64,000 nucleotides of DNA, from the NCBI RefSeq assembly GCF_020400825.1, contig NZ_JAINVH010000001.1:372001-436000 (forward strand), in the 5' to 3' direction. The notes beneath the pieces were generated by a model. The model was not told the DNA's origin and did not search any database. It was given only the letters and a program-made list of their open reading frames with translations. This DNA comes from Streptomyces sp. HPF1205. GTDB lineage: Bacteria > Actinomycetota > Actinomycetes > Streptomycetales > Streptomycetaceae. Shown here piece by piece: positions 1 to 64,000 of this stretch (position 1 is its first letter; every line of letters starts with the position of its first letter). Position numbers and translations under genes: made by a program.

Positions 1-1077
1 CGTCGCCGACCCCGAGCCCGTGAACACGTCGCGCAGCTTGCCGCCCAGGTCGCCCGCCCCGTTGGAGAGGTCCCTGATCAGGCCCATCAGCGGGTCCTTG
101 CTCTGCTTCACCGTGTCCGCGTAGTGGTTCGCCGACTCCTTGAAGGCGTCGCTGACCGAGGTGTCCCGGTCCTCGGTGCGCCGCGGGTAGTGGCCGTCCA
201 TCAGCCGCTGGTAGTCCCGGCCGGCGGCCCACCGGCGCAGCTCGGAGGCGCGCACGGTGGTGAAGGGGTGGCTGCGCGGCAGCACGTTCAGGATCTTCAG
301 GACCGAGTCGCGCAGGTCGCCGGCGGCCTCGTACTCGTCGGCCTGCTTCAAGAACGCGTCCACGTTCATCTCGTGCAGGTGGTTGCCGCCGGCTATCTTC
401 ATCAGGCCGCGCATCGACGCCTGCAGGTCCTGCCCCACCAGCAGGCCGGCCCGGTCCGCGGACAGCTCCGACTTGCGGAACCACTCGCGCAGCGCCGTGA
501 CGATCGCCAGGACCGCCAGGTTGCCCAGCGGTATCCACGCCACCCGGATGGCCAGACTGGTCAGGAACAGCAGTATCGTCCGGTAGACCGAGTGGCCGGA
601 CAGGGCGTGGCCCACCTCGTGGCCGACGACCGCCCGCATCTCCTCCTCGTCCAGCAGCTCCAGCAGGCCGGTGGTGATCACGATGATCGGCTCGTCCATG
701 CCGATGCACATCGCGTTGGGCCGCGGGTCCTGCGTGACGTACATCGCGGGGACCTTCTCCAGGTCCAGGATCCAACAGGCGTCCCGCAGCATGTGGTTGA
801 GGTGGGCGAACTGCTCGTCGCTGACCCGCACCGAGTCCGACAGGAACAGCAGCCGCAGGCTCCGCTCGGGGACGAGGCCGCTGAGCGCCTTGAACACCGT
901 GTCGAACCCGCTCAGTTTGCGCAGGGCCACCAGGGCGGACCGGTCCGCCGGGTGCTCGTACGCGCGGGAGGAGATGTCGGGGAAGCGGCGGCGCTTTCGA
1001 CCGGGCAGCTTTTCCGTGCTCACCCGGTCGGCTCCGGCCTCGCCGGTTCCCTTCGGCGCTTCGTTCGGTTCGGACAT
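1..1077 (-). CDS. M48 family zinc metalloprotease (partial)
   Basis: Membrane-associated zinc endopeptidase of the M48 (HtpX/Ste24-like) family. The reading frame starts at an ATG on the minus strand (complement 1075-1077) with a G-rich ribosome site upstream and continues past the left edge, so the C-terminus is missing. A hydrophilic N-terminal segment of about 90 residues precedes the catalytic HEVGH motif (zinc-binding His pair and catalytic Glu, near complement 612-626). A hydrophobic stretch (TILLFLTSLAIRVAWIPLG) follows directly, as in M48 proteases. A downstream ELSADRAGLL segment supplies the third zinc ligand (Glu) and the conserved SADR-type sequence. Family members degrade damaged or misfolded membrane proteins. 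It is divergent from the small gene at 1215. The substrate cannot be told from sequence. Confidence 0.9.
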   Translation of the reverse strand, partial: MSEPNEAPKGTGEAGADRVSTEKLPGRKRRRFPDISSRAYEHPADRSALVALRKLSGFDTVFKALSGLVPERSLRLLFLSDSVRVSDEQFAHLNHMLRDACWILDLEKVPAMYVTQDPRPNAMCIGMDEPIIVITTGLLELLDEEEMRAVVGHEVGHALSGHSVYRTILLFLTSLAIRVAWIPLGNLAVLAIVTALREWFRKSELSADRAGLLVGQDLQASMRGLMKIAGGNHLHEMNVDAFLKQADEYEAAGDLRDSVLKILNVLPRSHPFTTVRASELRRWAAGRDYQRLMDGHYPRRTEDRDTSVSDAFKESANHYADTVKQSKDPLMGLIRDLSNGAGDLGGKLRDVFTGSGSAT

Positions 1078-1214
1078 ACTGGGCCCAACCCCCTGCTAGC
1101 CAACCGTTACACAGTCAGGACGCGCGGAGCCTGCGCGAAGTTCCCCCGGGCCCGCCCGTACGATGTGCCGAGAGTCATCATGACGTCCCCGAACGAGCAA
1201 AGGGTCCCGCCATC

Positions 1215-1373
1215 ATGCCGACGACCGTCGCAGCCTCCGCCCTCACCCCGCTCACGACCCTCGCCGAGAACGGCGGCCACCACAACAGCCTCAGCCCGTA
1301 CCTGACCGGATTCGGGGCGCTGGGCGCGCTGCTGCTCCTGCTGGTGATCGTGACCCGCTTCAACCGGGACTAG
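1215..1373 (+). CDS. Small single-pass membrane protein, 52 aa
   Basis: A short ORF of 52 residues ending one base before the nadD start codon. The N-terminal half is rich in Thr, Ala, His and Asn. The C-terminal half is one hydrophobic helix ([18 protein letters not shown]) ending in RFNRD, so a short cytoplasmic tail is expected. An AAAGGG sequence lies about 10 nt upstream. The tight junction with nadD suggests co-transcription. I recall similar tiny proteins at this place in other streptomycetes but know no function. Confidence 0.7.
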
Positions 1374-1374
1374 C

Positions 1375-1980
1375 ATGATCGCGGCGAAGAAGCAGCGCAT
1401 CGGTGTGATGGGCGGCACGTTCGATCCCATCCACCACGGGCACCTCGTGGCCGCGAGCGAGGTGGCGAGCCTGTTCCACCTGGACGAGGTCGTGTTCGTG
1501 CCCACCGGGCAGCCCTGGCAGAAGGACGAGCGCAAGGTGTCCGCCGCCGAGGACCGCTACCTCATGACGGTGATCGCGACCGCTTCCAACCCGCAGTTCT
1601 CGGTCAGCCGCAGCGACATCGACCGCGGCGGCAAGACCTACACCATCGACACGCTGCGGGATTTGCGCGCGGAGCACCCGACGGCGGATCTTTTCTTCAT
1701 CACCGGTGCCGACGCGCTCGCCCAGATCTTCTCCTGGCGCGACGCGGAGGAGCTGTTCTCGCTGGCGCATTTCATCGGCGTGACCCGTCCCGGGCATACG
1801 CTGTCCGACCCGGGCTTCCCCGAGGGCGGGGTCTCCCTCGTGGAGGTCCCGGCGCTGGCCATCTCGTCGACCGACTGCCGCCAGCGGGTGGCCAAGGGGG
1901 AGCCGGTCTGGTACTTGGTTCCGGACGGTGTGGTGCGCTACATCGACAAACGCGCGCTGTACCGGGACGCGACCGGGTAG
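1375..1980 (+). CDS. nadD: Nicotinate-nucleotide adenylyltransferase
   Basis: Cytoplasmic enzyme of NAD biosynthesis that transfers AMP from ATP to nicotinate mononucleotide, forming deamido-NAD. The 201-residue protein has the nucleotidyltransferase signature [11 protein letters not shown] at residues 13-23 (the GxFxPxHxGH motif, whose histidines stabilise the ATP phosphates) and an SSTDCRQR segment near residue 163 that matches the ISSTxIR motif. The length is normal for the family. The ATG lies one base after the stop of the small membrane protein, so the two are probably coupled. The order nadD, LCP-like gene, rsfS, phosphatase resembles the nadD-rsfS-gpgP order of mycobacteria. Confidence 0.96.
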
Positions 1981-2012
1981 CCGACGCAACGAAACACGCG
2001 AAGGGGTTCCTC

Positions 2013-3881
2013 GTGAACGACGCAAACCCCCGTTGGCACTATGCCGAGGGCGGCCCGGACGACGAGACGGACCCATACGCGGAAGGGCCCTACTACCGGC
2101 AGCAGCCCTATGGTTACGATCAGTACGGCAGGCCGCTCCAGGCACCGCCGTCCCCCCCGCCGCCGCAGGTCCCCCAGCAGCAGGCGTACCAGGACCCCGG
2201 CCCGTACTACCAGGGCGGCCCCGCCCAGCCCTACCCGACCCAAGGCGGCCAGGCCGGCCAGGGCCGCTCGCCCGGCTGGATCCCCCAGCAGCCCCAGCAG
2301 CCGTACTACGAGCAGGGGTACGACACCGGGCAGCAGCCGGTGTACGACACGGGGCAGCACGCGGCGTACGAGACCGGCCGGCAGCAGGTGTACGACACCG
2401 GCCGGCACGCGGCGTACGACACCGGGCAGCAGCAGGTCTACGACACGGGACAGCACGCGGTCTACGACACCGGCCCGCAGCAGGTGTACGAGACCGGTCA
2501 GCAACCGGTCCACGACACCGGGCAGCAGCCGGTGTACGAGACGGGTGGGCAGCGGGCCGGCGGTGAGGCGGAGCCGGCCGGCCAGGGGGCGGGCGCCGGG
2601 GTGGACTACCGGACCGAGCAGTTCGCCTTCGTGGACGAGGACTCCGAGGAGTCCGAAGAGGTCATCGACTGGCTGAAGTTCACCGAGTCGCGCACCGAGC
2701 GGCGCGAGGAGGCAAAGCGGCGCAGCCAGAGCCGCAAGCGCGGCCTGGCGCTGCTGCTGGTGCTCGCCCTGCTCGGCGGGGCCGGCTACCTGTGGCGGGC
2801 CGGGAAGATCCCGGGCCTGGGCAAGGACAGGAAGACCACCGCGGCAGCGGCCGGCGGGGCGCAGAAACGCGACGTGATCGTCGTCCACCTGCTCCCGGTC
2901 AGCGGCGGCCCCAGCTCCACCGTGCTGCTGGTCGACAACGAGACCAACGGCCGCGGCACCACCGTGCTCCTGCCCAACTCCCTCGCGCTGACGGGCGACG
3001 ACGGAACCCCCACCACGTTGGACAAATCGGTCGCGGACGGCGTCGGCCCGACCCGGGACTCGCTCAACACCCTCCTGGGCACCGACATCAAGGGCAGCTG
3101 GCGGCTGGACTCGCCGTACCTGGAACTGCTCGTCGACTCCCTCGGCGACGTCTACGTGGACACCGACGCCACCGTGAAGGGCACCGGCAAGAACAGCGGG
3201 AAGACCTTGGTGACGCAGGGCAAGCAGACCGAGCTCAGCGGGCAGGCGGCCGTGGCGTACGCCACCTACAAGGCGCCGGGCGAACCGCAGACCGCGGAAC
3301 TCGCCAGGTTCGGGCAGGTCATGGAGGCGGTGCTGAAGAAGATGCCGAGCGACGCGGCCGACGCCACCAAGACCGTGCAGGCGCTCAGCCAGATCCTCGA
3401 CCCCTCGCTCAGCGACAGCCAGCTCGGCGCCTCGCTCGCGCGGCTCGCCGAACTCGCCAAGACCGGCGCCTACGACACCGCGATGCTGCCGGTGGGCAGC
3501 GACGGCTCGCTCAGCCCGCAGGCCACCCGGAGCGTGGTGAGCACCGTCCTCGGCGGCAACGTCAAACAGGGCTCCGGCGCGTCCTCCGGGCAGCCCCGGG
3601 TCACGATCAGCGACGCCAGCGGCAAGGCGAAGGCGGCCTCGATCGCCCAGGCCGCGATCGTCAACGGGGGCACGTACACCTATGTGCCCGGCGCCAAGGC
3701 GAGCGGTACGCAGGCGCTCTCCCAGGTGCTCTACGCCGACCCGGCACGACTGGCCGCCGCGAAGGACGTGGCCGCCACCCTCGGGCTGCCGACGAGCGCG
3801 GTGAAGAAGGGCACGGTGCCGGCGAACGCCGACATCTCGGTCGTACTCGGCAGGGACTACAAGCCGCAGACCGGTCAGTGA
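2013..3881 (+). CDS. LytR-CpsA-Psr (LCP)-like envelope protein, divergent
   Basis: A 622-residue protein that reads as a type II membrane protein. Residues 1-100 are a Tyr/Gln/Pro-rich cytoplasmic tail, followed by a run of octapeptide repeats (about residues 103-180), an acidic stretch, a basic stop-transfer region (RREEAKRRSQSRKR) and one transmembrane helix (LALLLVLALLGGAGYLW). The extracellular part resembles an LCP domain followed by a C-terminal LytR_C-type domain (VTISDASGKAKAASIAQAAI onward). Canonical LCP proteins attach glycopolymers to peptidoglycan. Here the usual IPRD-type and RxR/GRxxRQ arginines are replaced (LLPNSLAL, AYATYKAPGE, ELARFGQV), so the transferase activity may be lost. 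GTG start with GAAGGGG upstream. It sits between nadD and rsfS. Confidence 0.8.
   Translation: MNDANPRWHYAEGGPDDETDPYAEGPYYRQQPYGYDQYGRPLQAPPSPPPPQVPQQQAYQDPGPYYQGGPAQPYPTQGGQAGQGRSPGWIPQQPQQPYYEQGYDTGQQPVYDTGQHAAYETGRQQVYDTGRHAAYDTGQQQVYDTGQHAVYDTGPQQVYETGQQPVHDTGQQPVYETGGQRAGGEAEPAGQGAGAGVDYRTEQFAFVDEDSEESEEVIDWLKFTESRTERREEAKRRSQSRKRGLALLLVLALLGGAGYLWRAGKIPGLGKDRKTTAAAAGGAQKRDVIVVHLLPVSGGPSSTVLLVDNETNGRGTTVLLPNSLALTGDDGTPTTLDKSVADGVGPTRDSLNTLLGTDIKGSWRLDSPYLELLVDSLGDVYVDTDATVKGTGKNSGKTLVTQGKQTELSGQAAVAYATYKAPGEPQTAELARFGQVMEAVLKKMPSDAADATKTVQALSQILDPSLSDSQLGASLARLAELAKTGAYDTAMLPVGSDGSLSPQATRSVVSTVLGGNVKQGSGASSGQPRVTISDASGKAKAASIAQAAIVNGGTYTYVPGAKASGTQALSQVLYADPARLAAAKDVAATLGLPTSAVKKGTVPANADISVVLGRDYKPQTGQ
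2319..2552 (+). repeat. 24-bp coding tandem repeat (YDTG octapeptides)
   Basis: Nine full 24-bp units and a partial tenth encode octapeptides of the form [YH][DE]TG-x-[QH]-x-[VA] inside the cytoplasmic tail of the LCP-like protein. Units differ mostly at third codon positions and at Q/H/P/R choices, so the array is old enough to have diverged while the Tyr-Asp/Glu-Thr-Gly core was kept. Confidence 0.9.
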
Positions 3882-3891
3882 CGTGCCCGGC

Positions 3892-3955
3892 GCGGGGCGT
3901 GACGTCCGGCAGCGCGCCTGGTCACGCCCCGCGGGACTTGCGGGGCGTGACCAGG
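3892..3955 (+). terminator. Overlapping alternative hairpins after the LCP gene
   Basis: Three related segments lie between the LCP-like gene and rsfS. Segment A (3892-3903, GCGGGGCGTGAC) pairs perfectly over 12 bp with segment B (3921-3932). Segment B, extended to 3917-3932, pairs perfectly over 16 bp with segment C (3940-3955, GCGGGGCGTGACCAGG), leaving a 7-nt loop. A:B and B:C cannot form together. There is no U tract, which is common for streptomycete terminators. Confidence 0.65.
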
Positions 3956-4035
3956 GGCGCCGGTAATCCGGTCGGGGCTGTCGGAGGGTCGTGAGACCCT
4001 GGAGGAAGACAGCCCCCGACCGGAAAGCCGTATCC

Positions 4036-4476
4036 GTGACCGCCACTGACCGTTCCATCGAGCTGACCCGCGCCGCCGCCCAGGCAGCCGCCGACAAGCT
4101 CGCGCACGACGTCATCGCGTACGACGTCAGCGATGTGCTCTCCATCACCGACACCTTCCTCGTCGCCTCCGCGCCCAACGACCGCCAGGTCAAGGCCATC
4201 GTCGACGCCATCGAGGAGACCCTGCTCAAGGAGCTGGGCGCCAAGCCGGTGCGCCGGGAGGGCGAGCGGGACGGCCGGTGGGTGCTGCTGGACTACGTCG
4301 ACATCGTGGTCCACGTCCAGCACAGTGAGGAGCGGGTGTTCTACGCGCTGGAGCGGCTGTGGAAGGACTGCCCCGAGATCGAGCTGCCCGAGGACGCCGT
4401 GGCGACCCGCGGCAAGGGCGCGGAGCACGCCGCCGCGCACGCGGCCGCCGTCGGCGACGAAGGGGGCGTCCACTGA
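4036..4476 (+). CDS. rsfS: Ribosomal silencing factor RsfS (Iojap family)
   Basis: A 146-residue protein of the RsfS/Iojap/YbeB family, which binds ribosomal protein L14 and blocks 30S-50S joining when nutrients are scarce. The core (residues 10-115) has the family features: DVSDVLSITDTFLVASAPNDRQVKAI, then GRWVLLDYVDIVVHVQHSEERVFYALERLW. A short Ala/His-rich tail follows. The start is taken at GTG 4036 because it gives the usual N-terminus (MTATDRSIEL). A strong SD motif is not evident, and the in-frame GTG/ATG positions further upstream run into the terminator. The stop codon overlaps the proposed start of the phosphatase gene. Confidence 0.93.
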   Translation: MTATDRSIELTRAAAQAAADKLAHDVIAYDVSDVLSITDTFLVASAPNDRQVKAIVDAIEETLLKELGAKPVRREGERDGRWVLLDYVDIVVHVQHSEERVFYALERLWKDCPEIELPEDAVATRGKGAEHAAAHAAAVGDEGGVH

Positions 4477-5123
4477 GCGGGCACCGCGGCCGGGGCCGCA
4501 GGATCGTGCTGTGGCGGCACGGCCAGACCACCTGGAACCTCGAACAGCGGTTCCAGGGCACCACCGACATCGACCTCACCGAGGCCGGCGTCGCCCAGGC
4601 GCGCCGCGCCGCCCGGCTGCTCGCCGCCCTCACACCGCACGCGATCATCTCCTCCGACCTGCGCCGGGCCGCCCGTACCGCCGAGGAGCTGTCCACCGTC
4701 ACCGGCCTGCCCGTCACGCACTACGAGGGCCTGCGCGAGACGTACGCCGGCGCCTGGCAGGGCCTGACCCACACCGAGATCAACGAGCGGTACGGCGACC
4801 AGTACGCGGCCTGGAAGCGCGGTGAGCCCGTGCGGCGGGGCGGCGGTGAACTGGAGACGGAGGTCGCCGACCGGGCCGCTCCCGTGGTGCTGGCCGCGGC
4901 CGACAAGCTCACCGACGGCGGCGTGCTCGTCGTGGTCAGCCACGGCGGCACCATCCGCACCACCATCGGCCGCCTCCTCGACCTGGACCCGGTGAGCTGG
5001 GAGTCCCTCGGCGGCCTGTCCAACTGCTGCTGGTCGGTCCTCGGCGAGGGCGCGCGCGGCTGGCGGCTGACCGAGCACAACGCGGGGACGCTGCCCGAGC
5101 CGGTCCTCGGCGACGACTCGTAG
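4473..5123 (+). CDS. Histidine phosphatase family protein (GpgP-like), CTG start
   Basis: Phosphoglycerate-mutase-like phosphatase of about 216 residues. The N-terminal RHGQ motif (residues 15-18, phosphohistidine) and the later SHGG motif form the catalytic pocket. FQGTTDIDLTEAGVAQARRAARLLA and SDLRRAARTAEEL are typical of broad phosphatases of this family. The matching mycobacterial gene next to rsfS encodes glucosyl-3-phosphoglycerate phosphatase, so that activity is a reasonable guess. The start is unusual. The only ATG in frame (4359) lies 117 nt inside rsfS, and GTG 4506 would cut off the first beta strand. CTG 4473 overlaps the rsfS stop and has GAAGGGGG (4459-4466) 6 nt upstream, so it is preferred. 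Confidence 0.88.
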   Translation: MSGHRGRGRRIVLWRHGQTTWNLEQRFQGTTDIDLTEAGVAQARRAARLLAALTPHAIISSDLRRAARTAEELSTVTGLPVTHYEGLRETYAGAWQGLTHTEINERYGDQYAAWKRGEPVRRGGGELETEVADRAAPVVLAAADKLTDGGVLVVVSHGGTIRTTIGRLLDLDPVSWESLGGLSNCCWSVLGEGARGWRLTEHNAGTLPEPVLGDDS

Positions 5124-5245
5124 CCGGCGCCGGGCCTGTACGCCGGGTCTGCGTGCCGGACCTGCGTCCCCGGCCTGTACGCCGGTCCGCGGCGGGCACG
5201 GACCGAACCGACCGAACCGATTTCGTTTCCGGTCCGCCTACCGGC

Positions 5246-5251
5246 TATGCT
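5246..5251 (+). promoter_or_regulatory. -10 box of first tRNA-Ala
   Basis: TATGCT in a short AT-richer island 33 nt upstream of the mature tRNA. A weak TTCGTT-like -35 lies in the preceding sequence. This placement gives a short 5' leader to be removed by RNase P. Confidence 0.45.
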
Positions 5252-5284
5252 TCTTCCCGTCGCCCGGCGAGAACGGGACGGCGA

Positions 5285-5357
<73 letters not shown>

Positions 5358-5363
5358 CGAGTG

Positions 5364-5409
5364 CGAGGGCGAGATGTGTCCGCGAAAAGCGCGGACCGTT
5401 TCGCCCTCG
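5364..5409 (+). terminator. Two-tier hairpin after first tRNA-Ala
   Basis: Outer stem CGAGGGCGA (5364-5372) with TCGCCCTCG (5401-5409) encloses an inner stem GTCCGCG/CGCGGAC with a 5-nt loop, followed by CGTTTT. The second tRNA-Ala is followed by the same architecture with the same outer sequence. Confidence 0.75.
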
Positions 5410-5442
5410 TCGTTTTCCGCGCGGGTTCCGCCCTGTGGGCGG

Positions 5443-6432
5443 TCAGGCCGTGATCGCGGGGAGGTCGTCCGTGTCCGCGCGTGCGGTGGCCGCCGCGACG
5501 CGTTCCGCGAGGACCACGGAGAGCCGGCGGCCGTGGACGGAGCAGCCGACGGTCTGGTCCTCCAGGGCGCGCAGCCGCTCGATCCGCAGCCGGTCCTCCT
5601 CGCCGACCGGCGTGTGGACCACGATCCGGTGCTCGGCCATCCCGTCGATGCTCAGCGACATCGTGGTCAGGTTGATGATCCCGACGTCCGCCTGCCGGAA
5701 GATCTTCACCCGCCGGCCGGGCGCCGCCACGTCCCCGCTGGCCCACAGCTGCGCGAACAGCGGACTTTCCTTGATCAGCCGGGCGATGAACGACTCCCAC
5801 GCGGGCTCGCCCACGTGCTGCCCGTACGACCTGCGCAGCTGCGCCACCATCCAGGGCAGCTCCTCGTTGCTGTTGACCATGGTCGAGCAGCACTCCGGGA
5901 TGGTGAAGAGCTTGTACAGGACGTTGCGCTCCTCCCGTTCGACGACCGAGCTCATCGGCCACAGCGCCCGGTACGTGGCGTTGGACGCCTGGACGTCGTA
6001 GCGGGAGTTGTAGACCGCCGCGGGCAGCGGGTCGAGCGAGCACAGGATGCCCAGCACCTCGTCGCCGACGACCTCGGCGTCCGAGACCGGTTCGCGGACG
6101 TACGGGATGCCCGCCAGCCGGTAGAGGTGCTCACGCTCGGTCGTGTCCAGTTGCAGCACGCGCGCCACCGCGTCCAGCACCTGGACGCTGGCGTTGATCG
6201 GCCGGCCCTGTTCGAGCCAGGTGTACCAGGTCACCCCCACCCCGGCGAGCTGCGCGACCTCCTCGCGGCGCAGCCCGGGTGTGCGGCGGCGCACCCCCGG
6301 CGGCATGCCCACGTCGGCAGGGGAGATACGAGCGCGGCGGCTGCGGAGGAAAGCGGCGAGTTCGCTGCGGCGGTACTGTTTGCCCTGCCTTTCCTGCCCC
6401 TGCTGCGTGGTCTGCTGCTGCGGCTGGGCCAT
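5443..6432 (-). CDS. XRE-family regulator with MmyB-like ligand domain
   Basis: Transcriptional regulator of 329 residues. The N-terminal helix-turn-helix begins with ELAAFLRSRRARISPADVG and contains RRTPGLRREEVAQLAGVGVTWYTWLEQGR, the hallmark of the actinobacterial XRE group whose C-terminal domain is MmyB-like (YRLAGIPYVREPVSDAEVVGDEVLGIL onward). In that group the C-terminal domain is thought to bind a small hydrophobic ligand. The ATG at 6432 is preferred because GAGG lies 9 nt upstream; a GTG five codons earlier (6447) is also possible. The gene is transcribed away from the MFS gene with a gap of about 90 nt, so it probably controls that exporter and itself. Confidence 0.9.
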   Translation of the reverse strand: MAQPQQQTTQQGQERQGKQYRRSELAAFLRSRRARISPADVGMPPGVRRRTPGLRREEVAQLAGVGVTWYTWLEQGRPINASVQVLDAVARVLQLDTTEREHLYRLAGIPYVREPVSDAEVVGDEVLGILCSLDPLPAAVYNSRYDVQASNATYRALWPMSSVVEREERNVLYKLFTIPECCSTMVNSNEELPWMVAQLRRSYGQHVGEPAWESFIARLIKESPLFAQLWASGDVAAPGRRVKIFRQADVGIINLTTMSLSIDGMAEHRIVVHTPVGEEDRLRIERLRALEDQTVGCSVHGRRLSVVLAERVAAATARADTDDLPAITA

Positions 6433-6523
6433 ACTCACCATCCTCACGCGCCGCCGCCTCCGCTGCCAGGTGCTGTCAGTACCAGGATCACGGGGCTCTC
6501 GTTACCCGTATCGCACCGGCGCC

Positions 6524-8077
6524 ATGATCGTGGTCATGACCGAAACCGCAGTGACGAACAGCGCGACAGCCTCCCCGTCCCACGGCACCCCGGCCGGGTC
6601 CGCCCGCGGCCACGCCGGGCCGGCCGGCGAGGGCAGTGCGGGCCGAACCGGTACCGGCGAAAGGTCCGGCAGGGCCGGACCGCGGACCGGCCTGCTGCTG
6701 GCCGTGATCCTGGGCGGCCAGTTCATGTCCCTGCTCGATGTCTTCATCGTCAACGTGGCCGCGCCCACCATCCGCTCCGACCTGCACGCCTCGGGCTCCG
6801 CCCTCCAGCTCGTCATCGCCGGCTACACCATCGCGTACGCGGTGCTGCTGATCACCGGGGCGCGGCTGGGCAACCTGCTGGGGCACCGCCGGCTGTTCCT
6901 CGCCGGCCTCGCCCTGTTCACGCTGTCGTCACTGGCCTGCGGGCTCGCGCAGAACACCGGGGAGCTGATCGGCTTCCGCTTCGCGCAGGGCACCGGTTCC
7001 GCGCTGATGATCCCGCAGGTGCTCAGCCTGCTGCAGATCACCTTCACCGGCGAGGCCCGCACCCGCGCGATGAGCGTGTACTCCGCGGTGCTGGCCTCGG
7101 GCGCCGCGCTCGGCCAGTCGCTGGGCGGGGTACTGGTCAGCGCCGACCTGTTCGGCACCGGCTGGCGGCCGGTGTTCCTGGTCAACGTGCCGATCGGCGT
7201 GCTGATGCTGGTCGCCGTCCCCCGGGTGCTGCCCGCCGACCGGCCCGGTCCGCGGGCGGGCGGGCGCGGCCTGGACCTGCCGGGGCTGACGGTGCTGGCC
7301 GCGGCCGTCACCCTGTTCACCGTGCCGCTCGTGCTCGGGCAGGAGGAGGGCTGGCCGCTGTGGGGCTGGGTGTGCCTGGCGCTGAGCGCGGTGCTGTTCG
7401 CGCTGTTCATGGTGCTGGAGTCACGCCTCGCGCGGCGCGGTGGCGCCCCGCTGGTGTCCACCCGGGTGCTGCGGGCGCCGGGCATGGCCCGCGCGGTCGC
7501 CGTGATCGCGCTCAGCATGGCGGTCAACGCCGGCTTCCTGTTCGCCATCGCCCTGCACCTGCAGTCCGGCCTCGGGTACAGCGCGCTGCGTACCGGGCTC
7601 ACCTTCGTGGCGTGCGCGGTCACCTTCGGCGGCGTCGGCCTCAACTGGTCGCGGCTGCCGGTCGCGTGGCGGCCATGGCTGGCGGTGACCGGTCTGGCGC
7701 TGGCGGCCCTGTCGTACGTGGACATGGCGCTGGCGCTGCGCGGTGGCGGTGACGGCGGCGCCTGGACGTACCTGGGCCTGATGGCCCTGGGGGCCGGTCT
7801 CGGCCTGGCGTTCAGCCCGACGTTCGCCCTCGCCCTGGCCAAGGTGGCTCCCGCGGACGCCGCCGACGCCAGCGGGCTGCTGGCCACGGTGACCCAGCTC
7901 GGGCAGCTCATCGGCGTGGCGACCTTCGGCACGCTCTTCCTGAACCGGCTCCAGACGGCCTCCGCCCACCCGTCGGCGCACGCCGTCGCCGTCACCCTGG
8001 CCGTGCTCGCCGCGGTGTCGGGGCTCGGCGCCCTCATCGCGGTGGAGCGGTGGCGGCGGACGACGCCCGCGCGCTGA
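6524..8077 (+). CDS. MFS drug:proton antiporter (DHA2-like)
   Basis: Integral membrane exporter of about 517 residues. After a polar Ala/Gly/Ser-rich N-terminal tail of about 50 residues come some 14 hydrophobic segments. The first helix carries QFMSLLDVFIVNVAAPTIR, which matches the DHA2 family signature LDxTIVNVALP, and GARLGNLLGHRR is motif A between helices 2 and 3. Family members expel hydrophobic or cationic toxicants using the proton gradient. ATG 6524 is used; ATG 6536 is an equally plausible start, and neither has a clear ribosome site. It is divergent from the XRE regulator. The substrate is unknown. Confidence 0.9.
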   Translation: MIVVMTETAVTNSATASPSHGTPAGSARGHAGPAGEGSAGRTGTGERSGRAGPRTGLLLAVILGGQFMSLLDVFIVNVAAPTIRSDLHASGSALQLVIAGYTIAYAVLLITGARLGNLLGHRRLFLAGLALFTLSSLACGLAQNTGELIGFRFAQGTGSALMIPQVLSLLQITFTGEARTRAMSVYSAVLASGAALGQSLGGVLVSADLFGTGWRPVFLVNVPIGVLMLVAVPRVLPADRPGPRAGGRGLDLPGLTVLAAAVTLFTVPLVLGQEEGWPLWGWVCLALSAVLFALFMVLESRLARRGGAPLVSTRVLRAPGMARAVAVIALSMAVNAGFLFAIALHLQSGLGYSALRTGLTFVACAVTFGGVGLNWSRLPVAWRPWLAVTGLALAALSYVDMALALRGGGDGGAWTYLGLMALGAGLGLAFSPTFALALAKVAPADAADASGLLATVTQLGQLIGVATFGTLFLNRLQTASAHPSAHAVAVTLAVLAAVSGLGALIAVERWRRTTPAR

Positions 8078-8113
8078 ACAACGGGCTGGCGGCTCGTCCC
8101 ACTTCGTCCACCC

Positions 8114-8146
8114 TGCGTCCACCGTGCGTCCACCGTGCGTCCGCCG
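8114..8146. repeat. Three 11-bp tandem repeats between convergent genes
   Basis: TGCGTCCACCG occurs three times in tandem (the last copy has one change) in the roughly 290-nt space between the 3' ends of the MFS and glycosyltransferase genes. It is probably a slippage product. No gene is visible in this space. Confidence 0.7.
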
Positions 8147-8363
8147 TTCCTCCGTCGTGCCGAGGGCCCGGGCCTGGAGCCCTCGGCATCCCGGCGCTGA
8201 TGCCCTCGGCGCCGCACCAACGGGCGGGCGGGCGGACGGGGGTCCGGATCGGCGGACACGCCGACCGGCCGATGCGGTCCGACGGCCGCCGAGGCGGGCT
8301 GCGGCCGGGGACGCGGGGGATACGGACACCGGCGCCCGAACGCGGCCCCGCACCGCCCGGAGC

Positions 8364-9866
8364 TCATGAACTCCGCGCCGGTGAGCGGCCGCCGCGGCGG
8401 ACCGGCGTGATCCGGCGGGGCCTGTCGCGCATGGCGCGTGCGGCCCGCGATCCCGCCATTGCCAGAAAGGCCAGGCCGACGAGCGGATAGGCCGCGGCGA
8501 GGACCATTTCGGCGGCGTTCTCCCGCAGTTCGGGCCGGTGGACGCCGTGCGGTACCGACCAGATCACGTAGCTGCAGAAGACCAGGGCGACCGCCATCGC
8601 GGCGGCGAGCCGGCCCGCGGAGCGGCGCCGCGATGCCGCCGCGGGTGCGAGCCCGGGCGGGTCCTGGGCACGTACGCGGGCAGCCGCAGGCGCGCGGTCC
8701 GCGGGGACGTCGTCCCGTACCGCCTCCGTCACCAGCAGGACCACCACGGGCACCGCCCACACCCAGTGGTGGGACCACGACACGGGGCTGACCAGGAGCG
8801 CGGTGACCGCGCAGGCCAGGGTCGCCCACGCGGTCCCGTTCCGCAGGGACCGGCCGGCCAGGAGGGCGGCGACCGCGCAGGCGAGGCCGGCCGCGGCCAC
8901 CACCAGCGACAGCAGCAGCCAGGCCGGGCCCGGGGCGGCGGTGTGGCCGAGACGGGCCACGACCCCGCGCAGGGACTGGTTGGCGACGTTCTCGGCGCGG
9001 CCTGGACGCCCCGGCGCCCAGGCGACGCTCGTCCAGTACCGGCGGGAGTCGTGAGGCAGCGCCACCGCCCCGATGAGCACCGTGGCGGCGAATGTGCCCG
9101 CGGCGACCAGCGCGCGGCGCAGATACGGGGTGCCGCGCGCCAGCAGCCCCGCAACGGCGAGCAGCACCACGAACAACGCCGGGGTGAGCTTGATCCCCGC
9201 GGCGATCCCGATGCCGACACCCGCCCAGCGCTGGGCGGGGGCGCGGGTCAGGTCCCACAGCACCAGGACCGCCAGCAGCAGGTTGATCTGGCCGTAGCGC
9301 AGGGTGGTCCAGACCGGTTCGCTCCACACCGCGAGCGCGGCGACGGCCAGGACGGCGGCCGGCCGGCCCGGGCGGCCCACCAGCCGCAACGACAGGGCCG
9401 CGAGCGCGACGGTGAGCAGCAGGTTCGCGGCGGTCACCAGCGTCCGCATGGCGCCGACGCCCACCCAGGTCAGCGGTACGAACAGCAGACCCGCGAACGG
9501 CGGGTAGGTCATCGGCAGCCCCGCGGTCATCACCCGCAGCCCGTACACGTCCCCGCCGGACCGCACGGTCCAGCCCACCGCCCGGTACACCATCACGTCC
9601 AGCAGCGACACCCGCAGCGCACGCTGCGCCGTCCACACCGCGGCGAACGACACCAGGCACATCGCCGACGCCCCCCACGCCTGCCAGGCCCGCCCTCTCC
9701 GCCCCGGCCATCCCGACTGCCGCGTGCTCCCCGGCTGCCGCGACCACGACCACGACCGCGAGGCCCGCGGCCCGGAGGTCCGTCCGCCAGGCCGCGGCCC
9801 GGCCCGTCGAGCAGGGTCGTCGGGCCTCCGCCCGGGTCCGCGGGACCACCGCCGTACGCCGTCCAC
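8364..9866 (-). CDS. GT87-like polyprenol-phosphate-mannose mannosyltransferase
   Basis: Polytopic membrane glycosyltransferase of about 500 residues, GT-C fold, resembling GT87 (DUF2029) enzymes that use polyprenyl-phosphate mannose to mannosylate lipoglycans outside the membrane. About ten hydrophobic helices are visible. Family-like features are LLDVMVYRAVGWTVRSGGDVYG near the first loop (with the conserved acidic residue), MTYPPFAGLLFVPL, the RYGQINLLLAVLVLWDL stretch, AAGIKLTPALFVVLL and SPVSWSHHWVWAVP. The GTG at 9866 is chosen because AAAGGAG lies 9 nt upstream on the minus strand. It stands alone between the convergent MFS gene and the second tRNA-Ala. Confidence 0.85.
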   Translation of the reverse strand: MDGVRRWSRGPGRRPDDPARRAGPRPGGRTSGPRASRSWSWSRQPGSTRQSGWPGRRGRAWQAWGASAMCLVSFAAVWTAQRALRVSLLDVMVYRAVGWTVRSGGDVYGLRVMTAGLPMTYPPFAGLLFVPLTWVGVGAMRTLVTAANLLLTVALAALSLRLVGRPGRPAAVLAVAALAVWSEPVWTTLRYGQINLLLAVLVLWDLTRAPAQRWAGVGIGIAAGIKLTPALFVVLLAVAGLLARGTPYLRRALVAAGTFAATVLIGAVALPHDSRRYWTSVAWAPGRPGRAENVANQSLRGVVARLGHTAAPGPAWLLLSLVVAAAGLACAVAALLAGRSLRNGTAWATLACAVTALLVSPVSWSHHWVWAVPVVVLLVTEAVRDDVPADRAPAAARVRAQDPPGLAPAAASRRRSAGRLAAAMAVALVFCSYVIWSVPHGVHRPELRENAAEMVLAAAYPLVGLAFLAMAGSRAARAMRDRPRRITPVRRGGRSPARSS

Positions 9867-10224
9867 CGTGCCGACTCCTTTCCGCTTCCCTCCCCGCTCG
9901 TCCCTTCTCGTCCCCTCCCGGGCTTCCTTTCCGGCCCACCCCGGCTTCGGGTGCGGGCGACAGGTCCCGGTCCTCAGCCTCAGCCTTGGCCCGGGCCGTG
10001 GCCTTGCCCTCGGCCTTCGGGACCGTCGGCCACCGGGCCTGACGGCCCCTCGGGCCGGCCCGGTTCGCGCGGCGGCGGGCGGCGCCCGTTGTCCGGCCGT
10101 TTCCGCCCATCCGGGCCCGAACCCCGAGGTCGTCGCCTTGCCGCAGCCGCAATCGATTTGCCTCACCGGCCCCGGGGCCGTGTAAAGTGTCCCGAGTCGC
10201 CCGCCCCACGGGCCGACACCACGC
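9867..10224. other. Intergenic region before second tRNA-Ala
   Basis: About 360 nt without a gene. It holds the ribosome site of the glycosyltransferase gene (9876-9882), a pyrimidine-rich tract (about 9875-9945) and the tRNA promoter at its right end. Nothing else is recognisable. Confidence 0.6.
10158..10188 (+). promoter_or_regulatory. Promoter of second tRNA-Ala
   Basis: TTGCCT (10158-10163) and TAAAGT (10183-10188) with a 19-bp spacer, 36 nt upstream of the tRNA. The AT-rich -10 stands out from its surroundings. Confidence 0.55.
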
Positions 10225-10297
<73 letters not shown>

Positions 10298-10302
10298 CGA
10301 GT

Positions 10303-10349
10303 GCGAGGGCGAGGCGGTCCGCGGACAACGCGGACCGCCCCGCCCTCGC
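10303..10349 (+). terminator. Two-tier hairpin after second tRNA-Ala
   Basis: Outer stem GCGAGGGCG (10303-10311) with CGCCCTCGC (10341-10349) and inner stem CGGTCCGCG (10315-10323) with CGCGGACCG (10329-10337), loop GACAA. The outer arms match those after copy 1, so the duplicated block extends beyond the tRNA. Confidence 0.75.
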
Positions 10350-10750
10350 CGTTCCCCGCCCGGGTCGCGTCGGCGCGCTGCGAGCTTCGCCAGCCGCACT
10401 CCATTTTTGACCCGTGGCCGTGGCCGAGGCCGTGGGTGCGGGACGTCGGGGTCGTGCGGTCCGTGGGACGAGGGCGTCGCCGTCATGCGGGTACTCGCGG
10501 TTGGACGCATCGCGCACTGCGGCTCGGCGCATCGGGTGATCCGGTCCTGGGCGTTCCGCGCACTCCGGGCCGAGCGCACGCGGCATCCGGCGGTCGGCGG
10601 TGGTGCGTACGCGGGTCCCCCCGACGGGTCGGGCCGGGGTCCGACCGGGCCGCTGGTGTCACGCTCCCGTACCGGATCCCGGGCGACCGATCATCAGGAC
10701 ATGTGCCGGTGCCGAGACCGGACCGCGCCACCATGCCGCCGTGGTGGCCG

Positions 10751-10942
10751 CACGGCACCACGCCGCAGCGGTGGCCGCACCGGACCCGGACCGGCAAGGT
10801 TCGGCACCTGCTGGGGACGCCCGACCTGCCGGTCGAACGCATGGCCGTCCAGGTCGGATTCGGTTCCCCCACCGCCTTCCGTGACCGCTCCGAGCGTCCG
10901 ACCGGAAGCAGCCCCTACGCTTACCTCCGCGCCTTCGGGTAG
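10751..10942 (+). pseudogene. Remnant of GlxA/AraC-type regulator (C-terminal HTH)
   Basis: One frame ending in TAG at 10940-10942 encodes HGTTPQRW, then VRHLLGTPDLPVERMAVQVG and FGSPTAFRDRSERPTGSSPYAYLRAFG. This is the usual end of GlxA-type AraC regulators, spanning the linker helix and second helix-turn-helix. The upstream two thirds of such a protein (DJ-1/PfpI-like domain and first HTH) cannot be found in any frame, and key positions are altered (S for F after DR). I read it as a 5'-truncated relic. Confidence 0.7.
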
Positions 10943-10996
10943 GGTCCGTGGCCGGGCCGATCACGGGCCGGCCGCCATGGACCGGGCCACGATCGG

Positions 10997-11031
10997 CTTT
11001 GACCGTCCGCTGTCACGGTGAGTTGTCAAAG
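10997..11031. promoter_or_regulatory. Inverted repeat CTTTGAC / GTCAAAG
   Basis: Seven-base arms at 10997-11003 and 11025-11031 separated by 21 nt, about 220 nt upstream of the S53 protease. It could be a bipartite operator or the terminator of the decayed regulator. Confidence 0.35.
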
Positions 11032-11069
11032 CCCGCTTCTCTACGGTTCCTTGACCTTCTCTTGGTGAT

Positions 11070-11088
11070 TTCATGCCCCTGGCATGAA
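11070..11088. promoter_or_regulatory. Palindromic operator candidate TTCATGCC-N3-GGCATGAA
   Basis: Perfect 8-bp arms around CCT, lying 13 nt after a TTGACC hexamer and 160 nt before the S53 protease start. Size and symmetry fit a dimeric repressor or activator site. Confidence 0.5.
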
Positions 11089-11248
11089 CTGATCGGCGAA
11101 AGAGTATCGCTCTGCGGTGCCTGCCGTACGCATAGCGGCAACGCGGAGCGTCAATGCACAGCAACGCCACAGCGCCAACGCACAGCGGCAACCGCGGCGC
11201 AACCGCGCAGCACAGCTCACGCGACAATTCGCTTCGCATGGGGGTTAC

Positions 11249-13186
11249 ATGAGATTCGAGCGCAGAAGAACGCGCACGGCACTGGTGGCGGCCGCCGCGC
11301 TGCCACTGGTCGCCGGCGCGCTCGCGCTTGGCAGCCAGTCCGCGTCGGCCGACCAGCCCGCGCGCCAACTGCTCGCCGGTACCAGGCCCGCATGGGCGAC
11401 CGCGAAGGCGGACAAGGGTGCCGCGGCCCGCTCGGGCAAGGTGACGCTCCGGGTCTACCTGGCGGGCAAGGACGCCAAGGGCCTCGCGGCGTTCGCCCGG
11501 AACGTGTCGGACCCGAGTTCGGCTTCCTACGGTCACTACTTGACGGCCGCTCAGGCACAGTCCCGGTTCGGTGCCACCAAGGCTCAGATAGCCGCGGTCA
11601 CCTCCTGGCTGAAGTCCTCCGGCCTGAAGGTGACCGGCACCAACCGGCACTACATCACCGTCACCGGTGATGTCGCCGCCGCCGAAAAGGCGTTCGGCAC
11701 CCAGCTCCACAACTTCACCAAGGGCGGCCACGTCTACCACGCCCCGGCGAGCACGGCCTCCGCGCCGGCCTCCGTGCACGGCGCGGTGCTCACCGTCACC
11801 GGTCTGGACAACTCCCCGAAGCTGTCCCACCACGACGACACGCTGCCGCCTCCCGGCGCGGCATTCGTCAACGCCGGGCCGTTCTCCTCGTACTACGGCT
11901 CGAACGTCAACCCCAGCCTGCCGTCCGCGTTCGGCATCCAGGCGCCGTACGCGATCAGGGGCTACACCGGTGAGCAGCTGCGTGCCGCCTACGGCGCCGG
12001 CCGCTACACCGGCAAGGGCGTGAAGGTGGCGATCACCGACGCCTACGCCTCGCCGACGATCGCCGACGACGCCGCCACGTACGCCGCGCGGCACGGCGAC
12101 AAGCCCTACAAGCACGGCCAGTTGCGCCAGGTGCTGCCCAAGGACTACAACTCCACCGACGCCTGCGACGCGTCCGGCTGGTACGGCGAGGAGACCCTCG
12201 ACGTCGAGGCCGTGCACGCCGTGGCGCCCGACGCGGGCATCGTGTACGTCGGCGGGGCCTCCTGCAACGACAACGACCTGCTCGACGCCCTCAGCAAGGT
12301 CGTCGACCACCACCTCGCCGACATCGTCTCCAACTCCTGGGGCGACATCGAGCAGAACGAGACGCCGGACATCGCGGCCGCCTACGACCAGGTCTTCCAG
12401 ATCGGCGCGGCCCAGGGCATCGGCTTCTACTTCTCCTCCGGCGACAGCGGCGACAACGTCGCCTCCTCCGGTACGAAGCAGGTCGACACCCCCGGGAACT
12501 CGCCGTGGGCCACCTCCGTCGGCGGCACCTCGCTGGCGGTCGGCAAGCACGACAAGTACGAGTTCGAGACCGGCTGGGGCACCCAGAAGGGCGTGCTCGC
12601 GCCCGACGGCAAGAGCTGGGCCACCCCCGCCTACACCTCGGGCGCCGGCGGCGGCACCAGCAAGATGTACGCACAGCCGTCCTACCAGCGCGGCATCGTG
12701 CCGGACTCGCTGTCGCTGGCCAACGGCGGCACGACCAAGCAGCGCGTCGAGCCCGACATCGCCGCGGTGGCCGACCCGAACACCGGCTTCCTGGTCGGAC
12801 AGACCCAGACGTTCCTCGACGGGTCCGTCAAGTACGGCGAGTACCGCATCGGCGGCACCTCGCTGGCGGCGCCGGTGATCGCCGCCGTCCAGGCCTTGAC
12901 CCAGCAGGCGCGAGGCGGTCTGCCGATCGGCTTCGCGAACCCGCTCATCTACGCCCGGTACGGCACCCCCGCGTACCACGACGTGACCGACCACCCCTAC
13001 GGCCGGCAGACGCTGTCCGAGGTCCGGGTCGACTACGCCAACGGCGAGAACGCGGACAACGGCACCATCACCTCCCTGCGGGTGCTCGGGCGTGACGCCT
13101 CGCTCGTCGCCACCCGCGGCTACGACGACGTGACGGGTGTCGGCACGCCCACCAGTCACTACGTCCAGGCCTACGGCCGGCGCTGA
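11249..13186 (+). CDS. Secreted S53 (sedolisin) serine-carboxyl protease
   Basis: Secreted protease precursor of 645 residues. A signal peptide occupies residues 1-34 (MRFERRRTRTALVAAAALPL... AxA-type cleavage near ASA-D). An activation propeptide follows, with the Pro-kumamolisin pattern SYGHYLTAAQAQSRFGAT and FGTQLHNF. The catalytic domain has the Glu and Asp of the triad in GEETLDVEAVHAVAP (about residue 313), SNSWG with the oxyanion Asp region, SGDSG, and the nucleophile in GGTSLAAPV (about residue 535). A calcium-site region is expected at the C-terminus (HDVTDHPYG). Sedolisins are active at acid pH. The start is ATG 11249, after GGGG. The long dyad-rich leader suggests regulated expression, and a strong terminator follows. 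Confidence 0.93.
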   Translation: MRFERRRTRTALVAAAALPLVAGALALGSQSASADQPARQLLAGTRPAWATAKADKGAAARSGKVTLRVYLAGKDAKGLAAFARNVSDPSSASYGHYLTAAQAQSRFGATKAQIAAVTSWLKSSGLKVTGTNRHYITVTGDVAAAEKAFGTQLHNFTKGGHVYHAPASTASAPASVHGAVLTVTGLDNSPKLSHHDDTLPPPGAAFVNAGPFSSYYGSNVNPSLPSAFGIQAPYAIRGYTGEQLRAAYGAGRYTGKGVKVAITDAYASPTIADDAATYAARHGDKPYKHGQLRQVLPKDYNSTDACDASGWYGEETLDVEAVHAVAPDAGIVYVGGASCNDNDLLDALSKVVDHHLADIVSNSWGDIEQNETPDIAAAYDQVFQIGAAQGIGFYFSSGDSGDNVASSGTKQVDTPGNSPWATSVGGTSLAVGKHDKYEFETGWGTQKGVLAPDGKSWATPAYTSGAGGGTSKMYAQPSYQRGIVPDSLSLANGGTTKQRVEPDIAAVADPNTGFLVGQTQTFLDGSVKYGEYRIGGTSLAAPVIAAVQALTQQARGGLPIGFANPLIYARYGTPAYHDVTDHPYGRQTLSEVRVDYANGENADNGTITSLRVLGRDASLVATRGYDDVTGVGTPTSHYVQAYGRR

Positions 13187-13195
13187 CCGAACGGC

Positions 13196-13231
13196 GGGGC
13201 TGTGCCGCGCGGCGACGCCCGGCACAGCCCC
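13196..13231 (+). terminator. Terminator of the S53 protease gene
   Basis: GGGGCTGTGCC (13196-13206) pairs perfectly with GGCACAGCCCC (13221-13231) around a 14-nt loop, 10 nt after the stop codon. No U tract. Confidence 0.8.
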
Positions 13232-13260
13232 GCCACCGGCGGCGGGCAGGACCTGAGCGA

Positions 13261-13298
13261 GAGGGCCGGTCACCGGAGCGATCCGGTGCCCGGCCCTC
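13261..13298. terminator. Second strong hairpin before the leuS leader
   Basis: GAGGGCCGGTCACCGG (13261-13276) folds with CCGGTGCCCGGCCCTC (13283-13298) with one internal mismatch and a 6-nt loop. It probably insulates leuS from protease transcription. Confidence 0.65.
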
Positions 13299-13343
13299 CG
13301 CCGGGGCGGGCGATCCTCGGTGCGGCACGCCCCGGCGCTGCGG

Positions 13344-13349
13344 TAACCT
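13344..13349 (+). promoter_or_regulatory. -10 box of the leuS leader
   Basis: TAACCT fits TANNNT and ends 6 nt before the leader-peptide ATG, so transcription would begin at or next to that A (leaderless leader peptide). No convincing -35 is seen. Confidence 0.5.
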
Positions 13350-13355
13350 GAGGTC

Positions 13356-13394
13356 ATGCGAGCTGTGAGCCTCCTGCTTAGCGAGCCGCGCTGA
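13356..13394 (+). CDS. leuS leader peptide (MRAVSLLLSEPR)
   Basis: A 12-codon ORF with three consecutive leucine codons, CTC CTG CTT, all different, at codons 6-8. Its TGA lies inside the first arm of the hairpin 13385-13416. This is the arrangement of a classical attenuator: a ribosome starved for Leu-tRNA stalls on the leucine codons and changes the folding of the downstream RNA. Comparative studies have predicted such leader peptides upstream of leuS in some streptomycetes. The ORF is too short to be expected by chance next to a U-tract terminator and leuS. Confidence 0.85.
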   Translation: MRAVSLLLSEPR

Positions 13395-13442
13395 CCACGA
13401 ACCACGTCAGTGCGGCACCCCTCCTGCGCGAGGGGCTTTTTT
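13385..13442 (+). promoter_or_regulatory. leuS transcription attenuator (hairpin plus terminator)
   Basis: Hairpin 1: GCCGCGCTGAC (13385-13395) pairs over 11 bp (one G-U) with GTCAGTGCGGC (13406-13416). Hairpin 2: CCCCT (13418-13422) pairs with AGGGG (13431-13435) and is followed by C and six T (13437-13442), a rho-independent terminator of a kind rare in this GC-rich genome. Hairpin 1 contains the leader stop codon, so ribosome position decides whether it forms. I could not identify a clear antiterminator pairing by eye. Confidence 0.8.
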
Positions 13443-13525
13443 GTTTCCGAAAGGGCCGCTGACCAGGTATGCCGGCGCGGGCTCACAGCCGCAGCCGTCA
13501 CGACATCGATGGAGTACCGAGGACG

Positions 13526-16402
13526 ATGAGCGACACCACCCCGGCCGCCGAGACGGCTGCGCCCCATCGCTACACGGCCGAGCTGGCCGCGGAGATCGAG
13601 GGCCGCTGGCAGGACTACTGGGAGGAGCACGGCACCTTTGCCGCGCCCAACCCGAGCGGAGAACTGGACGGCGACCCCGAGCTGGCCGTCCGGCCCAAGA
13701 AGTTCATCATGGACATGTTCCCGTACCCCTCGGGCGCGGGACTGCACGTCGGCCACCCCCTGGGCTACATCGCCACGGACGTCTTCGCCCGCTTCCTGCG
13801 GATGACCGGCCACAACGTGCTGCACACCCTGGGCTTCGACGCCTTCGGCCTGCCCGCCGAGCAGTACGCCGTCCAGACCGGCACCCACCCGCGGGTCTCC
13901 ACCGAGGCCAACATGGCCACCATGAAGCGGCAACTGCGTCAACTGGGTCTGGGCCACGACCGCCGCCGCTCCTTCGCCACGATCGACCCCGAGTACTACC
14001 GCTGGACCCAGTGGATCTTCCTGCAGATCTACAACGCCTGGTACGACGCCGCCGCTGGCAAGGCCCGCCCGATCGGCGAGCTGATCGCCGAATTCGAGGC
14101 CGGTACCCGGCGCACCCCGGACGGCCGGCCCTGGGCCGGGCTGACCGAGGCCGAGCGTGCCGACGTGCTGAGCGGGTACCGCCTGGCGTACACCTCCCAG
14201 TCCCCGGTGAACTGGTGCCCCGGCCTGGGCACCGTCCTGGCCAACGAGGAGGTCACCGCCGAGGGACGCTCCGAGCGCGGCAATTTCCCCGTCTTCAAGG
14301 CCAACCTGCGCCAGTGGATGATGCGCATCACGGCGTACGCCGACCGGCTGCTGTCCGATCTGGACGAGCTGGACTGGCCCGAGGCGATCAAGCTGCAGCA
14401 GCGCAACTGGATCGGCCGCAGCGAGGGCGCCCGGGTGGAGTTCCCGGTGCACGGCGCCGCCGACGGCGAGCACGCGATCACGATCTTCACCACCCGCCAG
14501 GACACCCTGTTCGGCGCCACCTACATGGTGCTGGCCCCCGAGCACGAGCTGGTCGACACCATCGTGCCCGCCGCCTGGCCGGCCGGCACGCACGAGGTGT
14601 GGACCGGCGGCCACGCCACTCCCTCCGACGCCGTCGCCGCCTACCGCAAGCAGGCCGCCGCCAAGTCCGACGTCGAGCGGCAGGCCGAGGCCAAGGACAA
14701 GACCGGCGTGTTCACCGGTGCCTTCGCCGTCAACCCGGTCAGCGGCGAGCCCGTCCCGGTCTTCATCGCCGACTACGTACTGATGGGCTACGGCACCGGC
14801 GCGATCATGGCCGTGCCGGCGCACGACACCCGTGACTTCGCCTTCGCCCGCGCCTTCGAGCTGCCCATGCGGTGCGTGGTCGAGCCCACCGACGGACGCG
14901 GCACCGACCCGGAGACCTGGGACGACGCCTTCGTCTCCTACGACGCGAAGATCGTCAACTCGGCGTCCGCCGAGATCTCGCTGGACGGCCTGGGCGTGGT
15001 CGAGGCCAAGGCCGCCGTCACCGCCTGGCTGGCCGAGCGGGGCATCGGCGAGGGCACCGTCAACTACCGTCTGCGCGACTGGCTGTTCAGCCGCCAGCGG
15101 TACTGGGGCGAGCCCTTCCCGATCGTTTACGACGAGGACGGCGTGGCGCACGCCCTGCCCGACTCGATGCTGCCCGTCGAACTGCCCGAGGTCGACGACT
15201 ACAGCCCCCGCACCTTCGACCCGGATGACGCCGACACCTCCCCGGAGACCCCGCTGTCGCGCAACGAGGCCTGGGTCGACGTGGAACTGGACCTGGGCGA
15301 CGGGCCGAAGCGCTACCGGCGCGAGACCAACACCATGCCCAACTGGGCCGGCTCCTGCTGGTACGAGCTGCGCTACCTGGACCCCCACAACACCGAGCGC
15401 GTCGTCTCGCCGCAGGCCGAGTCGTACTGGATGGGGCCGCGCGAGGGACAGCCGGCAGGCGGCGTCGACCTGTACGTCGGCGGCGCCGAGCATGCCGTAC
15501 TGCACCTGCTGTACGCCCGCTTCTGGCACAAGGTGCTGTACGACCTGGGTCACATCTCGTCCTTCGAGCCGTTCCACAGGCTGTACAACCAGGGCATGAT
15601 CCAGGCGTACGTCTACCGTGACGCGCGCGGGATCGCCGTGCCCGCCGTCGAGGTGGAGGAGCTGGACGGCCGCTACTACTTCCAGGGCCAGCAGGTCTCC
15701 CGGCTGCTGGGCAAGATGGGCAAGTCGCTGAAGAACGCCGTCACGCCCGACGAGATGTGCGCCGAGTACGGCGCCGACACGCTGCGGCTGTACGAGATGG
15801 CCATGGGCCCGCTGGACGTGTCCCGGCCCTGGGACACCCGCGCGGTCGTCGGCCAGTACCGACTGCTGCAGCGCATGTGGCGGAACATCGTGGACGAGCG
15901 GACCGGCGCGGTCACCGTTACCGACGCCGAACCGGACGAGGACACACTGCGCGCGCTGCACAAGGCGATCGACGGGGTCACCGGTGACATGGCCGGGATG
16001 CGCTTCAACACGGCCATCGCCAAGATCACCGAGCTGAACAACCACCTGACCCGGTCCGGCGGCGCCGTCCCGCGCGCCGTCGCCGAGCCGCTGGTCCTGC
16101 TGATCGCCCCGCTGGCCCCGCACTTCGCCGAGGAGCTGTGGGCCCGGCTGGGCCACACCGGCTCCCTGGCGCACACCGCCTTCCCCGTCGCCGACCCCGC
16201 CTACGTCCAGGACGAGACGGTCACCTGCGTCGTCCAGGTCAAGGGCAAGGTCAAGGCCCGCCTGGAGGTTCCGCCGAACGTCTCCGACACCGACCTGGAG
16301 GCCCTGGCACTGGCCGACCCCGCCGTAGTCGAGGCAGTGGGCGGCGCACCGGTCCGCAAGGTGATCGTCCGGGCGCCCAAGCTGGTGAACGTGGTGGTCT
16401 GA
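13526..16402 (+). CDS. leuS: Leucyl-tRNA synthetase
   Basis: Class Ia aminoacyl-tRNA synthetase of 958 residues that charges tRNA-Leu with leucine. The HIGH motif is HVGH (residues 74-77, within [16 protein letters not shown]). The CP1 editing domain contains the T-rich and [12 protein letters not shown] ([20 protein letters not shown]) signatures. The KMSKS loop is KMGKS near residue 730. The anticodon-binding and C-terminal domains end in [16 protein letters not shown], as in complete bacterial LeuRS. ATG 13526 follows GAGGA; an in-frame ATG at 13469 would add 19 atypical residues. Expression is expected to respond to leucyl-tRNA charging through the leader and terminator just upstream. Single-gene unit with its own terminator. 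Confidence 0.98.
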
Positions 16403-16427
16403 CAGCGGTAGCGGGGCACCGGTCCCT

Positions 16428-16472
16428 AGGGGCAGGTTCGGGGATCCGCCGGATCCCGGAGCCTGCCCCTTT
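16428..16472 (+). terminator. leuS terminator
   Basis: AGGGGCAGG (16428-16436) pairs with CCTGCCCCT (16462-16470), enclosing a GGGATCC/GGATCCC inner stem, and is followed by TT. Confidence 0.8.
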
Positions 16473-16543
16473 GCGGTTACGGTGGATGTGACGCACGGGA
16501 CGGTTCGGTGCCCGCGGGCGCCGCGAGACCGGAGGAGTCGTCT

Positions 16544-17203
16544 GTGGAGATCGGCGCTGTGCTTGTGCTCGTCCTCTTCCTCGCCTTCGTCGTCCTGGCA
16601 ACGGTGGCGACGGTCCGTACCGTGCGCAGGGTGAGACTCACCGTCGCTCGAAGCACCGCGCAGGCCCGCCGCGTGGTCGAGGACAGCCGGCTCCGCGCAC
16701 GCCGCTACACGGTCATCGGCCCCGCTGCGACACTCGCCCAGTTGCGCCTGGACCTGCGCGCCTCCATCGACGGCACCTCCGCAGCCCTTGAGGCCGGCCA
16801 CGGTGAGGACCCCTCCCTCTCCGAGGCCGTCGCGCTGTTCGGCCGCCTCAACGACCAGGCCCGCGCACTCGACTCCGAGCTGAAGCTCCTCGAACGCGAG
16901 CCCGACCGTACCCGCCTCGCCGAACGCCTTCCCGCTCTCACCGAACGGGCCCACCGCATCACCCGCGCCGCCGACTCCCTGCGCTGGGCCGCCCACGACC
17001 GCGCCCGCCGCTTCGCCGACGACGAACTCACCGCTCTCAGCCGCGACATTGAGCTCGAAGCGGACGCCCTGCGGCACTGGACGCCGGCGGCCGCCGCCGA
17101 TCCCGGCCCGGAACCGGCCCCACGCCTTCGAAAGAGCCCCGGCCCGGCGGGCGCGCCCTCTCAGGCCGAAAGACTTCCGGAGCCGGAACCGCCGGCGGAG
17201 TGA
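16544..17203 (+). CDS. Membrane-anchored coiled-coil protein, unknown function
   Basis: A 219-residue protein with one N-terminal transmembrane helix (IGAVLVLVLFLAFVVLATVATV), a basic patch, then mostly helical Ala/Leu/Arg/Glu-rich sequence with heptad character (LNDQARALDSELKLLEREPDRTRLAERL), ending in a disordered Pro-rich tail. GTG 16544 follows GGAGGAG at 6 nt, which fixes the start. A -10-like TACGGT lies at 16478-16483. I do not recognise a family. The position between leuS and degV is common in streptomycetes as far as I recall. A cytoplasmic scaffold tethered to the membrane is possible, but that is only an inference. Confidence 0.75.
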   Translation: MEIGAVLVLVLFLAFVVLATVATVRTVRRVRLTVARSTAQARRVVEDSRLRARRYTVIGPAATLAQLRLDLRASIDGTSAALEAGHGEDPSLSEAVALFGRLNDQARALDSELKLLEREPDRTRLAERLPALTERAHRITRAADSLRWAAHDRARRFADDELTALSRDIELEADALRHWTPAAAADPGPEPAPRLRKSPGPAGAPSQAERLPEPEPPAE

Positions 17204-17404
17204 TCCCCGACCTGGCCCGCGGCAGGGAGCCGATGCGCCGACGGCCGCCCCGCAGCGGCAGACCGGGCCGAAGGATCCGCCGCCGGGACACGGCTGTTCC
17301 CGACTCGCGCAGACCGCAACGGCGCCGGCTCCGAAGCGGCCGACCGCGCGGCGCGGACGAGCCCGGAGTGTCGCCCGGCCGACCTGCCGGGTAACCTCCC
17401 GCAC

Positions 17405-18250
17405 ATGTCCCCGCACGTCGCCATCGTCACGGACTCCACGGCCTACCTGGGGCAGGACGCGCTCCTGCGCCACGGCATCAGCGTGGTCCCGCTCACCGTG
17501 GTGATCGGCGACGAAGCCTTCGAGGAGGGCACCGAGATCTCCGCGCCCGCCGTGGCCCGGGCCTTGCAGCGACGGCGCCCCGTCACCACTTCCCGGCCCG
17601 CTCCCGCCGAGTTCGCCACCGCCTACCAGGCGGCCGCGGCGTCCGGTGCCGAGGCCATCGTCTCCCTCCATCTGTCCTCCGACTTCTCCGGTACGTACGA
17701 CGCGGCCACCGTCGCCGCCCGCTCCGCGCCAGTCCCGGTGCGCGTTGTCGACACCGGAATGGTCGCCATGGCCCTCGGTTTCACCGTCCTGGCCGCCGCC
17801 GAGACCGCGGAGGCAGGCGGCACCCCCGACGAGATCGTCGCCGCGGCCGAGAAGCGCGCGGCCGACACCTCGGCCTTTTTCTACGTCGACACGCTCGACT
17901 ACCTCCGCCGCGGCGGACGGATCGGCGCGGCGCAGGCCCTGTTCGGCTCCGCTCTCGCGGTGAAGCCGCTGCTCCGGCTCGCCGACGGGCGCATCGAACT
18001 GCTCGAGAAGGTCCGCACCGCCTCCAAGGCCCTCGCCCGCCTCGAAGAGGTCGTCGTCGAACAGTCCGGCACCCGCCGGGTCGCACTCGCCGTGCACCAT
18101 CTCGCCTCCCCCGATCGCGCCGGCACTCTCGCCGACCGCCTGCGCGAGCGTGTGCCAGGTCTGTCCACGCTCGTTGTGAGTGAAGTGGGGGCCGTGATCG
18201 GCGCCCACGCCGGCCCTGGTCTGCTCGGAGTGGTGGTCTCGCCCCACTGA
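17405..18250 (+). CDS. DegV family fatty-acid-binding protein
   Basis: A 281-residue DegV protein, related to FakB, which presents fatty acids to a FakA-type kinase or carries them in the cytoplasm. The N-terminus VAIVTDSTAYL carries the DST motif. TSRPAPAEF (TSQPS-like, with the ligand-contacting Thr/Ser) and VVDTGMVAMALGFTV (VVDS-like) follow, then FFYVDTLDYLRRGGRIG and the C-terminal VVSEVGAVIGAHAGPGLLGV (typical IGxHxGPG). The length is normal. TAACCT ends 7 nt before the ATG, suggesting a leaderless transcript. No fakA-like partner is seen nearby. Confidence 0.92.
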   Translation: MSPHVAIVTDSTAYLGQDALLRHGISVVPLTVVIGDEAFEEGTEISAPAVARALQRRRPVTTSRPAPAEFATAYQAAAASGAEAIVSLHLSSDFSGTYDAATVAARSAPVPVRVVDTGMVAMALGFTVLAAAETAEAGGTPDEIVAAAEKRAADTSAFFYVDTLDYLRRGGRIGAAQALFGSALAVKPLLRLADGRIELLEKVRTASKALARLEEVVVEQSGTRRVALAVHHLASPDRAGTLADRLRERVPGLSTLVVSEVGAVIGAHAGPGLLGVVVSPH

Positions 18251-18307
18251 GCCGGCATGGACAGCGTGCCACCGATCACACAGCGTGACACGCGATCGGC
18301 ATCGAAC

Positions 18308-18323
18308 TCACTCTCGAGAGTGA
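18308..18323. promoter_or_regulatory. 16-bp perfect palindrome upstream of comEA
   Basis: TCACTCTCGAGAGTGA, perfectly self-complementary, 6 bp before the first DnaA box and about 85 bp before the comEA start. Likely a dimeric regulator site. Confidence 0.55.
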
Positions 18324-18328
18324 TCGAG

Positions 18329-18355
18329 TTATCCACAACCGCCGAGTTGTCCACA
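18329..18355 (+). promoter_or_regulatory. Two DnaA boxes (TTATCCACA, TTGTCCACA)
   Basis: TTATCCACA at 18329-18337 is the perfect E. coli-type box and TTGTCCACA at 18347-18355 is the preferred Streptomyces box. They are in the same orientation with 18 bp between starts. They lie in the degV-comEA intergenic region beside the 16-bp palindrome, in DNA that is AT-richer than its surroundings. Confidence 0.7.
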
Positions 18356-18406
18356 GATTTCGATCAAGATCGTTCCGGCCGGTCCGCGCGGGCCATCATC
18401 GAGTCC

Positions 18407-19540
18407 ATGAACACATCGGACTCATCGACCATTCAGGCCTTCGGGGCTCGTCGTGCCGCAACTGCCAGGGCGATCACGACCGTTGTCAGACCGAGTCGTG
18501 CCCGCGCGTCGCGGGAGGCGGCCGTGGCGCACACCCGTGCCCGGGCGGAAGCCGTTTTCGGCCCCCCGCACCCACCGGATCCACGGATGTGGCTTCGCGC
18601 ACCGGCCAAGACAGTCACCGACGGTCATCGCGTCGGCGGCGGGACGACGGGCGCGGCCGTGCCGCAGCATCCCGATCGAGCCCCGACCGGGAGGCGGGGT
18701 GTCCCTCCCCGCGCCCATGCCCCCGCCGGGGGGACGCCTGCCCCCGCCCGCCCGGCCGCCGTCCCCGCGGGGCGGACGGCAGCGGGTCTCGGCGGCAGCG
18801 GCAAGTGGCTGGACATCACTGCCTTACACCCGACACCGCACGCACCGGCCCGGCCGGGACAAGGCCCAGGGCCGTCGCCGCTGCCGGACGCGCCCGCGTC
18901 CAGCGGTACACGTCTGGGACGGCTGCGTGCATGGTTGTACGTGCGCTGCGGCTTGGAGCCGAGGACAGTGCTGGCACTCGCCGTGGTCCTCGTCGTGGCC
19001 ACGGGCCTGGGCTTCCACCACTACTGGACCGGGCGGCCCCGAACCGTGCGTGTGCCGCCGCCCGTGCCCGCCCCCGTCCGGGTCCGTTCCGCGGCGCCGG
19101 CTCTGCCCGCCCAACTCACCGTGGATGTCGCGGGAAAGGTGGCCCGGCCGGGCCTGCGCCACCTTCCCAAGGGTTCCCGAGTCGCCGACGCCTTGGCCGC
19201 AGCGGGCGGGCCACTTCCCGGCGCCAACACCACCACGCTCAACCTCGCGCGCCCCCTCGCGGACGGCGAACAGATCCTCGTCGGTGTCGCCGCACCCGCG
19301 CCCGCCCCGGACGACCCCGCGGCGCTCCCGGACGGGTCCGCTGCCTCCGCGCCGCTCGACCTGAACACGGCCGGCGTCGCCCAACTCGACGCCTTGCCCG
19401 GGGTCGGCCCCGTCCTCGCCCAGCACATCCTCGCCTTCCGCGCCCAGCACGGTCCCTTCACCTCCCTCCAGCAACTCCGCCAAGTGCCAGGCATCGGAGA
19501 TCGTAAGTTCTCCACGCTCAAATCCCTGGTGCACCCATGA
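18407..19540 (+). CDS. comEA: Competence protein ComEA-like (SLBB + helix-hairpin-helix)
   Basis: A membrane-anchored DNA-binding protein of 377 residues. The N-terminal half is a disordered Pro/Ala/Arg-rich cytoplasmic region. A transmembrane helix (VLALAVVLVVATGLGF) then leads to an SLBB-type domain (LTVDVAGKVARPGLRHLPKG... LADGEQILV) and a C-terminal double helix-hairpin-helix (LDLNTAGVAQLDALPGVGPVLAQHILAFR... LRQVPGIGDRKF). In competent bacteria ComEA binds incoming double-stranded DNA on the outer face of the membrane. ATG 18407 is preferred; the frame is open upstream to 18257, through the DnaA boxes. It overlaps comEC by ATGA, so the two are translated together. Confidence 0.9.
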   Translation: MNTSDSSTIQAFGARRAATARAITTVVRPSRARASREAAVAHTRARAEAVFGPPHPPDPRMWLRAPAKTVTDGHRVGGGTTGAAVPQHPDRAPTGRRGVPPRAHAPAGGTPAPARPAAVPAGRTAAGLGGSGKWLDITALHPTPHAPARPGQGPGPSPLPDAPASSGTRLGRLRAWLYVRCGLEPRTVLALAVVLVVATGLGFHHYWTGRPRTVRVPPPVPAPVRVRSAAPALPAQLTVDVAGKVARPGLRHLPKGSRVADALAAAGGPLPGANTTTLNLARPLADGEQILVGVAAPAPAPDDPAALPDGSAASAPLDLNTAGVAQLDALPGVGPVLAQHILAFRAQHGPFTSLQQLRQVPGIGDRKFSTLKSLVHP

Positions 19541-22362
19541 CCGGCCGTCCCTCCCGCCCCCGCCCCGGCCGTCCTCCCGCGGGCCCCCGCCGACGGGCCG
19601 CCACCCCGCCGCGGGCTGCGGCGAACCCTCGCCCCGAGCACCGTCCTGGGACGGAGAGTGGTGCGCCGGCACCCCGTACGGCAGCGCATGCACCCGCTCG
19701 GCCCGGCACATCGGGTTCGCCCGGAGGCCAGGGCACCCAACCCTGGCTGAGGCCCGCGCGGGCGGGCACGCGTCACGGGCGTCCGGGCCAGGACAGCCGG
19801 CACGGTCGGCTAAGCGGGCACGGCCGACACGACGGGCCCGGTCAGGACGGCAACCACTGGCACGGGCCCGGTGAGGGCGGCCGGGGCGGCGGCCCTCACC
19901 TGCCCACCCCGCACGGCCCCGGCCATGACCGGCGGGTCGGCGGCGAGCGGGCGACGGTGCACGCGGCTGCAGCCTCACCCCTCGGGGCGTCGCATCCGCG
20001 TCAGGAAGGGCCGCCCGATTGGCGGTTGGTGGGGCCGGCGCTGGCGGTGTGGGGGGCCGCGGCGATGGCGCCGCGGTTCGGCCCCTTCCGGGCCCTGGCC
20101 GCGGTGGGAGCCGTCGTGGCGCTGGCAGCCGTACTGCTGGGACGCCGCAGGGGTCTCGCGCTTGCGGCCGCCGCGGCCCTGTTGTGCGCGGCGGCGGGCG
20201 CGGCGGCAGCCGTGATGAAGGGGGCCGATCTGCGCAGAGGGCCGTTGCCCGCGATGGCTCAGGCGCGGGCCACCGCGGAGGTGGAAGTGCGTGTGACGGG
20301 CGACCCGTTCGAACTGCGGCCCCGTGTGATGGGCGCGGTGGCGGCGCCGCCGACCGTGGTCGTACCGGCGGTGGCCGAAAAGGTGGGGACCAACCGGATC
20401 CGTACGCCGGTCACGGTGTTCGCCCAGGGCCGGACGGGCGCGTGGCTGGCACTGGTCCCGTCGACCAGAGTCGAGGTGCACGCGCGCCTGGCCCCGCCGC
20501 TCCTGCTGCGGACCCAGGGGTCGCCGAACGTGGTCGCGGCGCCGAGTGCCTACCAGCGGTTCGCCGCGCGCCTGCGGTCGGGACTGCGTCTGGCCGCGGC
20601 GCCTTTGCCCCGCGATGCCCGGGCCCTCCTGCCCGGCCTGGTGGTGGGGGACACGAGCGCCCTGCCAGCGGATCTGAAGGAGGACTTCAAAGCGACCGAC
20701 CTGGCGCATCTGACCGCGGTCTCGGGCGCGAACCTGACCATCGTCCTGGTGCTCCTGATCGGACCGGCGGGCACGGCGACACTGGTCGAACGCCATGGCA
20801 TGGCCGCCGCCCTGGGACTCTCCCTGCGGTGGACCGCTGTTGTGGGCGGGACCGTGACGGCCGCCTTCGTCCTCGTGTGCCGTCCGGGCCCCAGCGTGCT
20901 GAGGGCCGCGGCATGCGGCTTGATCACATTGCTGGCGATCGGTACGGGCCGCCGCCGTTCGCTGCTGCCGGCGCTCGCGGCGGCGGTGATCGCCCTGGTG
21001 CTGTACGACCCGGATCTGGCCCGCTCCTACGGGTTCGCCCTGTCCGTGCTGGCGACCGGTTCCCTGCTGACGCTGGCACCGCGCTGGAGCGCGGCGCTGC
21101 GGGCACGCGGAATGCGGCCGAGGCCCGCTGAGGCGCTGGCGGCGGCCGAGGCCGCCCAAGCGGTGTGCGGCCCTGTGATCGTGCTGCTGTCGGCGCACCT
21201 CAGCCTGGTCGCCGTTCCGTGCAACCTGCTGGCGGAGCCCGCGGTCGGCGCGGCCACGGTCCTCGGGTTCGCGGCGCTGGTCTGTGCCCCTGTGTCGCTG
21301 ATCGCCGCCCGTGCCCTCGGGTGGCTCGCCGCCGGGCCGACGATGTGGATCGCGGCTGTCGCACGGAACGGGGCGGCGCTGCCGGGCGCGGTCATCGGCT
21401 GGCCGGGCGGGTGGCGGGGAGCCGCACTGCTCGCGGTGTTCACGGCCGCCGCGGCGGTCTGCGGCGGGCGGCTTGTTACTTCGCTGCGGCGGCCCTGGCT
21501 GGTGGCGGTGTGCGCGCTGGTCCTGCTGGTCGGGCTGATGCGCCCGGTGCCGTTGCCGAGGCCGGTTGCGGGATGGCCGCCCGCCGGTTGGCGCTTCGCG
21601 ATGTGCGACGTCGGCCAGGGAGACGCCCTCGTCCTGTCCTCCGGCCCGGGGGCGGCGGTGGTGGTCGACACCGGACCCGACCCCGCGCCGGTCGACCGCT
21701 GTTTACGAAAGCTGGGGGTGAGGACGATCCCGTTGCTGATCCTCACCCACTTTCACGCCGACCACGTCGACGGCCTGCCCGGCGTGCTGCGCGGCAGGAG
21801 AGTGGGCGCGATCGAGACGACGGTCCTGGACGACCCGGCCCCGCAGGCCGCTCGCGTGCGGCGGGAGGCGGCAGCGGCCAGGATCCCCGTATTGCGCGCA
21901 GCGGCGGGGGAGCGGCGCCGGTCGGGCCGGCTGGACTGGCAGGTCCTGTGGCCGCCGCCCACCGCCGGTGAACTCCCCGACGACGGCCCGAACGACGCGA
22001 GCGTGGCCCTACTGGTCCGCACGGGCGGTCTGACCCTACTGCTGATGGGCGACCTGGAGCCGCCGGCCCAGGAGGAGGTGCTGTCGCAGGAGCCCGATCT
22101 GCCGCGCGTCGACGTCCTGAAGGTCGCCCACCACGGTTCCGCGTACCAGGACCCGGCGCTGCTGGCCCGGCTCCGTCCGCGGCTCGCGCTGATCAGCGTC
22201 GGTGCCGGCAACCCCTACGGACACCCGTCGGTCCGGACGGTCACCGAACTGCGGGCGCTGGGCGCCGTTGTGCTGCGCACCGACATCGACGGGCCGATCG
22301 CCGTCGCGGGGGACGGCCCGGCCGGGATGCGAACGGTCGTGGCGGGGCGGCACGGCATATAG
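19537..22362 (+). CDS. comEC: ComEC/Rec2 DNA-uptake channel with MBL domain
   Basis: A 941-residue membrane protein. Residues 1-150 are an unusually long Gly/His/Arg/Pro-rich tail. This is followed by two or three helices and the DUF4131-type OB-like segment (TAEVEVRVTGDPFELRPRV), then the competence domain with GLVVGDTSALPADLKEDFKATDLAHLTAVSGANLTIVL. The C-terminal metallo-beta-lactamase domain contains DVGQGDALVL and the metal site HFHADHVDG (about residues 737-745), with KVAHHGSAYQD and GHPS later. ComEC forms the pore for single-stranded DNA, and the MBL domain is thought to degrade the other strand. The start overlaps the comEA stop. No type IV pilus or comFA genes are in the window. Confidence 0.93.
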   Translation: MTGRPSRPRPGRPPAGPRRRAATPPRAAANPRPEHRPGTESGAPAPRTAAHAPARPGTSGSPGGQGTQPWLRPARAGTRHGRPGQDSRHGRLSGHGRHDGPGQDGNHWHGPGEGGRGGGPHLPTPHGPGHDRRVGGERATVHAAAASPLGASHPRQEGPPDWRLVGPALAVWGAAAMAPRFGPFRALAAVGAVVALAAVLLGRRRGLALAAAAALLCAAAGAAAAVMKGADLRRGPLPAMAQARATAEVEVRVTGDPFELRPRVMGAVAAPPTVVVPAVAEKVGTNRIRTPVTVFAQGRTGAWLALVPSTRVEVHARLAPPLLLRTQGSPNVVAAPSAYQRFAARLRSGLRLAAAPLPRDARALLPGLVVGDTSALPADLKEDFKATDLAHLTAVSGANLTIVLVLLIGPAGTATLVERHGMAAALGLSLRWTAVVGGTVTAAFVLVCRPGPSVLRAAACGLITLLAIGTGRRRSLLPALAAAVIALVLYDPDLARSYGFALSVLATGSLLTLAPRWSAALRARGMRPRPAEALAAAEAAQAVCGPVIVLLSAHLSLVAVPCNLLAEPAVGAATVLGFAALVCAPVSLIAARALGWLAAGPTMWIAAVARNGAALPGAVIGWPGGWRGAALLAVFTAAAAVCGGRLVTSLRRPWLVAVCALVLLVGLMRPVPLPRPVAGWPPAGWRFAMCDVGQGDALVLSSGPGAAVVVDTGPDPAPVDRCLRKLGVRTIPLLILTHFHADHVDGLPGVLRGRRVGAIETTVLDDPAPQAARVRREAAAARIPVLRAAAGERRRSGRLDWQVLWPPPTAGELPDDGPNDASVALLVRTGGLTLLLMGDLEPPAQEEVLSQEPDLPRVDVLKVAHHGSAYQDPALLARLRPRLALISVGAGNPYGHPSVRTVTELRALGAVVLRTDIDGPIAVAGDGPAGMRTVVAGRHGI

Positions 22363-22367
22363 AGGGA

Positions 22368-22406
22368 TCTTTAGAAAGGAATGCTTGTAAAGAATTCTTT
22401 AGAAAG
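22368..22406. promoter_or_regulatory. Operator cluster of the ArsR-type regulator
   Basis: TCTTTAGAAAG occurs twice in direct repeat (22368-22378 and 22396-22406), and a perfect 14-bp palindrome TAAAGAATTCTTTA (22388-22401) overlaps the second. The block is strikingly AT-rich for this chromosome and ends 14 nt before the regulator start. It is the likely autoregulatory site and promoter. Confidence 0.7.
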
Positions 22407-22420
22407 CTAGCTTGGGAGAC

Positions 22421-23032
22421 ATGGTGGAGAAGCCGATGCAGGACCAGGTGCACCTGACCGATCCCCGCGCCCTGCGGGCGTACGCTCACCCGACCCGGAT
22501 GACGTTGGTGGGGCTGCTGCGGCGGGAGGGGCCGTGCACGGCGACCCAGGCCGCCCGGTCGATCGGGGAGTCGGTGGCGAGCTGCTCGTACCACCTGCGG
22601 ATCCTGGCGAAGTACGGGCTGGTGGAGGAGGCCGACCCGGGCGGTCCGGGGCGGGACAAGCCGTGGCGGGCCACCGCGGAGTACACGAATTGGCCCAACC
22701 ACTCCGACGACCCCGCGGTCGCCCAAGCGGCCGAGGCGTTGACGGCCGCCGTCCTGGAGAACCACTTCCACCGTGTGACCAGAGCCTTGGAGGTGAGGCA
22801 CGAGCTGCCGCGGGAGTGGCAGGAGGCCGAGGTGTTCAGCGACCACGTGCTGTACCTCACGCCGGAGGAGCTGACCGAGCTGGGCGAGGCCGTCGACGCG
22901 CTGGTGGCCCGGTACCGGGACCGGGGAACGCATCCCGAGCGGCGTCCGGAACGCGCGCGCAGGGTGGCGTTCCTGCGGGTCGGCCACGTTCTGCCGGATC
23001 CCGGCGGTGTGCCCGGCGAGGAGGAGCGATGA
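22421..23032 (+). CDS. ArsR/HTH_20-type transcriptional regulator
   Basis: A 203-residue winged-helix regulator. Residues 9-75 hold the DNA-binding domain: LTDPRALRAYAHPTRMTLVGLLRREGPCTATQAARSIGESVASCSYHLRILAKYGLVEEA, the typical ArsR-like layout with the recognition helix SVASCSYHLRIL. No metal-binding Cys cluster is evident; the C-terminal part is helical with PEELTELGEAVDALVARYRDR, as in the group that partners MFS pumps. ATG 22421 follows GGGAG. The stop overlaps the MFS start (ATGA), so the pair forms an operon under the palindromic operator just upstream. It probably represses its own operon until an inducer binds. Confidence 0.88.
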   Translation: MVEKPMQDQVHLTDPRALRAYAHPTRMTLVGLLRREGPCTATQAARSIGESVASCSYHLRILAKYGLVEEADPGGPGRDKPWRATAEYTNWPNHSDDPAVAQAAEALTAAVLENHFHRVTRALEVRHELPREWQEAEVFSDHVLYLTPEELTELGEAVDALVARYRDRGTHPERRPERARRVAFLRVGHVLPDPGGVPGEEER

Positions 23033-24339
23033 ACGCGGGGGCGGTGGCCCGTGGCGTGGGCACGCGCGTGCCGGAGTTGCTGCGGCAGCGGCAGTTCCGC
23101 CGCTACTGGACCGGTCAGACCGTGTCCGGCTTGGGCGACCAGGTGACTTTCCTGGTGCTTCCGCTCGTCGCGGTTCTCGTACTCCACGCCGACGCCGCGC
23201 AGATGGGGTGGCTGTCGGTGGCCGGGCTGCTGCCCGCGCTCCTGTTCTCGCTGCCGGCGGGCGTCTGGGCGGATCGGCGCGGCCGAAGGCGCCGGATCAT
23301 GATCGCCGCCGACGTCGGCCGGGCCACGCTGATGGCCACGATCCCGGTGGTGTACGCCTGCGGTGGGCTGACGCTGACGCAACTGTACGTAGTGGCTTTC
23401 GCCGTCGGCACCCTTGCCGTCGTGTTCGACGTGTGCGACGCCACGCTGTTCGTGTCGCTGGTCGAGCCCGAGAAGTACGTGGCGGGGCAGTCGCTGACCA
23501 AGGGCAGCAGGGCGTTCTCGTTCATGGCCGGTCCGAGCGCCGGCGGTCTGCTCGTCCAGTTGCTGGCCGCCCCCCTCGCGCTGCTCACCGACGCGGCCTC
23601 GTACCTGGTGTCCGCCTGGCAGCTCGGCCGGATCGCCCCCGTCGAACCGCCCGCGGTCGCCCGGCACAAAGGCCACTTCACGGCGGGGTTGCGGTTCATC
23701 GCCCGTTCCCCGGTGGTGCGCGCGCTGCTGGCGGCCGGCGCCACGGTGAACTTCTTCAACTTCGTCTTCCACACCCTGGTGGTCCTCTACGCGGTGGACC
23801 GGCTCGGTCTGAGCGCCGGGACGCTGGGCCTGGCGGTGGGCGCGGGGGCGGTCGGAGGCGTCGTGGGCGCGGTCGTCACCGGCCGGGTGGTGCGGCGACT
23901 CGGCGTGGGTCCGACCATCGTCCTGGGGTTCCTGGGCTTCCCGACCCCCCTGATCCTGGTGCCCCTCGCAGGCGGGCCGGAGCCCGTGGTGGTGGCGGCG
24001 TTCTTCGGCGCCGAGTTCCTGTCCGGGTTCGGGCTGATGTTCCTGGACATAAGCAGCGGCTCGCTGCAGGCCGCCGTCATACCCGGCACCCTGCGCTCGC
24101 GGGTCAGCGGCGCCTTCCGCACCGTCAACTACGGCATACGCCCCCTCGGCGCGCTGGTCGGCGGCCTGCTCGGCGGCTCAGTCGGATTGCGTCCGACGCT
24201 GTGGCTGGCCACGGTGGGCGGCGTACTGTCCGTCCTGTGGCTCGTACCGTCCCCCATACCGGGGATGCGCGAGCTTCCGGCCGCCGCGGAGGGACCCGGT
24301 CAGGTCGCGGCTGCCGAGCCCGAACCGGAAGCGGCCTGA
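23029..24339 (+). CDS. MFS transporter (enterobactin/macrolide exporter type)
   Basis: A 436-residue 12-helix MFS protein of the MFS_3/EntS-like group. RQFRRYWTGQTVSGLGDQVTFLVLPLVAVLVL starts the first helix, PAGVWADRRGRRRRIMIAADVGRATL is motif A after helix 2, and FMAGPSAGGLLVQLLAAPLALLTDAASYLVSA is typical of helices 5-6 in this group. The C-terminal tail is Glu/Ala-rich. It is translationally coupled to the ArsR-type regulator, with GAGGAG just before the ATG. The likely role is efflux of a toxic compound sensed by that regulator; the substrate is unknown. Confidence 0.9.
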   Translation: MNAGAVARGVGTRVPELLRQRQFRRYWTGQTVSGLGDQVTFLVLPLVAVLVLHADAAQMGWLSVAGLLPALLFSLPAGVWADRRGRRRRIMIAADVGRATLMATIPVVYACGGLTLTQLYVVAFAVGTLAVVFDVCDATLFVSLVEPEKYVAGQSLTKGSRAFSFMAGPSAGGLLVQLLAAPLALLTDAASYLVSAWQLGRIAPVEPPAVARHKGHFTAGLRFIARSPVVRALLAAGATVNFFNFVFHTLVVLYAVDRLGLSAGTLGLAVGAGAVGGVVGAVVTGRVVRRLGVGPTIVLGFLGFPTPLILVPLAGGPEPVVVAAFFGAEFLSGFGLMFLDISSGSLQAAVIPGTLRSRVSGAFRTVNYGIRPLGALVGGLLGGSVGLRPTLWLATVGGVLSVLWLVPSPIPGMRELPAAAEGPGQVAAAEPEPEAA

Positions 24340-24366
24340 ACGCGAAACGGGGCCGGATCGATGGGG

Positions 24367-24606
24367 CTACTCCAGCCAGCCCTCGAAATCGGCCGCCAGA
24401 CCGTCCAGTTCCTCCGGGATCAGTTCCTCCCGCGGGTCGTCGACGACGACGAGCCATTGCGCGTCCTCGGCGTCGTCCTCGCCGGCGAGGGCGTCGCGGA
24501 CCAGGCGCGGTTCGGCGTCGAGGGTGTAGCGGGCGGCGAGCAGGTCCGCGACCTCCTCGGCCGCGTCCCGGTCGGGCAGCACCAGTACGTGGGTCGTGTC
24601 GCTCAC
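24367..24606 (-). CDS. Small acidic protein, 79 aa, unknown
   Basis: A 79-residue acidic cytoplasmic protein with a ferredoxin-like alternation of helix and strand (THVLVLPDRDAAEEVADLLAAR... AQWLVVVDDPREELIPEELDGLAADFEGWLE). GTG 24606 is chosen because GACAAT lies exactly 6 nt upstream, as in the other leaderless genes of this window; an in-frame start at 24663 would add an atypical Arg-rich stretch. It is convergent with the MFS gene and divergent from holA. I recall similar proteins near holA in streptomycetes, without a known function. Confidence 0.7.
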   Translation of the reverse strand: MSDTTHVLVLPDRDAAEEVADLLAARYTLDAEPRLVRDALAGEDDAEDAQWLVVVDDPREELIPEELDGLAADFEGWLE

Positions 24607-24819
24607 CCCGCCATTGTCCCGGTCCCGGCCGCCGCCCGTGCCGGCGAGGCACGTGCGCCGCACGTGTGCGGCCCGCGTCTGCGAAGCACGTGCGGCCGCG
24701 GTCGGCCGGCGCCCGGCCGCTCTGCCCGCGCCCGGCCTGCGGCCTGCCCGCGCGCGGCCTGCCGGCCCGCGGCCCGCCCCGGGCCGCGGTGTCGTACCGC
24801 CGTGGGATGCTGGACCGCG

Positions 24820-25809
24820 ATGGCCAGGAAGACCGCTTCAGACGACGTCCTCGCACCGCTCACCCTCGCGGTCGGGCAGGAGGACCTGCTGCTCGACCGT
24901 GCCGTGCGTGAGGTGGCGGCCGCCGCCCGGGCCGCCGACCCGGACACGGACGTGCGGGACCTCCCACCCGAGGGCCTGCAGCCCGGGACACTGGCGGAGC
25001 TGACCAGCCCGTCGCTGTTCGCCGAGCGCAAGGTCATCGTGGTGCGCGGCGCCCAGGACCTGTCGGCGGACACGGTCAAGGAGCTGAAGGCGTACCTGGC
25101 CGACCCGGCCGAGGAGATCACCATGGTGCTGCTGCATGCCGGCGGCGCCAAGGGCAAGGCGGTGCTGGAGGCCGCGCGGAAGGCGGGGGCACGGGAGGTC
25201 GCCTGCCCGAAGATGACCAAGCCGGGCGACCGGCTGGCGTTCGTGCGGGGGGAGTTCCGTACCCTGGGCCGGTCCGTGACGCCCGAGGCGGCGCAGGCGC
25301 TGGTCGACGCCATCGGCAGCGACCTGCGGGAGCTGGCCAGCGCGTGTGCCCAGTTGGTCGCGGACACCGAGGGGACGGTCGATGTGGCGGTCGTCGCCAG
25401 GTACTACACCGGCCGCGCCGAAGCCACCGGCTTCGAGGTGGCCGACCTGGCCGTGACCGGCCGGGCGGCCGAGGCGCTGGAGCGGTTGCGCTGGGCGCTG
25501 TCGGTCGGCCAGCCGCTGCCCGGCATCACGTTCGCCCTGGCCTCCGGGGTGCGCGCGATAGGCAGGCTCGCGTCGGCCCCGCGCGGCGCGAACGCCGGCC
25601 AGCTGGCCCGCGACCTCGGCATGCCCCCGTGGAAGGTGGACCGGGTGCGGCAGCAGATGCGCGGCTGGACGGCGGACGGCGTCTCCGTCGCGCTGCGGGC
25701 CGTCGCCGAGGCCGACGCCGCGGTCAAGGGCGCGGGAGCGGACCCGGCCTACGCCCTGGAGAAGGCCGTCGTCACCATCGCCCGAGCCGCCCGCCCCGCC
25801 CGAGGCTGA
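24820..25809 (+). CDS. holA: DNA polymerase III subunit delta
   Basis: Clamp-loader delta subunit of 329 residues, which opens the beta clamp in the replisome. The N-terminal domain has LTLAVGQEDLLLDRAVREV and the SPSLFAERKVIVVRGAQDL segment (the FFxxRKLVxVR type seen in delta). The lid contains DRLAFVRGEFRTLGRSVTPEAAQALVDAIGSDLRELASACAQL (the GxDLRxLxxELEKL signature), and the C-terminal collar domain has LARDLGMPPWKVDRVRQQMRGW. It is next to the competence genes, as in Mycobacterium and many Gram-positives (comEC-holA-rpsT). ATG 24820 gives the expected N-terminus. Confidence 0.95.
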   Translation: MARKTASDDVLAPLTLAVGQEDLLLDRAVREVAAAARAADPDTDVRDLPPEGLQPGTLAELTSPSLFAERKVIVVRGAQDLSADTVKELKAYLADPAEEITMVLLHAGGAKGKAVLEAARKAGAREVACPKMTKPGDRLAFVRGEFRTLGRSVTPEAAQALVDAIGSDLRELASACAQLVADTEGTVDVAVVARYYTGRAEATGFEVADLAVTGRAAEALERLRWALSVGQPLPGITFALASGVRAIGRLASAPRGANAGQLARDLGMPPWKVDRVRQQMRGWTADGVSVALRAVAEADAAVKGAGADPAYALEKAVVTIARAARPARG

Positions 25810-25851
25810 GACGCCCGCCGTCCGTCCGGCCCGAGGCTGAGACGCCCGCCG
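25798..25851 (+). repeat. 23-bp direct repeat spanning the holA stop codon
   Basis: A 23-bp sequence containing CCCGAGGCTGAGACGCCCGC occurs at 25798-25820 (with the holA TGA) and again at 25829-25851, so the end of the gene has been duplicated in tandem. Confidence 0.8.
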
Positions 25852-25979
25852 CCCGCCGTCCTCGGCCCTCCCGTCCCCGGCCCCGGCCCCCGTCTCCGCC
25901 CGGACCGTGCCCGCCGGCCGCGGCCGCGGGCACGCCCTCGTCTCCGGCGGACACGGGGACGCGCGCCCCCGGCCCCGTA

Positions 25980-26855
25980 CTACTTCAGCTTCGCCAGCGT
26001 CGCCTTCGTGGACGTCTTCACCCAGTCCGTCACATCGCTGACCGAAGGCGGGGTCTTGCCCGAGCTGGTGTCGTAGGAGGTGGAGTACTCGCTCCACGAC
26101 ATGGAGTAGGTCATCCAGCCGTCCCGGAGGGCGAGGGTGACGTAGCGGTCGCCGCTTCCGCTGGAGTCGACGGTGTCCTGGGTGATCAGGTAGGCCTGGT
26201 CGCCGAAGCCGCTGATCTCGCTGACCTTGTACGTGGAGTCGTGCTGCTTGTAGCCGAGCCAGGCGTCGGCGAACTCGGGCCCCGGGTCGGTCTTCTTGTG
26301 CAGGTCGACCTCGACGGACAGGTACGAGTCGGAGTACGACGACCCGGTCATCTTCAAGCCCTTGCTGCACGACATCTGGTCCAGGGCGTCACCCCTGGAG
26401 GTGTAGTGCGTGGGCGAGGAGTCGTCCTGCGGGAACTTCGTCCTGAACGCGGACTCGTCCACGATCGAGCACAGGTCGCTCTTGACGGTGTAGCCGCGCA
26501 GGTCCGCCTTGGTGGAGCCGGACCGCAGGAGCAGTACCCCGCCGCCCCAGGCGGCGGAGGCCACCACGGCCCCGACCAGTGCCCACAGCACCGCCCGTCC
26601 GGCGCCGCCGCGGCCGCCGCCGGAACCGCCACCACCCGGAACCGCGGCCCCGGGCTGCGGCGGATAGCCCGCGGGCGGCACGGGGGCGGCGTAGGGACTC
26701 TGCGGCCCGTAGGGAGTGTCCTGCGCGTAGGGGTTGTGCTGGGCCGGTACCGGCGTGCCGTATCCGCCGGGGGCCGGGGGCCCGGGCGGTGCGGAGGGCG
26801 CGGACGGCGGGTTCGAGTACGGAGAGGCGCTCGGCTGGTCAGGCGGCGTCGACAT
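25980..26855 (-). CDS. Membrane-anchored extracellular protein, unknown function
   Basis: A 291-residue protein. Residues 1-95 are a disordered Pro/Tyr/Gln/Gly-rich cytoplasmic tail (YAQDTPYGPQSPYAAP). One transmembrane helix follows (AVLWALVGAVVASAAWGGGVLLL), then an extracellular domain of about 170 residues with two cysteines (SDLCSIVD and MSCSKG) that could form a disulfide. YVTLALRDGWMTYSMSWSEY and DVTDWVKTSTKATLAKLK are typical of streptomycete surface or lipoprotein-like proteins with the same layout. ATG 26855 has TACCCT exactly 6 nt upstream, suggesting a leaderless transcript. No enzyme motif is seen. Confidence 0.8.
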   Translation of the reverse strand: MSTPPDQPSASPYSNPPSAPSAPPGPPAPGGYGTPVPAQHNPYAQDTPYGPQSPYAAPVPPAGYPPQPGAAVPGGGGSGGGRGGAGRAVLWALVGAVVASAAWGGGVLLLRSGSTKADLRGYTVKSDLCSIVDESAFRTKFPQDDSSPTHYTSRGDALDQMSCSKGLKMTGSSYSDSYLSVEVDLHKKTDPGPEFADAWLGYKQHDSTYKVSEISGFGDQAYLITQDTVDSSGSGDRYVTLALRDGWMTYSMSWSEYSTSYDTSSGKTPPSVSDVTDWVKTSTKATLAKLK

Positions 26856-27197
26856 GATCCGAGGGTAAGCGGCGCCGGGGTCAACATGCTTACCGTGCCC
26901 GGGAATTGGGACGCGTGAGGCATCTGCGTCCATCGAGTCGTGGCCCGCCACCGTACCGCCCGGCCCTGCACCCCCACCTGAAAAAACCGCTGCCCGCCCG
27001 GGAGGCCCGGGCGGACAGCGGTTCATGTCGTACTCCCCGAGGCGCCGCACCACGCGTGGCGAACGACCGCGTGCGGCGCGCCGGTCCTCGTCGGTGCCGG
27101 TCCGGGCGGTAGAGGGGCCGCTGATTCCGGTTGCCGGCGGGACGGGACCGTGGTCCGTATTCGCTGGGGAAGGGACGGACGAGGGGTGGAGCGGGGC
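26856..27197. other. Intergenic region between membrane protein and rpsT
   Basis: About 340 nt without a gene. It holds the leaderless promoter of the membrane protein at its left end and the rpsT terminator (26981-27022). The rest is the long 3' untranslated region of rpsT with no recognisable structure. Confidence 0.6.
26981..27022 (-). terminator. Rho-independent terminator of rpsT
   Basis: Read on the minus strand: ACCGCTGTCCGCCCGGG pairs with CCCGGGCGGGCAGCGGT (27022-27006 with 27002-26986, one mismatch, 3-nt loop), followed by TTTTTT (26986-26981). Confidence 0.8.
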
Positions 27198-27464
27198 TCA
27201 GCCCTGCAGCGCGGAGACCGTGTGCGCCAGCGCCGACTTCTTGTTGGCGGCCTGGTTCTTGTGGATGACGCCCTTGCTCACGGCCTTGTCGAGCTTCTTG
27301 GCGGCCAGGCGGGCGGCGGCAGTCGCCTTCTCGGTGTCGCCGGCGGCCACGGCCTCGCGGGTGCGGCGGATCGCCGTCTTCAGCTCGGACTTGACCGCCT
27401 TGTTGCGCAGACGCGCCTTCTCGTTGGTCTTGTTGCGCTTGATCTGGGACTTGATGTTCGCCAC
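27198..27464 (-). CDS. rpsT: 30S ribosomal protein S20
   Basis: An 88-residue basic helical protein ([28 protein letters not shown]...) that binds 16S rRNA early in 30S assembly. It has the complete S20 sequence, ending in [21 protein letters not shown]. The start codon is GTG with GAGAAGG upstream. It is divergent from lepA, with 281 nt between the two starts, and monocistronic, with its own U-tract terminator. Confidence 0.98.
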
Positions 27465-27660
27465 GAAAGAGCCTTCTCAGGTTCGTTACGGTAACTGATG
27501 GTAACTGCGATCCAGGTGGGCACCTCGGTCAGAGGCCACGAGGCACAGCGCCCCAGGCTACCAGCCGCGCGGGGGCCGTCCCAAACCGGCACGGAGCCCG
27601 CTCCATGGGACTATGGAAGGCGACACACGGGCAGAGCCCCGAGAACCGAGAGCCCGGAAG

Positions 27661-27738
27661 CAGCACCCCAAGAAGCAGAACCGCGCAAGAAGCAGCATCC
27701 CAAGAAAATCAAGAATCTCAAGAAACTCAAGAAACTGG
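27661..27738 (+). repeat. A-rich CAAGAA repeat in the lepA leader
   Basis: CAAGAA recurs at 27701, 27710, 27719 and 27728 with an exact 9-nt period, with looser copies at 27669 and 27686. The tract is adenine-rich, unlike anything else in the window, and ends about 10 nt before the lepA GTG. In one frame it would encode KNLKKLKKL, but that frame continues out of phase through lepA and is unlikely to be a gene. Confidence 0.75.
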
Positions 27739-27745
27739 ACCCTGC

Positions 27746-29632
27746 GTGCCCGCGATCCCTTCCCATGTGCCGCACCACGTGCCGGAGCCCAGCCGTACCG
27801 ACCCGGCGCTGATCCGCAACTTCTGCATCATCGCCCACATCGACCACGGCAAGTCGACACTGGCCGACCGCATGCTGCAGCTCACCGGCGTCGTCGACCA
27901 GCGGCAGATGCGCGCCCAGTACCTCGACCGGATGGACATCGAGCGTGAGCGGGGCATCACGATCAAGTCGCAGGCCGTCCGGCTGCCGTGGGCGCCGACC
28001 ACGGGCGCTGAGGCGGGGCGTACCCACATCCTCAACATGATCGACACCCCTGGGCACGTGGACTTCACCTACGAGGTCTCTCGTTCGCTGGCGGCGTGCG
28101 AGGGGACGATCCTGCTGGTCGACGCGGCGCAGGGCATCGAGGCGCAGACCCTGGCCAACCTCTACCTGGCGATGGAGAACGACCTCACCATCGTGCCGGT
28201 GCTGAACAAGATCGACCTGCCGGCCGCCCAGCCGGAGAAGTTCTCCGAGGAACTGGCCAACCTCATCGGCTGCGACCCCGACGACGTGCTGAGGGTCTCC
28301 GCCAAGACCGGCGTGGGCGTGGACGCCCTGCTCGACCGGGTGGTACGGGACGTGCCCGCGCCGGTCGGCGTCGCGGACGCCCCCGCCCGCGCGATGATCT
28401 TCGACTCGGTCTACGACTCCTACCGCGGTGTGGTCACCTACGTACGGGTCGTCGACGGACAGCTCACCAAGCGCGAGCGCATCAGGATGATGTCCACCGG
28501 CGCCACCCACGAGCTGCTGGAGATCGGCACCAACTCGCCGGAGATGCTCCCGGCCGACGGCCTGGGCGTCGGCGAGGTCGGCTACCTGATCACCGGGGTG
28601 AAGGACGTACGGCAGTCCAAGGTCGGTGACACCATCACCACCCAGGCCGCCGGAGCCACCGACGCGCTCGGCGGTTACAAGGACCCCAAGCCCATGGTCT
28701 TCTCGGGGCTGTACCCGCTGGACGGCTCGGACTACCCGGAGCTGCGCGAGGCCCTGGACAAGCTGCAGCTCAACGACGCCGCCCTGGTCTACGAGCCCGA
28801 GACCTCGGCCGCGCTCGGCTTCGGCTTCCGCTGCGGCTTCCTCGGCCTGCTCCACCTGGACGTGATCCGCGAGCGCCTGGAGCGCGAGTTCGGCCTCGAC
28901 CTGATCGCCACCGCGCCCAACGTGGTCTACCGGGTGGTCATGGAGGACGGCGCGGAGCACAGCGTCACCAACCCCTCCGAGTTCCCCGAGGGCAAGATCG
29001 CCGAGGTGTACGAGCCGGTGGTGCGGGCGACCGTGCTCGCCCCGACCGAGTTCATCGGCGCGATCATGGAGCTGTGCCAGAACCGGCGCGGCTCGCTGCT
29101 GGGCATGGACTACCTGTCCGAGGACCGGGTGGAGATCCGTTACACCCTGCCGCTGGCCGAGATCGTCTTCGACTTCTTCGACCAGTTGAAGTCGAAGACC
29201 CGCGGTTACGCCTCGCTGGACTACGAGCCCACCGGCGAGCAGAGCGCCGACCTGGTCAAGGTCGACATCCTCCTGCACGGCGACAAGGTGGACGCTTTCT
29301 CGGCCATCACCCACAAGGACAAGGCCTACGCCTACGGTGTCCGCCTCGTCGCCAAGCTGCGCGAACTCATCCCGCGGCAGAACTTCGAGGTGCCCATCCA
29401 GGCCGCCATCGGCTCCCGGGTGATCGCCCGCGAGACCGTGCGCGCCATCCGCAAGGACGTCCTCGCCAAGTGCTACGGCGGCGACATCTCCCGCAAGCGC
29501 AAGCTGCTGGAGAAGCAGAAGGAGGGCAAGAAGCGGATGAAGATGGTCGGCAGCGTGGAGGTGCCGCAGGAGGCGTTCATCGCGGTGCTGTCCTCCGACA
29601 CCGACGGCGGCGACGCCAAGGCGAAGAAGTAG
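27746..29632 (+). CDS. lepA: Elongation factor 4 (LepA), back-translocating GTPase
   Basis: A ribosome-associated GTPase of 628 residues. G1 is [10 protein letters not shown]2 lies around [12 protein letters not shown]3 is DTPGHVDF and G4 is NKIDLPAA. Domains II-IV follow, and the LepA-specific C-terminal domain ends the protein ([38 protein letters not shown]). The GTG at 27746 gives the N-terminus [38 protein letters not shown], the normal form in streptomycetes; the frame is open further upstream but encodes Lys/Gln-rich nonsense from the A-rich repeats. LepA remobilises stalled ribosomes under ionic stress. Confidence 0.97.
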
Positions 29633-29638
29633 CACCAC

Positions 29639-29700
29639 CCGCGCGTACGGCGGCCCCGCCCCGCGCGTACGGCGGCCCGCCCGCGCGTACGGCCGGCGGC
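29639..29700 (+). repeat. GC-rich direct repeats after lepA
   Basis: CCGCGCGTACGGCGGCC occurs at 29639-29655 and 29661-29677, and a partial copy begins at 29681. Probably slippage or a REP-like cluster. Confidence 0.6.
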
Positions 29701-29732
29701 CCCCGCTGCCCGTACGAGTAGCCGAATCCGGC

Positions 29733-29781
29733 CATCGGGCCCATGGTGTGTGCAGATCCTGTACGCGTCATGGGCCCGATG
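29733..29781. promoter_or_regulatory. 13-bp inverted repeat between lepA and acyl-CoA ligase
   Basis: CATCGGGCCCATG (29733-29745) and CATGGGCCCGATG (29769-29781) are perfect inverse copies with a 23-nt loop. Each arm contains its own GGGCCC centre. It may be the lepA terminator or an operator for the next gene, 57 nt before the -35. Confidence 0.55.
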
Positions 29782-29837
29782 TGTGTACGGGCCATGGATC
29801 CGCCAGGTCACGGTACGGATGCGGCCGCCTGCCCCCC

Positions 29838-29866
29838 TTACGGACCGGCCGCCCGCCCTCTACCCT
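29838..29866 (+). promoter_or_regulatory. Promoter of the acyl-CoA ligase gene
   Basis: TTACGG (29838-29843) and TACCCT (29861-29866) with a 17-bp spacer; the expected leader is about 50 nt. Confidence 0.45.
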
Positions 29867-29922
29867 GTTCCGACGGATAGTTACTGGTGAGTTAAGAACA
29901 CCTTGGCTGCGCGGAGGTTGGC

Positions 29923-31803
<1,881 letters not shown>

Positions 31804-31936
31804 CGCCGGCCGGCCCGGCCGCCCGTCGTCGCCCGTCCGCCCGTCGTCGGTCGCTCGTCGTCGCCCGGCCGCCCGTCGTCGGCCGGCCCCGGCCCGCCCG
31901 TCCGCTGCTCGCGCGCCGGTGCACGATACTGGAGTA

Positions 31937-33169
31937 ATGCCTTCCGTACTCCCCGACGGGGAACCCGTGCCCGCGGACGGCGCCCTCCCGGCGCACGCGC
32001 TGGACGGGGCCGCCGGCCGGCCGCTCGGGTTCTACCTGCACGTGCCCTATTGCGCGACGCGCTGCGGCTACTGCGACTTCAACACCTATACGGCCAGTGA
32101 GCTGCGCGGCTCGGGCGGCGCTCTGGCGTCCAGGGAGAACTACGCCGACGTGCTGGTCGACGAGGTGCGGCTGGCGCGCAAGGTGCTCGGCGACGACCCG
32201 AGGCCGGTTCGTACCGTGTTCGTGGGCGGCGGCACGCCCACCCTGCTGCCCGCCGAGGACCTGGGGCGGATGCTCGGGGCGATACGGGAGGAGTTCGGGC
32301 TGGCGCCCGGCGCCGAGGTGACCACCGAGGCGAACCCGGACTCGGTCGACCCGGCCTATCTGGACCGCTTGCGGGCCGCGGGCTTCACACGGGTGTCGTT
32401 CGGGATGCAAAGTGCCCGGCCGCACGTGCTGCGGGTGCTGGAGCGTACGCACACGCCGGGCAGGCCGGAGCGGTGCGTGGCCGAGGCGCGCGCGGCCGGG
32501 TTCGACCACGTCAACCTCGACCTGATCTACGGCACCCCGGGGGAGTCCGACGACGACTGGCGGGCCTCGCTGGACGCCGCGATCGGCGCCGGGCCCGACC
32601 ACGTCTCGGCGTACGCGCTGATCGTGGAGGAGGGCACGCGGCTGGCCCACCGGATCCGGCGCGGCGAACTGCCGATGACCGACGACGACGTCCACGCCGA
32701 CCGCTACCTGATCGCGCAGGAGCGGCTCGCCGCGGCCGGGTTCTCCTGGTACGAGGTCTCCAACTGGGCCACCACGCCGGCCGCCCGCTGCCGCCACAAC
32801 GAGCTGTACTGGACCGGCGCGGACTGGTGGGGCGCGGGCCCCGGCGCGCACAGCCACGTGGGGGGAGTGCGCTGGTGGAACGTGAAGCACCCCGGTGCCT
32901 ACGCCCAGGCGCTCGCGGAGGGTCGCAGCCCCGGGGCGGGCCGGGAGGTCCTCACCGCCGAGGACCGCCGCGTCGAACGCGTCATGCTCGAACTGCGGCT
33001 CGCCGACGGCTGCCCCCTCGACATCCTGGCGGCGGCGGGCACCAAGGCGGCGGCCCGCGCCGTAAGGGACGGCCTTCTGGAGCCCGCCCCTTACGCTGCC
33101 GGGCGCGCCGTCCTCACCCTGCGCGGCCGGCTGCTGGCCGACGCGGTCGTACGGGACCTGGTCGACTGA
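31937..33169 (+). CDS. hemW: HemW heme chaperone (radical SAM, HemN-like)
   Basis: A 410-residue radical SAM protein. The iron-sulfur cluster motif is CATRCGYC (Cys39, Cys43, Cys46), followed by DFNTYT. FVGGGTPTLL, TTEANPDSV and VNLDLIYGTPGES are typical of HemW, as is the C-terminal HemN_C domain (LTAEDRRVERVMLELRLADGCPL). The HNELYWTGADWWGAGPGAHSH segment carries the heme-related HNxxYW motif of HemW. HemW-type proteins bind heme and deliver it to respiratory enzymes; they are not oxygen-independent coproporphyrinogen oxidases. ATG 31937 follows GATACT by 6 nt, so the mRNA may be leaderless. Confidence 0.93.
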   Translation: MPSVLPDGEPVPADGALPAHALDGAAGRPLGFYLHVPYCATRCGYCDFNTYTASELRGSGGALASRENYADVLVDEVRLARKVLGDDPRPVRTVFVGGGTPTLLPAEDLGRMLGAIREEFGLAPGAEVTTEANPDSVDPAYLDRLRAAGFTRVSFGMQSARPHVLRVLERTHTPGRPERCVAEARAAGFDHVNLDLIYGTPGESDDDWRASLDAAIGAGPDHVSAYALIVEEGTRLAHRIRRGELPMTDDDVHADRYLIAQERLAAAGFSWYEVSNWATTPAARCRHNELYWTGADWWGAGPGAHSHVGGVRWWNVKHPGAYAQALAEGRSPGAGREVLTAEDRRVERVMLELRLADGCPLDILAAAGTKAAARAVRDGLLEPAPYAAGRAVLTLRGRLLADAVVRDLVD

Positions 33170-33310
33170 GCCGGACACGGCCCGCCCGCCACACCCCGCC
33201 GGCGCCCGGCCGCCACATGGCGCCGTCCAGCCCGCCACGTGCCACCCGCCCGCCACGAACCGCCGGCCGCCCCGTACCTCCGCCCTTCCGCCCCTCCGGC
33301 GAACCGGCCG

Positions 33311-34150
33311 TCACGGCCGCGACGGGGGCTCCGTCACGAAGTCGATCAGCGCCTCGACCGCGCCCAGCAGTTCCGGCCGCAGGTCCTTGTACGACGTGAC
33401 CGCCGCCAGGATCCGCTGCCACGCCTCCCCGGTCGACATGTGGCCCCACCCCAGGGCGCGGCAGACCCCCGTCTTCCAGTCCTCGCCGCGAGGGACCCGC
33501 GGCCACTCCCGGATGCCCAGCGACGAGGGCTTCACCGCCTCCCAGACGTCGACGAACGGGTGGCCGACGACCAGCACGTCGGGGCCGGTGACGGAGGCGG
33601 CGATCCGCGACTCCTTGGAGCCCGGCACGAGGTGGTCGACCAGGACGCCGAGGCGGGCGCCCGGCGAGGGGGCGAAGGCGGAGACGATCGCGGGCAGGTC
33701 GTCCACACCCTCCAGGTACTCCACCGCCACGCCCTCGACCCGCAGGTCGTGTCCCCAGACGCGCTCGACCAGCTCCGCGTCGTGCCGCCCCTCGACGTAG
33801 ATCCGGCCGGCCCGCGCCACCCGCGCCTTGGCGCCGGTGACCGCGATGGAGCCGGACGCGGACAGCAGCGGGCCGCGCGGGGCGGGCGCCGCCCGCGGCC
33901 GCACGAGGGTGACCGCCTTGCCGTCGATCAGGAAGCCGCCGGGCGTCATCGGGAAGACCCGCAGCTTGCCGTGCCGGTCCTCCAGGGTGACCGTCAGGCC
34001 CTCCGCCGTCTTCTCCACCCGGACCACCGCGCCGCAAAAGCCCGTGCCCACCTCCTCGACCACCAGGTCCGGCTCCGCGGCCACCTCGGGAGGCGGGGCG
34101 GACTTCTTCCACGGTGGGCTCAGGTCCGGGTCGTAACTCCTGCTGCGCAT
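33311..34150 (-). CDS. DUF3097 family protein
   Basis: A 279-residue protein matching the actinobacterial DUF3097 family as I remember it: MRSRSYDPDLSPPWKKS at the N-terminus, a small beta domain (CGAVVRVEKTAEGLTVTLEDRHGKLRVFPM), then a Toprim-like core IYVEGRHDAELVERVWGHDLRVEGVAVEYLEGVDDLPAIV with VLVDHLVPGSKESRIA and VLVVGHPFVDVWEAVKP. The EGRHD and VDHLVPGSKE segments carry the acidic residues expected of a Toprim fold, so a nucleic-acid-related role is conceivable but unproven. It is convergent with hemW; the ATG at 34150 gives the family N-terminus. Confidence 0.88.
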   Translation of the reverse strand: MRSRSYDPDLSPPWKKSAPPPEVAAEPDLVVEEVGTGFCGAVVRVEKTAEGLTVTLEDRHGKLRVFPMTPGGFLIDGKAVTLVRPRAAPAPRGPLLSASGSIAVTGAKARVARAGRIYVEGRHDAELVERVWGHDLRVEGVAVEYLEGVDDLPAIVSAFAPSPGARLGVLVDHLVPGSKESRIAASVTGPDVLVVGHPFVDVWEAVKPSSLGIREWPRVPRGEDWKTGVCRALGWGHMSTGEAWQRILAAVTSYKDLRPELLGAVEALIDFVTEPPSRP

Positions 34151-34311
34151 GCGGCAGATCGTAGAGCCACCCCGCCTCCCGCGAGCCGAGCCGCGCCCTG
34201 GGAGGCGAGCCGCGCCCTTGAGGCGGCGCCCTTGGAGCCGCATCCCTGGAGCCGCGCCTCTGGAGCCGCCCCCCGAGGTGCATCCTCCCCGAGGCGCATC
34301 CGCCCGGCACT

Positions 34312-35070
34312 CTAGGAGGCGAACCGCTCGGCCAGCGCGTCCCGCTGGGCGCGCAGGAAACGGGCGTCGACCACCGCGCCGTGCCCGGGGACGTAGCGGG
34401 CGGTCTCGCCGCCCCGGGCCAGCAGCGCGTCCAGGGTCGCGGGCCAGGCGGCGGGAACCGCGTCGTCGCCTGCCTGCGGGTCGCCGGACTCCTCGACCAG
34501 GTCGCCGCAGAAGACCACCGTCGGGTCGCTCGCGGTCGCGCCGGGCACGACCACCACCAGGTCGTGCGCGGTGTGCCCGGCGCCGGGGTGGACCAGGAGC
34601 ACCGGACGCCCGCCCAGGTCCAGCGTCAGCTCGCTCCGCACGGGGTGGGACGGCAGCACCAGCGCCTCGGCGGCCCGGGCGGCCTCCGCCGGGTCGGTGC
34701 CGTGGCGCACCGCGTCCGCCCGCAGCGCGTCCCGTTCCCCCCTCAGGCGCTCTCCCAGCGACCGCTCGCCGTAGACGGCGGCCCCGGGGAAGGCGGCCGC
34801 GCCGAAGACGTGGTCGAAGTGGCCGTGGGTGAGCACCACGTGGGTGACCTCGCGGCCGGTCAGGGACTCGGCCTGCGCGCGCAGCTCGGCGCCTTCGCGC
34901 AGGGTGGACCCGGTGTCGATCAGCAGCACGCCGTCGGCGCCGACGACCAGGCCGATCGTCACGTCGAGGTGGGGCAGCCGGCGGCGCGCGACGCCGTGGG
35001 CGAGCTGCTCCCACCCCGGGCCCGGAGCGCCGGCCGGCTCCGTGTCGTGGGCGGATTCGGCGGATTCCAC
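34312..35070 (-). CDS. Metallo-beta-lactamase-fold hydrolase
   Basis: A 252-residue MBL-fold hydrolase. The metal site is in VVLTHGHFDHVFGAAAFPGAAVYGE (HxHxDH with H, H, D, H), and further ligands follow in HPGAGHTAHDLVVVVPG (His) and VFCGDLVEESGDP (Asp), ending with RYVPGHGAVVDARFL (His). The layout fits glyoxalase II/lactonase-like enzymes that hydrolyse thioesters, lactones or similar bonds. GTG 35070 is chosen because TACCGT lies 7 nt upstream on the minus strand (leaderless); the open frame upstream to 35178 is Arg-rich. It is divergent from hrcA. The substrate is unknown. Confidence 0.88.
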   Translation of the reverse strand: MESAESAHDTEPAGAPGPGWEQLAHGVARRRLPHLDVTIGLVVGADGVLLIDTGSTLREGAELRAQAESLTGREVTHVVLTHGHFDHVFGAAAFPGAAVYGERSLGERLRGERDALRADAVRHGTDPAEAARAAEALVLPSHPVRSELTLDLGGRPVLLVHPGAGHTAHDLVVVVPGATASDPTVVFCGDLVEESGDPQAGDDAVPAAWPATLDALLARGGETARYVPGHGAVVDARFLRAQRDALAERFAS

Positions 35071-35168
35071 GCAGGCGACGGTATCGGCCCGGCGGCCGTC
35101 CCGCCCGTCGCCATGGCCGTACCGGGGGGTGCGGGTACGGACGGACGGGTAACCGATCGGTAGCGGTC

Positions 35169-35198
35169 TTGCCCCCACCTTGGCGCGTCGCCGTACAC
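35169..35198 (+). promoter_or_regulatory. hrcA: hrcA promoter
   Basis: TTGCCC (35169-35174) and TACACT (35193-35198) with an 18-bp spacer. Transcription would start a few bases before the CIRCE element, so bound HrcA would block it. Confidence 0.6.
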
Positions 35199-35212
35199 TG
35201 ACTGTCGGAAAG

Positions 35213-35239
35213 CTGGCACTCGAAACTGAAGAGTGCCAG
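35213..35239. promoter_or_regulatory. CIRCE operator (HrcA binding site)
   Basis: CTGGCACTC (35213-35221) and GAGTGCCAG (35231-35239) with a 9-bp spacer. This is the CIRCE layout; the consensus arms are TTAGCACTC/GAGTGCTAA, and here the outer bases are GC-shifted symmetrically. Confidence 0.93.
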
Positions 35240-35287
35240 GCCAGGGGGCTTGGAGCCCGGACGAGGCCGTACGGCAGGAGGTGCGCG

Positions 35288-36304
35288 ATGCTGAGCGAAC
35301 GCAGACTCGAAGTGCTGCGGGCGATCGTTCAGGACTATGTCGGCACCGAGGAGCCGGTCGGATCCAAGGCGCTCACCGAGCGGCACAAGCTCGGTGTGTC
35401 GCCGGCCACGGTGCGCAACGACATGGCGGTCCTGGAGGACGAGGGCTACATCGCACAGCCGCACACCAGCGCGGGCCGCATTCCGACCGACAAGGGATAC
35501 CGGCTCTTCGTCGACAAACTGGCGGGGGTCAAACCGCTGTCGGCGGCCGAGCGCAGGGCCATCCAGAACTTCCTGGACGGGGCGGTCGACCTCGACGACG
35601 TGGTCGCCCGCACCGTACGGCTGCTGGCGCAGCTCACCCGCCAGGTCGCCGTGGTGCAGTACCCGTCGCTGACCCGCTCGTCGGTGCGGCACGTGGAACT
35701 GCTGTCGCTGGCGCCCGCCCGCATCATGCTGGTGCTGATCACCGACACCGGGCGGGTGGAGCAGCGCATCGTCGACTGCCCGGCGCCGGTCGGCGAGACG
35801 CTGCTGGCCGATCTGCGGGCCCGGCTCAACAGCCGGGTCGTCGGGCGCCGCTTCGCCGACGTGCCGCCGCTGGTCCAGGACCTCCCCGAGGGTTTCGATC
35901 CGGACGAGCGTCCGACCGTCTCCGGGGTCCTGGCCACTCTCCTCGAAACCCTCGTCGAGGAGACCGAGGAGCGGATCATGCTCGGCGGCGCCGCCAACCT
36001 GACCCGCTTCAGCCACGACTTCCCGCTCACCATCCGGCCCGTGCTGGAGGCGCTGGAAGAGCAGATGGTGCTGCTGAAGCTGCTCGGGGAGGCCAAGGAC
36101 TCGACCATGACCGTGCGCATCGGGCATGAGAATTTTCACGAGGGGCTCAATTCCACCTCCGTGGTGGCGGTCGGCTACGGTTCCGGCGACGAGGCAGTCG
36201 CCAAACTCGGCGTGGTCGGACCGACCCGCATGGACTATCCGGGAACGATGGGAGCGGTACGCGCAGTGGCACGTTACGTCGGACAGATCCTCGCGGAGTC
36301 GTAA
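35288..36304 (+). CDS. hrcA: Heat-inducible transcription repressor HrcA
   Basis: A 338-residue repressor that binds CIRCE and controls chaperonin and its own operon; GroEL is needed to keep it active. The N-terminal winged helix is [76 protein letters not shown], essentially the family signature. The GAF-like middle domain ([30 protein letters not shown]) and the C-terminal [41 protein letters not shown] follow. The ATG at 35288 has GGAGG 8-9 nt upstream. Its stop is immediately followed by the dnaJ GTG. A CIRCE element 50 nt upstream indicates autoregulation. Confidence 0.98.
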
Positions 36305-37438
36305 GTGGCCACGGACTACTACGCCGTACTCGGCGTGCGCCGGGACGCCGGCCCGGACGAGATCAAGAAGGCGTTCCGCCGGCTCGCCCGAGAACTGCAC
36401 CCGGACGTGAACCCGGACCCGAAGACCCAGGAGCGGTTCAAGGAGATCAACGCCGCTTACGAAGTCCTCTCCGACCCGCAGAAGAAGCAGGTGTACGACC
36501 TCGGCGGCGATCCGCTGTCCGCCGCGGGCGGCGGCGGGGCCGGCGGGTTCGGCGCGGGTTTCGGCAACTTCAGCGACATCATGGACGCCTTCTTCGGGCA
36601 GTCCTCCCAGCGCGGACCGCGCTCGCGCACCCGGCGCGGCCAGGACGCGATGATCCGGCTGGAGATCGAGCTGGACGAGGCGGCGTTCGGCACCACCAAG
36701 GACATCCAGGTGGACACCGCCGTCACCTGCGGGACCTGCAACGGGGAGGGGGCCGCGCCCGGCACCTCCGCGCAGACCTGCGACATGTGCCGCGGCCGCG
36801 GCGAGGTCTCCCAGGTGACGCGCTCCTTCCTCGGCCAGGTCATGACCTCGCGGCCGTGCCCGCAGTGCCAGGGGTTCGGCACGGTCGTGCCCACCCCGTG
36901 CCCGGAGTGCGCGGGCGACGGCCGGGTCCGCTCGCGCCGCACGCTCACCGTCAAGATCCCGGCGGGCGTCGACAACGGCACCCGCATCCAGCTCGCCGGC
37001 GAGGGCGAGGTCGGGCCCGGCGGCGGGCCGGCCGGCGACCTCTACGTCGAGATCCGGGAGGTCCCGCACCCGGTCTTCCAGCGCAGGGGCGACGACCTGC
37101 ACTGCACGGTCACCATCCCGATGACCGCGGCGGCGCTCGGCACCAAGTGCCCCCTGGAGACCCTCGACGGCATGGAGGAGGTGGACATCCGCCCGGGCAC
37201 CCAGTCGGGACAGTCCATCCCGCTCCACCAGCGCGGCATCACCCATCTGCGCGGCGGGGGCCGCGGCGACCTCGTCGTCCACGTCGAGGTCGTGACCCCC
37301 AACAAGCTCGACGCCGACCAGGAGGACCTGCTGCGCCGCCTGGCCAAGCTGCGCGGTGAGGAGCGCCCCACCGGCCAGTTCGCCCCCGGTCAGCAGGGCC
37401 TGTTCTCGCGCCTGAAGGACGCCTTCAACGGCCGCTGA
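36305..37438 (+). CDS. dnaJ: Chaperone DnaJ (second, hrcA-linked copy)
   Basis: A 377-residue type I DnaJ co-chaperone that stimulates DnaK ATPase. The J domain (residues 1-68) has the catalytic HPD in ARELHPDVNPDP. A Gly/Phe-rich linker (GGGGAGGFGAGFGNF) and four CxxCxGxG zinc motifs follow (CGTCNGEG, CDMCRGRG, CPQCQGFG, CPECAGDG), and then the C-terminal client-binding domains (GDLYVEIREVPHPVFQRRGDDL). This is the hrcA-dnaJ2 pair typical of actinobacteria; the dnaK-linked copy would lie elsewhere. The GTG start directly abuts the hrcA stop, so translation is coupled and the gene is under CIRCE control. Confidence 0.97.
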   Translation: MATDYYAVLGVRRDAGPDEIKKAFRRLARELHPDVNPDPKTQERFKEINAAYEVLSDPQKKQVYDLGGDPLSAAGGGGAGGFGAGFGNFSDIMDAFFGQSSQRGPRSRTRRGQDAMIRLEIELDEAAFGTTKDIQVDTAVTCGTCNGEGAAPGTSAQTCDMCRGRGEVSQVTRSFLGQVMTSRPCPQCQGFGTVVPTPCPECAGDGRVRSRRTLTVKIPAGVDNGTRIQLAGEGEVGPGGGPAGDLYVEIREVPHPVFQRRGDDLHCTVTIPMTAAALGTKCPLETLDGMEEVDIRPGTQSGQSIPLHQRGITHLRGGGRGDLVVHVEVVTPNKLDADQEDLLRRLAKLRGEERPTGQFAPGQQGLFSRLKDAFNGR

Positions 37439-37609
37439 CGCGGCCGCGACGGTACGGAGTTACGTAACGGGCCGGCCCGGCCGCGTACGGTCGGCCGGGA
37501 GCCTGCCCGGGCCCGGGTGCCGCGGGCGGCTCCCGGGCGGTCCCGCGGCCGGTCCCCCGGCCGCGGGGGTGGCAGGAGCCGCCGGTCGGGGGCGTGGGAG
37601 CATGTGGCC

Positions 37610-38665
37610 ATGTCCGCTCTGGAAGACTTCTCGGCGTACCCGATCATCCAGGCGCCGATGGCGGGTGGCGCGTCGAACGCGCAGTTGGCGGCCGCCGTGG
37701 GGACGGCGGGCGGCCTCGGATTCCTGGCCGCGGGGTACAAGACACCCGAGGCGATGTACGAGGAGATCCGCCATCTGCGGGACCTGACCTCGCGCCCCTT
37801 CGGGGTGAACCTGTTCCTGCCGCAGCCGCCGACGGCGGACCGTTCGGCGCTCGCGGTGTACGCCGAGCAGCTCGCCGGGGAGGCCGCCTGGTACGGCGCC
37901 GCGCTGGGCGACCTGGACCGCGACGGCGACGACGCCTATGACGCGAAGGTCGCCATCCTCCTGGAGGACCCCGTCCCCATGGTGAGCTTCACCTTCGGCT
38001 GCCCGGACCGGGCCGTGACGGAGGCGTTCCGGAAGGCGGGCACGTACACCGTCGTGACCGTGACCTCCCCGGCGGAGGCGGTGGCCGCCCAGCGGGCGGG
38101 GGCGGACGCGCTGTTCGTCCAGGGCGTCGAGGCCGGCGGCCACCAGGGCACGCACCGCGACGACCCCCGGCTCGACCGAGCGGGCTACGGCCTGCTCACG
38201 CTCATCGCGCTCGTACGGGAGGCCGTGCCGCTGCCGCTGATCGCCGCGGGCGGCCTGATGCGCGGCGCCCAGATCGCGGCGGCGCTCGCGGCGGGCGCGG
38301 ACGCCGCCGCGCTGGGCACGGCGTTCCTCGTGACGCCCGAGTCCGGCGCCCACCCCCTGCACAAGCGGGCGGTCGCCGACCCGGTGTTCACGCACACCGA
38401 ACTGACCCGCGCCTTCACCGGCCGCCCGGCCCGCGGCCTGATCAACCGCTTCCTGCGCGAGCACGGCCCCTACGCGCCGCCCGGCTATCCGCAGGTCCAC
38501 CACATCACCCAGCCGCTGCGCAAGGCCGCGGCCGACGCGGGCGATCCGCAGTCCATGGCGCTGTGGGCCGGCCAGGGCCACCGGCTGGCCCGCGAGATGT
38601 CGGCCGGCGCCCTGGTGGAGACTCTGACCGCCGAGCTGACCGCAGCCCAGGAGGCGGGCGCGTGA
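37610..38665 (+). CDS. Nitronate monooxygenase (NPD-like)
   Basis: A 351-residue FMN-dependent TIM-barrel enzyme of the nitronate monooxygenase/2-nitropropane dioxygenase family, which oxidises alkyl nitronates. Family features: PIIQAPMAGGASNAQLAAAVGTAGGLGFLAAGY at the N-terminus, PFGVNLFLPQP, VSFTFGCPD, GADALFVQGVEAGGHQGTHRD (with the catalytic His region), LIAAGGLMRGAQIAAALAAGADAAALGTAFLVTPESGAH (FMN phosphate site). ATG 37610 has GGGAG 8-9 nt upstream. The stop overlaps a small ORF that leads into rsmE. It is likely a detoxifying enzyme. Confidence 0.92.
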   Translation: MSALEDFSAYPIIQAPMAGGASNAQLAAAVGTAGGLGFLAAGYKTPEAMYEEIRHLRDLTSRPFGVNLFLPQPPTADRSALAVYAEQLAGEAAWYGAALGDLDRDGDDAYDAKVAILLEDPVPMVSFTFGCPDRAVTEAFRKAGTYTVVTVTSPAEAVAAQRAGADALFVQGVEAGGHQGTHRDDPRLDRAGYGLLTLIALVREAVPLPLIAAGGLMRGAQIAAALAAGADAAALGTAFLVTPESGAHPLHKRAVADPVFTHTELTRAFTGRPARGLINRFLREHGPYAPPGYPQVHHITQPLRKAAADAGDPQSMALWAGQGHRLAREMSAGALVETLTAELTAAQEAGA

Positions 38666-38835
38666 CCGCCGCCCTGGCGGCGGCCGGAGCGGGCGCCGCC
38701 CAGGAGGCCGCCCTGACCGCCGCCCAGCGCGCGGGTACGGGCGCCGCCGCCCAGGAGGCCGGCCCGACGGCCGCCCGCCCCTGTCCCGCCCGCCCGCGCG
38801 ACACCCCCCTCCGCACCGGACAGGCCCTCGTATGA
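38662..38835 (+). CDS. Small Ala-rich coupled ORF between NMO and rsmE
   Basis: A 57-codon frame whose GTG overlaps the NMO stop (GTGA) and whose stop overlaps the rsmE start (ATGA). It encodes mostly Ala with repeated TAAQ(E/R)AG segments that copy the C-terminal TAAQEAGA of the upstream enzyme. It looks like tandem expansion of the 3' end of the NMO gene that happens to keep a frame linking two coupled genes. It may be translated simply to carry ribosomes to rsmE. No function can be proposed for the product. Confidence 0.4.
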   Translation: MTAALAAAGAGAAQEAALTAAQRAGTGAAAQEAGPTAARPCPARPRDTPLRTGQALV

Positions 38836-39575
38836 CCGCCCCCGTCTTCCTCGTCGACCCCGCCGACCTGCGCGGCACGCCGTCGCGGCTGACCCTCGGC
38901 GGACCGGAGGGGCGGCACGCCGTGTCGGTGCGCAGGCTGCGGCCCGGTGAGGAGATCGTCCTCACCGACGGTGCCGGACGCGGCGCCTACGGGGTGGTGG
39001 CCGCGGTGGCGGGCAAGGACACCCTGGAGGTCGAGGTGCGGGAGGTGCGCGAGGAGGCCGCGCCCGCGCTGTCGATCACCGTCGTCCAGGCGCTGCCCAA
39101 GGGCGACCGCGGCGAGCTGGCCGTGGAGACCATGACCGAGGCCGGGGTGGACGCGGTGGTGCCCTGGCAGGCCGCCCGCTGCGTCACCCAGTGGCGCGGC
39201 GAGCGCGGGCACAAGTCGCTGGCCAAGTGGCGCTCGACGGCCCGCGAGGCGGCCAAGCAGGCCCGCAGGCTGCGCTTCCCGGAGGTCGCCGAGGCGGCGA
39301 CGACCCGCGAGGTCGCCGCGCTGCTGTCGGCCGCCGACTTCGCCGGCGTGCTCCACGAGGAGGGCGCCGCCCCGCTGGCCCGCGCCGGCCTGCCGGCCGC
39401 CGGCTCCCTGGTGCTCGTGGTGGGTCCCGAAGGGGGCGTCGCGCCTGAGGAGCTCGCGGCCTTCGCGGAGGCCGGCGCCCCCGCCTACCGCCTGGGCCCC
39501 ACCGTGCTGCGCACCTCCACCGCCGGTGTGGCGGCCACCGCTCTCCTCCTGGCCCGCACCGGCCGCTGGGACTGA
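38832..39575 (+). CDS. rsmE: 16S rRNA (uracil1498-N3)-methyltransferase
   Basis: A 247-residue SPOUT methyltransferase that methylates U1498 of 16S rRNA using S-adenosylmethionine. The N-terminal PUA-like domain has GPEGRHAVSVRRLRPGEEIVLTDGAGR. The trefoil-knot domain contains VQALPKGDRGELAVETMTEAGVDAVVPWQAARCV, ARRLRFPEV, VLVVGPEGGVAPEELAAF and RLGPTVLRTSTAGVAATALLL, all diagnostic for RsmE. The start overlaps the preceding small ORF by ATGA. The order hrcA-dnaJ-rsmE is conserved in actinobacteria. Confidence 0.96.
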   Translation: MTAPVFLVDPADLRGTPSRLTLGGPEGRHAVSVRRLRPGEEIVLTDGAGRGAYGVVAAVAGKDTLEVEVREVREEAAPALSITVVQALPKGDRGELAVETMTEAGVDAVVPWQAARCVTQWRGERGHKSLAKWRSTAREAAKQARRLRFPEVAEAATTREVAALLSAADFAGVLHEEGAAPLARAGLPAAGSLVLVVGPEGGVAPEELAAFAEAGAPAYRLGPTVLRTSTAGVAATALLLARTGRWD

Positions 39576-39610
39576 TGCGGCGGGCGGGTCGAAGGGTAAG
39601 GGCCAGCGGT

Positions 39611-41110
39611 TCAGTGGCGGTCCTGCACCGCCGGGTCGGTGAAGCCCACCGCGAAGACGGTCCGCTGTCCCGGCTGCTCGGTCAGGCCCCACAGCTCGTC
39701 CACGTGCGTGGTGCCGAGCACCGGCCAGTAGCTCAGCGCCTGCGGGGTGCCCGCCGCCCAGTTGCCGCCGGAGGCACAGGTGGTCGTGGCCCGTGTGTCG
39801 CCCACCCAGGTGTGGGAGAAGACGCCGGGCGAGGTCCCGCAGCCCTTGTGGAGGTCGAAGTTGAGGACTCCCGAGCTGTCGGTCCACGTCATGCCGCCCT
39901 GCAGGCCGTCGTAGCGGTCCGCGGTCCAGGCGTCCTGGACGACCGACGCGCCGCCGCTCGTGGTGAGCAGCCCCGGCGAGGAGGCCGAGCTCGCCGGGTT
40001 GAGCCCGTAGCGCACGATGCGCGCGCCGTTGACGGACCCGTACCACTCGCCGGTGACGAGCTTGTACGGCGTGCCGCCGGTCTTGTCCAGCGACAGCCAC
40101 GAGAAGCACAGGTGGGCGGGGTCGATCGAGGTGCCGTCGCAACTGGTGGGCGTGCCCGACTGGAAGTAGCGGTGCACCTCCGGCAGGACGTACGGGTAGC
40201 CGCAGGCGCTGGAGCGGCCGCCGTGCATGCCGACGGTGGTGACCGAGGAGCCGTAGTCGTCGACCCTGGCCATCTTGTCGAGGTCGAAGACGCGGATGCC
40301 GTGCGTGGTGTCGGTGACGTAGAGGTAGTGCGAGTACCAGGCGATGCCGCCGCCGTGGCCGGTGACGAAGTCGAAGTCGGAGGCGCCGGCGCCCGTGCTG
40401 GTCGGCTCGACGAGCAGGACGTGCCGGTACTTGCCGGTGTCGCGGTCGATGAACGTCACCTTGACGACGTTCTTGGTCTTGCAGCCCGCGCTCGTCTCGT
40501 TCCCCACCAGGGCGTAGTGCCAGCTCACCGCGATCACACGGTCGCCGGAGATCGCGCCGTCCGAGCCGTCCGCGGTGCCGGTCGTGCTCAGGCCCTGCGG
40601 GTACCAGTGGGCGGTGGTGTCGTCGGAGTACGCCGACGACCAGCACCAGGCGGTGGACGTCGTCACCGGCGGCAGCGCGCCGGTCTCCGAGCTGCCGGAG
40701 CAGCCCCGCATGGACCGCAGTCCCAGCCAGCCGTCGGCCTTCCCGGCCGAGTCCTGGGTGAAGTCGGTGGTGATCACACCGGTCAGGTCGACGTGGTGCG
40801 TGAGGTAGGCGGAGTACAGGTTGCCGGTGGCCGCCTCGTAGTCCGTGTCGGTGAGCCGGAACTGGCCCGACGACAGGGTGAGCTGCGTGATGTCGGGCGC
40901 GCCGGCCGCGCCCGCCGGGGCGGCGAGCGCGGTGGCCAGTACGGCGCCGAGCGCGGCCACGAGCACCGCGAGCGTCGCGCCGAAGCCCCTGCCGAAGCCC
41001 CCGCCCGCCCCCGCGCCGAAGCCCCCGCCGGGCACGGTGCCGGACCCAGCGCCCGGAACCGTGGCCCCGCGCGTCCTGCGGGTGGTGCGTGCCGTACGTG
41101 TGCGCCTCAC
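39611..41110 (-). CDS. Secreted protein of unknown function
   Basis: A 499-residue exported protein. A long basic N-terminus (MRRTRTARTTRRTRG...) and Gly-rich stretch precede the hydrophobic signal core (LAVLVAALGAVLATALAAPAGAAGA, cleavage near AGA-A). The mature part is rich in Gly, Ser, Thr, Trp and Tyr with repeating short beta segments (IRVFDLDKMARVDDYGSSVTTVGMHGGRSSACGYPYVLPEV; WYSHYLYVTDTTHG), suggesting a beta-propeller-like fold, and contains several cysteines likely paired outside the cell. I do not recognise a catalytic motif. The GTG at 41110 is the most likely start, although a long open frame continues upstream. It is convergent with rsmE. Confidence 0.75.
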   Translation of the reverse strand: MRRTRTARTTRRTRGATVPGAGSGTVPGGGFGAGAGGGFGRGFGATLAVLVAALGAVLATALAAPAGAAGAPDITQLTLSSGQFRLTDTDYEAATGNLYSAYLTHHVDLTGVITTDFTQDSAGKADGWLGLRSMRGCSGSSETGALPPVTTSTAWCWSSAYSDDTTAHWYPQGLSTTGTADGSDGAISGDRVIAVSWHYALVGNETSAGCKTKNVVKVTFIDRDTGKYRHVLLVEPTSTGAGASDFDFVTGHGGGIAWYSHYLYVTDTTHGIRVFDLDKMARVDDYGSSVTTVGMHGGRSSACGYPYVLPEVHRYFQSGTPTSCDGTSIDPAHLCFSWLSLDKTGGTPYKLVTGEWYGSVNGARIVRYGLNPASSASSPGLLTTSGGASVVQDAWTADRYDGLQGGMTWTDSSGVLNFDLHKGCGTSPGVFSHTWVGDTRATTTCASGGNWAAGTPQALSYWPVLGTTHVDELWGLTEQPGQRTVFAVGFTDPAVQDRH

Positions 41111-41364
41111 GCCGACCGGTCCCTTCGTCCCCCGGGGGCGAGCCCGTCGGCCCCGGCCTGCCACTGGCGGTCCTGCGGTCTTCCGGCAGGCGACCGTACC
41201 CGAATCCCGCGTGCCCGCGACAGGGCGCGGCGCGGGTGACGGACCGTCGGAGCGGGCGTCAACCGCCCGCCCGCGCGGGCTGCTTCGTCCGGGGGCAACC
41301 CGTAGGGGACGGTTCGATCGCACGGGGGATGTACGCGGCGGCCGGACGGGGGCAACGTTGGGGG

Positions 41365-41766
41365 ATGGGACGGAACGGGAAACTCTGGGCGGTCGCGGTC
41401 CTCCTGGCGGGGGGCGCCGCGGCCGGCGTCACCGCGTGCGATCCGGCGGACGGACTGGCGGCGACCGCCGTGTCCGCCACCACCGACCAACTGGCCACCC
41501 AAGCCCTGAAACACGACAAAGTGGACGTGCAGTGGCTGTCCTGCAGCGCCACGCAGGGCAGGACCGAGGACAAGGTCGACTGCCTGGGGCGCACCAAGGA
41601 CCAGAAGCAGATCTCCGTGAAGGGCTCGGTGACCAAGCAGATGGACGGTGAATGCGTACGGGGCCGGCTGACGGCCACCGTCGGCACCAGAACCGTCTTC
41701 GACGTGCGCGGCCTGGGCGAGTGCACGCCCCGGACGTCGGCCGCCCGTACTTCGGCGAAGAGTTGA
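41365..41766 (+). CDS. Putative lipoprotein, 133 aa
   Basis: A small exported protein. The signal peptide has a lipobox-like AGVTAC (Cys25), so it is probably a membrane-anchored lipoprotein. The mature domain has four further cysteines arranged as LSCSATQ, VDCLGRTKD, GECVRGRL and LGECTPR, with VSVKGSVTKQMDGECVRGRLTATVGTRTVFDV resembling small DUF4333-like beta domains. ATG 41365 follows GGGGG. It lies 19 nt upstream of the tricorn protease gene, but that gene has its own -10 box. Function unknown. Confidence 0.72.
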   Translation: MGRNGKLWAVAVLLAGGAAAGVTACDPADGLAATAVSATTDQLATQALKHDKVDVQWLSCSATQGRTEDKVDCLGRTKDQKQISVKGSVTKQMDGECVRGRLTATVGTRTVFDVRGLGECTPRTSAARTSAKS

Positions 41767-41785
41767 TCCTCGTTAGGGTGGCGGC

Positions 41786-44700
41786 GTGACGCACCCTTCG
41801 CCCAGCCGGCCCTCGCCGCGCGCCCCGCGGCCGGCGCAGCCCTCGTACCTGCGCAACCCGCATCCGCACGGCGACATGATCGCCTTCACGGCGGAGGACG
41901 ACGTGTGGGTGGCCCCCCTGGACGGCGGGCGCGCCTGGCGGGTCAGCGCGGACAACATGCCGGTCGGCCGCCCGCGGATCTCGCCCGACGGCGAGACGGT
42001 GGCCTGGACGTCCACCCGCGACGGCGCCCCCGAGGTGCACGTGGCGCCGCTGGACGGCGGGCCCTCGCAGCGGCTGACGTACTGGGGCAGCCCGCGCACC
42101 GCCGTGCGCTGCTGGACCCCGGACGGCGGTCTCGTGGCGATCTCCGCCGAGGGCGAGGCGTCGCCGCGGCGCACGTGGGCCCGGCGGGTGCCGCTGGACG
42201 GCGGGCCCGCGGTCAGGCTGCCGTACGGACCGGTGGGCGACGTGGCGTACGGGCCCGGCGGCGCCACGCTGCTGCAGTCGGCGACGATGAGCCGGGAGGC
42301 CGCGTACTGGAAGCGGTACCGCGGCGGCACCATGGGCAAGCTCTGGCTGGACCTGTCGGGCGACGGCGAGTTCGAGCGGGTGCACGCCGGGCTGGACGGC
42401 AACATCGAGTGCCCCATGTGGGTGGGGGAGCGGATCGCGTTCCTGTCCGATCACGAGGGCGAGGGCGCGCTGTACTCCAGCCTCCCCGACGGCGGCGACC
42501 TGCGGCGGCACACCCCCCTCGGGGGCTTCTACGCCCGGCAGGCCGCCACCGACGGCACTCGCGTCGCCTATGTGGCCGCGGGCCGCGTCCACCTGCTCGA
42601 CGGCCTGGACGGCCCGGCGGATCCCGACACCGCGCCCCCGGTGCTGGAGATCACCCTCGGCGGCCAGCGCACCGACCTGCGGCCGCACCCCGTGCGGGCC
42701 GCCGCCCACCTCGGCGAGGCCCGCCCCGACCACACCGGCCGCGGCAGCGCCGTCGAGATCCGCGGCACCACCCACTGGATCACCCACCGCGGCGGCCCGG
42801 CGCGGGCCCTGGCCGCCCGGCCGGGGGTGCGCACCCGCCACCCTCGGGTCTTCTCCCAGGGCACGCCGAGCGCGGCCGGATCGCACGCGTCCCTGGACGA
42901 CCAGTACGTCGTCTGGGTGACCGACGCGGACGGCGACGACGCCCTGGAGGTCGCCCCCGCCACGGGCCTGCCGGCCGGCACCTCGCCGCGGCGGCTCGCC
43001 GCGGGCCGGCTCGGCCGCGTCCACGAGATCGAGGTCTCCCCGGACGGCCATCACATCGCGATCGCCTCCCACGACGGCCGGGTGCTGCTGGTGGGCGCCC
43101 AGACCGGCGAGGTGCGGGAAGTGGCCGCTGGAGACGCGGGCGACGCCTCGGGGCTGGCCTTCTCCCCGGACTCCGCCTGGCTGGCCTGGTCGCACCCCGG
43201 CCCCGGCGCGCTGCGCCAGATCAAGCTCGCGGCGACCGCCGACCTGTCCGTGGTGGACGCCACCCCGCTGCGCTTCACCGACTTCGCGCCCGCCTTCACC
43301 GCCGACGGCCGGCACCTGGCGTTCCTGTCCGAGCGCGCGTTCGACCCGGTCTACGACGCCCACGTCTTCGACCTGTCGTTCCCCAACGCCTGCCGCCCCT
43401 ACCTGATCACCCTGGCGGCGACCACCCCCTCGCCGTTCGGCCCGCAGCGGCACGGCAGGCCGTACGACACCGACGACCACGACCAGGAGGGCGCCGCCGA
43501 CGACGCGGCCGACTCGCAGCCCGGCGAGGACGGCGAGGACGGGGCGGAGCGGTCCAGGACGCCCGTCACCAAGGTCGACACCGAGGGCCTGGCCGACCGG
43601 ATCGTGGCCTTCCCCGTCGAGGCGGGCCGCTACTCGGGCCTGCGCGCGGCCAAGGGCGGGCTGCTGTGGCTGCGCCACCCGCTGATCGGCATCCTGGGCG
43701 CGGGCCTCGCCGCCCCCGACGCGCGGCCGCCCGGCAGTTCGCTGGTCCGCTACGACCTGGCGCACCTTCGCAGCGAGGAGATCGCCGACGAGGCCGACGA
43801 CTTCGCGGTCAGCGGCGACGGCGCCAGGGTGCTGATCACCCACGGCGGGTCGCTGCGGGTCGGGCCCGCCGACGGCAAGGCGGACTCGGACGACTCCGAC
43901 GGCTCGGCCGGCGTCGACCTCAGCCGGATCAGGGTCACCGTCCATCCCGCCGAGGAGTGGCGGCAGATGTACGACGAGGCGCACCGCCTGATGCGGGACA
44001 ACTTCTGGCGGCCCGACATGGGCGGCGTGGACTGGGACGCGGTCGGCGCCACGTACCGCCCGCTGCTGGACCGGATCGCCACCCACGACGACCTGGTCGA
44101 CGTGCTGTGGGAGGTGCACGGCGAGCTGCGGACCTCGCACGCCTACGTCTCCCCGCCCGGCAACTGGCGCGACCCGCTGCACCGGCAGGGCCTGCTCGGC
44201 GCCGACCTCGCCCGCGACGAGGACGGGACCTGGCGGGTCGCCCGCGTGCTTCCCGGCGAGTCCTCCGACCCGCAGGCACGCTCCCCGCTGGCCGCGCCCG
44301 GTGTGGCGGTGCGGGTTGGGGACGCGCTGCTGGCGGTCGACGGCCATCCGGTGGAGGCGGCGACCGGACCCGGTCCGCTGCTCGTCGGGACCGCGGGCAA
44401 GCCGGTGGAGCTGACCGTCGCCCCGGCCGGCGGCGGCCCGGTGCGGCACGTGGTCGCCGTCCCGCTCGCCGACGAGGAGGCGCTGCGGTACCACGACTGG
44501 GTGGCCGGCCGGCGCGCCCGCGTCCACGAGGCCTCCGGCGGCCGGCTCGGCTACCTCCACGTACCCGACATGGTCGGCAGTGGATGGGCGCAGCTGCATC
44601 GCGACCTGCGGGTCGAGGTCGCCCGCGAGGGCCTGATCGTGGACGTCCGGGAGAACCGCGGCGGCCACACCTCCCAGCTCGTCGTGGAGAAGCTGGCCCG

Positions 44701-45127
44701 GCGCGTCATCGGCTGGGACGTCCCGCGCGGCGGCCGGCCCTCCAGCTACCCCCAGGACGCGCCCCGCGGGCCCGTCGTCGCCGTCGCCGACGAGTTCTCC
44801 GGCTCCGACGGCGACATCGTCAACGCTGCCGTGCGCGCCCTGGGCATCGGGCCCGTCGTCGGCACCCGCACCTGGGGCGGCGTCATCGGCATCGACAGCC
44901 GCTACGACCTCGTCGACGGCACAGGCGTCACCCAGCCGAAGTACGCCATGTGGCTCGAAGGCCCCGGCTGGGGCGTGGAGAACCATGGCGTCGACCCGGA
45001 CGTCGAGGTCGTCAGGACCCCCCAGGACTGGGGCCGCGCCCGCGACCCCCAGCTCGACAAGGCCGTCGAACTCGCCCTGGCCGCCCTGGCCGCCGAACCG
45101 CCCAAGTCCCCTCCGCCGCTGCCGTGA
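41786..45127 (+). CDS. Tricorn-like S41 protease
   Basis: A 1113-residue cytoplasmic tricorn protease homologue that trims peptides released by the proteasome or other proteases. The N-terminal two thirds is two beta-propellers with repeated blades (VWVAPLDGGRAWRVSADN, ISPDGETVAWTSTRDGAPEVHVAPLDGG). A helical C1 domain (WRQMYDEAHRLMRDNFWRPDMGGVDWDAV), a PDZ domain (VRVGDALLAVDGHPVE) and the S41 catalytic core (GYLHVPDMVGSGWAQLHRDL, IVDVRENRGGHTS, and the nucleophile Ser in EFSGSDGDIV near residue 1005) follow. An acidic low-complexity insert occurs around residues 565-590. The GTG start lies 6 nt after TAGGGT, a leaderless arrangement. Confidence 0.94.
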   Translation: MTHPSPSRPSPRAPRPAQPSYLRNPHPHGDMIAFTAEDDVWVAPLDGGRAWRVSADNMPVGRPRISPDGETVAWTSTRDGAPEVHVAPLDGGPSQRLTYWGSPRTAVRCWTPDGGLVAISAEGEASPRRTWARRVPLDGGPAVRLPYGPVGDVAYGPGGATLLQSATMSREAAYWKRYRGGTMGKLWLDLSGDGEFERVHAGLDGNIECPMWVGERIAFLSDHEGEGALYSSLPDGGDLRRHTPLGGFYARQAATDGTRVAYVAAGRVHLLDGLDGPADPDTAPPVLEITLGGQRTDLRPHPVRAAAHLGEARPDHTGRGSAVEIRGTTHWITHRGGPARALAARPGVRTRHPRVFSQGTPSAAGSHASLDDQYVVWVTDADGDDALEVAPATGLPAGTSPRRLAAGRLGRVHEIEVSPDGHHIAIASHDGRVLLVGAQTGEVREVAAGDAGDASGLAFSPDSAWLAWSHPGPGALRQIKLAATADLSVVDATPLRFTDFAPAFTADGRHLAFLSERAFDPVYDAHVFDLSFPNACRPYLITLAATTPSPFGPQRHGRPYDTDDHDQEGAADDAADSQPGEDGEDGAERSRTPVTKVDTEGLADRIVAFPVEAGRYSGLRAAKGGLLWLRHPLIGILGAGLAAPDARPPGSSLVRYDLAHLRSEEIADEADDFAVSGDGARVLITHGGSLRVGPADGKADSDDSDGSAGVDLSRIRVTVHPAEEWRQMYDEAHRLMRDNFWRPDMGGVDWDAVGATYRPLLDRIATHDDLVDVLWEVHGELRTSHAYVSPPGNWRDPLHRQGLLGADLARDEDGTWRVARVLPGESSDPQARSPLAAPGVAVRVGDALLAVDGHPVEAATGPGPLLVGTAGKPVELTVAPAGGGPVRHVVAVPLADEEALRYHDWVAGRRARVHEASGGRLGYLHVPDMVGSGWAQLHRDLRVEVAREGLIVDVRENRGGHTSQLVVEKLARRVIGWDVPRGGRPSSYPQDAPRGPVVAVADEFSGSDGDIVNAAVRALGIGPVVGTRTWGGVIGIDSRYDLVDGTGVTQPKYAMWLEGPGWGVENHGVDPDVEVVRTPQDWGRARDPQLDKAVELALAALAAEPPKSPPPLP

Positions 45128-45226
45128 CGGGGGCCGCGACGGCGGCTGTGACGGGGGCCGTTACGGCGGCTGCGGCGGGGCCGGTCGCGGGCGCCGGCGC
45201 GCCGGTCCGGGCCCGCCGCGGACCGG

Positions 45227-45232
45227 TAGCAT
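45227..45232 (+). promoter_or_regulatory. -10 box of the HIT-protein gene
   Basis: TAGCAT, about 70 nt before the ATG, at the end of a GC-rich repeat region (GACGGGGGCC-type repeats, 45125-45180) that follows the tricorn stop. Confidence 0.4.
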
Positions 45233-45302
45233 GCGCGGGAACCGACCCCACCGCACCCGACACCACACCCCACCCGACCCCACTCCACGAGAGGTGAACC
45301 CG

Positions 45303-45659
45303 ATGGCGGGAGAGCCGCAGGCCGACTGTCTGTTCTGCAAGATCGTCCAAGGCGAGGTACCGGCGACGGTCGTGCGGGAGACCAGGACGACGGTGGCCTT
45401 CCGGGACATCAACCCGCAGGCGCCGACCCACGTGCTGGTGATCCCGCGGGTGCACTACTCCGACGCTCTGTCGCTGGCGAGCGCGGAGCCCGCCGTCGCC
45501 GCGGACGTGCTGCGGGAGGCGGGCGAGGTGGCCGCGCAGGAGAAGGTGGACGCGACCGGGTACCGGATCGTCTTCAACACCGGCCCGGGCGCCGGCCAGA
45601 CCGTCTTCCACGCGCACGCCCACGTCCTGGGCGGCCGCGACCTGCAGCGCCTGGTCTGA
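45303..45659 (+). CDS. HIT family nucleotide-binding hydrolase
   Basis: A 118-residue histidine-triad protein of the HINT branch, which hydrolyses purine nucleoside phosphoramidates. The triad is HAHAHVL (His103, His105, His107), preceded by [13 protein letters not shown]. The N-terminal [13 protein letters not shown] contains the paired cysteines common in bacterial HINT proteins and could bind zinc. [18 protein letters not shown] is the typical middle strand. ATG 45303 follows GAGAGG. RNase Z begins 16 nt downstream, so the two are probably co-transcribed. Confidence 0.95.
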
Positions 45660-45675
45660 CGGACCGCCGCCGCCG

Positions 45676-46584
45676 ATGTCCGCGCGTGAACTCGTCGTCC
45701 TGGGCACCGCGAGCCAGGTCCCCACGCGGCTGCGCAACCACAACGGCTACGTGCTGCGCTGGGACGGCGAGGGCATCCTGTTCGACCCCGGCGAGGGCAG
45801 CCAGCGGCAGATGCTGCACGCCGGGGTCGCCGCGCACGACCTCACCCGCATCTGCGTCACCCATTTCCACGGCGACCACAGCCTGGGCCTGGCCGGCGTC
45901 CTGCAGCGGATCAGCCTCGACCGGGTCCCGCACCCCGTCACCGCCCACTACCCGGCCTCCGGCCGGCAGTTCTTCGACCGGCTGCGGTACGCCACCGCGT
46001 ACCACGAGGCGGCGGACGTGCGCGAGGACCCCGTCACCGAGGACGGCCCGCTCGCCGTCACGCCCGCCTTCACCCTGTCCGCGGTCCGCCTGTCGCACCC
46101 CGTCGAGTCCTACGGGTACCGGCTCACCGAACCCGACGGCCACCGCATGCTGCCCGACCGGCTCGCCGCCCGCGGCATCACCGGACCGGACATCGGCCGC
46201 CTCCAGCGGGAGGGGACCCTGCGGGGCGTCACCCTTGCCGAGGTCAGCGAGCCGCGTCCCGGGCAGCGGTTCGCGTTCGTCATGGACACCCGCATGTGCC
46301 CGGGCGTGGCCGTGCTGGCCGACGGCTGCGACATGCTGGTCATCGAGTCGACGTTCCTCGACGAGGACGCCGACCTGGCCGTCGGGCACGGCCACCTCAC
46401 CGCGGGCCAGGCCGGCGCCGTCGCCCGCGACGCGGGCGTGCGGCACCTCGTCCTGACCCACTTCTCCCAGCGCTACCCGGACCCGGCCGCCTTCGCGGCC
46501 CAGGCCCGGGCGGCCGGCTTCACCGGCGAACTGACGACCGCCCAGGACCTGATGCGCGTTCCGGTGCCGAAGCGGCGCGGGTGA
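45676..46584 (+). CDS. rnz: Ribonuclease Z
   Basis: A 302-residue MBL-fold endoribonuclease that removes 3' trailers from tRNA precursors. This fits a genome whose tRNA-Ala genes lack encoded CCA. The metal site is THFHGDH (His63, His65, Asp67, His68). [21 protein letters not shown] opens the protein, [11 protein letters not shown] lies in the middle, [27 protein letters not shown] carries the Asp ligand, and [29 protein letters not shown] carries the last His ligands. It is shorter than RNase Z forms with a long exosite but otherwise typical. It closely follows the HIT gene. Confidence 0.93.
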
Positions 46585-46612
46585 GGCGCGGCTACGGCAG
46601 GAAGCGCACCGG

Positions 46613-47398
46613 CTACGGCAGGAAGTACATCGGGTTGGGCAGCTTGAACGACTTGTCGGCGAAGCCGCCGCTCAGGTCGCTGTACTGGTCGCCGAAGTTG
46701 GCGACGATGTCGTAGCCGAGCGACTCGATGTGGGCGCGCGTGCCGGACTTGTACTCGATCGTGGTGCAGGTGGCGCCGCAGGCCAGGTACGCGGGCGGCG
46801 CGGCCTTGTTCTTCAGGTAGAGGTGGTCGGCGTCGGCCGGGGCCTTGTAGCCGACGGCGGTGAGGTTGCGTACGGTGTCGGCGCGCTGCGACTCGGGCCG
46901 GCCGGTGATCCAGAAGACCGTGTAGCCGTGCGCGGACGCCCAGTTGGCGAGGGTGTCCATGCCGAAGACGGCGGCCATGTCCTTGCTGTCCAGGTACGCC
47001 TGGTTGCTGGCCGGGGTGTAGTTGAAGCCCTGCTCCAGCTCGTAGTTGTAGGTCAGCAGGCTGGTGTCGTCCACGTCGAGGACGACGGCCGGCCTGCCGT
47101 GCCGGGTGTGCCCCGCCGCGTGCTCCAGGTACGAGGTCGCCTTCCGCTCGATGCCCTCGACCTGTTTGGCGTAGCTGCTGGAAGGGGAGGCGTAGTGCTC
47201 GCCCGAGGCGTCCAGCGTGTCGCCGTAGTACGCCTTGATCTGCGTGACCACGTCGGTGAGGTTGGGGATCTCCTTGTCGCTGCGCGGTACGGAGTTGTCG
47301 GCGGTGGCGACGCCCACGCCGTAGAAGGCGGCGCCGAGGACGGCCGCCGCGGCGGCGGTCGCGGTCAGGGCGCGGGCGGACAGTCGGGCTCTGGGCAT
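46613..47398 (-). CDS. Secreted HAD-family acid phosphatase
   Basis: A 261-residue exported phosphatase of the class B/C acid phosphatase (PF03767-like) group. The signal peptide spans residues 1-33 (LSARALTATAAAAAVLGAAFYGVGVATA-D). The nucleophile motif is DVDDTSL (Asp108, Asp110, Thr112), followed by YNYELEQGFNYTP. Motif II is FWITGRPESQRADTV and the late motif is FGDQYSDLSGG (acidic pair). The HAD fold is complete. It probably releases phosphate from organic phosphates outside the cell. The stop codon lies within a 15-bp direct repeat (GGCTACGGCAGGAAG at 46590 and 46611). It is convergent with rnz. Confidence 0.9.
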   Translation of the reverse strand: MPRARLSARALTATAAAAAVLGAAFYGVGVATADNSVPRSDKEIPNLTDVVTQIKAYYGDTLDASGEHYASPSSSYAKQVEGIERKATSYLEHAAGHTRHGRPAVVLDVDDTSLLTYNYELEQGFNYTPASNQAYLDSKDMAAVFGMDTLANWASAHGYTVFWITGRPESQRADTVRNLTAVGYKAPADADHLYLKNKAAPPAYLACGATCTTIEYKSGTRAHIESLGYDIVANFGDQYSDLSGGFADKSFKLPNPMYFLP

Positions 47399-47577
47399 GG
47401 CGGTGCCCTGCCTTTCGTTTCGGTGCGTCAGGCTGCTTGCGCGCGTGGGGGAGCGGCCGGGCGGCCGCGCCGGTGCGGCGAACCTAGACCCCGTCAACTG
47501 GGCTGGTCAAGGGTCGTCTACGCGCGTGGTCGCCCGTACCGCGGGCCCACCCCGCGCAGTCGGTGTCCACGCGCAGT

Positions 47578-48951
47578 TCAGCGCACCGCCGGCCAGCCGG
47601 AGGCGTCCAGGATCCGGCGCGCCGCCACCGGGGAGTCCACCAGCGGGTGCAGCGCGAGCGCCCGCAGGGCCGCGGCACGCGAGCCCGTCCGGGCCGCCTC
47701 GATCGTCGCCCGCTCCACCGCCTTGACGGTCAGCATCAGGCCGGCCTGGTGCTCGTCGGGCGGCGCCACCGGCAGCGGACGGGCCCCGAACGCGCCCACC
47801 ATGCAGGGCACTTCCACCACGGCGTCCGGGTCGAGCGGCGCGACCGCGCCGCCGCCGGGCACGTTCAGCACCAGCGTGGTCCGCTCGTCGTACGCGATGG
47901 CCCGCATCAGCGCCAGCGCCACCCGGTCGTAGCCGCCGCCCTCCAGGTCCTCGGGCGCGCGCTGCCAGCCGCCGCCCGCCTCCCGGTTCGCCGCCATGTA
48001 CGTCGCCTCGCGCTCCTGGCGCACCCGCAGCCACAGGTCGTACGCGGCCTCGTCCGGCAGCCCGTCGGCCTCGGCGAAGAACCCGCCCTGCTGGCGGTCC
48101 AGGAACTCGCCGCGGGTCGCCGCCTGCGCACGCACGGCCTCCAGGGCCTCCCGGCGGAAGTAGTAGTAGTGCAGGTACTCGTTGGGCAGGCTGCCGAGCG
48201 CGGCCAGGAACTCGGTACCGAACAGCCGGCCCTCCTCGAAGGAGCCCAGCGCGGCCGGATCGGCCAGGAGCCCGGGCAGCAGCTCGCGGCCCCCGGCGGT
48301 CAGCCGGCGCAGCCAGCCCAGATGGTTCAGCCCCACGTAGTCGTACGTCAGCCCGGGCGCGTCCGGGTCCACGCCCGCCGCCCGGGCCGCGCGGCGGACC
48401 AGGCCGACCGGGGAGTCGCAGATCCCGATCACCCGCGGCCCCAGCACGCGGGCCATCGCCTCGGTCACCATGCCCGCCGGGTTGGTGAAGTTGATCACCC
48501 ACGCCTCGGGAGCGACCGCGCGCACCCGCTCGGCCAGCGCCGTCGCCACCGGCAGCGTCCGCAGCCCGTACAGCACCCCGCCCGCGCCCACGGTCTCCTG
48601 ACCCAGCACCCCTTCCGCGAGCGGGACGCGCTCGTCGCGCACCCGCCCGGCCGTCCCCCCGACCCGCATCGCCGAGAACACGAAGTCGGCCCCGCGCAGC
48701 GCCTCGTCCAGCCCCCGCGCCACCATGACGCGCGGCGCCCGCGCCGGGCTCCGCTCCCGCAGCGCCGCGAGGACGCCCGTCACGACCCGCAGCCGCCGTT
48801 CGTCCGTGTCGTACAGCACGACCTCGCCGACGCCCTGTCCGCCGGGTCCGCCGGGTCCGCCCGGATCACCGGTTCCACCGGATTCACCGAGCAGGGCTCC
48901 GTAGACCAGGGGGACGCGGAACCCTCCGCCTCCGACGATCACCAATCGCAT
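47578..48951 (-). CDS. GH4 family 6-phospho-beta-glucosidase-like enzyme
   Basis: A 457-residue NAD- and metal-dependent glycosidase of family GH4. The N-terminal Rossmann motif is VIVGGGGFRVPLVYGALLG. FVFSAMRVGGTAGRVRDERVPLAEGVLGQETVGAGG corresponds to the conserved substrate/NAD region, NFTNPAGMVTEA is a GH4 signature, GICDSPVGL supplies the metal-binding Cys and GLNHLGW the metal-binding His. An unusual Gly/Pro-rich stretch (GGTGDPGGPGGPGGQG, about residues 25-40) interrupts the first beta-alpha unit. It is divergent from a PfkB sugar kinase gene (123 bp between starts), suggesting a shared sugar pathway. Confidence 0.92.
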   Translation of the reverse strand: MRLVIVGGGGFRVPLVYGALLGESGGTGDPGGPGGPGGQGVGEVVLYDTDERRLRVVTGVLAALRERSPARAPRVMVARGLDEALRGADFVFSAMRVGGTAGRVRDERVPLAEGVLGQETVGAGGVLYGLRTLPVATALAERVRAVAPEAWVINFTNPAGMVTEAMARVLGPRVIGICDSPVGLVRRAARAAGVDPDAPGLTYDYVGLNHLGWLRRLTAGGRELLPGLLADPAALGSFEEGRLFGTEFLAALGSLPNEYLHYYYFRREALEAVRAQAATRGEFLDRQQGGFFAEADGLPDEAAYDLWLRVRQEREATYMAANREAGGGWQRAPEDLEGGGYDRVALALMRAIAYDERTTLVLNVPGGGAVAPLDPDAVVEVPCMVGAFGARPLPVAPPDEHQAGLMLTVKAVERATIEAARTGSRAAALRALALHPLVDSPVAARRILDASGWPAVR

Positions 48952-49035
48952 GCCCCCACCTTGTCACCGCCCCGAGCCGGCGGGCGCCGCCGCGCCCGCG
49001 GGACCGGCCGGCGGCGGGTGGGCGTGGCACGCGGG

Positions 49036-49057
49036 ACCGCCCCCCAGAGGGGGCGGT
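49036..49057. promoter_or_regulatory. Inverted repeat between GH4 and kinase genes
   Basis: ACCGCCCCC (49036-49044) and GGGGGCGGT (49049-49057) with a 4-bp spacer, ending 5 bp before the kinase -10 box TACTGT (49063-49068). It is well placed for a repressor acting on the divergent pair. Confidence 0.5.
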
Positions 49058-49074
49058 CGTCCTACTGTGAACCA

Positions 49075-50181
49075 ATGGACGACCAGCCCGTGCTCGACCC
49101 GCTGAGCGCTCTGCGCGCGCCGGGGGACCCGGCGACCGACGTCTACCTGACCGGGACCGTGTTCCTCGACATCATCTTCACCGGCCTGGACCGCGCGCCC
49201 GTGCGCGGCACCGAGTCGTGGGCGCGGGGGATGGGCTCCAGCCCCGGGGGCATCGCCAACATGGCGACCGCGCTGGCCCGGCTGGGCCTGCGTACGACGC
49301 TCGCGGCCGCGTTCGGCGACGACATGTACGGGGACTACTGCTGGGACAGCCTCAGCGGCGGCGAGGGCATCGACCTGACGCTCTCGCGGCGGGTCCCCGG
49401 CTGGCACTCCCCGGTGACCGTGTCGATGGCGTACGAGGACGAGCGCACCATGGTCAGCCACGGCCACCAGGCGCCGCCGCCCGAGGACGCCGTGCCGGCC
49501 TGCCCGCCCCCGGCCCGCGCCGCCGTCGCCGCGCTCGGTCACCGCGGGCGGGCGGAGGGCGAGCACGACTGGATCGCCGAGGCCGCCGCCTCGGGCACGC
49601 GGATCTTCGCCGACGTCGGCTGGGACGAGACCGGCCGCTGGGACCCGGCCGACCTCGCCGGCCTGCGCCACTGCGCCGCCTTCCTGCCCAACGCGGCCGA
49701 GGCCCTGCACTACACGCGCGCCTCCACCGCCCGCGAGGCCGCCCGCAAGCTCGCCGACCTGGTGCCGCTCGTGGTGGTCACCCTCGGCGCGGAGGGGGCC
49801 TGCGCGGTGGACTCGGCCACCGGCGAGACCGCCGAGGTGCCCGCCCTGGACGTGGAGACGCTCGACCCGACCGGCGCCGGCGACGTCTTCACGGCCGGTT
49901 TCGTCACCGGCAGTCTGGCCGGCTGGCCGCTCACCGACCGGCTGGCCTTCGCCTCCCTGTGCGCGGCGCTGTCCGTCCAGGAGTTCGGCGGCTCGCTGTC
50001 CGCGCCCGGCTGGATCGAGATCGCGAACTGGTGGGCGCAGGCCAAGGCGTACGCGGGCGAGGCCCCCGCCGGCCGCGAGGCCGTGATCCGCTTCGGCTTC
50101 CTGGAGGACCTGCTGCCGACCGCCACCCGCCCCTGGCCGCTGCGCCGCGCGGTCCCGACCATCGGCTTCCGCTCCGGATGA
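49075..50181 (+). CDS. PfkB-family carbohydrate kinase
   Basis: A 368-residue ribokinase/PfkB sugar kinase. The N-terminal VYLTGTVFLDIIFTGLDRAPVRGTESWARGMGSSPGGIANMATALARLGLRTTLAAAFGDDMYG carries the first PfkB pattern (GGIAN... GxGxD). The second PfkB signature is DPTGAGDVFTAGF (about residues 264-276), with the catalytic Asp in GAGD and the anion hole. The substrate is not fixed by these motifs; a sugar or nucleoside is expected. The ATG lies 6 nt after TACTGT, so the transcript is probably leaderless. The divergent GH4 gene suggests the two act on the same sugar phosphate. Confidence 0.92.
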   Translation: MDDQPVLDPLSALRAPGDPATDVYLTGTVFLDIIFTGLDRAPVRGTESWARGMGSSPGGIANMATALARLGLRTTLAAAFGDDMYGDYCWDSLSGGEGIDLTLSRRVPGWHSPVTVSMAYEDERTMVSHGHQAPPPEDAVPACPPPARAAVAALGHRGRAEGEHDWIAEAAASGTRIFADVGWDETGRWDPADLAGLRHCAAFLPNAAEALHYTRASTAREAARKLADLVPLVVVTLGAEGACAVDSATGETAEVPALDVETLDPTGAGDVFTAGFVTGSLAGWPLTDRLAFASLCAALSVQEFGGSLSAPGWIEIANWWAQAKAYAGEAPAGREAVIRFGFLEDLLPTATRPWPLRRAVPTIGFRSG

Positions 50182-50416
50182 CCCCGGGGGCGGCCCCGGG
50201 TCCGCCCGGGTCACTCGTACGGCCGCCGGTCCCGTCCCCCGCCCGTCCCGCGCCGGTCCCCCGCCCCCGACCGCCCGGCCGTCCGCCCGCGGCCCGTTCC
50301 CCGTACGAATTCCCCTCGGCTCGCCCCCTCCCGTCGTCGTACCCTTGGAAACCCAAGGCCCCCTCCGGGGGCACCGATCAGCAGAAGGCGGGTTGAGCAG
50401 GCCCTAGCGCCGGCCC

Positions 50417-51478
50417 ATGACTCAGACACCGACAAAGCAGCAGCCGCAGCCGCCGCAGGCGCGTGCCCATTTCGTCGTCCCGGCCAAGCACCCCATGGTG
50501 ACCGTCCTGGGATCGGGAGACGCCCTCCTGCGGGTCATCGAGAAGGCGTTCCCCGCCGTCGACATCCACGTCCGGGGCAACGAGATCAGCGCGGTCGGCG
50601 ACGCCCCCGACGTGGCGCTGGTGCAGCGGCTCTTCGACGAGATGATGCTGGTGCTGCGCACCGGCCAGCCCATGACGGAGGACGCCGTCGAGCGGTCCAT
50701 CGCCATGCTGCGGGCCGGCGCGGCGGCGGGCGCCGAGGCCGTCGAGACCCCCGCCCAGGTGCTCACCCAGAACATCCTGTCCTCCCGCGGCCGCACCATC
50801 CGCCCGAAGACGCTGAACCAGAAGCGGTACGTGGACGCGATCGACCGGCACACGATCGTGTTCGGCATCGGCCCGGCCGGCACCGGCAAGACGTACCTCG
50901 CGATGGCCAAGGCGGTCCAGGCCCTGCAGTCCAAGCAGGTCAACCGGATCATCCTGACCCGCCCCGCGGTGGAGGCCGGCGAGCGCCTCGGCTTCCTGCC
51001 CGGCACCCTGTACGAGAAGATCGACCCGTACCTGCGCCCGCTGTACGACGCCCTGCACGACATGGTCGACCCCGACTCCATCCCGCGCCTGATGGCCGCG
51101 GGCACCATCGAGGTCGCCCCGCTGGCGTACATGCGGGGCCGGACGCTCAACGACGCCTTCATCATCCTCGACGAGGCGCAGAACACCAGCGCCGAGCAGA
51201 TGAAGATGTTCCTGACCCGGCTCGGCTTCGACTCCAAGATCGTCGTCACCGGCGACATCACCCAGGTCGACCTGCCCGGCGGGACCAAGAGCGGCCTGCG
51301 CCAGGTGCAGGAGATCCTCGACGGCGTGGAGGACGTGCACTTCTCCCGGCTCACCAGCACCGACGTCGTCCGCCATAAGCTGGTCGGACGCATCGTGGAC
51401 GCCTACGAGCGGTACGACATCGCCGTCAGCGACGGCGCGGACCGCGACGGCGGCCGCCCGAGAACGAGCCGAAAGTAG
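50417..51478 (+). CDS. phoH: PhoH-like ATPase (YbeZ)
   Basis: A 353-residue PhoH-family ATPase, probably acting in RNA metabolism with YbeY. An N-terminal KH-like domain (VTVLGSGDALLRVIEKAFPAVDIHVRGNEISAVG) precedes the helicase-like core with Walker A GIGPAGTGKTYLA (about residue 152), TRPAVEAGERLGFLPG, and Walker B AFIILDEAQNTS. Sensor-like VVTGDITQVDLPGGTKSGL follows. The order phoH-ybeY-CBS protein is conserved widely. It starts 13 nt before ybeY in the operon sense and has no overlap with the kinase gene upstream (235-nt gap with GC-rich sequence and no gene). Confidence 0.96.
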   Translation: MTQTPTKQQPQPPQARAHFVVPAKHPMVTVLGSGDALLRVIEKAFPAVDIHVRGNEISAVGDAPDVALVQRLFDEMMLVLRTGQPMTEDAVERSIAMLRAGAAAGAEAVETPAQVLTQNILSSRGRTIRPKTLNQKRYVDAIDRHTIVFGIGPAGTGKTYLAMAKAVQALQSKQVNRIILTRPAVEAGERLGFLPGTLYEKIDPYLRPLYDALHDMVDPDSIPRLMAAGTIEVAPLAYMRGRTLNDAFIILDEAQNTSAEQMKMFLTRLGFDSKIVVTGDITQVDLPGGTKSGLRQVQEILDGVEDVHFSRLTSTDVVRHKLVGRIVDAYERYDIAVSDGADRDGGRPRTSRK

Positions 51479-51490
51479 CCGACCACCCTC

Positions 51491-51985
51491 ATGGCGATCG
51501 ACGTCAACAACGAGTCCGGCTGGGAAATCGACGAACAGGCGGTGCTGGACGCCGCCCGCTACACCCTCCAGCGCCTGCGCATCCACCCGCTGTCCGAGCT
51601 GTCGGTGATCGTGGTGGACGCGCAGGCGATGGAGCAGTTGCACATGCAGTGGATGGACCTGCCCGGGCCCACCGACGTCATGTCCTTCCCGATGGACGAG
51701 CTGCGTCCCGGCAAGGAGGACGAGGAGCCCGCCCAGGGGCTGCTCGGCGACATCGTGCTGTGTCCGGAAGTGGCGAAGAAGCAGGGCGAGGAGGCGCCGA
51801 CCCGGCACTCCATGGACGAGGAGCTGCAGCTCCTGACCGTCCACGGCGTCCTGCACCTGCTCGGCTACGACCACGAGGAAGCCGACGAGAAGGCCGAGAT
51901 GTTCGGTCTGCAGAAGGCCATCCTGGACGACTGGCGCACCGAGCGCGGCCTGCTGGGGCCCTCTCCCGCCCCCACCACCCACTGA
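51491..51985 (+). CDS. ybeY: Endoribonuclease YbeY
   Basis: A 164-residue zinc-dependent endoribonuclease involved in 16S rRNA 3' maturation and ribosome quality control. The zinc-binding motif is [11 protein letters not shown] (His118, His122, His128), and [14 protein letters not shown] and [13 protein letters not shown] are the other signatures. A short acidic insert ([12 protein letters not shown]) lies between them. It is 12 nt after phoH and 31 nt before the CBS-domain gene, in a clear operon. Confidence 0.97.
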
Positions 51986-52016
51986 CGGCGGCGGCAAGGC
52001 AGGGAAAGACCCGCTC

Positions 52017-53372
52017 ATGATCGTCTCCGCCGTCCTGCTGGTGATCGTCGCGTGGCTGGCCGCCTGCGCCGAGGCCGGCATCGCCCGCGTGTCCCGGTTC
52101 CGCGCCGAGGACGCGCTGCGCTCCGGCCGCCGCGGCGCCGCCAACCTGCTCGCGGTCACCTCCGACCCCACCCGCTACCTCAACGTGGCCCTGCTGGTGC
52201 GGGTCGGCTGCGAGACGGCCGCGGCCGTCCTGATCACCGTGGTGTGCGACCGCAACTTCGGCAGCACCGCGGAGGTGCTGGCCGTCGCCATCGGCGTCAT
52301 GGTCCTGGTGTCGTACGTGGCCGTCGGCGTCTCCCCGCGCACCATCGGCCGCCAGCACCCGATGAACACCGCGACGGCCGCCTCGTACGTCCTGCTGCCG
52401 CTGGCCCGGGTGATGGGTCCGGTGCCCGGCCTGCTGATCCTGCTCGGCAACGCCCTGACCCCGGGGCGCGGTTTCAAGCGCGGCCCGTTCGCGAGCGAGG
52501 CCGAACTGCGGGCGATGGTCGACCTGGCCGAGTCCGAGTCGCTGATCGAGGACGAGGAGCGCCGCATGGTGCACTCGGTGTTCGAGCTCGGCGACACCCT
52601 GGTGCGCGAGGTGATGGTGCCCCGTACCGACCTGGTGATGATCGAGCGGTTCAAGACCGTCCGGCAGGGCATGACCCTCGCCCTGCGCAGCGGCTTCTCC
52701 CGCATCCCGGTCACCGGGGAGAGCGAGGACGACGTGGTCGGCTTCGTCTACCTCAAGGACCTTGCCCGCCGTGTTCACATCAACCGCGACGCGGAGTCCG
52801 ACCCGGTCTCCTCGGTGATGCGCCCGGCGGCCTTCGTACCCGACACCAAGAACGCCGGCGACCTGCTGCGCGAGATGCAGCGCGACCGCAACCATGTCGC
52901 GGTCGTCGTGGACGAGTACGGCGGCACGGCCGGCATCGTCACCATCGAGGACATCCTGGAGGAGATCGTCGGCGAGATCACCGACGAGTACGACCGGGAG
53001 ACCCCTCCCGTGGCAGCACTCGGCGACGACCGCTACCGCGTGACCGCGCGCCTGGACATCGGCGACCTCGGCGAGCTGTACGGGGTGCTGCTGGACGACG
53101 ACGACGTCGAGACCGTCGGCGGCCTGCTGGCCAAGGCGCTGGGCCGGGTTCCGATCCCGGGTGCCACCGCGACCGTCCCGCTGCCCGAGGACGGCGCCGC
53201 GACCGGCCGGCGTCCCACCGCCCTGCGGCTGACCGCCGAGACCCAGGCGGGCCGCCGCAACCGGATCGGTACGGTGCTGGTCGAGCCCGTGCAGGAGGCC
53301 GCCGACGGCGGCGGCGCGGAGGCACTGGACGCGGCCGGCGGGACCTCGGGCCCGCCCCCGGCGGAGCACTGA
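52017..53372 (+). CDS. CNNM/CBS-domain protein (CorC/MpfA-type, possible Mg2+ transporter)
   Basis: A 451-residue membrane protein of the hemolysin C/CorC-like family, whose DUF21 (CNNM) members transport or regulate magnesium. Three to four helices ([70 protein letters not shown]) form DUF21. The cytosolic linker [28 protein letters not shown] is the start of the CBS pair, which contains [24 protein letters not shown] and [30 protein letters not shown]-terminal CorC_HlyC domain follows. It is the third gene of the phoH-ybeY operon; this order is conserved up to Mycobacterium. Confidence 0.94.
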
Positions 53373-53571
53373 CCGGGGGCCCGGGCGGGGGTGCGGCCGG
53401 GTCGCGGCGCAGACGCGGCGAGCGGCCCGGGCCGGGGCACCGACGGTGGCGGGCCGGGGCTGGTCCGTACGGCTGACGCCGGGCGGCCGGCGGGCGTGTG
53501 CCGGGCCGTGACCGGCGGCGCGCGGCGACAGTGGTCCGGTTCCGGTCCCCTCGACACCTCCCGGAGTCCTC

Positions 53572-54126
53572 ATGAACCGCACTGTCACGGCGGCCGTGTG
53601 CGCGGTGGCCGCCCTGCTGGTCCCCGTGGTGAGCGGGTGCGGCGGCGGCTCGTCGTCCGGTGGCCCGGCCGCGACATCGGGCCCGAGCCCGAGCCCGGGC
53701 CCAGCCTCGCCGTCCGGCGACTCCGCGTCCCCCGCCGCGTCGAGCACGCCCGTCGCCGCCACCCAGGCGATCGTCATGACCCACCCGGCGGGAAGGCTCG
53801 GCACGATCCTGACCGACGGCAAGGGGCGGACGCTCTACCTGTTCGCCGCCGACACCTCGGACACGTCGACCTGTACGGGAGCCTGCGCCGCCATCTGGCC
53901 GCCACTGGTCACGGCCGGGAACGCCAAGGCGGGCAGCGGCGTCAAGGCGGGCCTTCTCGGCACCACCAAGCGGTCGGGCGGCGTCACACAGGTCACGTAC
54001 AACAAGCACCCGCTGTATCTCTTCAGCAGCGACATCAACCCCGGTGACACCAATGGCCAGGGCGTGAACCAGTTCGGCGCCTTGTGGTGGGTGCTGAACC
54101 CGGCCGGCGACAAGGTCACCCGCTGA
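53572..54126 (+). CDS. Secreted-repeat lipoprotein (COG4315-like)
   Basis: A 184-residue lipoprotein with lipobox VVSGC (Cys23), a Gly/Ser/Pro-rich linker to about residue 60, and two copies of the repeat found in COG4315/PF03640 proteins: LGTILTDGKGRTLYLFAADTSDTSTCTGACAAIWPPL and VTYNKHPLYLFSSDINPGDTNGQGVNQFGALWWVLNPAG. The first copy has the CxGxC pair that is often seen with heme or metal sites. The family is widespread on actinobacterial surfaces; its role is not established. ATG 53572 has GGAG 6-7 nt upstream. It lies downstream of the CBS gene but with a 200-nt gap. Confidence 0.88.
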   Translation: MNRTVTAAVCAVAALLVPVVSGCGGGSSSGGPAATSGPSPSPGPASPSGDSASPAASSTPVAATQAIVMTHPAGRLGTILTDGKGRTLYLFAADTSDTSTCTGACAAIWPPLVTAGNAKAGSGVKAGLLGTTKRSGGVTQVTYNKHPLYLFSSDINPGDTNGQGVNQFGALWWVLNPAGDKVTR

Positions 54127-54257
54127 GCGGGCCGTCCGCCGCCTAGGGTGCGCCCGGCGTCACCTCGCCGCCTTGGCCGCGAGGAACTCCCGGGCGTGGC
54201 GGTCTCCCGTGGGCCGGATCGGGGCGGACCGGGGCGGACCGCGCCCGGACCGCGCCG

Positions 54258-54452
54258 CTAGAAGCCGATGTGGCCGATCATGCCGACCAGGTTGGCGCCC
54301 GCCGACTGGATGGAGCCGGCGAAGCTGGTATCGGCGAGGTAGAAGCCGAAGGCGCCGCAGGCCAGCGCGTGGCTCGACTTCATCTCGCACTTGCGGCAGA
54401 GGAAGAACGCGACAAGCGCGAGGAAGCACACGATGGGTATGTGGAGAAGCAT
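54258..54452 (-). CDS. Small membrane protein, 64 aa
   Basis: A 64-residue protein with an N-terminal helix (MLLHIPIVCFLALVAFFLC), a short charged loop containing a Cys pair (CRKCEMKSSH), and a second hydrophobic region (ALACGAFGFYLADTSFAGSIQSAGANLVGMIGHIGF). GAGGTGG lies 6-7 nt before the ATG, so it is well set up for translation. Sequence composition fits a real gene better than the overlapping frames. I recall similar short proteins, often several per genome in streptomycetes, next to conjugation or unknown genes, but no function. Confidence 0.7.
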   Translation of the reverse strand: MLLHIPIVCFLALVAFFLCRKCEMKSSHALACGAFGFYLADTSFAGSIQSAGANLVGMIGHIGF

Positions 54453-54581
54453 GACGAACCACCTCTGATGCGGACGTTTGCTTCGAACAGGCTAGGCGAG
54501 GGTAGCGCTGTGCGCATGTCGTGCTACGAAGGGTGATCGACGCCGGGTGCGCTGAGAAGCCCCCGCACGGGCCGGGTGCCC

Positions 54582-54590
54582 TGTGGACAA
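54582..54590 (-). promoter_or_regulatory. Single DnaA box
   Basis: TGTGGACAA, the complement of the Streptomyces DnaA box TTGTCCACA, 28 bp before the TATGAT -10 of the CDA-like gene. Confidence 0.5.
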
Positions 54591-54630
54591 CTCACGGTGA
54601 CCGGCCGGGCGACGCCCTATGATCACGGGT

Positions 54631-54996
54631 ATGAGTCAACCGTCCCGGCCCGCGGCCGAACTGGACCCCGAGGACCGCAAGCTCGTCACCCTGGCCAAGT
54701 CGGCCCGCGCACGCAACGGCGTGCCCGAGGGCGCCGCCGTGCGCGACGAGACCGGCCGTACGTATGTCGCGGGCAGCGTCACCCTGGAGTCCCTGCGGCT
54801 GACCGCTCTGCAGACCGCCGTGGCCATGGCGGTGGCCAGCGGGGCCGCCTCCCTGGAGGCGGCCGTGGTCGTCACCTCCGCGACGGCGCCGGCCGACGAG
54901 GACCGCGCGGCCGTCCGGGACCTGGGCGGCCCGGACACCCCGCTCATACTCGCCGGCCCGGACGGCGAGGTCACGGCGACGGTCACCGCGGGCTGA
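54631..54996 (+). CDS. Cytidine-deaminase-like protein lacking catalytic cysteines
   Basis: A 121-residue protein that occupies the place of the CDA-like gene between the CBS-domain gene and era in actinobacteria (compare Rv2365c in Mycobacterium). It keeps the fold pattern (LVTLAKSARARNGVPEGAAVRDETGRTYVAGSVTLESLRLTALQTAVAMAVASGAASLEAAVVVTSA) but has no cysteine at all. The zinc ligands (C/HAE and PCxxC) and the catalytic Glu are therefore absent, so it cannot be a deaminase. It is probably a non-catalytic partner or binding protein. TATGAT ends 7 nt before ATG 54631, suggesting a leaderless mRNA; an in-frame ATG at 54619 lies inside that box. Confidence 0.85.
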   Translation: MSQPSRPAAELDPEDRKLVTLAKSARARNGVPEGAAVRDETGRTYVAGSVTLESLRLTALQTAVAMAVASGAASLEAAVVVTSATAPADEDRAAVRDLGGPDTPLILAGPDGEVTATVTAG

Positions 54997-55035
54997 GCGG
55001 CTGCAAAGGGGCTCAGAAGGGGGCTCGGAAAGGGC

Positions 55036-56763
<1,728 letters not shown>

Positions 56764-56775
56764 TCACCGGCTCGC

Positions 56776-56831
56776 GTTTCCGGACGTGGGCGGGCGTGTT
56801 TCCGGCGTGTTTCGTGTTGCGGGGGCGTTTC
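56776..56831 (-). promoter_or_regulatory. GlnR-like repeats upstream of amt
   Basis: Reading the minus strand, GAAAC occurs at 56813-56809 and 56802-56798 (11-bp period) and again at 56780-56776 (22 bp further), with another at 56831-56827. GlnR sites follow GTnAC-N6-GAAAC repeated at 11 bp, so the GAAAC half-sites are 22 bp apart, as seen here. The GTnAC half-sites are poorly matched. Confidence 0.5.
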
Positions 56832-57024
56832 CGGCGGCTCACACGGCGTTCACGCGCCCGGTGCTCCGGTGGCAGCCCGTGCGGCGGTCCGTACCGCAAC
56901 CCGTGCGGCGGTCCGTACGGCATTCCGCATGGCATTCCGTGCGGCCGGGTCGAGCGGGGCAGGCGGGGGCGGGCGGTCGTACCGGCGTGCTCGTCCGCCC
57001 CCGTCATCGGGGAGAATGAACGCC

Positions 57025-57978
57025 ATGAGCGCTCGTACCCCCTCCGCCGGCACGTCCGCCGGGACCGCGCACCGGTCCGGTTTCGCCTGTTTCGTCGGGC
57101 GGCCCAACGCCGGCAAGTCCACCCTGACGAACGCTCTGGTCGGGCAGAAGGTGGCGATCACCTCCAACCGGCCGCAGACGACCCGGCACACCGTGCGCGG
57201 CATCGTCCACCGCCCCGACGCGCAGCTCGTCCTCGTCGACACCCCCGGCCTGCACAAACCGCGCACCCTGCTGGGCGAGCGGCTCAACGACGTGGTCCGC
57301 ACCACCTGGGCCGAGGTCGACGTGATCGGCTTCTGCCTGCCCGCCGACCAGAAGCTCGGCCCGGGCGACACGTACATCGCCCGCGAACTCGCCGCGATCA
57401 AGAAGACGCCGAAGGTGGCGATCGTCACCAAGACCGACCTGGTGGACTCCCAGCAGCTCGCCCGGCAGCTCATGGCCGTCGACAGGCTCGGGCGGGACCT
57501 GGACATGGAGTGGGCCGAGATCGTGCCGGTGTCGGCGGTCGGCGGGGACCAGGTCGCGCTGCTGGCCGACCTGCTCGTTCCCCTGCTGCCGGAGGGACCG
57601 CAGCTCTACGCCGAGGGCGACCTCACCGACGAGCCCGAACAGGTCATGGTCGCCGAACTGATCCGCGAGGCCGCCCTGGAAGGCGTACGCGACGAACTGC
57701 CGCACTCCATCGCGGTGGTCGTCGAGGAGATGATCCCGCGCGAGGGGCGCCCCGCCGACCGGCCGCTGCTCGACGTCCACGCCAACATCTACATCGAGCG
57801 GCCCAGCCAGAAGGGCATCGTGATCGGCCCCAAGGGCGCCCGGCTGAAGGAGGTCGGAACCAGGTCCCGGCACCAGATCGAGGCGCTGCTGGGCACACCG
57901 GTGTTCCTCGACCTGCACGTGAAGGTGGCGAAGGACTGGCAGCGGGACCCCAAGCAGCTTCGCAAGCTCGGGTTCTGA
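57025..57978 (+). CDS. era: GTPase Era
   Basis: A 317-residue GTPase that binds the 3' end of 16S rRNA and assists 30S assembly. G1 is GRPNAGKS (residues 25-32), G2 TTRHTVRG, G3 DTPGL, G4 TKTD (NKxD variant). The C-terminal KH domain is VIGPKGARLKEVGTRSRHQIEALLGTPVFLDLHVKVAKDW with the GxxG-type loop. ATG 57025 follows GGGGAG by about 10 nt; an in-frame ATG at 57016 is too close to it. The gene completes the phoH-ybeY-CBS-CDA-like-era order conserved in actinobacteria, although here amt-glnB on the opposite strand interrupts it. Confidence 0.96.
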   Translation: MSARTPSAGTSAGTAHRSGFACFVGRPNAGKSTLTNALVGQKVAITSNRPQTTRHTVRGIVHRPDAQLVLVDTPGLHKPRTLLGERLNDVVRTTWAEVDVIGFCLPADQKLGPGDTYIARELAAIKKTPKVAIVTKTDLVDSQQLARQLMAVDRLGRDLDMEWAEIVPVSAVGGDQVALLADLLVPLLPEGPQLYAEGDLTDEPEQVMVAELIREAALEGVRDELPHSIAVVVEEMIPREGRPADRPLLDVHANIYIERPSQKGIVIGPKGARLKEVGTRSRHQIEALLGTPVFLDLHVKVAKDWQRDPKQLRKLGF

Positions 57979-58014
57979 GCGGTCGGCCGTAGGGGCCGGA
58001 GGGGGTCAGCGGGC

Positions 58015-58262
58015 GCGGCGGCAGGGGTGCGGCCGTCCCGCCCAAAGCGCCTCCAGCAGCCGCCGGTCGCCCGGCCCGGGCGCCACCGGATCGCCGGACC
58101 GCGCGGCGGCCGCCTCCCCGGCTTCCGCGGCTTCCCCGGCCTCCGCGCGAACCATGCCGTCAGTCCGACCCGCAGCGGGTCGAGCGGCCCCAGCACCCTG
58201 ACCGTCCCCGACGTGCGCAGCCGCGTGCGGCGCCGGGCCACGGTCCGGTCCGAGAGTGCGCG
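58015..58262 (-). pseudogene. Lrp/AsnC-type regulator remnant, frameshifted
   Basis: On the minus strand from 58262: RALSDRTVARRRTRLRTSGT followed by VRVLGPLDPLRVGLTAWFAR, the recognition helix and wing of an Lrp/AsnC HTH. Further on, in another frame, comes GDPVAPGPGDRRLLEALWAGR, which resembles the start of a second Lrp-type HTH (LDRRLLxALxxDGR). The first helix of the HTH is missing: the fragment begins where the nucleotidyltransferase gene ends. No start or intact frame is left. The relic suggests that insertion of the neighbouring gene destroyed the regulator. Confidence 0.65.
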
Positions 58263-58266
58263 ATCT

Positions 58267-59064
58267 CTAGTGGGTGCCGTTGTCGCTTGCCGGCCGATGC
58301 TTTCCGTCTCCGGGGGAAGGGAGTGTCAAGATCTGCTCGATCGCGGGCTTGAGAAAGGTGAGCGCGAGCTCGGCTCGGCGGGCGGTCCATTGCTCCGTGG
58401 CTCGACTGCGGTCCCCGTAGCGGCGCTGCCTGATATCGTCCACGACCTCCCGCGGAGCTCCCATTTCGGTGAGGACGTCGAGAGCCTCGGCCTTGGTGAT
58501 CAGCTTGCCGTCCCGCAACGTCACCGTTGCTCTGGCCAGAGTCAGCATGCCGAGGTCGACCCAGATGTCGCGGGTCCAACGCTCGGGGTGGTCGAGGGAC
58601 GGTCGCCAGAAGCTTGCCAGGTCGCTGATGACGAAGTCAGCGACCTGTGCGTCGGTTACCGGTGGCAGGAGTGCTGCTGGCGGTTCGCCGTATAGGACGA
58701 GCCCGAAGTCGTGCAGTTCACGCCTGGTGACCGGTGTGACTGCCCGGTGCATGAGTTCCTCGTGGGCCCAGGTGAGGTGCGAGCGTGCTGGATCATCCAG
58801 CTCCGTGACTGTGGGATAGCTGCAATGCAGCTTCGACGCGAGGGGGATGGCACTCCCCAGGCTCTCGTGTACTTCCCCGAGCCGTTGTTCCTCCGGTGCT
58901 GTGCATGGTCGGTCGAGCACGGCGATCAGGTCGAGGTCGCTGCGGCCCGGCTGGTAGTCGCCTCCGGCGAGTGACCCGTGCGCCCACACCGAAACCAGAG
59001 GCAGGACTGGCCGGATGACGCTGACGAAGTGGTCGAGGAGCCGGCCGGTGGCTTCATCTGTCAT
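58267..59064 (-). CDS. Aminoglycoside-nucleotidyltransferase-like protein
   Basis: A 265-residue protein with the NTase core HGSLAGGDYQPGRSDLDLIAVLDRP (GS-x-AGGxxxxxSDxDL, with the two metal-binding Asp) and a C-terminal helical domain (DIWVDLGMLTLARATVTLRDGKLITKAEALDVL, DUF4111-like), the layout of AadA-type aminoglycoside adenylyltransferases. Length and motifs fit an enzyme that adenylylates an aminoglycoside, but a role on another small molecule is possible. Codon use looks less GC-extreme than that of neighbours. It lies directly beside the broken Lrp gene and is divergent from the STAND ATPase, which suggests acquisition. Confidence 0.8.
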   Translation of the reverse strand: MTDEATGRLLDHFVSVIRPVLPLVSVWAHGSLAGGDYQPGRSDLDLIAVLDRPCTAPEEQRLGEVHESLGSAIPLASKLHCSYPTVTELDDPARSHLTWAHEELMHRAVTPVTRRELHDFGLVLYGEPPAALLPPVTDAQVADFVISDLASFWRPSLDHPERWTRDIWVDLGMLTLARATVTLRDGKLITKAEALDVLTEMGAPREVVDDIRQRRYGDRSRATEQWTARRAELALTFLKPAIEQILTLPSPGDGKHRPASDNGTH

Positions 59065-59259
59065 ATGGGCAGTCTGTATCACACGGTAGGGACGGTGGTC
59101 GCGAAACTGTTTGGTGGACCGGTCGCCGGGCATGGCGCGCCGGCTGCGGGACCGGCGGCCCGTCCGGGGCGCGGAGCGGCCCGCGTCCCCGCGGCGCCCC
59201 GCGCCCCAACTCCCGCCTTTTTCTTGGGTGATATCCCTGACGTTCCCGACATGGCCACC

Positions 59260-59265
59260 TATCGT
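59260..59265 (+). promoter_or_regulatory. Possible -10 of the STAND ATPase gene
   Basis: TATCGT with CTGACG 16 bp upstream (59238-59243), in the AT-richest part of the 242-nt divergent region; expected leader about 35 nt. Confidence 0.35.
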
Positions 59266-59306
59266 GGAACGCGACGAACGGCACGAAATGGCCGCCAGGA
59301 GGGTGT

Positions 59307-62273
59307 ATGTCCGGGCCCACTCCGCCCCCGCCCGAGAGCGGGAGCAGCGACTCCCCCGCCTCCGCGGACGGCGCCGCGTCATCGGTGGCCGACGCGCTCT
59401 CCCGGGTGGCCGAGGGCCTGGCCGGCGAACCGGTCCTGCTGGCCGGATTCGGGGCGATGCTCCTCGTCGAGGTGGCGGGCGTGGCACTCGGCGGGACGTT
59501 CCTACTCGTCGCGTCACTGATCCTCGGCGGCTACACCGTCTCGCTCGTCACCTATCTGCTCCTGCGGCGCTCCGGCGCGGCGGACCCGGCCGATCCGGCG
59601 GACCCTCCCTCGATCGACGTCAAGGCATTAGGGGTCGTCCGGGCGCTGATCGCAAACATGGGGGGCCGCATCAAGGCGGTGCTCAGGTTCTCCTGGGACG
59701 TCAAGATCATCGACTACCGCGTTCCCCCCACGCCCGCGGCGCCGGTGGACACACCCGCGGCACTTGTGCGGACGCCCGCGGCATCAGCGGACGCACCCGC
59801 GGCACCGGTGGGATCGCAACGGCCGCCGTCCGTGAGCGACCCGCGCCCACCCGCCTCCCGCGCGCCGTACACCCCGTCACTGGCGCGTGCCAGGGACCGC
59901 GTGCTGGAGGCCGCGCGGGGCGGGAACGGCGGACGCGGTGTGCGGTGGGAAGTCGTCGCCGACAGCGGCTGCGGCAAGACGCTGCTGCTCGAAGAGGTGG
60001 CCTCCGCGCTGAAGCAGGACGGCATGCTCGTCCTGTTCATCACCGCCACCGCCCCGCAGTACGGAACGGACGGGGCCCTGGGCGCGGCCGAGCGGGAGAT
60101 GGCCGACTATGCCGCCTGCCGCCGGCTCGTCGACGCGCTGGCCACGGACGTGCACCGGGCGTACGCCCCCGAAGCGGGCGAGGAGCCGCTGCTGGACGCG
60201 ACCGCGGGCCTGGCCCTGGAGACCGAGCTCTTGAACGCGCGTGACACACGACCGGAGTTCAACCTCCACCTCGGGGTCGAGCACTCCCGCCACGTGCACA
60301 TCGGCATCCACGGAACCATGGCTCCCTCCTGGCTCCTTGAGATGCTGCGCCGGGTGACAGGCGCCCTCGACCGTGTCTCCAGGACCCGCCCGACGGCCCT
60401 GCTCGTGGACGACACGCACGCCGTGGCCGGAACGGCGGCGGGGACCTGGCTGGCGGGCATGCTGCAGGACCTGCCCGCCGCCATGGTCGTGCATGCCGGG
60501 CGGCCGGCGTCCGCCGCCGCGCGCCCACCGGGCGTGCGGCGGATCAGGCTGGACCTGCTGCCGGCCGAGGAGACCATCGGATTCGTACGGGACCGGCTCG
60601 CGGCAGTCGGCTGGCCGCGGGCCGCGGCCACTGAGGCGGCCGGCGAGATCGCCGCGCTCACCCGGGGCCACCCGATCGGAATGGCCACCTGCGCGAGGAT
60701 CGTCTGCGACTCGCTGCCGGCGGGCACGCCCGCGGAGGAGGTCCGCTCCATGCTGCTCGGCGGGGCCCAGTACTGGGACGACCACGCCTTCGAAGCCGTA
60801 CGCACCTACGTCGACAGCACCGCGGCGGTCATGGTCGGCCGCCCGGTCGCCCTCTTCGACCTGCTCGTGGTCCTGCGCCGCTGCACCGCCAAGATCCTCG
60901 TGGCGGTCCTCGGCGAGCGCGAGGGAGTCACCGAGGAGCAGGCGTGCCGCCTCTACGACTGGCTGTCCGGCTGCGCGTTCGTCACGCCCTTCGACGACGA
61001 CGTCAGCGAGGGCTGGCGGCTGCACGACTATCTGCGGGAGAACCTCGACCGCGGCTTCCGGGGCGACCGCCCCACCGAGTACGCCCGCCTGCACGCCGCG
61101 GTGGAGCGCCACTACCGGGCCCGGATGAACTTCGACGAGGACCGGGCCGAGCTCGGGGAACAGCCCGCCCACGCGGCCGGGGCGCGCTACGAGAGCCCGG
61201 ACTGGCAGCGCGACTCCCAGGAATGGCTGTACCACGTGGGGCAACTGCCCCGCGAGGACGCCGCTGCCGGTGAGCGGGCGATGATCCGGCTGTTCCTGGA
61301 GGCGTTCTACTGGTGGGACACCGAGGTGCCCTCCAGCTACTGCGACCAGCTCATCGCCGCCTACCGGGCACTGCCCGGCGGGAGCGGCCTGTGGTGGGTG
61401 CCGTGGCTGGACAAGTTGCGAACCGGCTACGTCTCCGGACGCGCCAACCAGGTGCCGGGCCGGGACCGGGAGCGCTGGGAGCAGGCCGGGGAGGCACTCA
61501 ACGCCCTGTGGACGCACCTGCGCCTGCGGCGCGGGCACATACCGGCCGACCCCGACCTGCGGCGCATCTACATCATCCACTGCCAACTGCGCGGCGACGT
61601 CACATGGTTCGGCAGCGACGGCACCGAGGCGGACCGGGAGCGCGCCGCCGCCTGGTTCCGGGCGAGCGGCGAGGCGTGCACCGAGGAGGAGGAACGGTGG
61701 ATCGGCAACTGGGCGGCCTGGCAGGTGGGCGACCTGTGGGCCACCACCGATCCGGCCCGCGCCCGTGCCCTCCTCGACGGCCTCGAAGAGATCGTCGTCG
61801 AGGAGGAGGACTACGAGCTGCCGGTGTGGCTCGCCGGGACCTTCGCCGACATCGCCTGTGCCGAGAACGACCCGAGGCGGGCCTTCGACGCCCACCTGCG
61901 CGCCGTGCTGCACGCCTTCGTCTACCACGTCCGCCAGGAGACCGACGAGCAGTACCCCAACCGGTACACCGCCTCGCTCTACACAAGCGTCCTGACCGCT
62001 CTGGAACGACAGGCACGGGCGACCGTCGACGCCGGTCTCCCCGAGGAGGTCGCCGCCGCGAAGGCCAGGGGCCGGGCCTTCTTCGCCCCGTACTGGCGGC
62101 ACATCGGCCAGGACCCGGGAGACACCTTCGGTCAGCCGTCCCCACCGGCCGAAGCGGACCTGGGTACCCGTCTGACGGCGTTCTTCGAACGGGCGGACTG
62201 GATGCTGCGCCACATGGCCGATGAGCTGGAGAGGTCCGTCGAGGACCCGGTACCCGATCCGCCCGCGCCCTGA
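59307..62273 (+). CDS. Membrane-anchored STAND-type ATPase, 988 aa, unknown role
   Basis: A large protein. Residues 42-86 form two transmembrane helices (PVLLAGFGAMLLVEVAGVAL, GGTFLLVASLILGGYTVSL). A Pro/Ala/Thr-rich linker (140-190) with TPAA-type repeats leads to an AAA/STAND ATPase: Walker A ADSGCGKT (218-225), Walker B ALLVDDTH (364-371), sensor-like MVVHAGRP (393-400). A winged-helix segment with WRLHDYLRENLDRGF, the hallmark of STAND proteins (MHDLxRE), follows near residue 570. The remaining 400 residues are helical, TPR-like, and rich in Trp, Arg and Glu, likely the sensor region. AGGAGG lies 4 nt before ATG 59307. It precedes a GNAT gene. No effector nuclease or protease domain is seen; the membrane segment itself may be the effector. 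Confidence 0.85.
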   Translation: MSGPTPPPPESGSSDSPASADGAASSVADALSRVAEGLAGEPVLLAGFGAMLLVEVAGVALGGTFLLVASLILGGYTVSLVTYLLLRRSGAADPADPADPPSIDVKALGVVRALIANMGGRIKAVLRFSWDVKIIDYRVPPTPAAPVDTPAALVRTPAASADAPAAPVGSQRPPSVSDPRPPASRAPYTPSLARARDRVLEAARGGNGGRGVRWEVVADSGCGKTLLLEEVASALKQDGMLVLFITATAPQYGTDGALGAAEREMADYAACRRLVDALATDVHRAYAPEAGEEPLLDATAGLALETELLNARDTRPEFNLHLGVEHSRHVHIGIHGTMAPSWLLEMLRRVTGALDRVSRTRPTALLVDDTHAVAGTAAGTWLAGMLQDLPAAMVVHAGRPASAAARPPGVRRIRLDLLPAEETIGFVRDRLAAVGWPRAAATEAAGEIAALTRGHPIGMATCARIVCDSLPAGTPAEEVRSMLLGGAQYWDDHAFEAVRTYVDSTAAVMVGRPVALFDLLVVLRRCTAKILVAVLGEREGVTEEQACRLYDWLSGCAFVTPFDDDVSEGWRLHDYLRENLDRGFRGDRPTEYARLHAAVERHYRARMNFDEDRAELGEQPAHAAGARYESPDWQRDSQEWLYHVGQLPREDAAAGERAMIRLFLEAFYWWDTEVPSSYCDQLIAAYRALPGGSGLWWVPWLDKLRTGYVSGRANQVPGRDRERWEQAGEALNALWTHLRLRRGHIPADPDLRRIYIIHCQLRGDVTWFGSDGTEADRERAAAWFRASGEACTEEEERWIGNWAAWQVGDLWATTDPARARALLDGLEEIVVEEEDYELPVWLAGTFADIACAENDPRRAFDAHLRAVLHAFVYHVRQETDEQYPNRYTASLYTSVLTALERQARATVDAGLPEEVAAAKARGRAFFAPYWRHIGQDPGDTFGQPSPPAEADLGTRLTAFFERADWMLRHMADELERSVEDPVPDPPAP

Positions 62274-62450
62274 ACCCGCGGCCGGAGGTGGGCAATCCCG
62301 CCCGCAGGAAGGTCCGGTCTGCCACCCTGGTCAGCAGCGCCCGGGCCGTGGCCGACCAGGTACGCACACCGGCACGGTGACCGGCCCGGTGACCGGCACG
62401 GACCACACACGACCGGCGTCGTCGACCCGGCGCCGAGAAGGGCGGCCCCC

Positions 62451-63152
62451 ATGCGGCTCGTCGACATCGGCTTGGACAGCCCTCTGCTGGAGACGGTCTA
62501 CGAGGACCTGCTCGTGCCCCATTTCCCGGCCGAGGAGATGGTCACCCCCGCCGAGCTTCGTGCCGGGCTGGAGGCGGGGCTGCTGTGGATCTCCGCCGCC
62601 GTCACGGAGGGCCGGCCGGTGGGGGCCGCCGTCGCCGAGTGGTCCCCGCACAGCCGGGTGCTGCTGCTGGCCTACATGGCGGTGCGCTCGCAGGCGCGCT
62701 CCTCGGGCATCGGCGGCGCCCTCATGGCCGGGATCCACGGCGACTGGCAGGACCGGGTCCGCCCGCTGCTCACCCTCGCCGAGATCGAGCACCCGGCCGC
62801 CCACGCCCCGCACCCCGAGCACGGTGATCCGAGCGCCCGGATGCGCTTCTACGCCCGGCACGGCGCCCGCGCCCTGGACATTCCCTACTTCCAGCCCGCC
62901 CTGCGGCCCGGCGCCGCCCGGGTGCCGGGCATGGTGCTGGCCGTGCTCGCCACCGCCCCGGAACTGGCGGACGCCCAGGTGGTGCCCGCCGAGCCCGTGC
63001 GGGACTTCATGACCGAGTACTTCGAGCAGACCGAGGGCGGCGTGCCCGAGGATCCCGCGACCGCCGCCATGTTCGCCGCGATGCCCCCCGGCGGTATCCG
63101 GCTGCTGCCCGTCGACGACCCCGCGGCGCTGCCCTGCACCTCGCTCGTGTGA
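62451..63152 (+). CDS. GNAT family N-acetyltransferase
   Basis: A 233-residue GNAT protein. The acetyl-CoA site is in LLLAYMAVRSQARSSGIGGALMAGI (R/Q-x-x-G-x-G/A, residues 84-88), after strand VGAAVAEWS. The region ARMRFYARHGARALDIPYFQPAL corresponds to motif B (FYxxxGF-like). The C-terminal third is unusual for a minimal GNAT and contains AEPVRDFMTEYFEQT. It has no clear substrate. It is 177 nt downstream of the STAND ATPase, with the CCGGCACGGTGACCGG-like repeats between them, so it may or may not belong to the same unit. Confidence 0.85.
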   Translation: MRLVDIGLDSPLLETVYEDLLVPHFPAEEMVTPAELRAGLEAGLLWISAAVTEGRPVGAAVAEWSPHSRVLLLAYMAVRSQARSSGIGGALMAGIHGDWQDRVRPLLTLAEIEHPAAHAPHPEHGDPSARMRFYARHGARALDIPYFQPALRPGAARVPGMVLAVLATAPELADAQVVPAEPVRDFMTEYFEQTEGGVPEDPATAAMFAAMPPGGIRLLPVDDPAALPCTSLV

Positions 63153-63454
63153 CCCCCGTAACGGTTCCGGCGGCCGCTGCGAAACTGATACAACGTCACG
63201 GAACGCCACGCGCAAGGTAACGAATTGACGTCGGCATTGCGCAACAGATGCACCGTCATGAATCCCCTGGAGCGCTCACGGTGAAGTTTTCACCACTGGC
63301 ACCACGAGTTTCACGCGCGGCGCTACGGAACGGTGATAGTTGTTACGTATCTTCTGCCCGGTCTTTTCCCGGGCGGTACGAACAACCCGCGATTGCCGCT
63401 ACTCTCGGCGTCCGACGTTCGCGTCACGACGCCGAGAGACGGAGCACAGACGCC
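63153..63454. other. AT-richer regulatory region before the last gene
   Basis: About 300 nt with no gene and visibly lower GC than elsewhere. It holds GGTGAA-GTT-TTCACC (63280-63294, perfect 6-bp arms), a TTGACG hexamer at about 63222, GGAAC motifs at about 63200 and 63327 of the kind used by ECF sigma factors, and an 11-bp inverted repeat (63402-63438). Confidence 0.5.
63402..63438. promoter_or_regulatory. 11-bp inverted repeat in the leader of the last gene
   Basis: CTCTCGGCGTC (63402-63412) and GACGCCGAGAG (63428-63438), perfect, 15-nt loop, ending 16 nt before the ATG. As RNA it would form a hairpin close to the ribosome site (ACGGAG at 63439-63444). Confidence 0.55.
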
Positions 63455-64000
63455 ATGAGCAACGACGTACCGCCCCCGCACCAGCCGCCGAACCAGCCCC
63501 CCGGCGAGCAGCCGTACGCGAACCCCTACGGGCAGGCCGCGTACGGGCAGCCGCAGCAGCCCGCCGGCGCCCCCGCCGCCCGGGCCCCGTTCGACCCGAG
63601 TTCGGTGAACCGCCTGGACTGGGCGATCCTCGCCATCGGACTGCTGGTGTTCGTCTTCTCCTTCTTCGACTACTACTCGTGGGACTTCGGCAAGGTACTC
63701 GGCATCAACGTCGGAAGCGTGAGCTGGAGTGCCTGGCATTTCTCCCACGGGCTGTTCATCGCCTGGTTCGCGATGGTGTTCTCCGTCGTCGCGGCCGTGA
63801 TCCTCGCCGTCGAACTCTTCGTTCCGACCGTGAACCTGCCCAAGCCGGGCCGCGTTCTGACGTTCGACGCCTTTGCCGTGAGTTTCGTGCTCTACCTCAT
63901 CGCCATCTTCGCCCACTCGGATTTCGGTCCGGCCGGCGGCCACGCGTTCAGCTTCTGGTTCAGCCTGGTGCTGTCCGCCGTGGGCACGCTCACGGCGCTG
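63455..64000 (+). CDS. Proline-rich tetraspan membrane protein (partial)
   Basis: The first 182 codons of a membrane protein cut by the right edge. A disordered Pro/Gln/Gly/Tyr-rich N-terminus (about 45 residues, NPYGQAAYGQPQQPAGAPA) precedes hydrophobic segments LDWAILAIGLLVFVFSFFDYYSWDF, WHFSHGLFIAWFAMVFSVVAAVILAVELF, VLTFDAFAVSFVLYLIAIFAH and FSFWFSLVLSAVGTLTAL. This is the common streptomycete layout of small DUF-type membrane proteins (YSWDF loop), for which I know no function. ATG 63455 follows ACGGAG. The hairpin just upstream may influence translation. Confidence 0.8.
   Translation, partial: MSNDVPPPHQPPNQPPGEQPYANPYGQAAYGQPQQPAGAPAARAPFDPSSVNRLDWAILAIGLLVFVFSFFDYYSWDFGKVLGINVGSVSWSAWHFSHGLFIAWFAMVFSVVAAVILAVELFVPTVNLPKPGRVLTFDAFAVSFVLYLIAIFAHSDFGPAGGHAFSFWFSLVLSAVGTLTAL

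Follow-up and report, generated by a model that had tools for sequence, protein, structure and literature searches.

The window analysed here, a stretch of 64,000 nucleotides from Streptomyces sp. HPF1205, contains the leucine--tRNA ligase gene leuS, preceded by a short leader region (Table 1). The match of leuS to its profile scores 893 bits against a cut-off of 548, and the longest open reading frame covering the gene begins at 13469, not at 13526. The leader codons read ATG CGA GCT GTG AGC CTC CTG CTT AGC GAG CCG CGC TGA, and 6 nt lie between the end of TAACCT and the leader ATG. Hairpin 1:2 has 11 pairs, including a single G-U at 13390/13411. One base separates it from the 6-bp terminator, and one C stands between the terminator and the six T. 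The initial annotation had described a 12-codon leader with CTC CTG CTT, an 11-bp hairpin enclosing the leader stop codon, and a separate terminator with six T ahead of leuS; all three are confirmed, the last occupying 13418-13442. From these parts we infer a short RNA of about 87 nt that would end near 13442.

Table 1. Positions of the leuS leader features in the window.
Feature	Position	Strand	Remarks
-10 box TAACCT with TGCGG in front	13339-13349 (box 13344-13349)	+	promoter, predicted from sequence
Leader ORF, MRAVSLLLSEPR and stop, 12 residues	13356-13394	+	predicted leaderless
Control codons CTC CTG CTT	13371-13379	+	
Hairpin 1:2, strand 1, GCCGCGCTGAC	13385-13395	+	holds stop TGA, 13392-13394
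Hairpin 1:2, strand 2, GTCAGTGCGGC	13406-13416	+	
Terminator hairpin 3:4	13418-13435	+	CCCCTC (13418-13423) pairs with GAGGGG (13430-13435)
Terminator loop, candidate antiterminator strand	13424-13429	+	
U-tract, six T	13437-13442	+	predicted 3' end of short RNA
GAGG, Shine-Dalgarno-like site of leuS	13519-13522	+	putative
leuS, leucine--tRNA ligase, TIGR00396	13526-16402	+	start ATG chosen by the authors

This arrangement, a Leu-rich short leader ORF directly upstream of leuS with a hairpin and U-tract terminator between the two, is that of the LeuL2 type. As in classical attenuators, the control codons specify the amino acid of the downstream gene. The 91-nt leader folds better than shuffled sequences (z = -2.9; 2 of 200 shuffles were equally good), and the window holds just two runs of six, one of T, in the leuS leader, and one of A. 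The rarity of U-tract terminators that the initial annotation stated for the genome was thus examined within the window. For the pattern TGCGNTANNNTN6RTG the window has one copy where 0.06 would be expected, and 6 of 100 shuffles contained one; this count is descriptive because the pattern was framed after leaders had been seen. A generic scan for sigma-70 promoters and terminators gave nothing exceeding chance; for terminators in 8000-18500 it returned 3 sites versus 2.2 in shuffles, which is not significant. The reality of the leuS terminator is settled by conservation.

Upstream of the leader, 13195-13300 contains two GC-rich inverted repeats without a U-tract. They are downstream of a gene (11117-13186) that has no NCBIfam match and that by motif resembles, we presume, a secreted sedolisin-type protease.

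Distribution among genomes

Sixty-one genomes were searched for LeuS, and 50 stretches upstream of it (L004-L053) were examined. In 47 of the 50 a leader with adjacent Leu codons lies behind a TANNNT box. One further stretch (L026) has a Leu-Pro-Leu leader instead, and no leader was found upstream of leuS in two others, L034 and L045. A covariance model, R1, was built on 45 of the 50 loci (alignment A1), whose rows were chosen with the TANNNT filter. The five dropped were L026, L034, L045, and L041 and L050, in which leaders are present but outside the filter.

R1 matches all 197 genomes sampled from the window's order. In the class it matches 189 of 394 genomes and 85 of 138 genera; 205 of the 394 gave no match, under stricter filters that lose weak matches. 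As 40 of the 189 belong to the window's own family, 149 of 354 genomes outside that family carry a match. In the phylum sample there are 16 matches in 246 genomes, three of them outside the class (L187, L188 and L189). The first two stand before LeuS, with TIGR00396 as the best family. The leader of the third, a weak match in genome G586, is another one: it reads MNRTATIFLLHLVLIT and has a hairpin and a T-tract. No LeuS was found in the stretch read, and this leader is perhaps a branched-chain amino acid attenuator.

From the class matches listed, 60 regions from 59 genomes were chosen, spread over genera. LeuS is downstream in 59 of them; in the remaining one (L128) the sequence stops at the edge of its contig. 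Among the 59 LeuS pieces, 24 are 53-72% identical to the LeuS of the window. For the other 35 TIGR00396 is the best NCBIfam family, judged from the fetched piece in 34 cases and from a longer record for L146, which lies in a masked stretch. The possibility that these class matches stand before valine or isoleucine ligases was rejected on the same family assignment.

A scan of a named collection with a narrow pattern returned 21 stretches, from Streptomyces, Actinomadura, Actinoallomurus, Phytoactinopolyspora and several MAGs, with two labelled Nocardiopsis and Propionibacteriales. All five of the stretches given to R1 matched, and for one of them (L170) the position ahead of leuS was checked. 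The counts below come from a set of 98 leaders, comprising 26 of L004-L053 (23 being A1 rows), 7 of L055-L105, the 60 class leaders (L106-L165) and these 5 pattern stretches.

The two leuS copies that stood without a leader have features of their own. In L045 (genome G054, a class member) TACCCT lies 7 nt before a GTG that is a possible leuS start, and because of this spacing leuS may itself be leaderless there. Five other genomes of the same family (f6) had no R1 match in the phylum sample, and one of them, G420, gave a weak match in the class search. L034 is the second leuS copy of genome G006. It is 81% identical to the window's LeuS over the N-terminal piece, lies beside a transporter-like reading frame, and is possibly a resistant copy.

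The conserved plan of the leader

The spacing of the -10 box is nearly invariant. TANNNT ends 6 nt (67 leaders) or 7 nt (19 leaders) ahead of model position 1 in 86 of the 98 leaders, and no other offset between 0 and 59 has it in more than 2. Because the A1 rows were chosen by TANNNT, the 60 class loci, selected without regard to the box, give the fairer count for leaderless geometry: 33 have it at 6 nt and 16 at 7 nt, together 49 of 60. The transcript probably begins with the A at 13356, the first base of the leader start codon, or with a base adjacent to it. The TGCG ahead of TANNNT is conserved as well (T in 72, G in 73, C in 74 and G in 91 of 96 leaders, the last being the G at -2 before the -10 box). 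In the leaders compared, no -35 box stood out at a fixed position. TGCG directly before TANNNT may be an extended -10 element of leaderless promoters.

The initial annotation had named absence of the Leu codons from relatives as grounds for abandoning its reading. The codons are conserved, in orders that vary among relatives (CTC CTG CTT, CTT CTG CTT, CTG CTC CTT). The third is CTT in 88 of 98 leaders, and in 53 of the 60 class leaders, yet CTT makes up only 1.9% of the 321 Leu codons in the leuS pieces of 58 loci. In the model alignment the distance from the last Leu codon to strand 1 of the hairpin is 5 nt in 97 of the 98 leaders. The leader stop is placed less strictly. It ends at base 10 of strand 1 in 43 of the 60 class leaders and at base 1 in 8 (L106, L109, L123, L124, L130, L150, L158 and L161); in 9 it is elsewhere or unplaced. 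A stop deep within the hairpin was considered as an essential part and rejected, since those 8 leaders, in which the stop only just reaches the hairpin, keep the GCCGC foot. Such a position is usual but not essential.

Compensatory change in the hairpin and terminator is strong. Double-sided changes were found in 11 of the 17 pairs of 1:2 and 3:4, amounting to 78 cells versus 12.2 in shuffles, with 98.3% of cells paired, in an alignment that was itself fitted to the tested structure and in which 4 of 102 rows are opposite-strand matches of the hairpin. The narrower alignment A1 gave a weaker signal, with 3 double-change cells versus 0.4 and one pair with a double change.

Two groups can be told apart among the LeuS pieces that follow the class leaders: 24 resemble that of the window, and 35 make up the other group. 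Mean identity over the N-terminal pieces is 66% within and 40% between groups. The leaders do not follow this division: for the 32 of equal length, identity is 0.834 within and 0.828 between the LeuS groups, and it may be saturated by constraint. Has the enzyme been exchanged behind the switch? Or, has the switch been copied? Either would account for the sequences, and the presence of the leader before two LeuS groups means that the switch may have outlived enzyme replacement. Genome G423 carries both LeuS groups, and a separate attenuator copy precedes each (L146 and L147). On balance we favour, with some reserve, the view that the leuS leader is one ancient, class-level RNA switch of near-fixed plan (TGCGNTANNNT, 6-7 nt, a leaderless start codon, Leu codons ending in the rare CTT, 5 nt, the GCCGC foot of the hairpin, and the terminator) that may have outlived replacement of LeuS.

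A proposed switch and its alternatives

The most likely function of the element is ribosome-mediated attenuation by charged tRNA-Leu. The RNA would begin with the A of the leader start codon or a base adjoining it, so that ribosomes could enter at a bare 5' end. When charged tRNA-Leu is ample, the ribosome would pass the three Leu codons to the stop and leave. Hairpin 1:2 would then form and hold strand 2, the terminator would form, and the RNA would end near 13442. When charged tRNA-Leu is short, the ribosome would stall at the Leu codons, above all at the rare CTT, and its leading edge would cover the GCCGC foot of strand 1, freeing strand 2. By pairing with the terminator loop, the freed strand would hold back terminator formation, so that leuS is transcribed. 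The leading edge of a ribosome usually lies at +15. A stall at the first Leu codon would therefore leave hairpin 1:2 intact, which counts against the mechanism.

The last step, pairing of strand 2 with the loop, is the weakest. Bases 13410-13415 can pair with 13424-13429 (2:3), at -6.2 kcal/mol versus -10.1 for the terminator; being weaker, 2:3 could act only by forming first. In the 68 of 98 leaders with a 6-nt loop and an 11-nt strand 2, this register pairs in about 91% of cells (90.7%) and a register one position off in 21-22%, while a shift of two positions still pairs in 68-69%. Over 28 distinct combinations, 82 of 2000 shuffles reach the observed score. An energy test used 89 of the 98 leaders, collapsed to 65 distinct cases. 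The native mean was -3.02 versus -3.31 for the loops of other leaders, with the native lower in 28 of 65; with shuffled loops the mean was -2.64, the native being better in 30 of 65. As foreign loops were no worse than native ones, the energy test gives 2:3 no support. Strand 1 offers an alternative, 1:3, in which 13387-13391 would pair with 13426-13430 at -7.4 kcal/mol. The 2:3 antiterminator is our leading guess, and the register counts are suggestive.

The failed loop swap favours a switch without 2:3, in which 13367-13373, around the Leu codons, would base-pair with 13432-13438 in the 3' arm of the terminator, and the outcome would depend on whether a ribosome is present on the leader. This long-range pairing belongs to the minimum-energy structure of the whole leader, at -38.6 kcal/mol. 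However, ribosomes occupying the Leu codons would then raise termination, the opposite of what a shortage of leucine calls for. The leader sequence at these codons also varies among relatives. We regard this switch as unlikely.

Less probable still is a constitutive partial terminator behind a non-regulatory leader, where a fixed readthrough would set the level of leuS and the Leu codons would be incidental. An experiment on another Streptomyces leader speaks for it: in S. coelicolor the codons of the ilvB leader were mutated with no effect. This result, and those for leuA in S. coelicolor, which were not consistent with classical attenuation, also count against the stalling mechanism (both told in PMC1262725, in part). 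Such a terminator, however, gives no reason for what is kept among the sampled class members, namely the Leu codons, the preference for CTT and their distance from the hairpin. It is hard to reconcile with these and we consider it improbable.

A tRNA-sensing T-box or a protein-bound leader, in place of ribosome sensing, has next to nothing in its favour here, even though T-boxes control most synthetase genes in Firmicutes (told in PMC1262725, in part). The leader has no Rfam match at gathering scores, which only two tRNAs reach in the window. At 87 nt and with a conserved ORF, it presumably lacks the length of a T-box and differs from one in shape.

The reading of the initial annotation, a leuS attenuator with a leaderless Leu-Leu-Leu leader, is supported as the best one, and we put the probability that the element is a LeuL2-type leuS transcription attenuator, working as in the stalling mechanism proposed above, at roughly 0.85.

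Relation to known attenuators

With the E. coli trp and Salmonella leu attenuators the leuS leader shares control codons, a U-tract terminator and rare Leu codons used as control codons, and it may share their competing hairpins. Unlike it, the trp and leu leaders begin with a 5' UTR that carries a Shine-Dalgarno site, and their antiterminator takes the terminator stem, whereas the candidate antiterminator of the leuS leader would take at most the loop.

Much closer relatives are in print, as the initial annotation had anticipated in calling the class of element not new (PMC1262725 and PMC8079986, each in part). Seliverstov et al. (2005) predicted leuS attenuators in two species, S. coelicolor and S. 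avermitilis, with a leader peptide, antiterminator and terminator upstream of leuS (PMC1262725, in part). Droste et al. (2021) described eight leader peptides in S. lividans TK24 (PMC8079986, in part). One of them, LeuL2 (SLIV_24828), lies before leuS, reads MRAVRLLLSEPR and stop, is leaderless, and has a hairpin and a run of uridines downstream (PMC8079986, in part). The leader in the window is identical to it in 11 of 12 residues, the exception being R5 to S5, and agrees in gene, place, hairpin and uridine stretch. In S. lividans the leaderless start comes from 5'-end RNA-seq (PMC8079986, in part), and a 5' end at the leader start is reported for that species only; in the window it is deduced from the sequence. 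The leaderless start put forward in the initial annotation is thus probably right, given the kept 6-7 nt spacing of the box, but it was presented as an addition and is already published for the S. lividans orthologue. From these two studies, in the parts drawn on, the element in the window is a further copy of a known attenuator, start included, and its novelty is largely gone, the leuS attenuator being already known in Streptomyces. Other leader peptides of S. lividans are also leaderless (PMC8079986, in part), as is that of the C. diphtheriae ilvB leader (PMC5784534, in part).

The cysteine leaders of mycobacteria are likewise actinobacterial, but have Cys codons and belong to different genes. 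They are reportedly the subject of Canestrari 2020, by whose title they are leaderless. Shell 2015 proposed the cysteine-rich leader ORFs of mycobacteria as cis attenuators (PMC4633059, in part), and Seliverstov et al. (2005) saw no conserved terminator hairpin in these leaders (PMC1262725, in part).

A class-wide account of the leuS attenuator was not found in the literature, as far as the partial texts extend. Lopatovskaya et al. (2010), said to compare attenuation across amino acid and aminoacyl-tRNA operons, may contain one.

Taken singly, the finding is a textbook-style attenuator; the interest lies in its wide conservation, in about half of the sampled class. This breadth would justify an entry of its own as an RNA family, since the leader in the window matched none in Rfam. 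As a compact leaderless attenuator, it would offer a clean system for studying how a ribosome starting on a bare 5' end could be timed against RNA polymerase within 87 nt.
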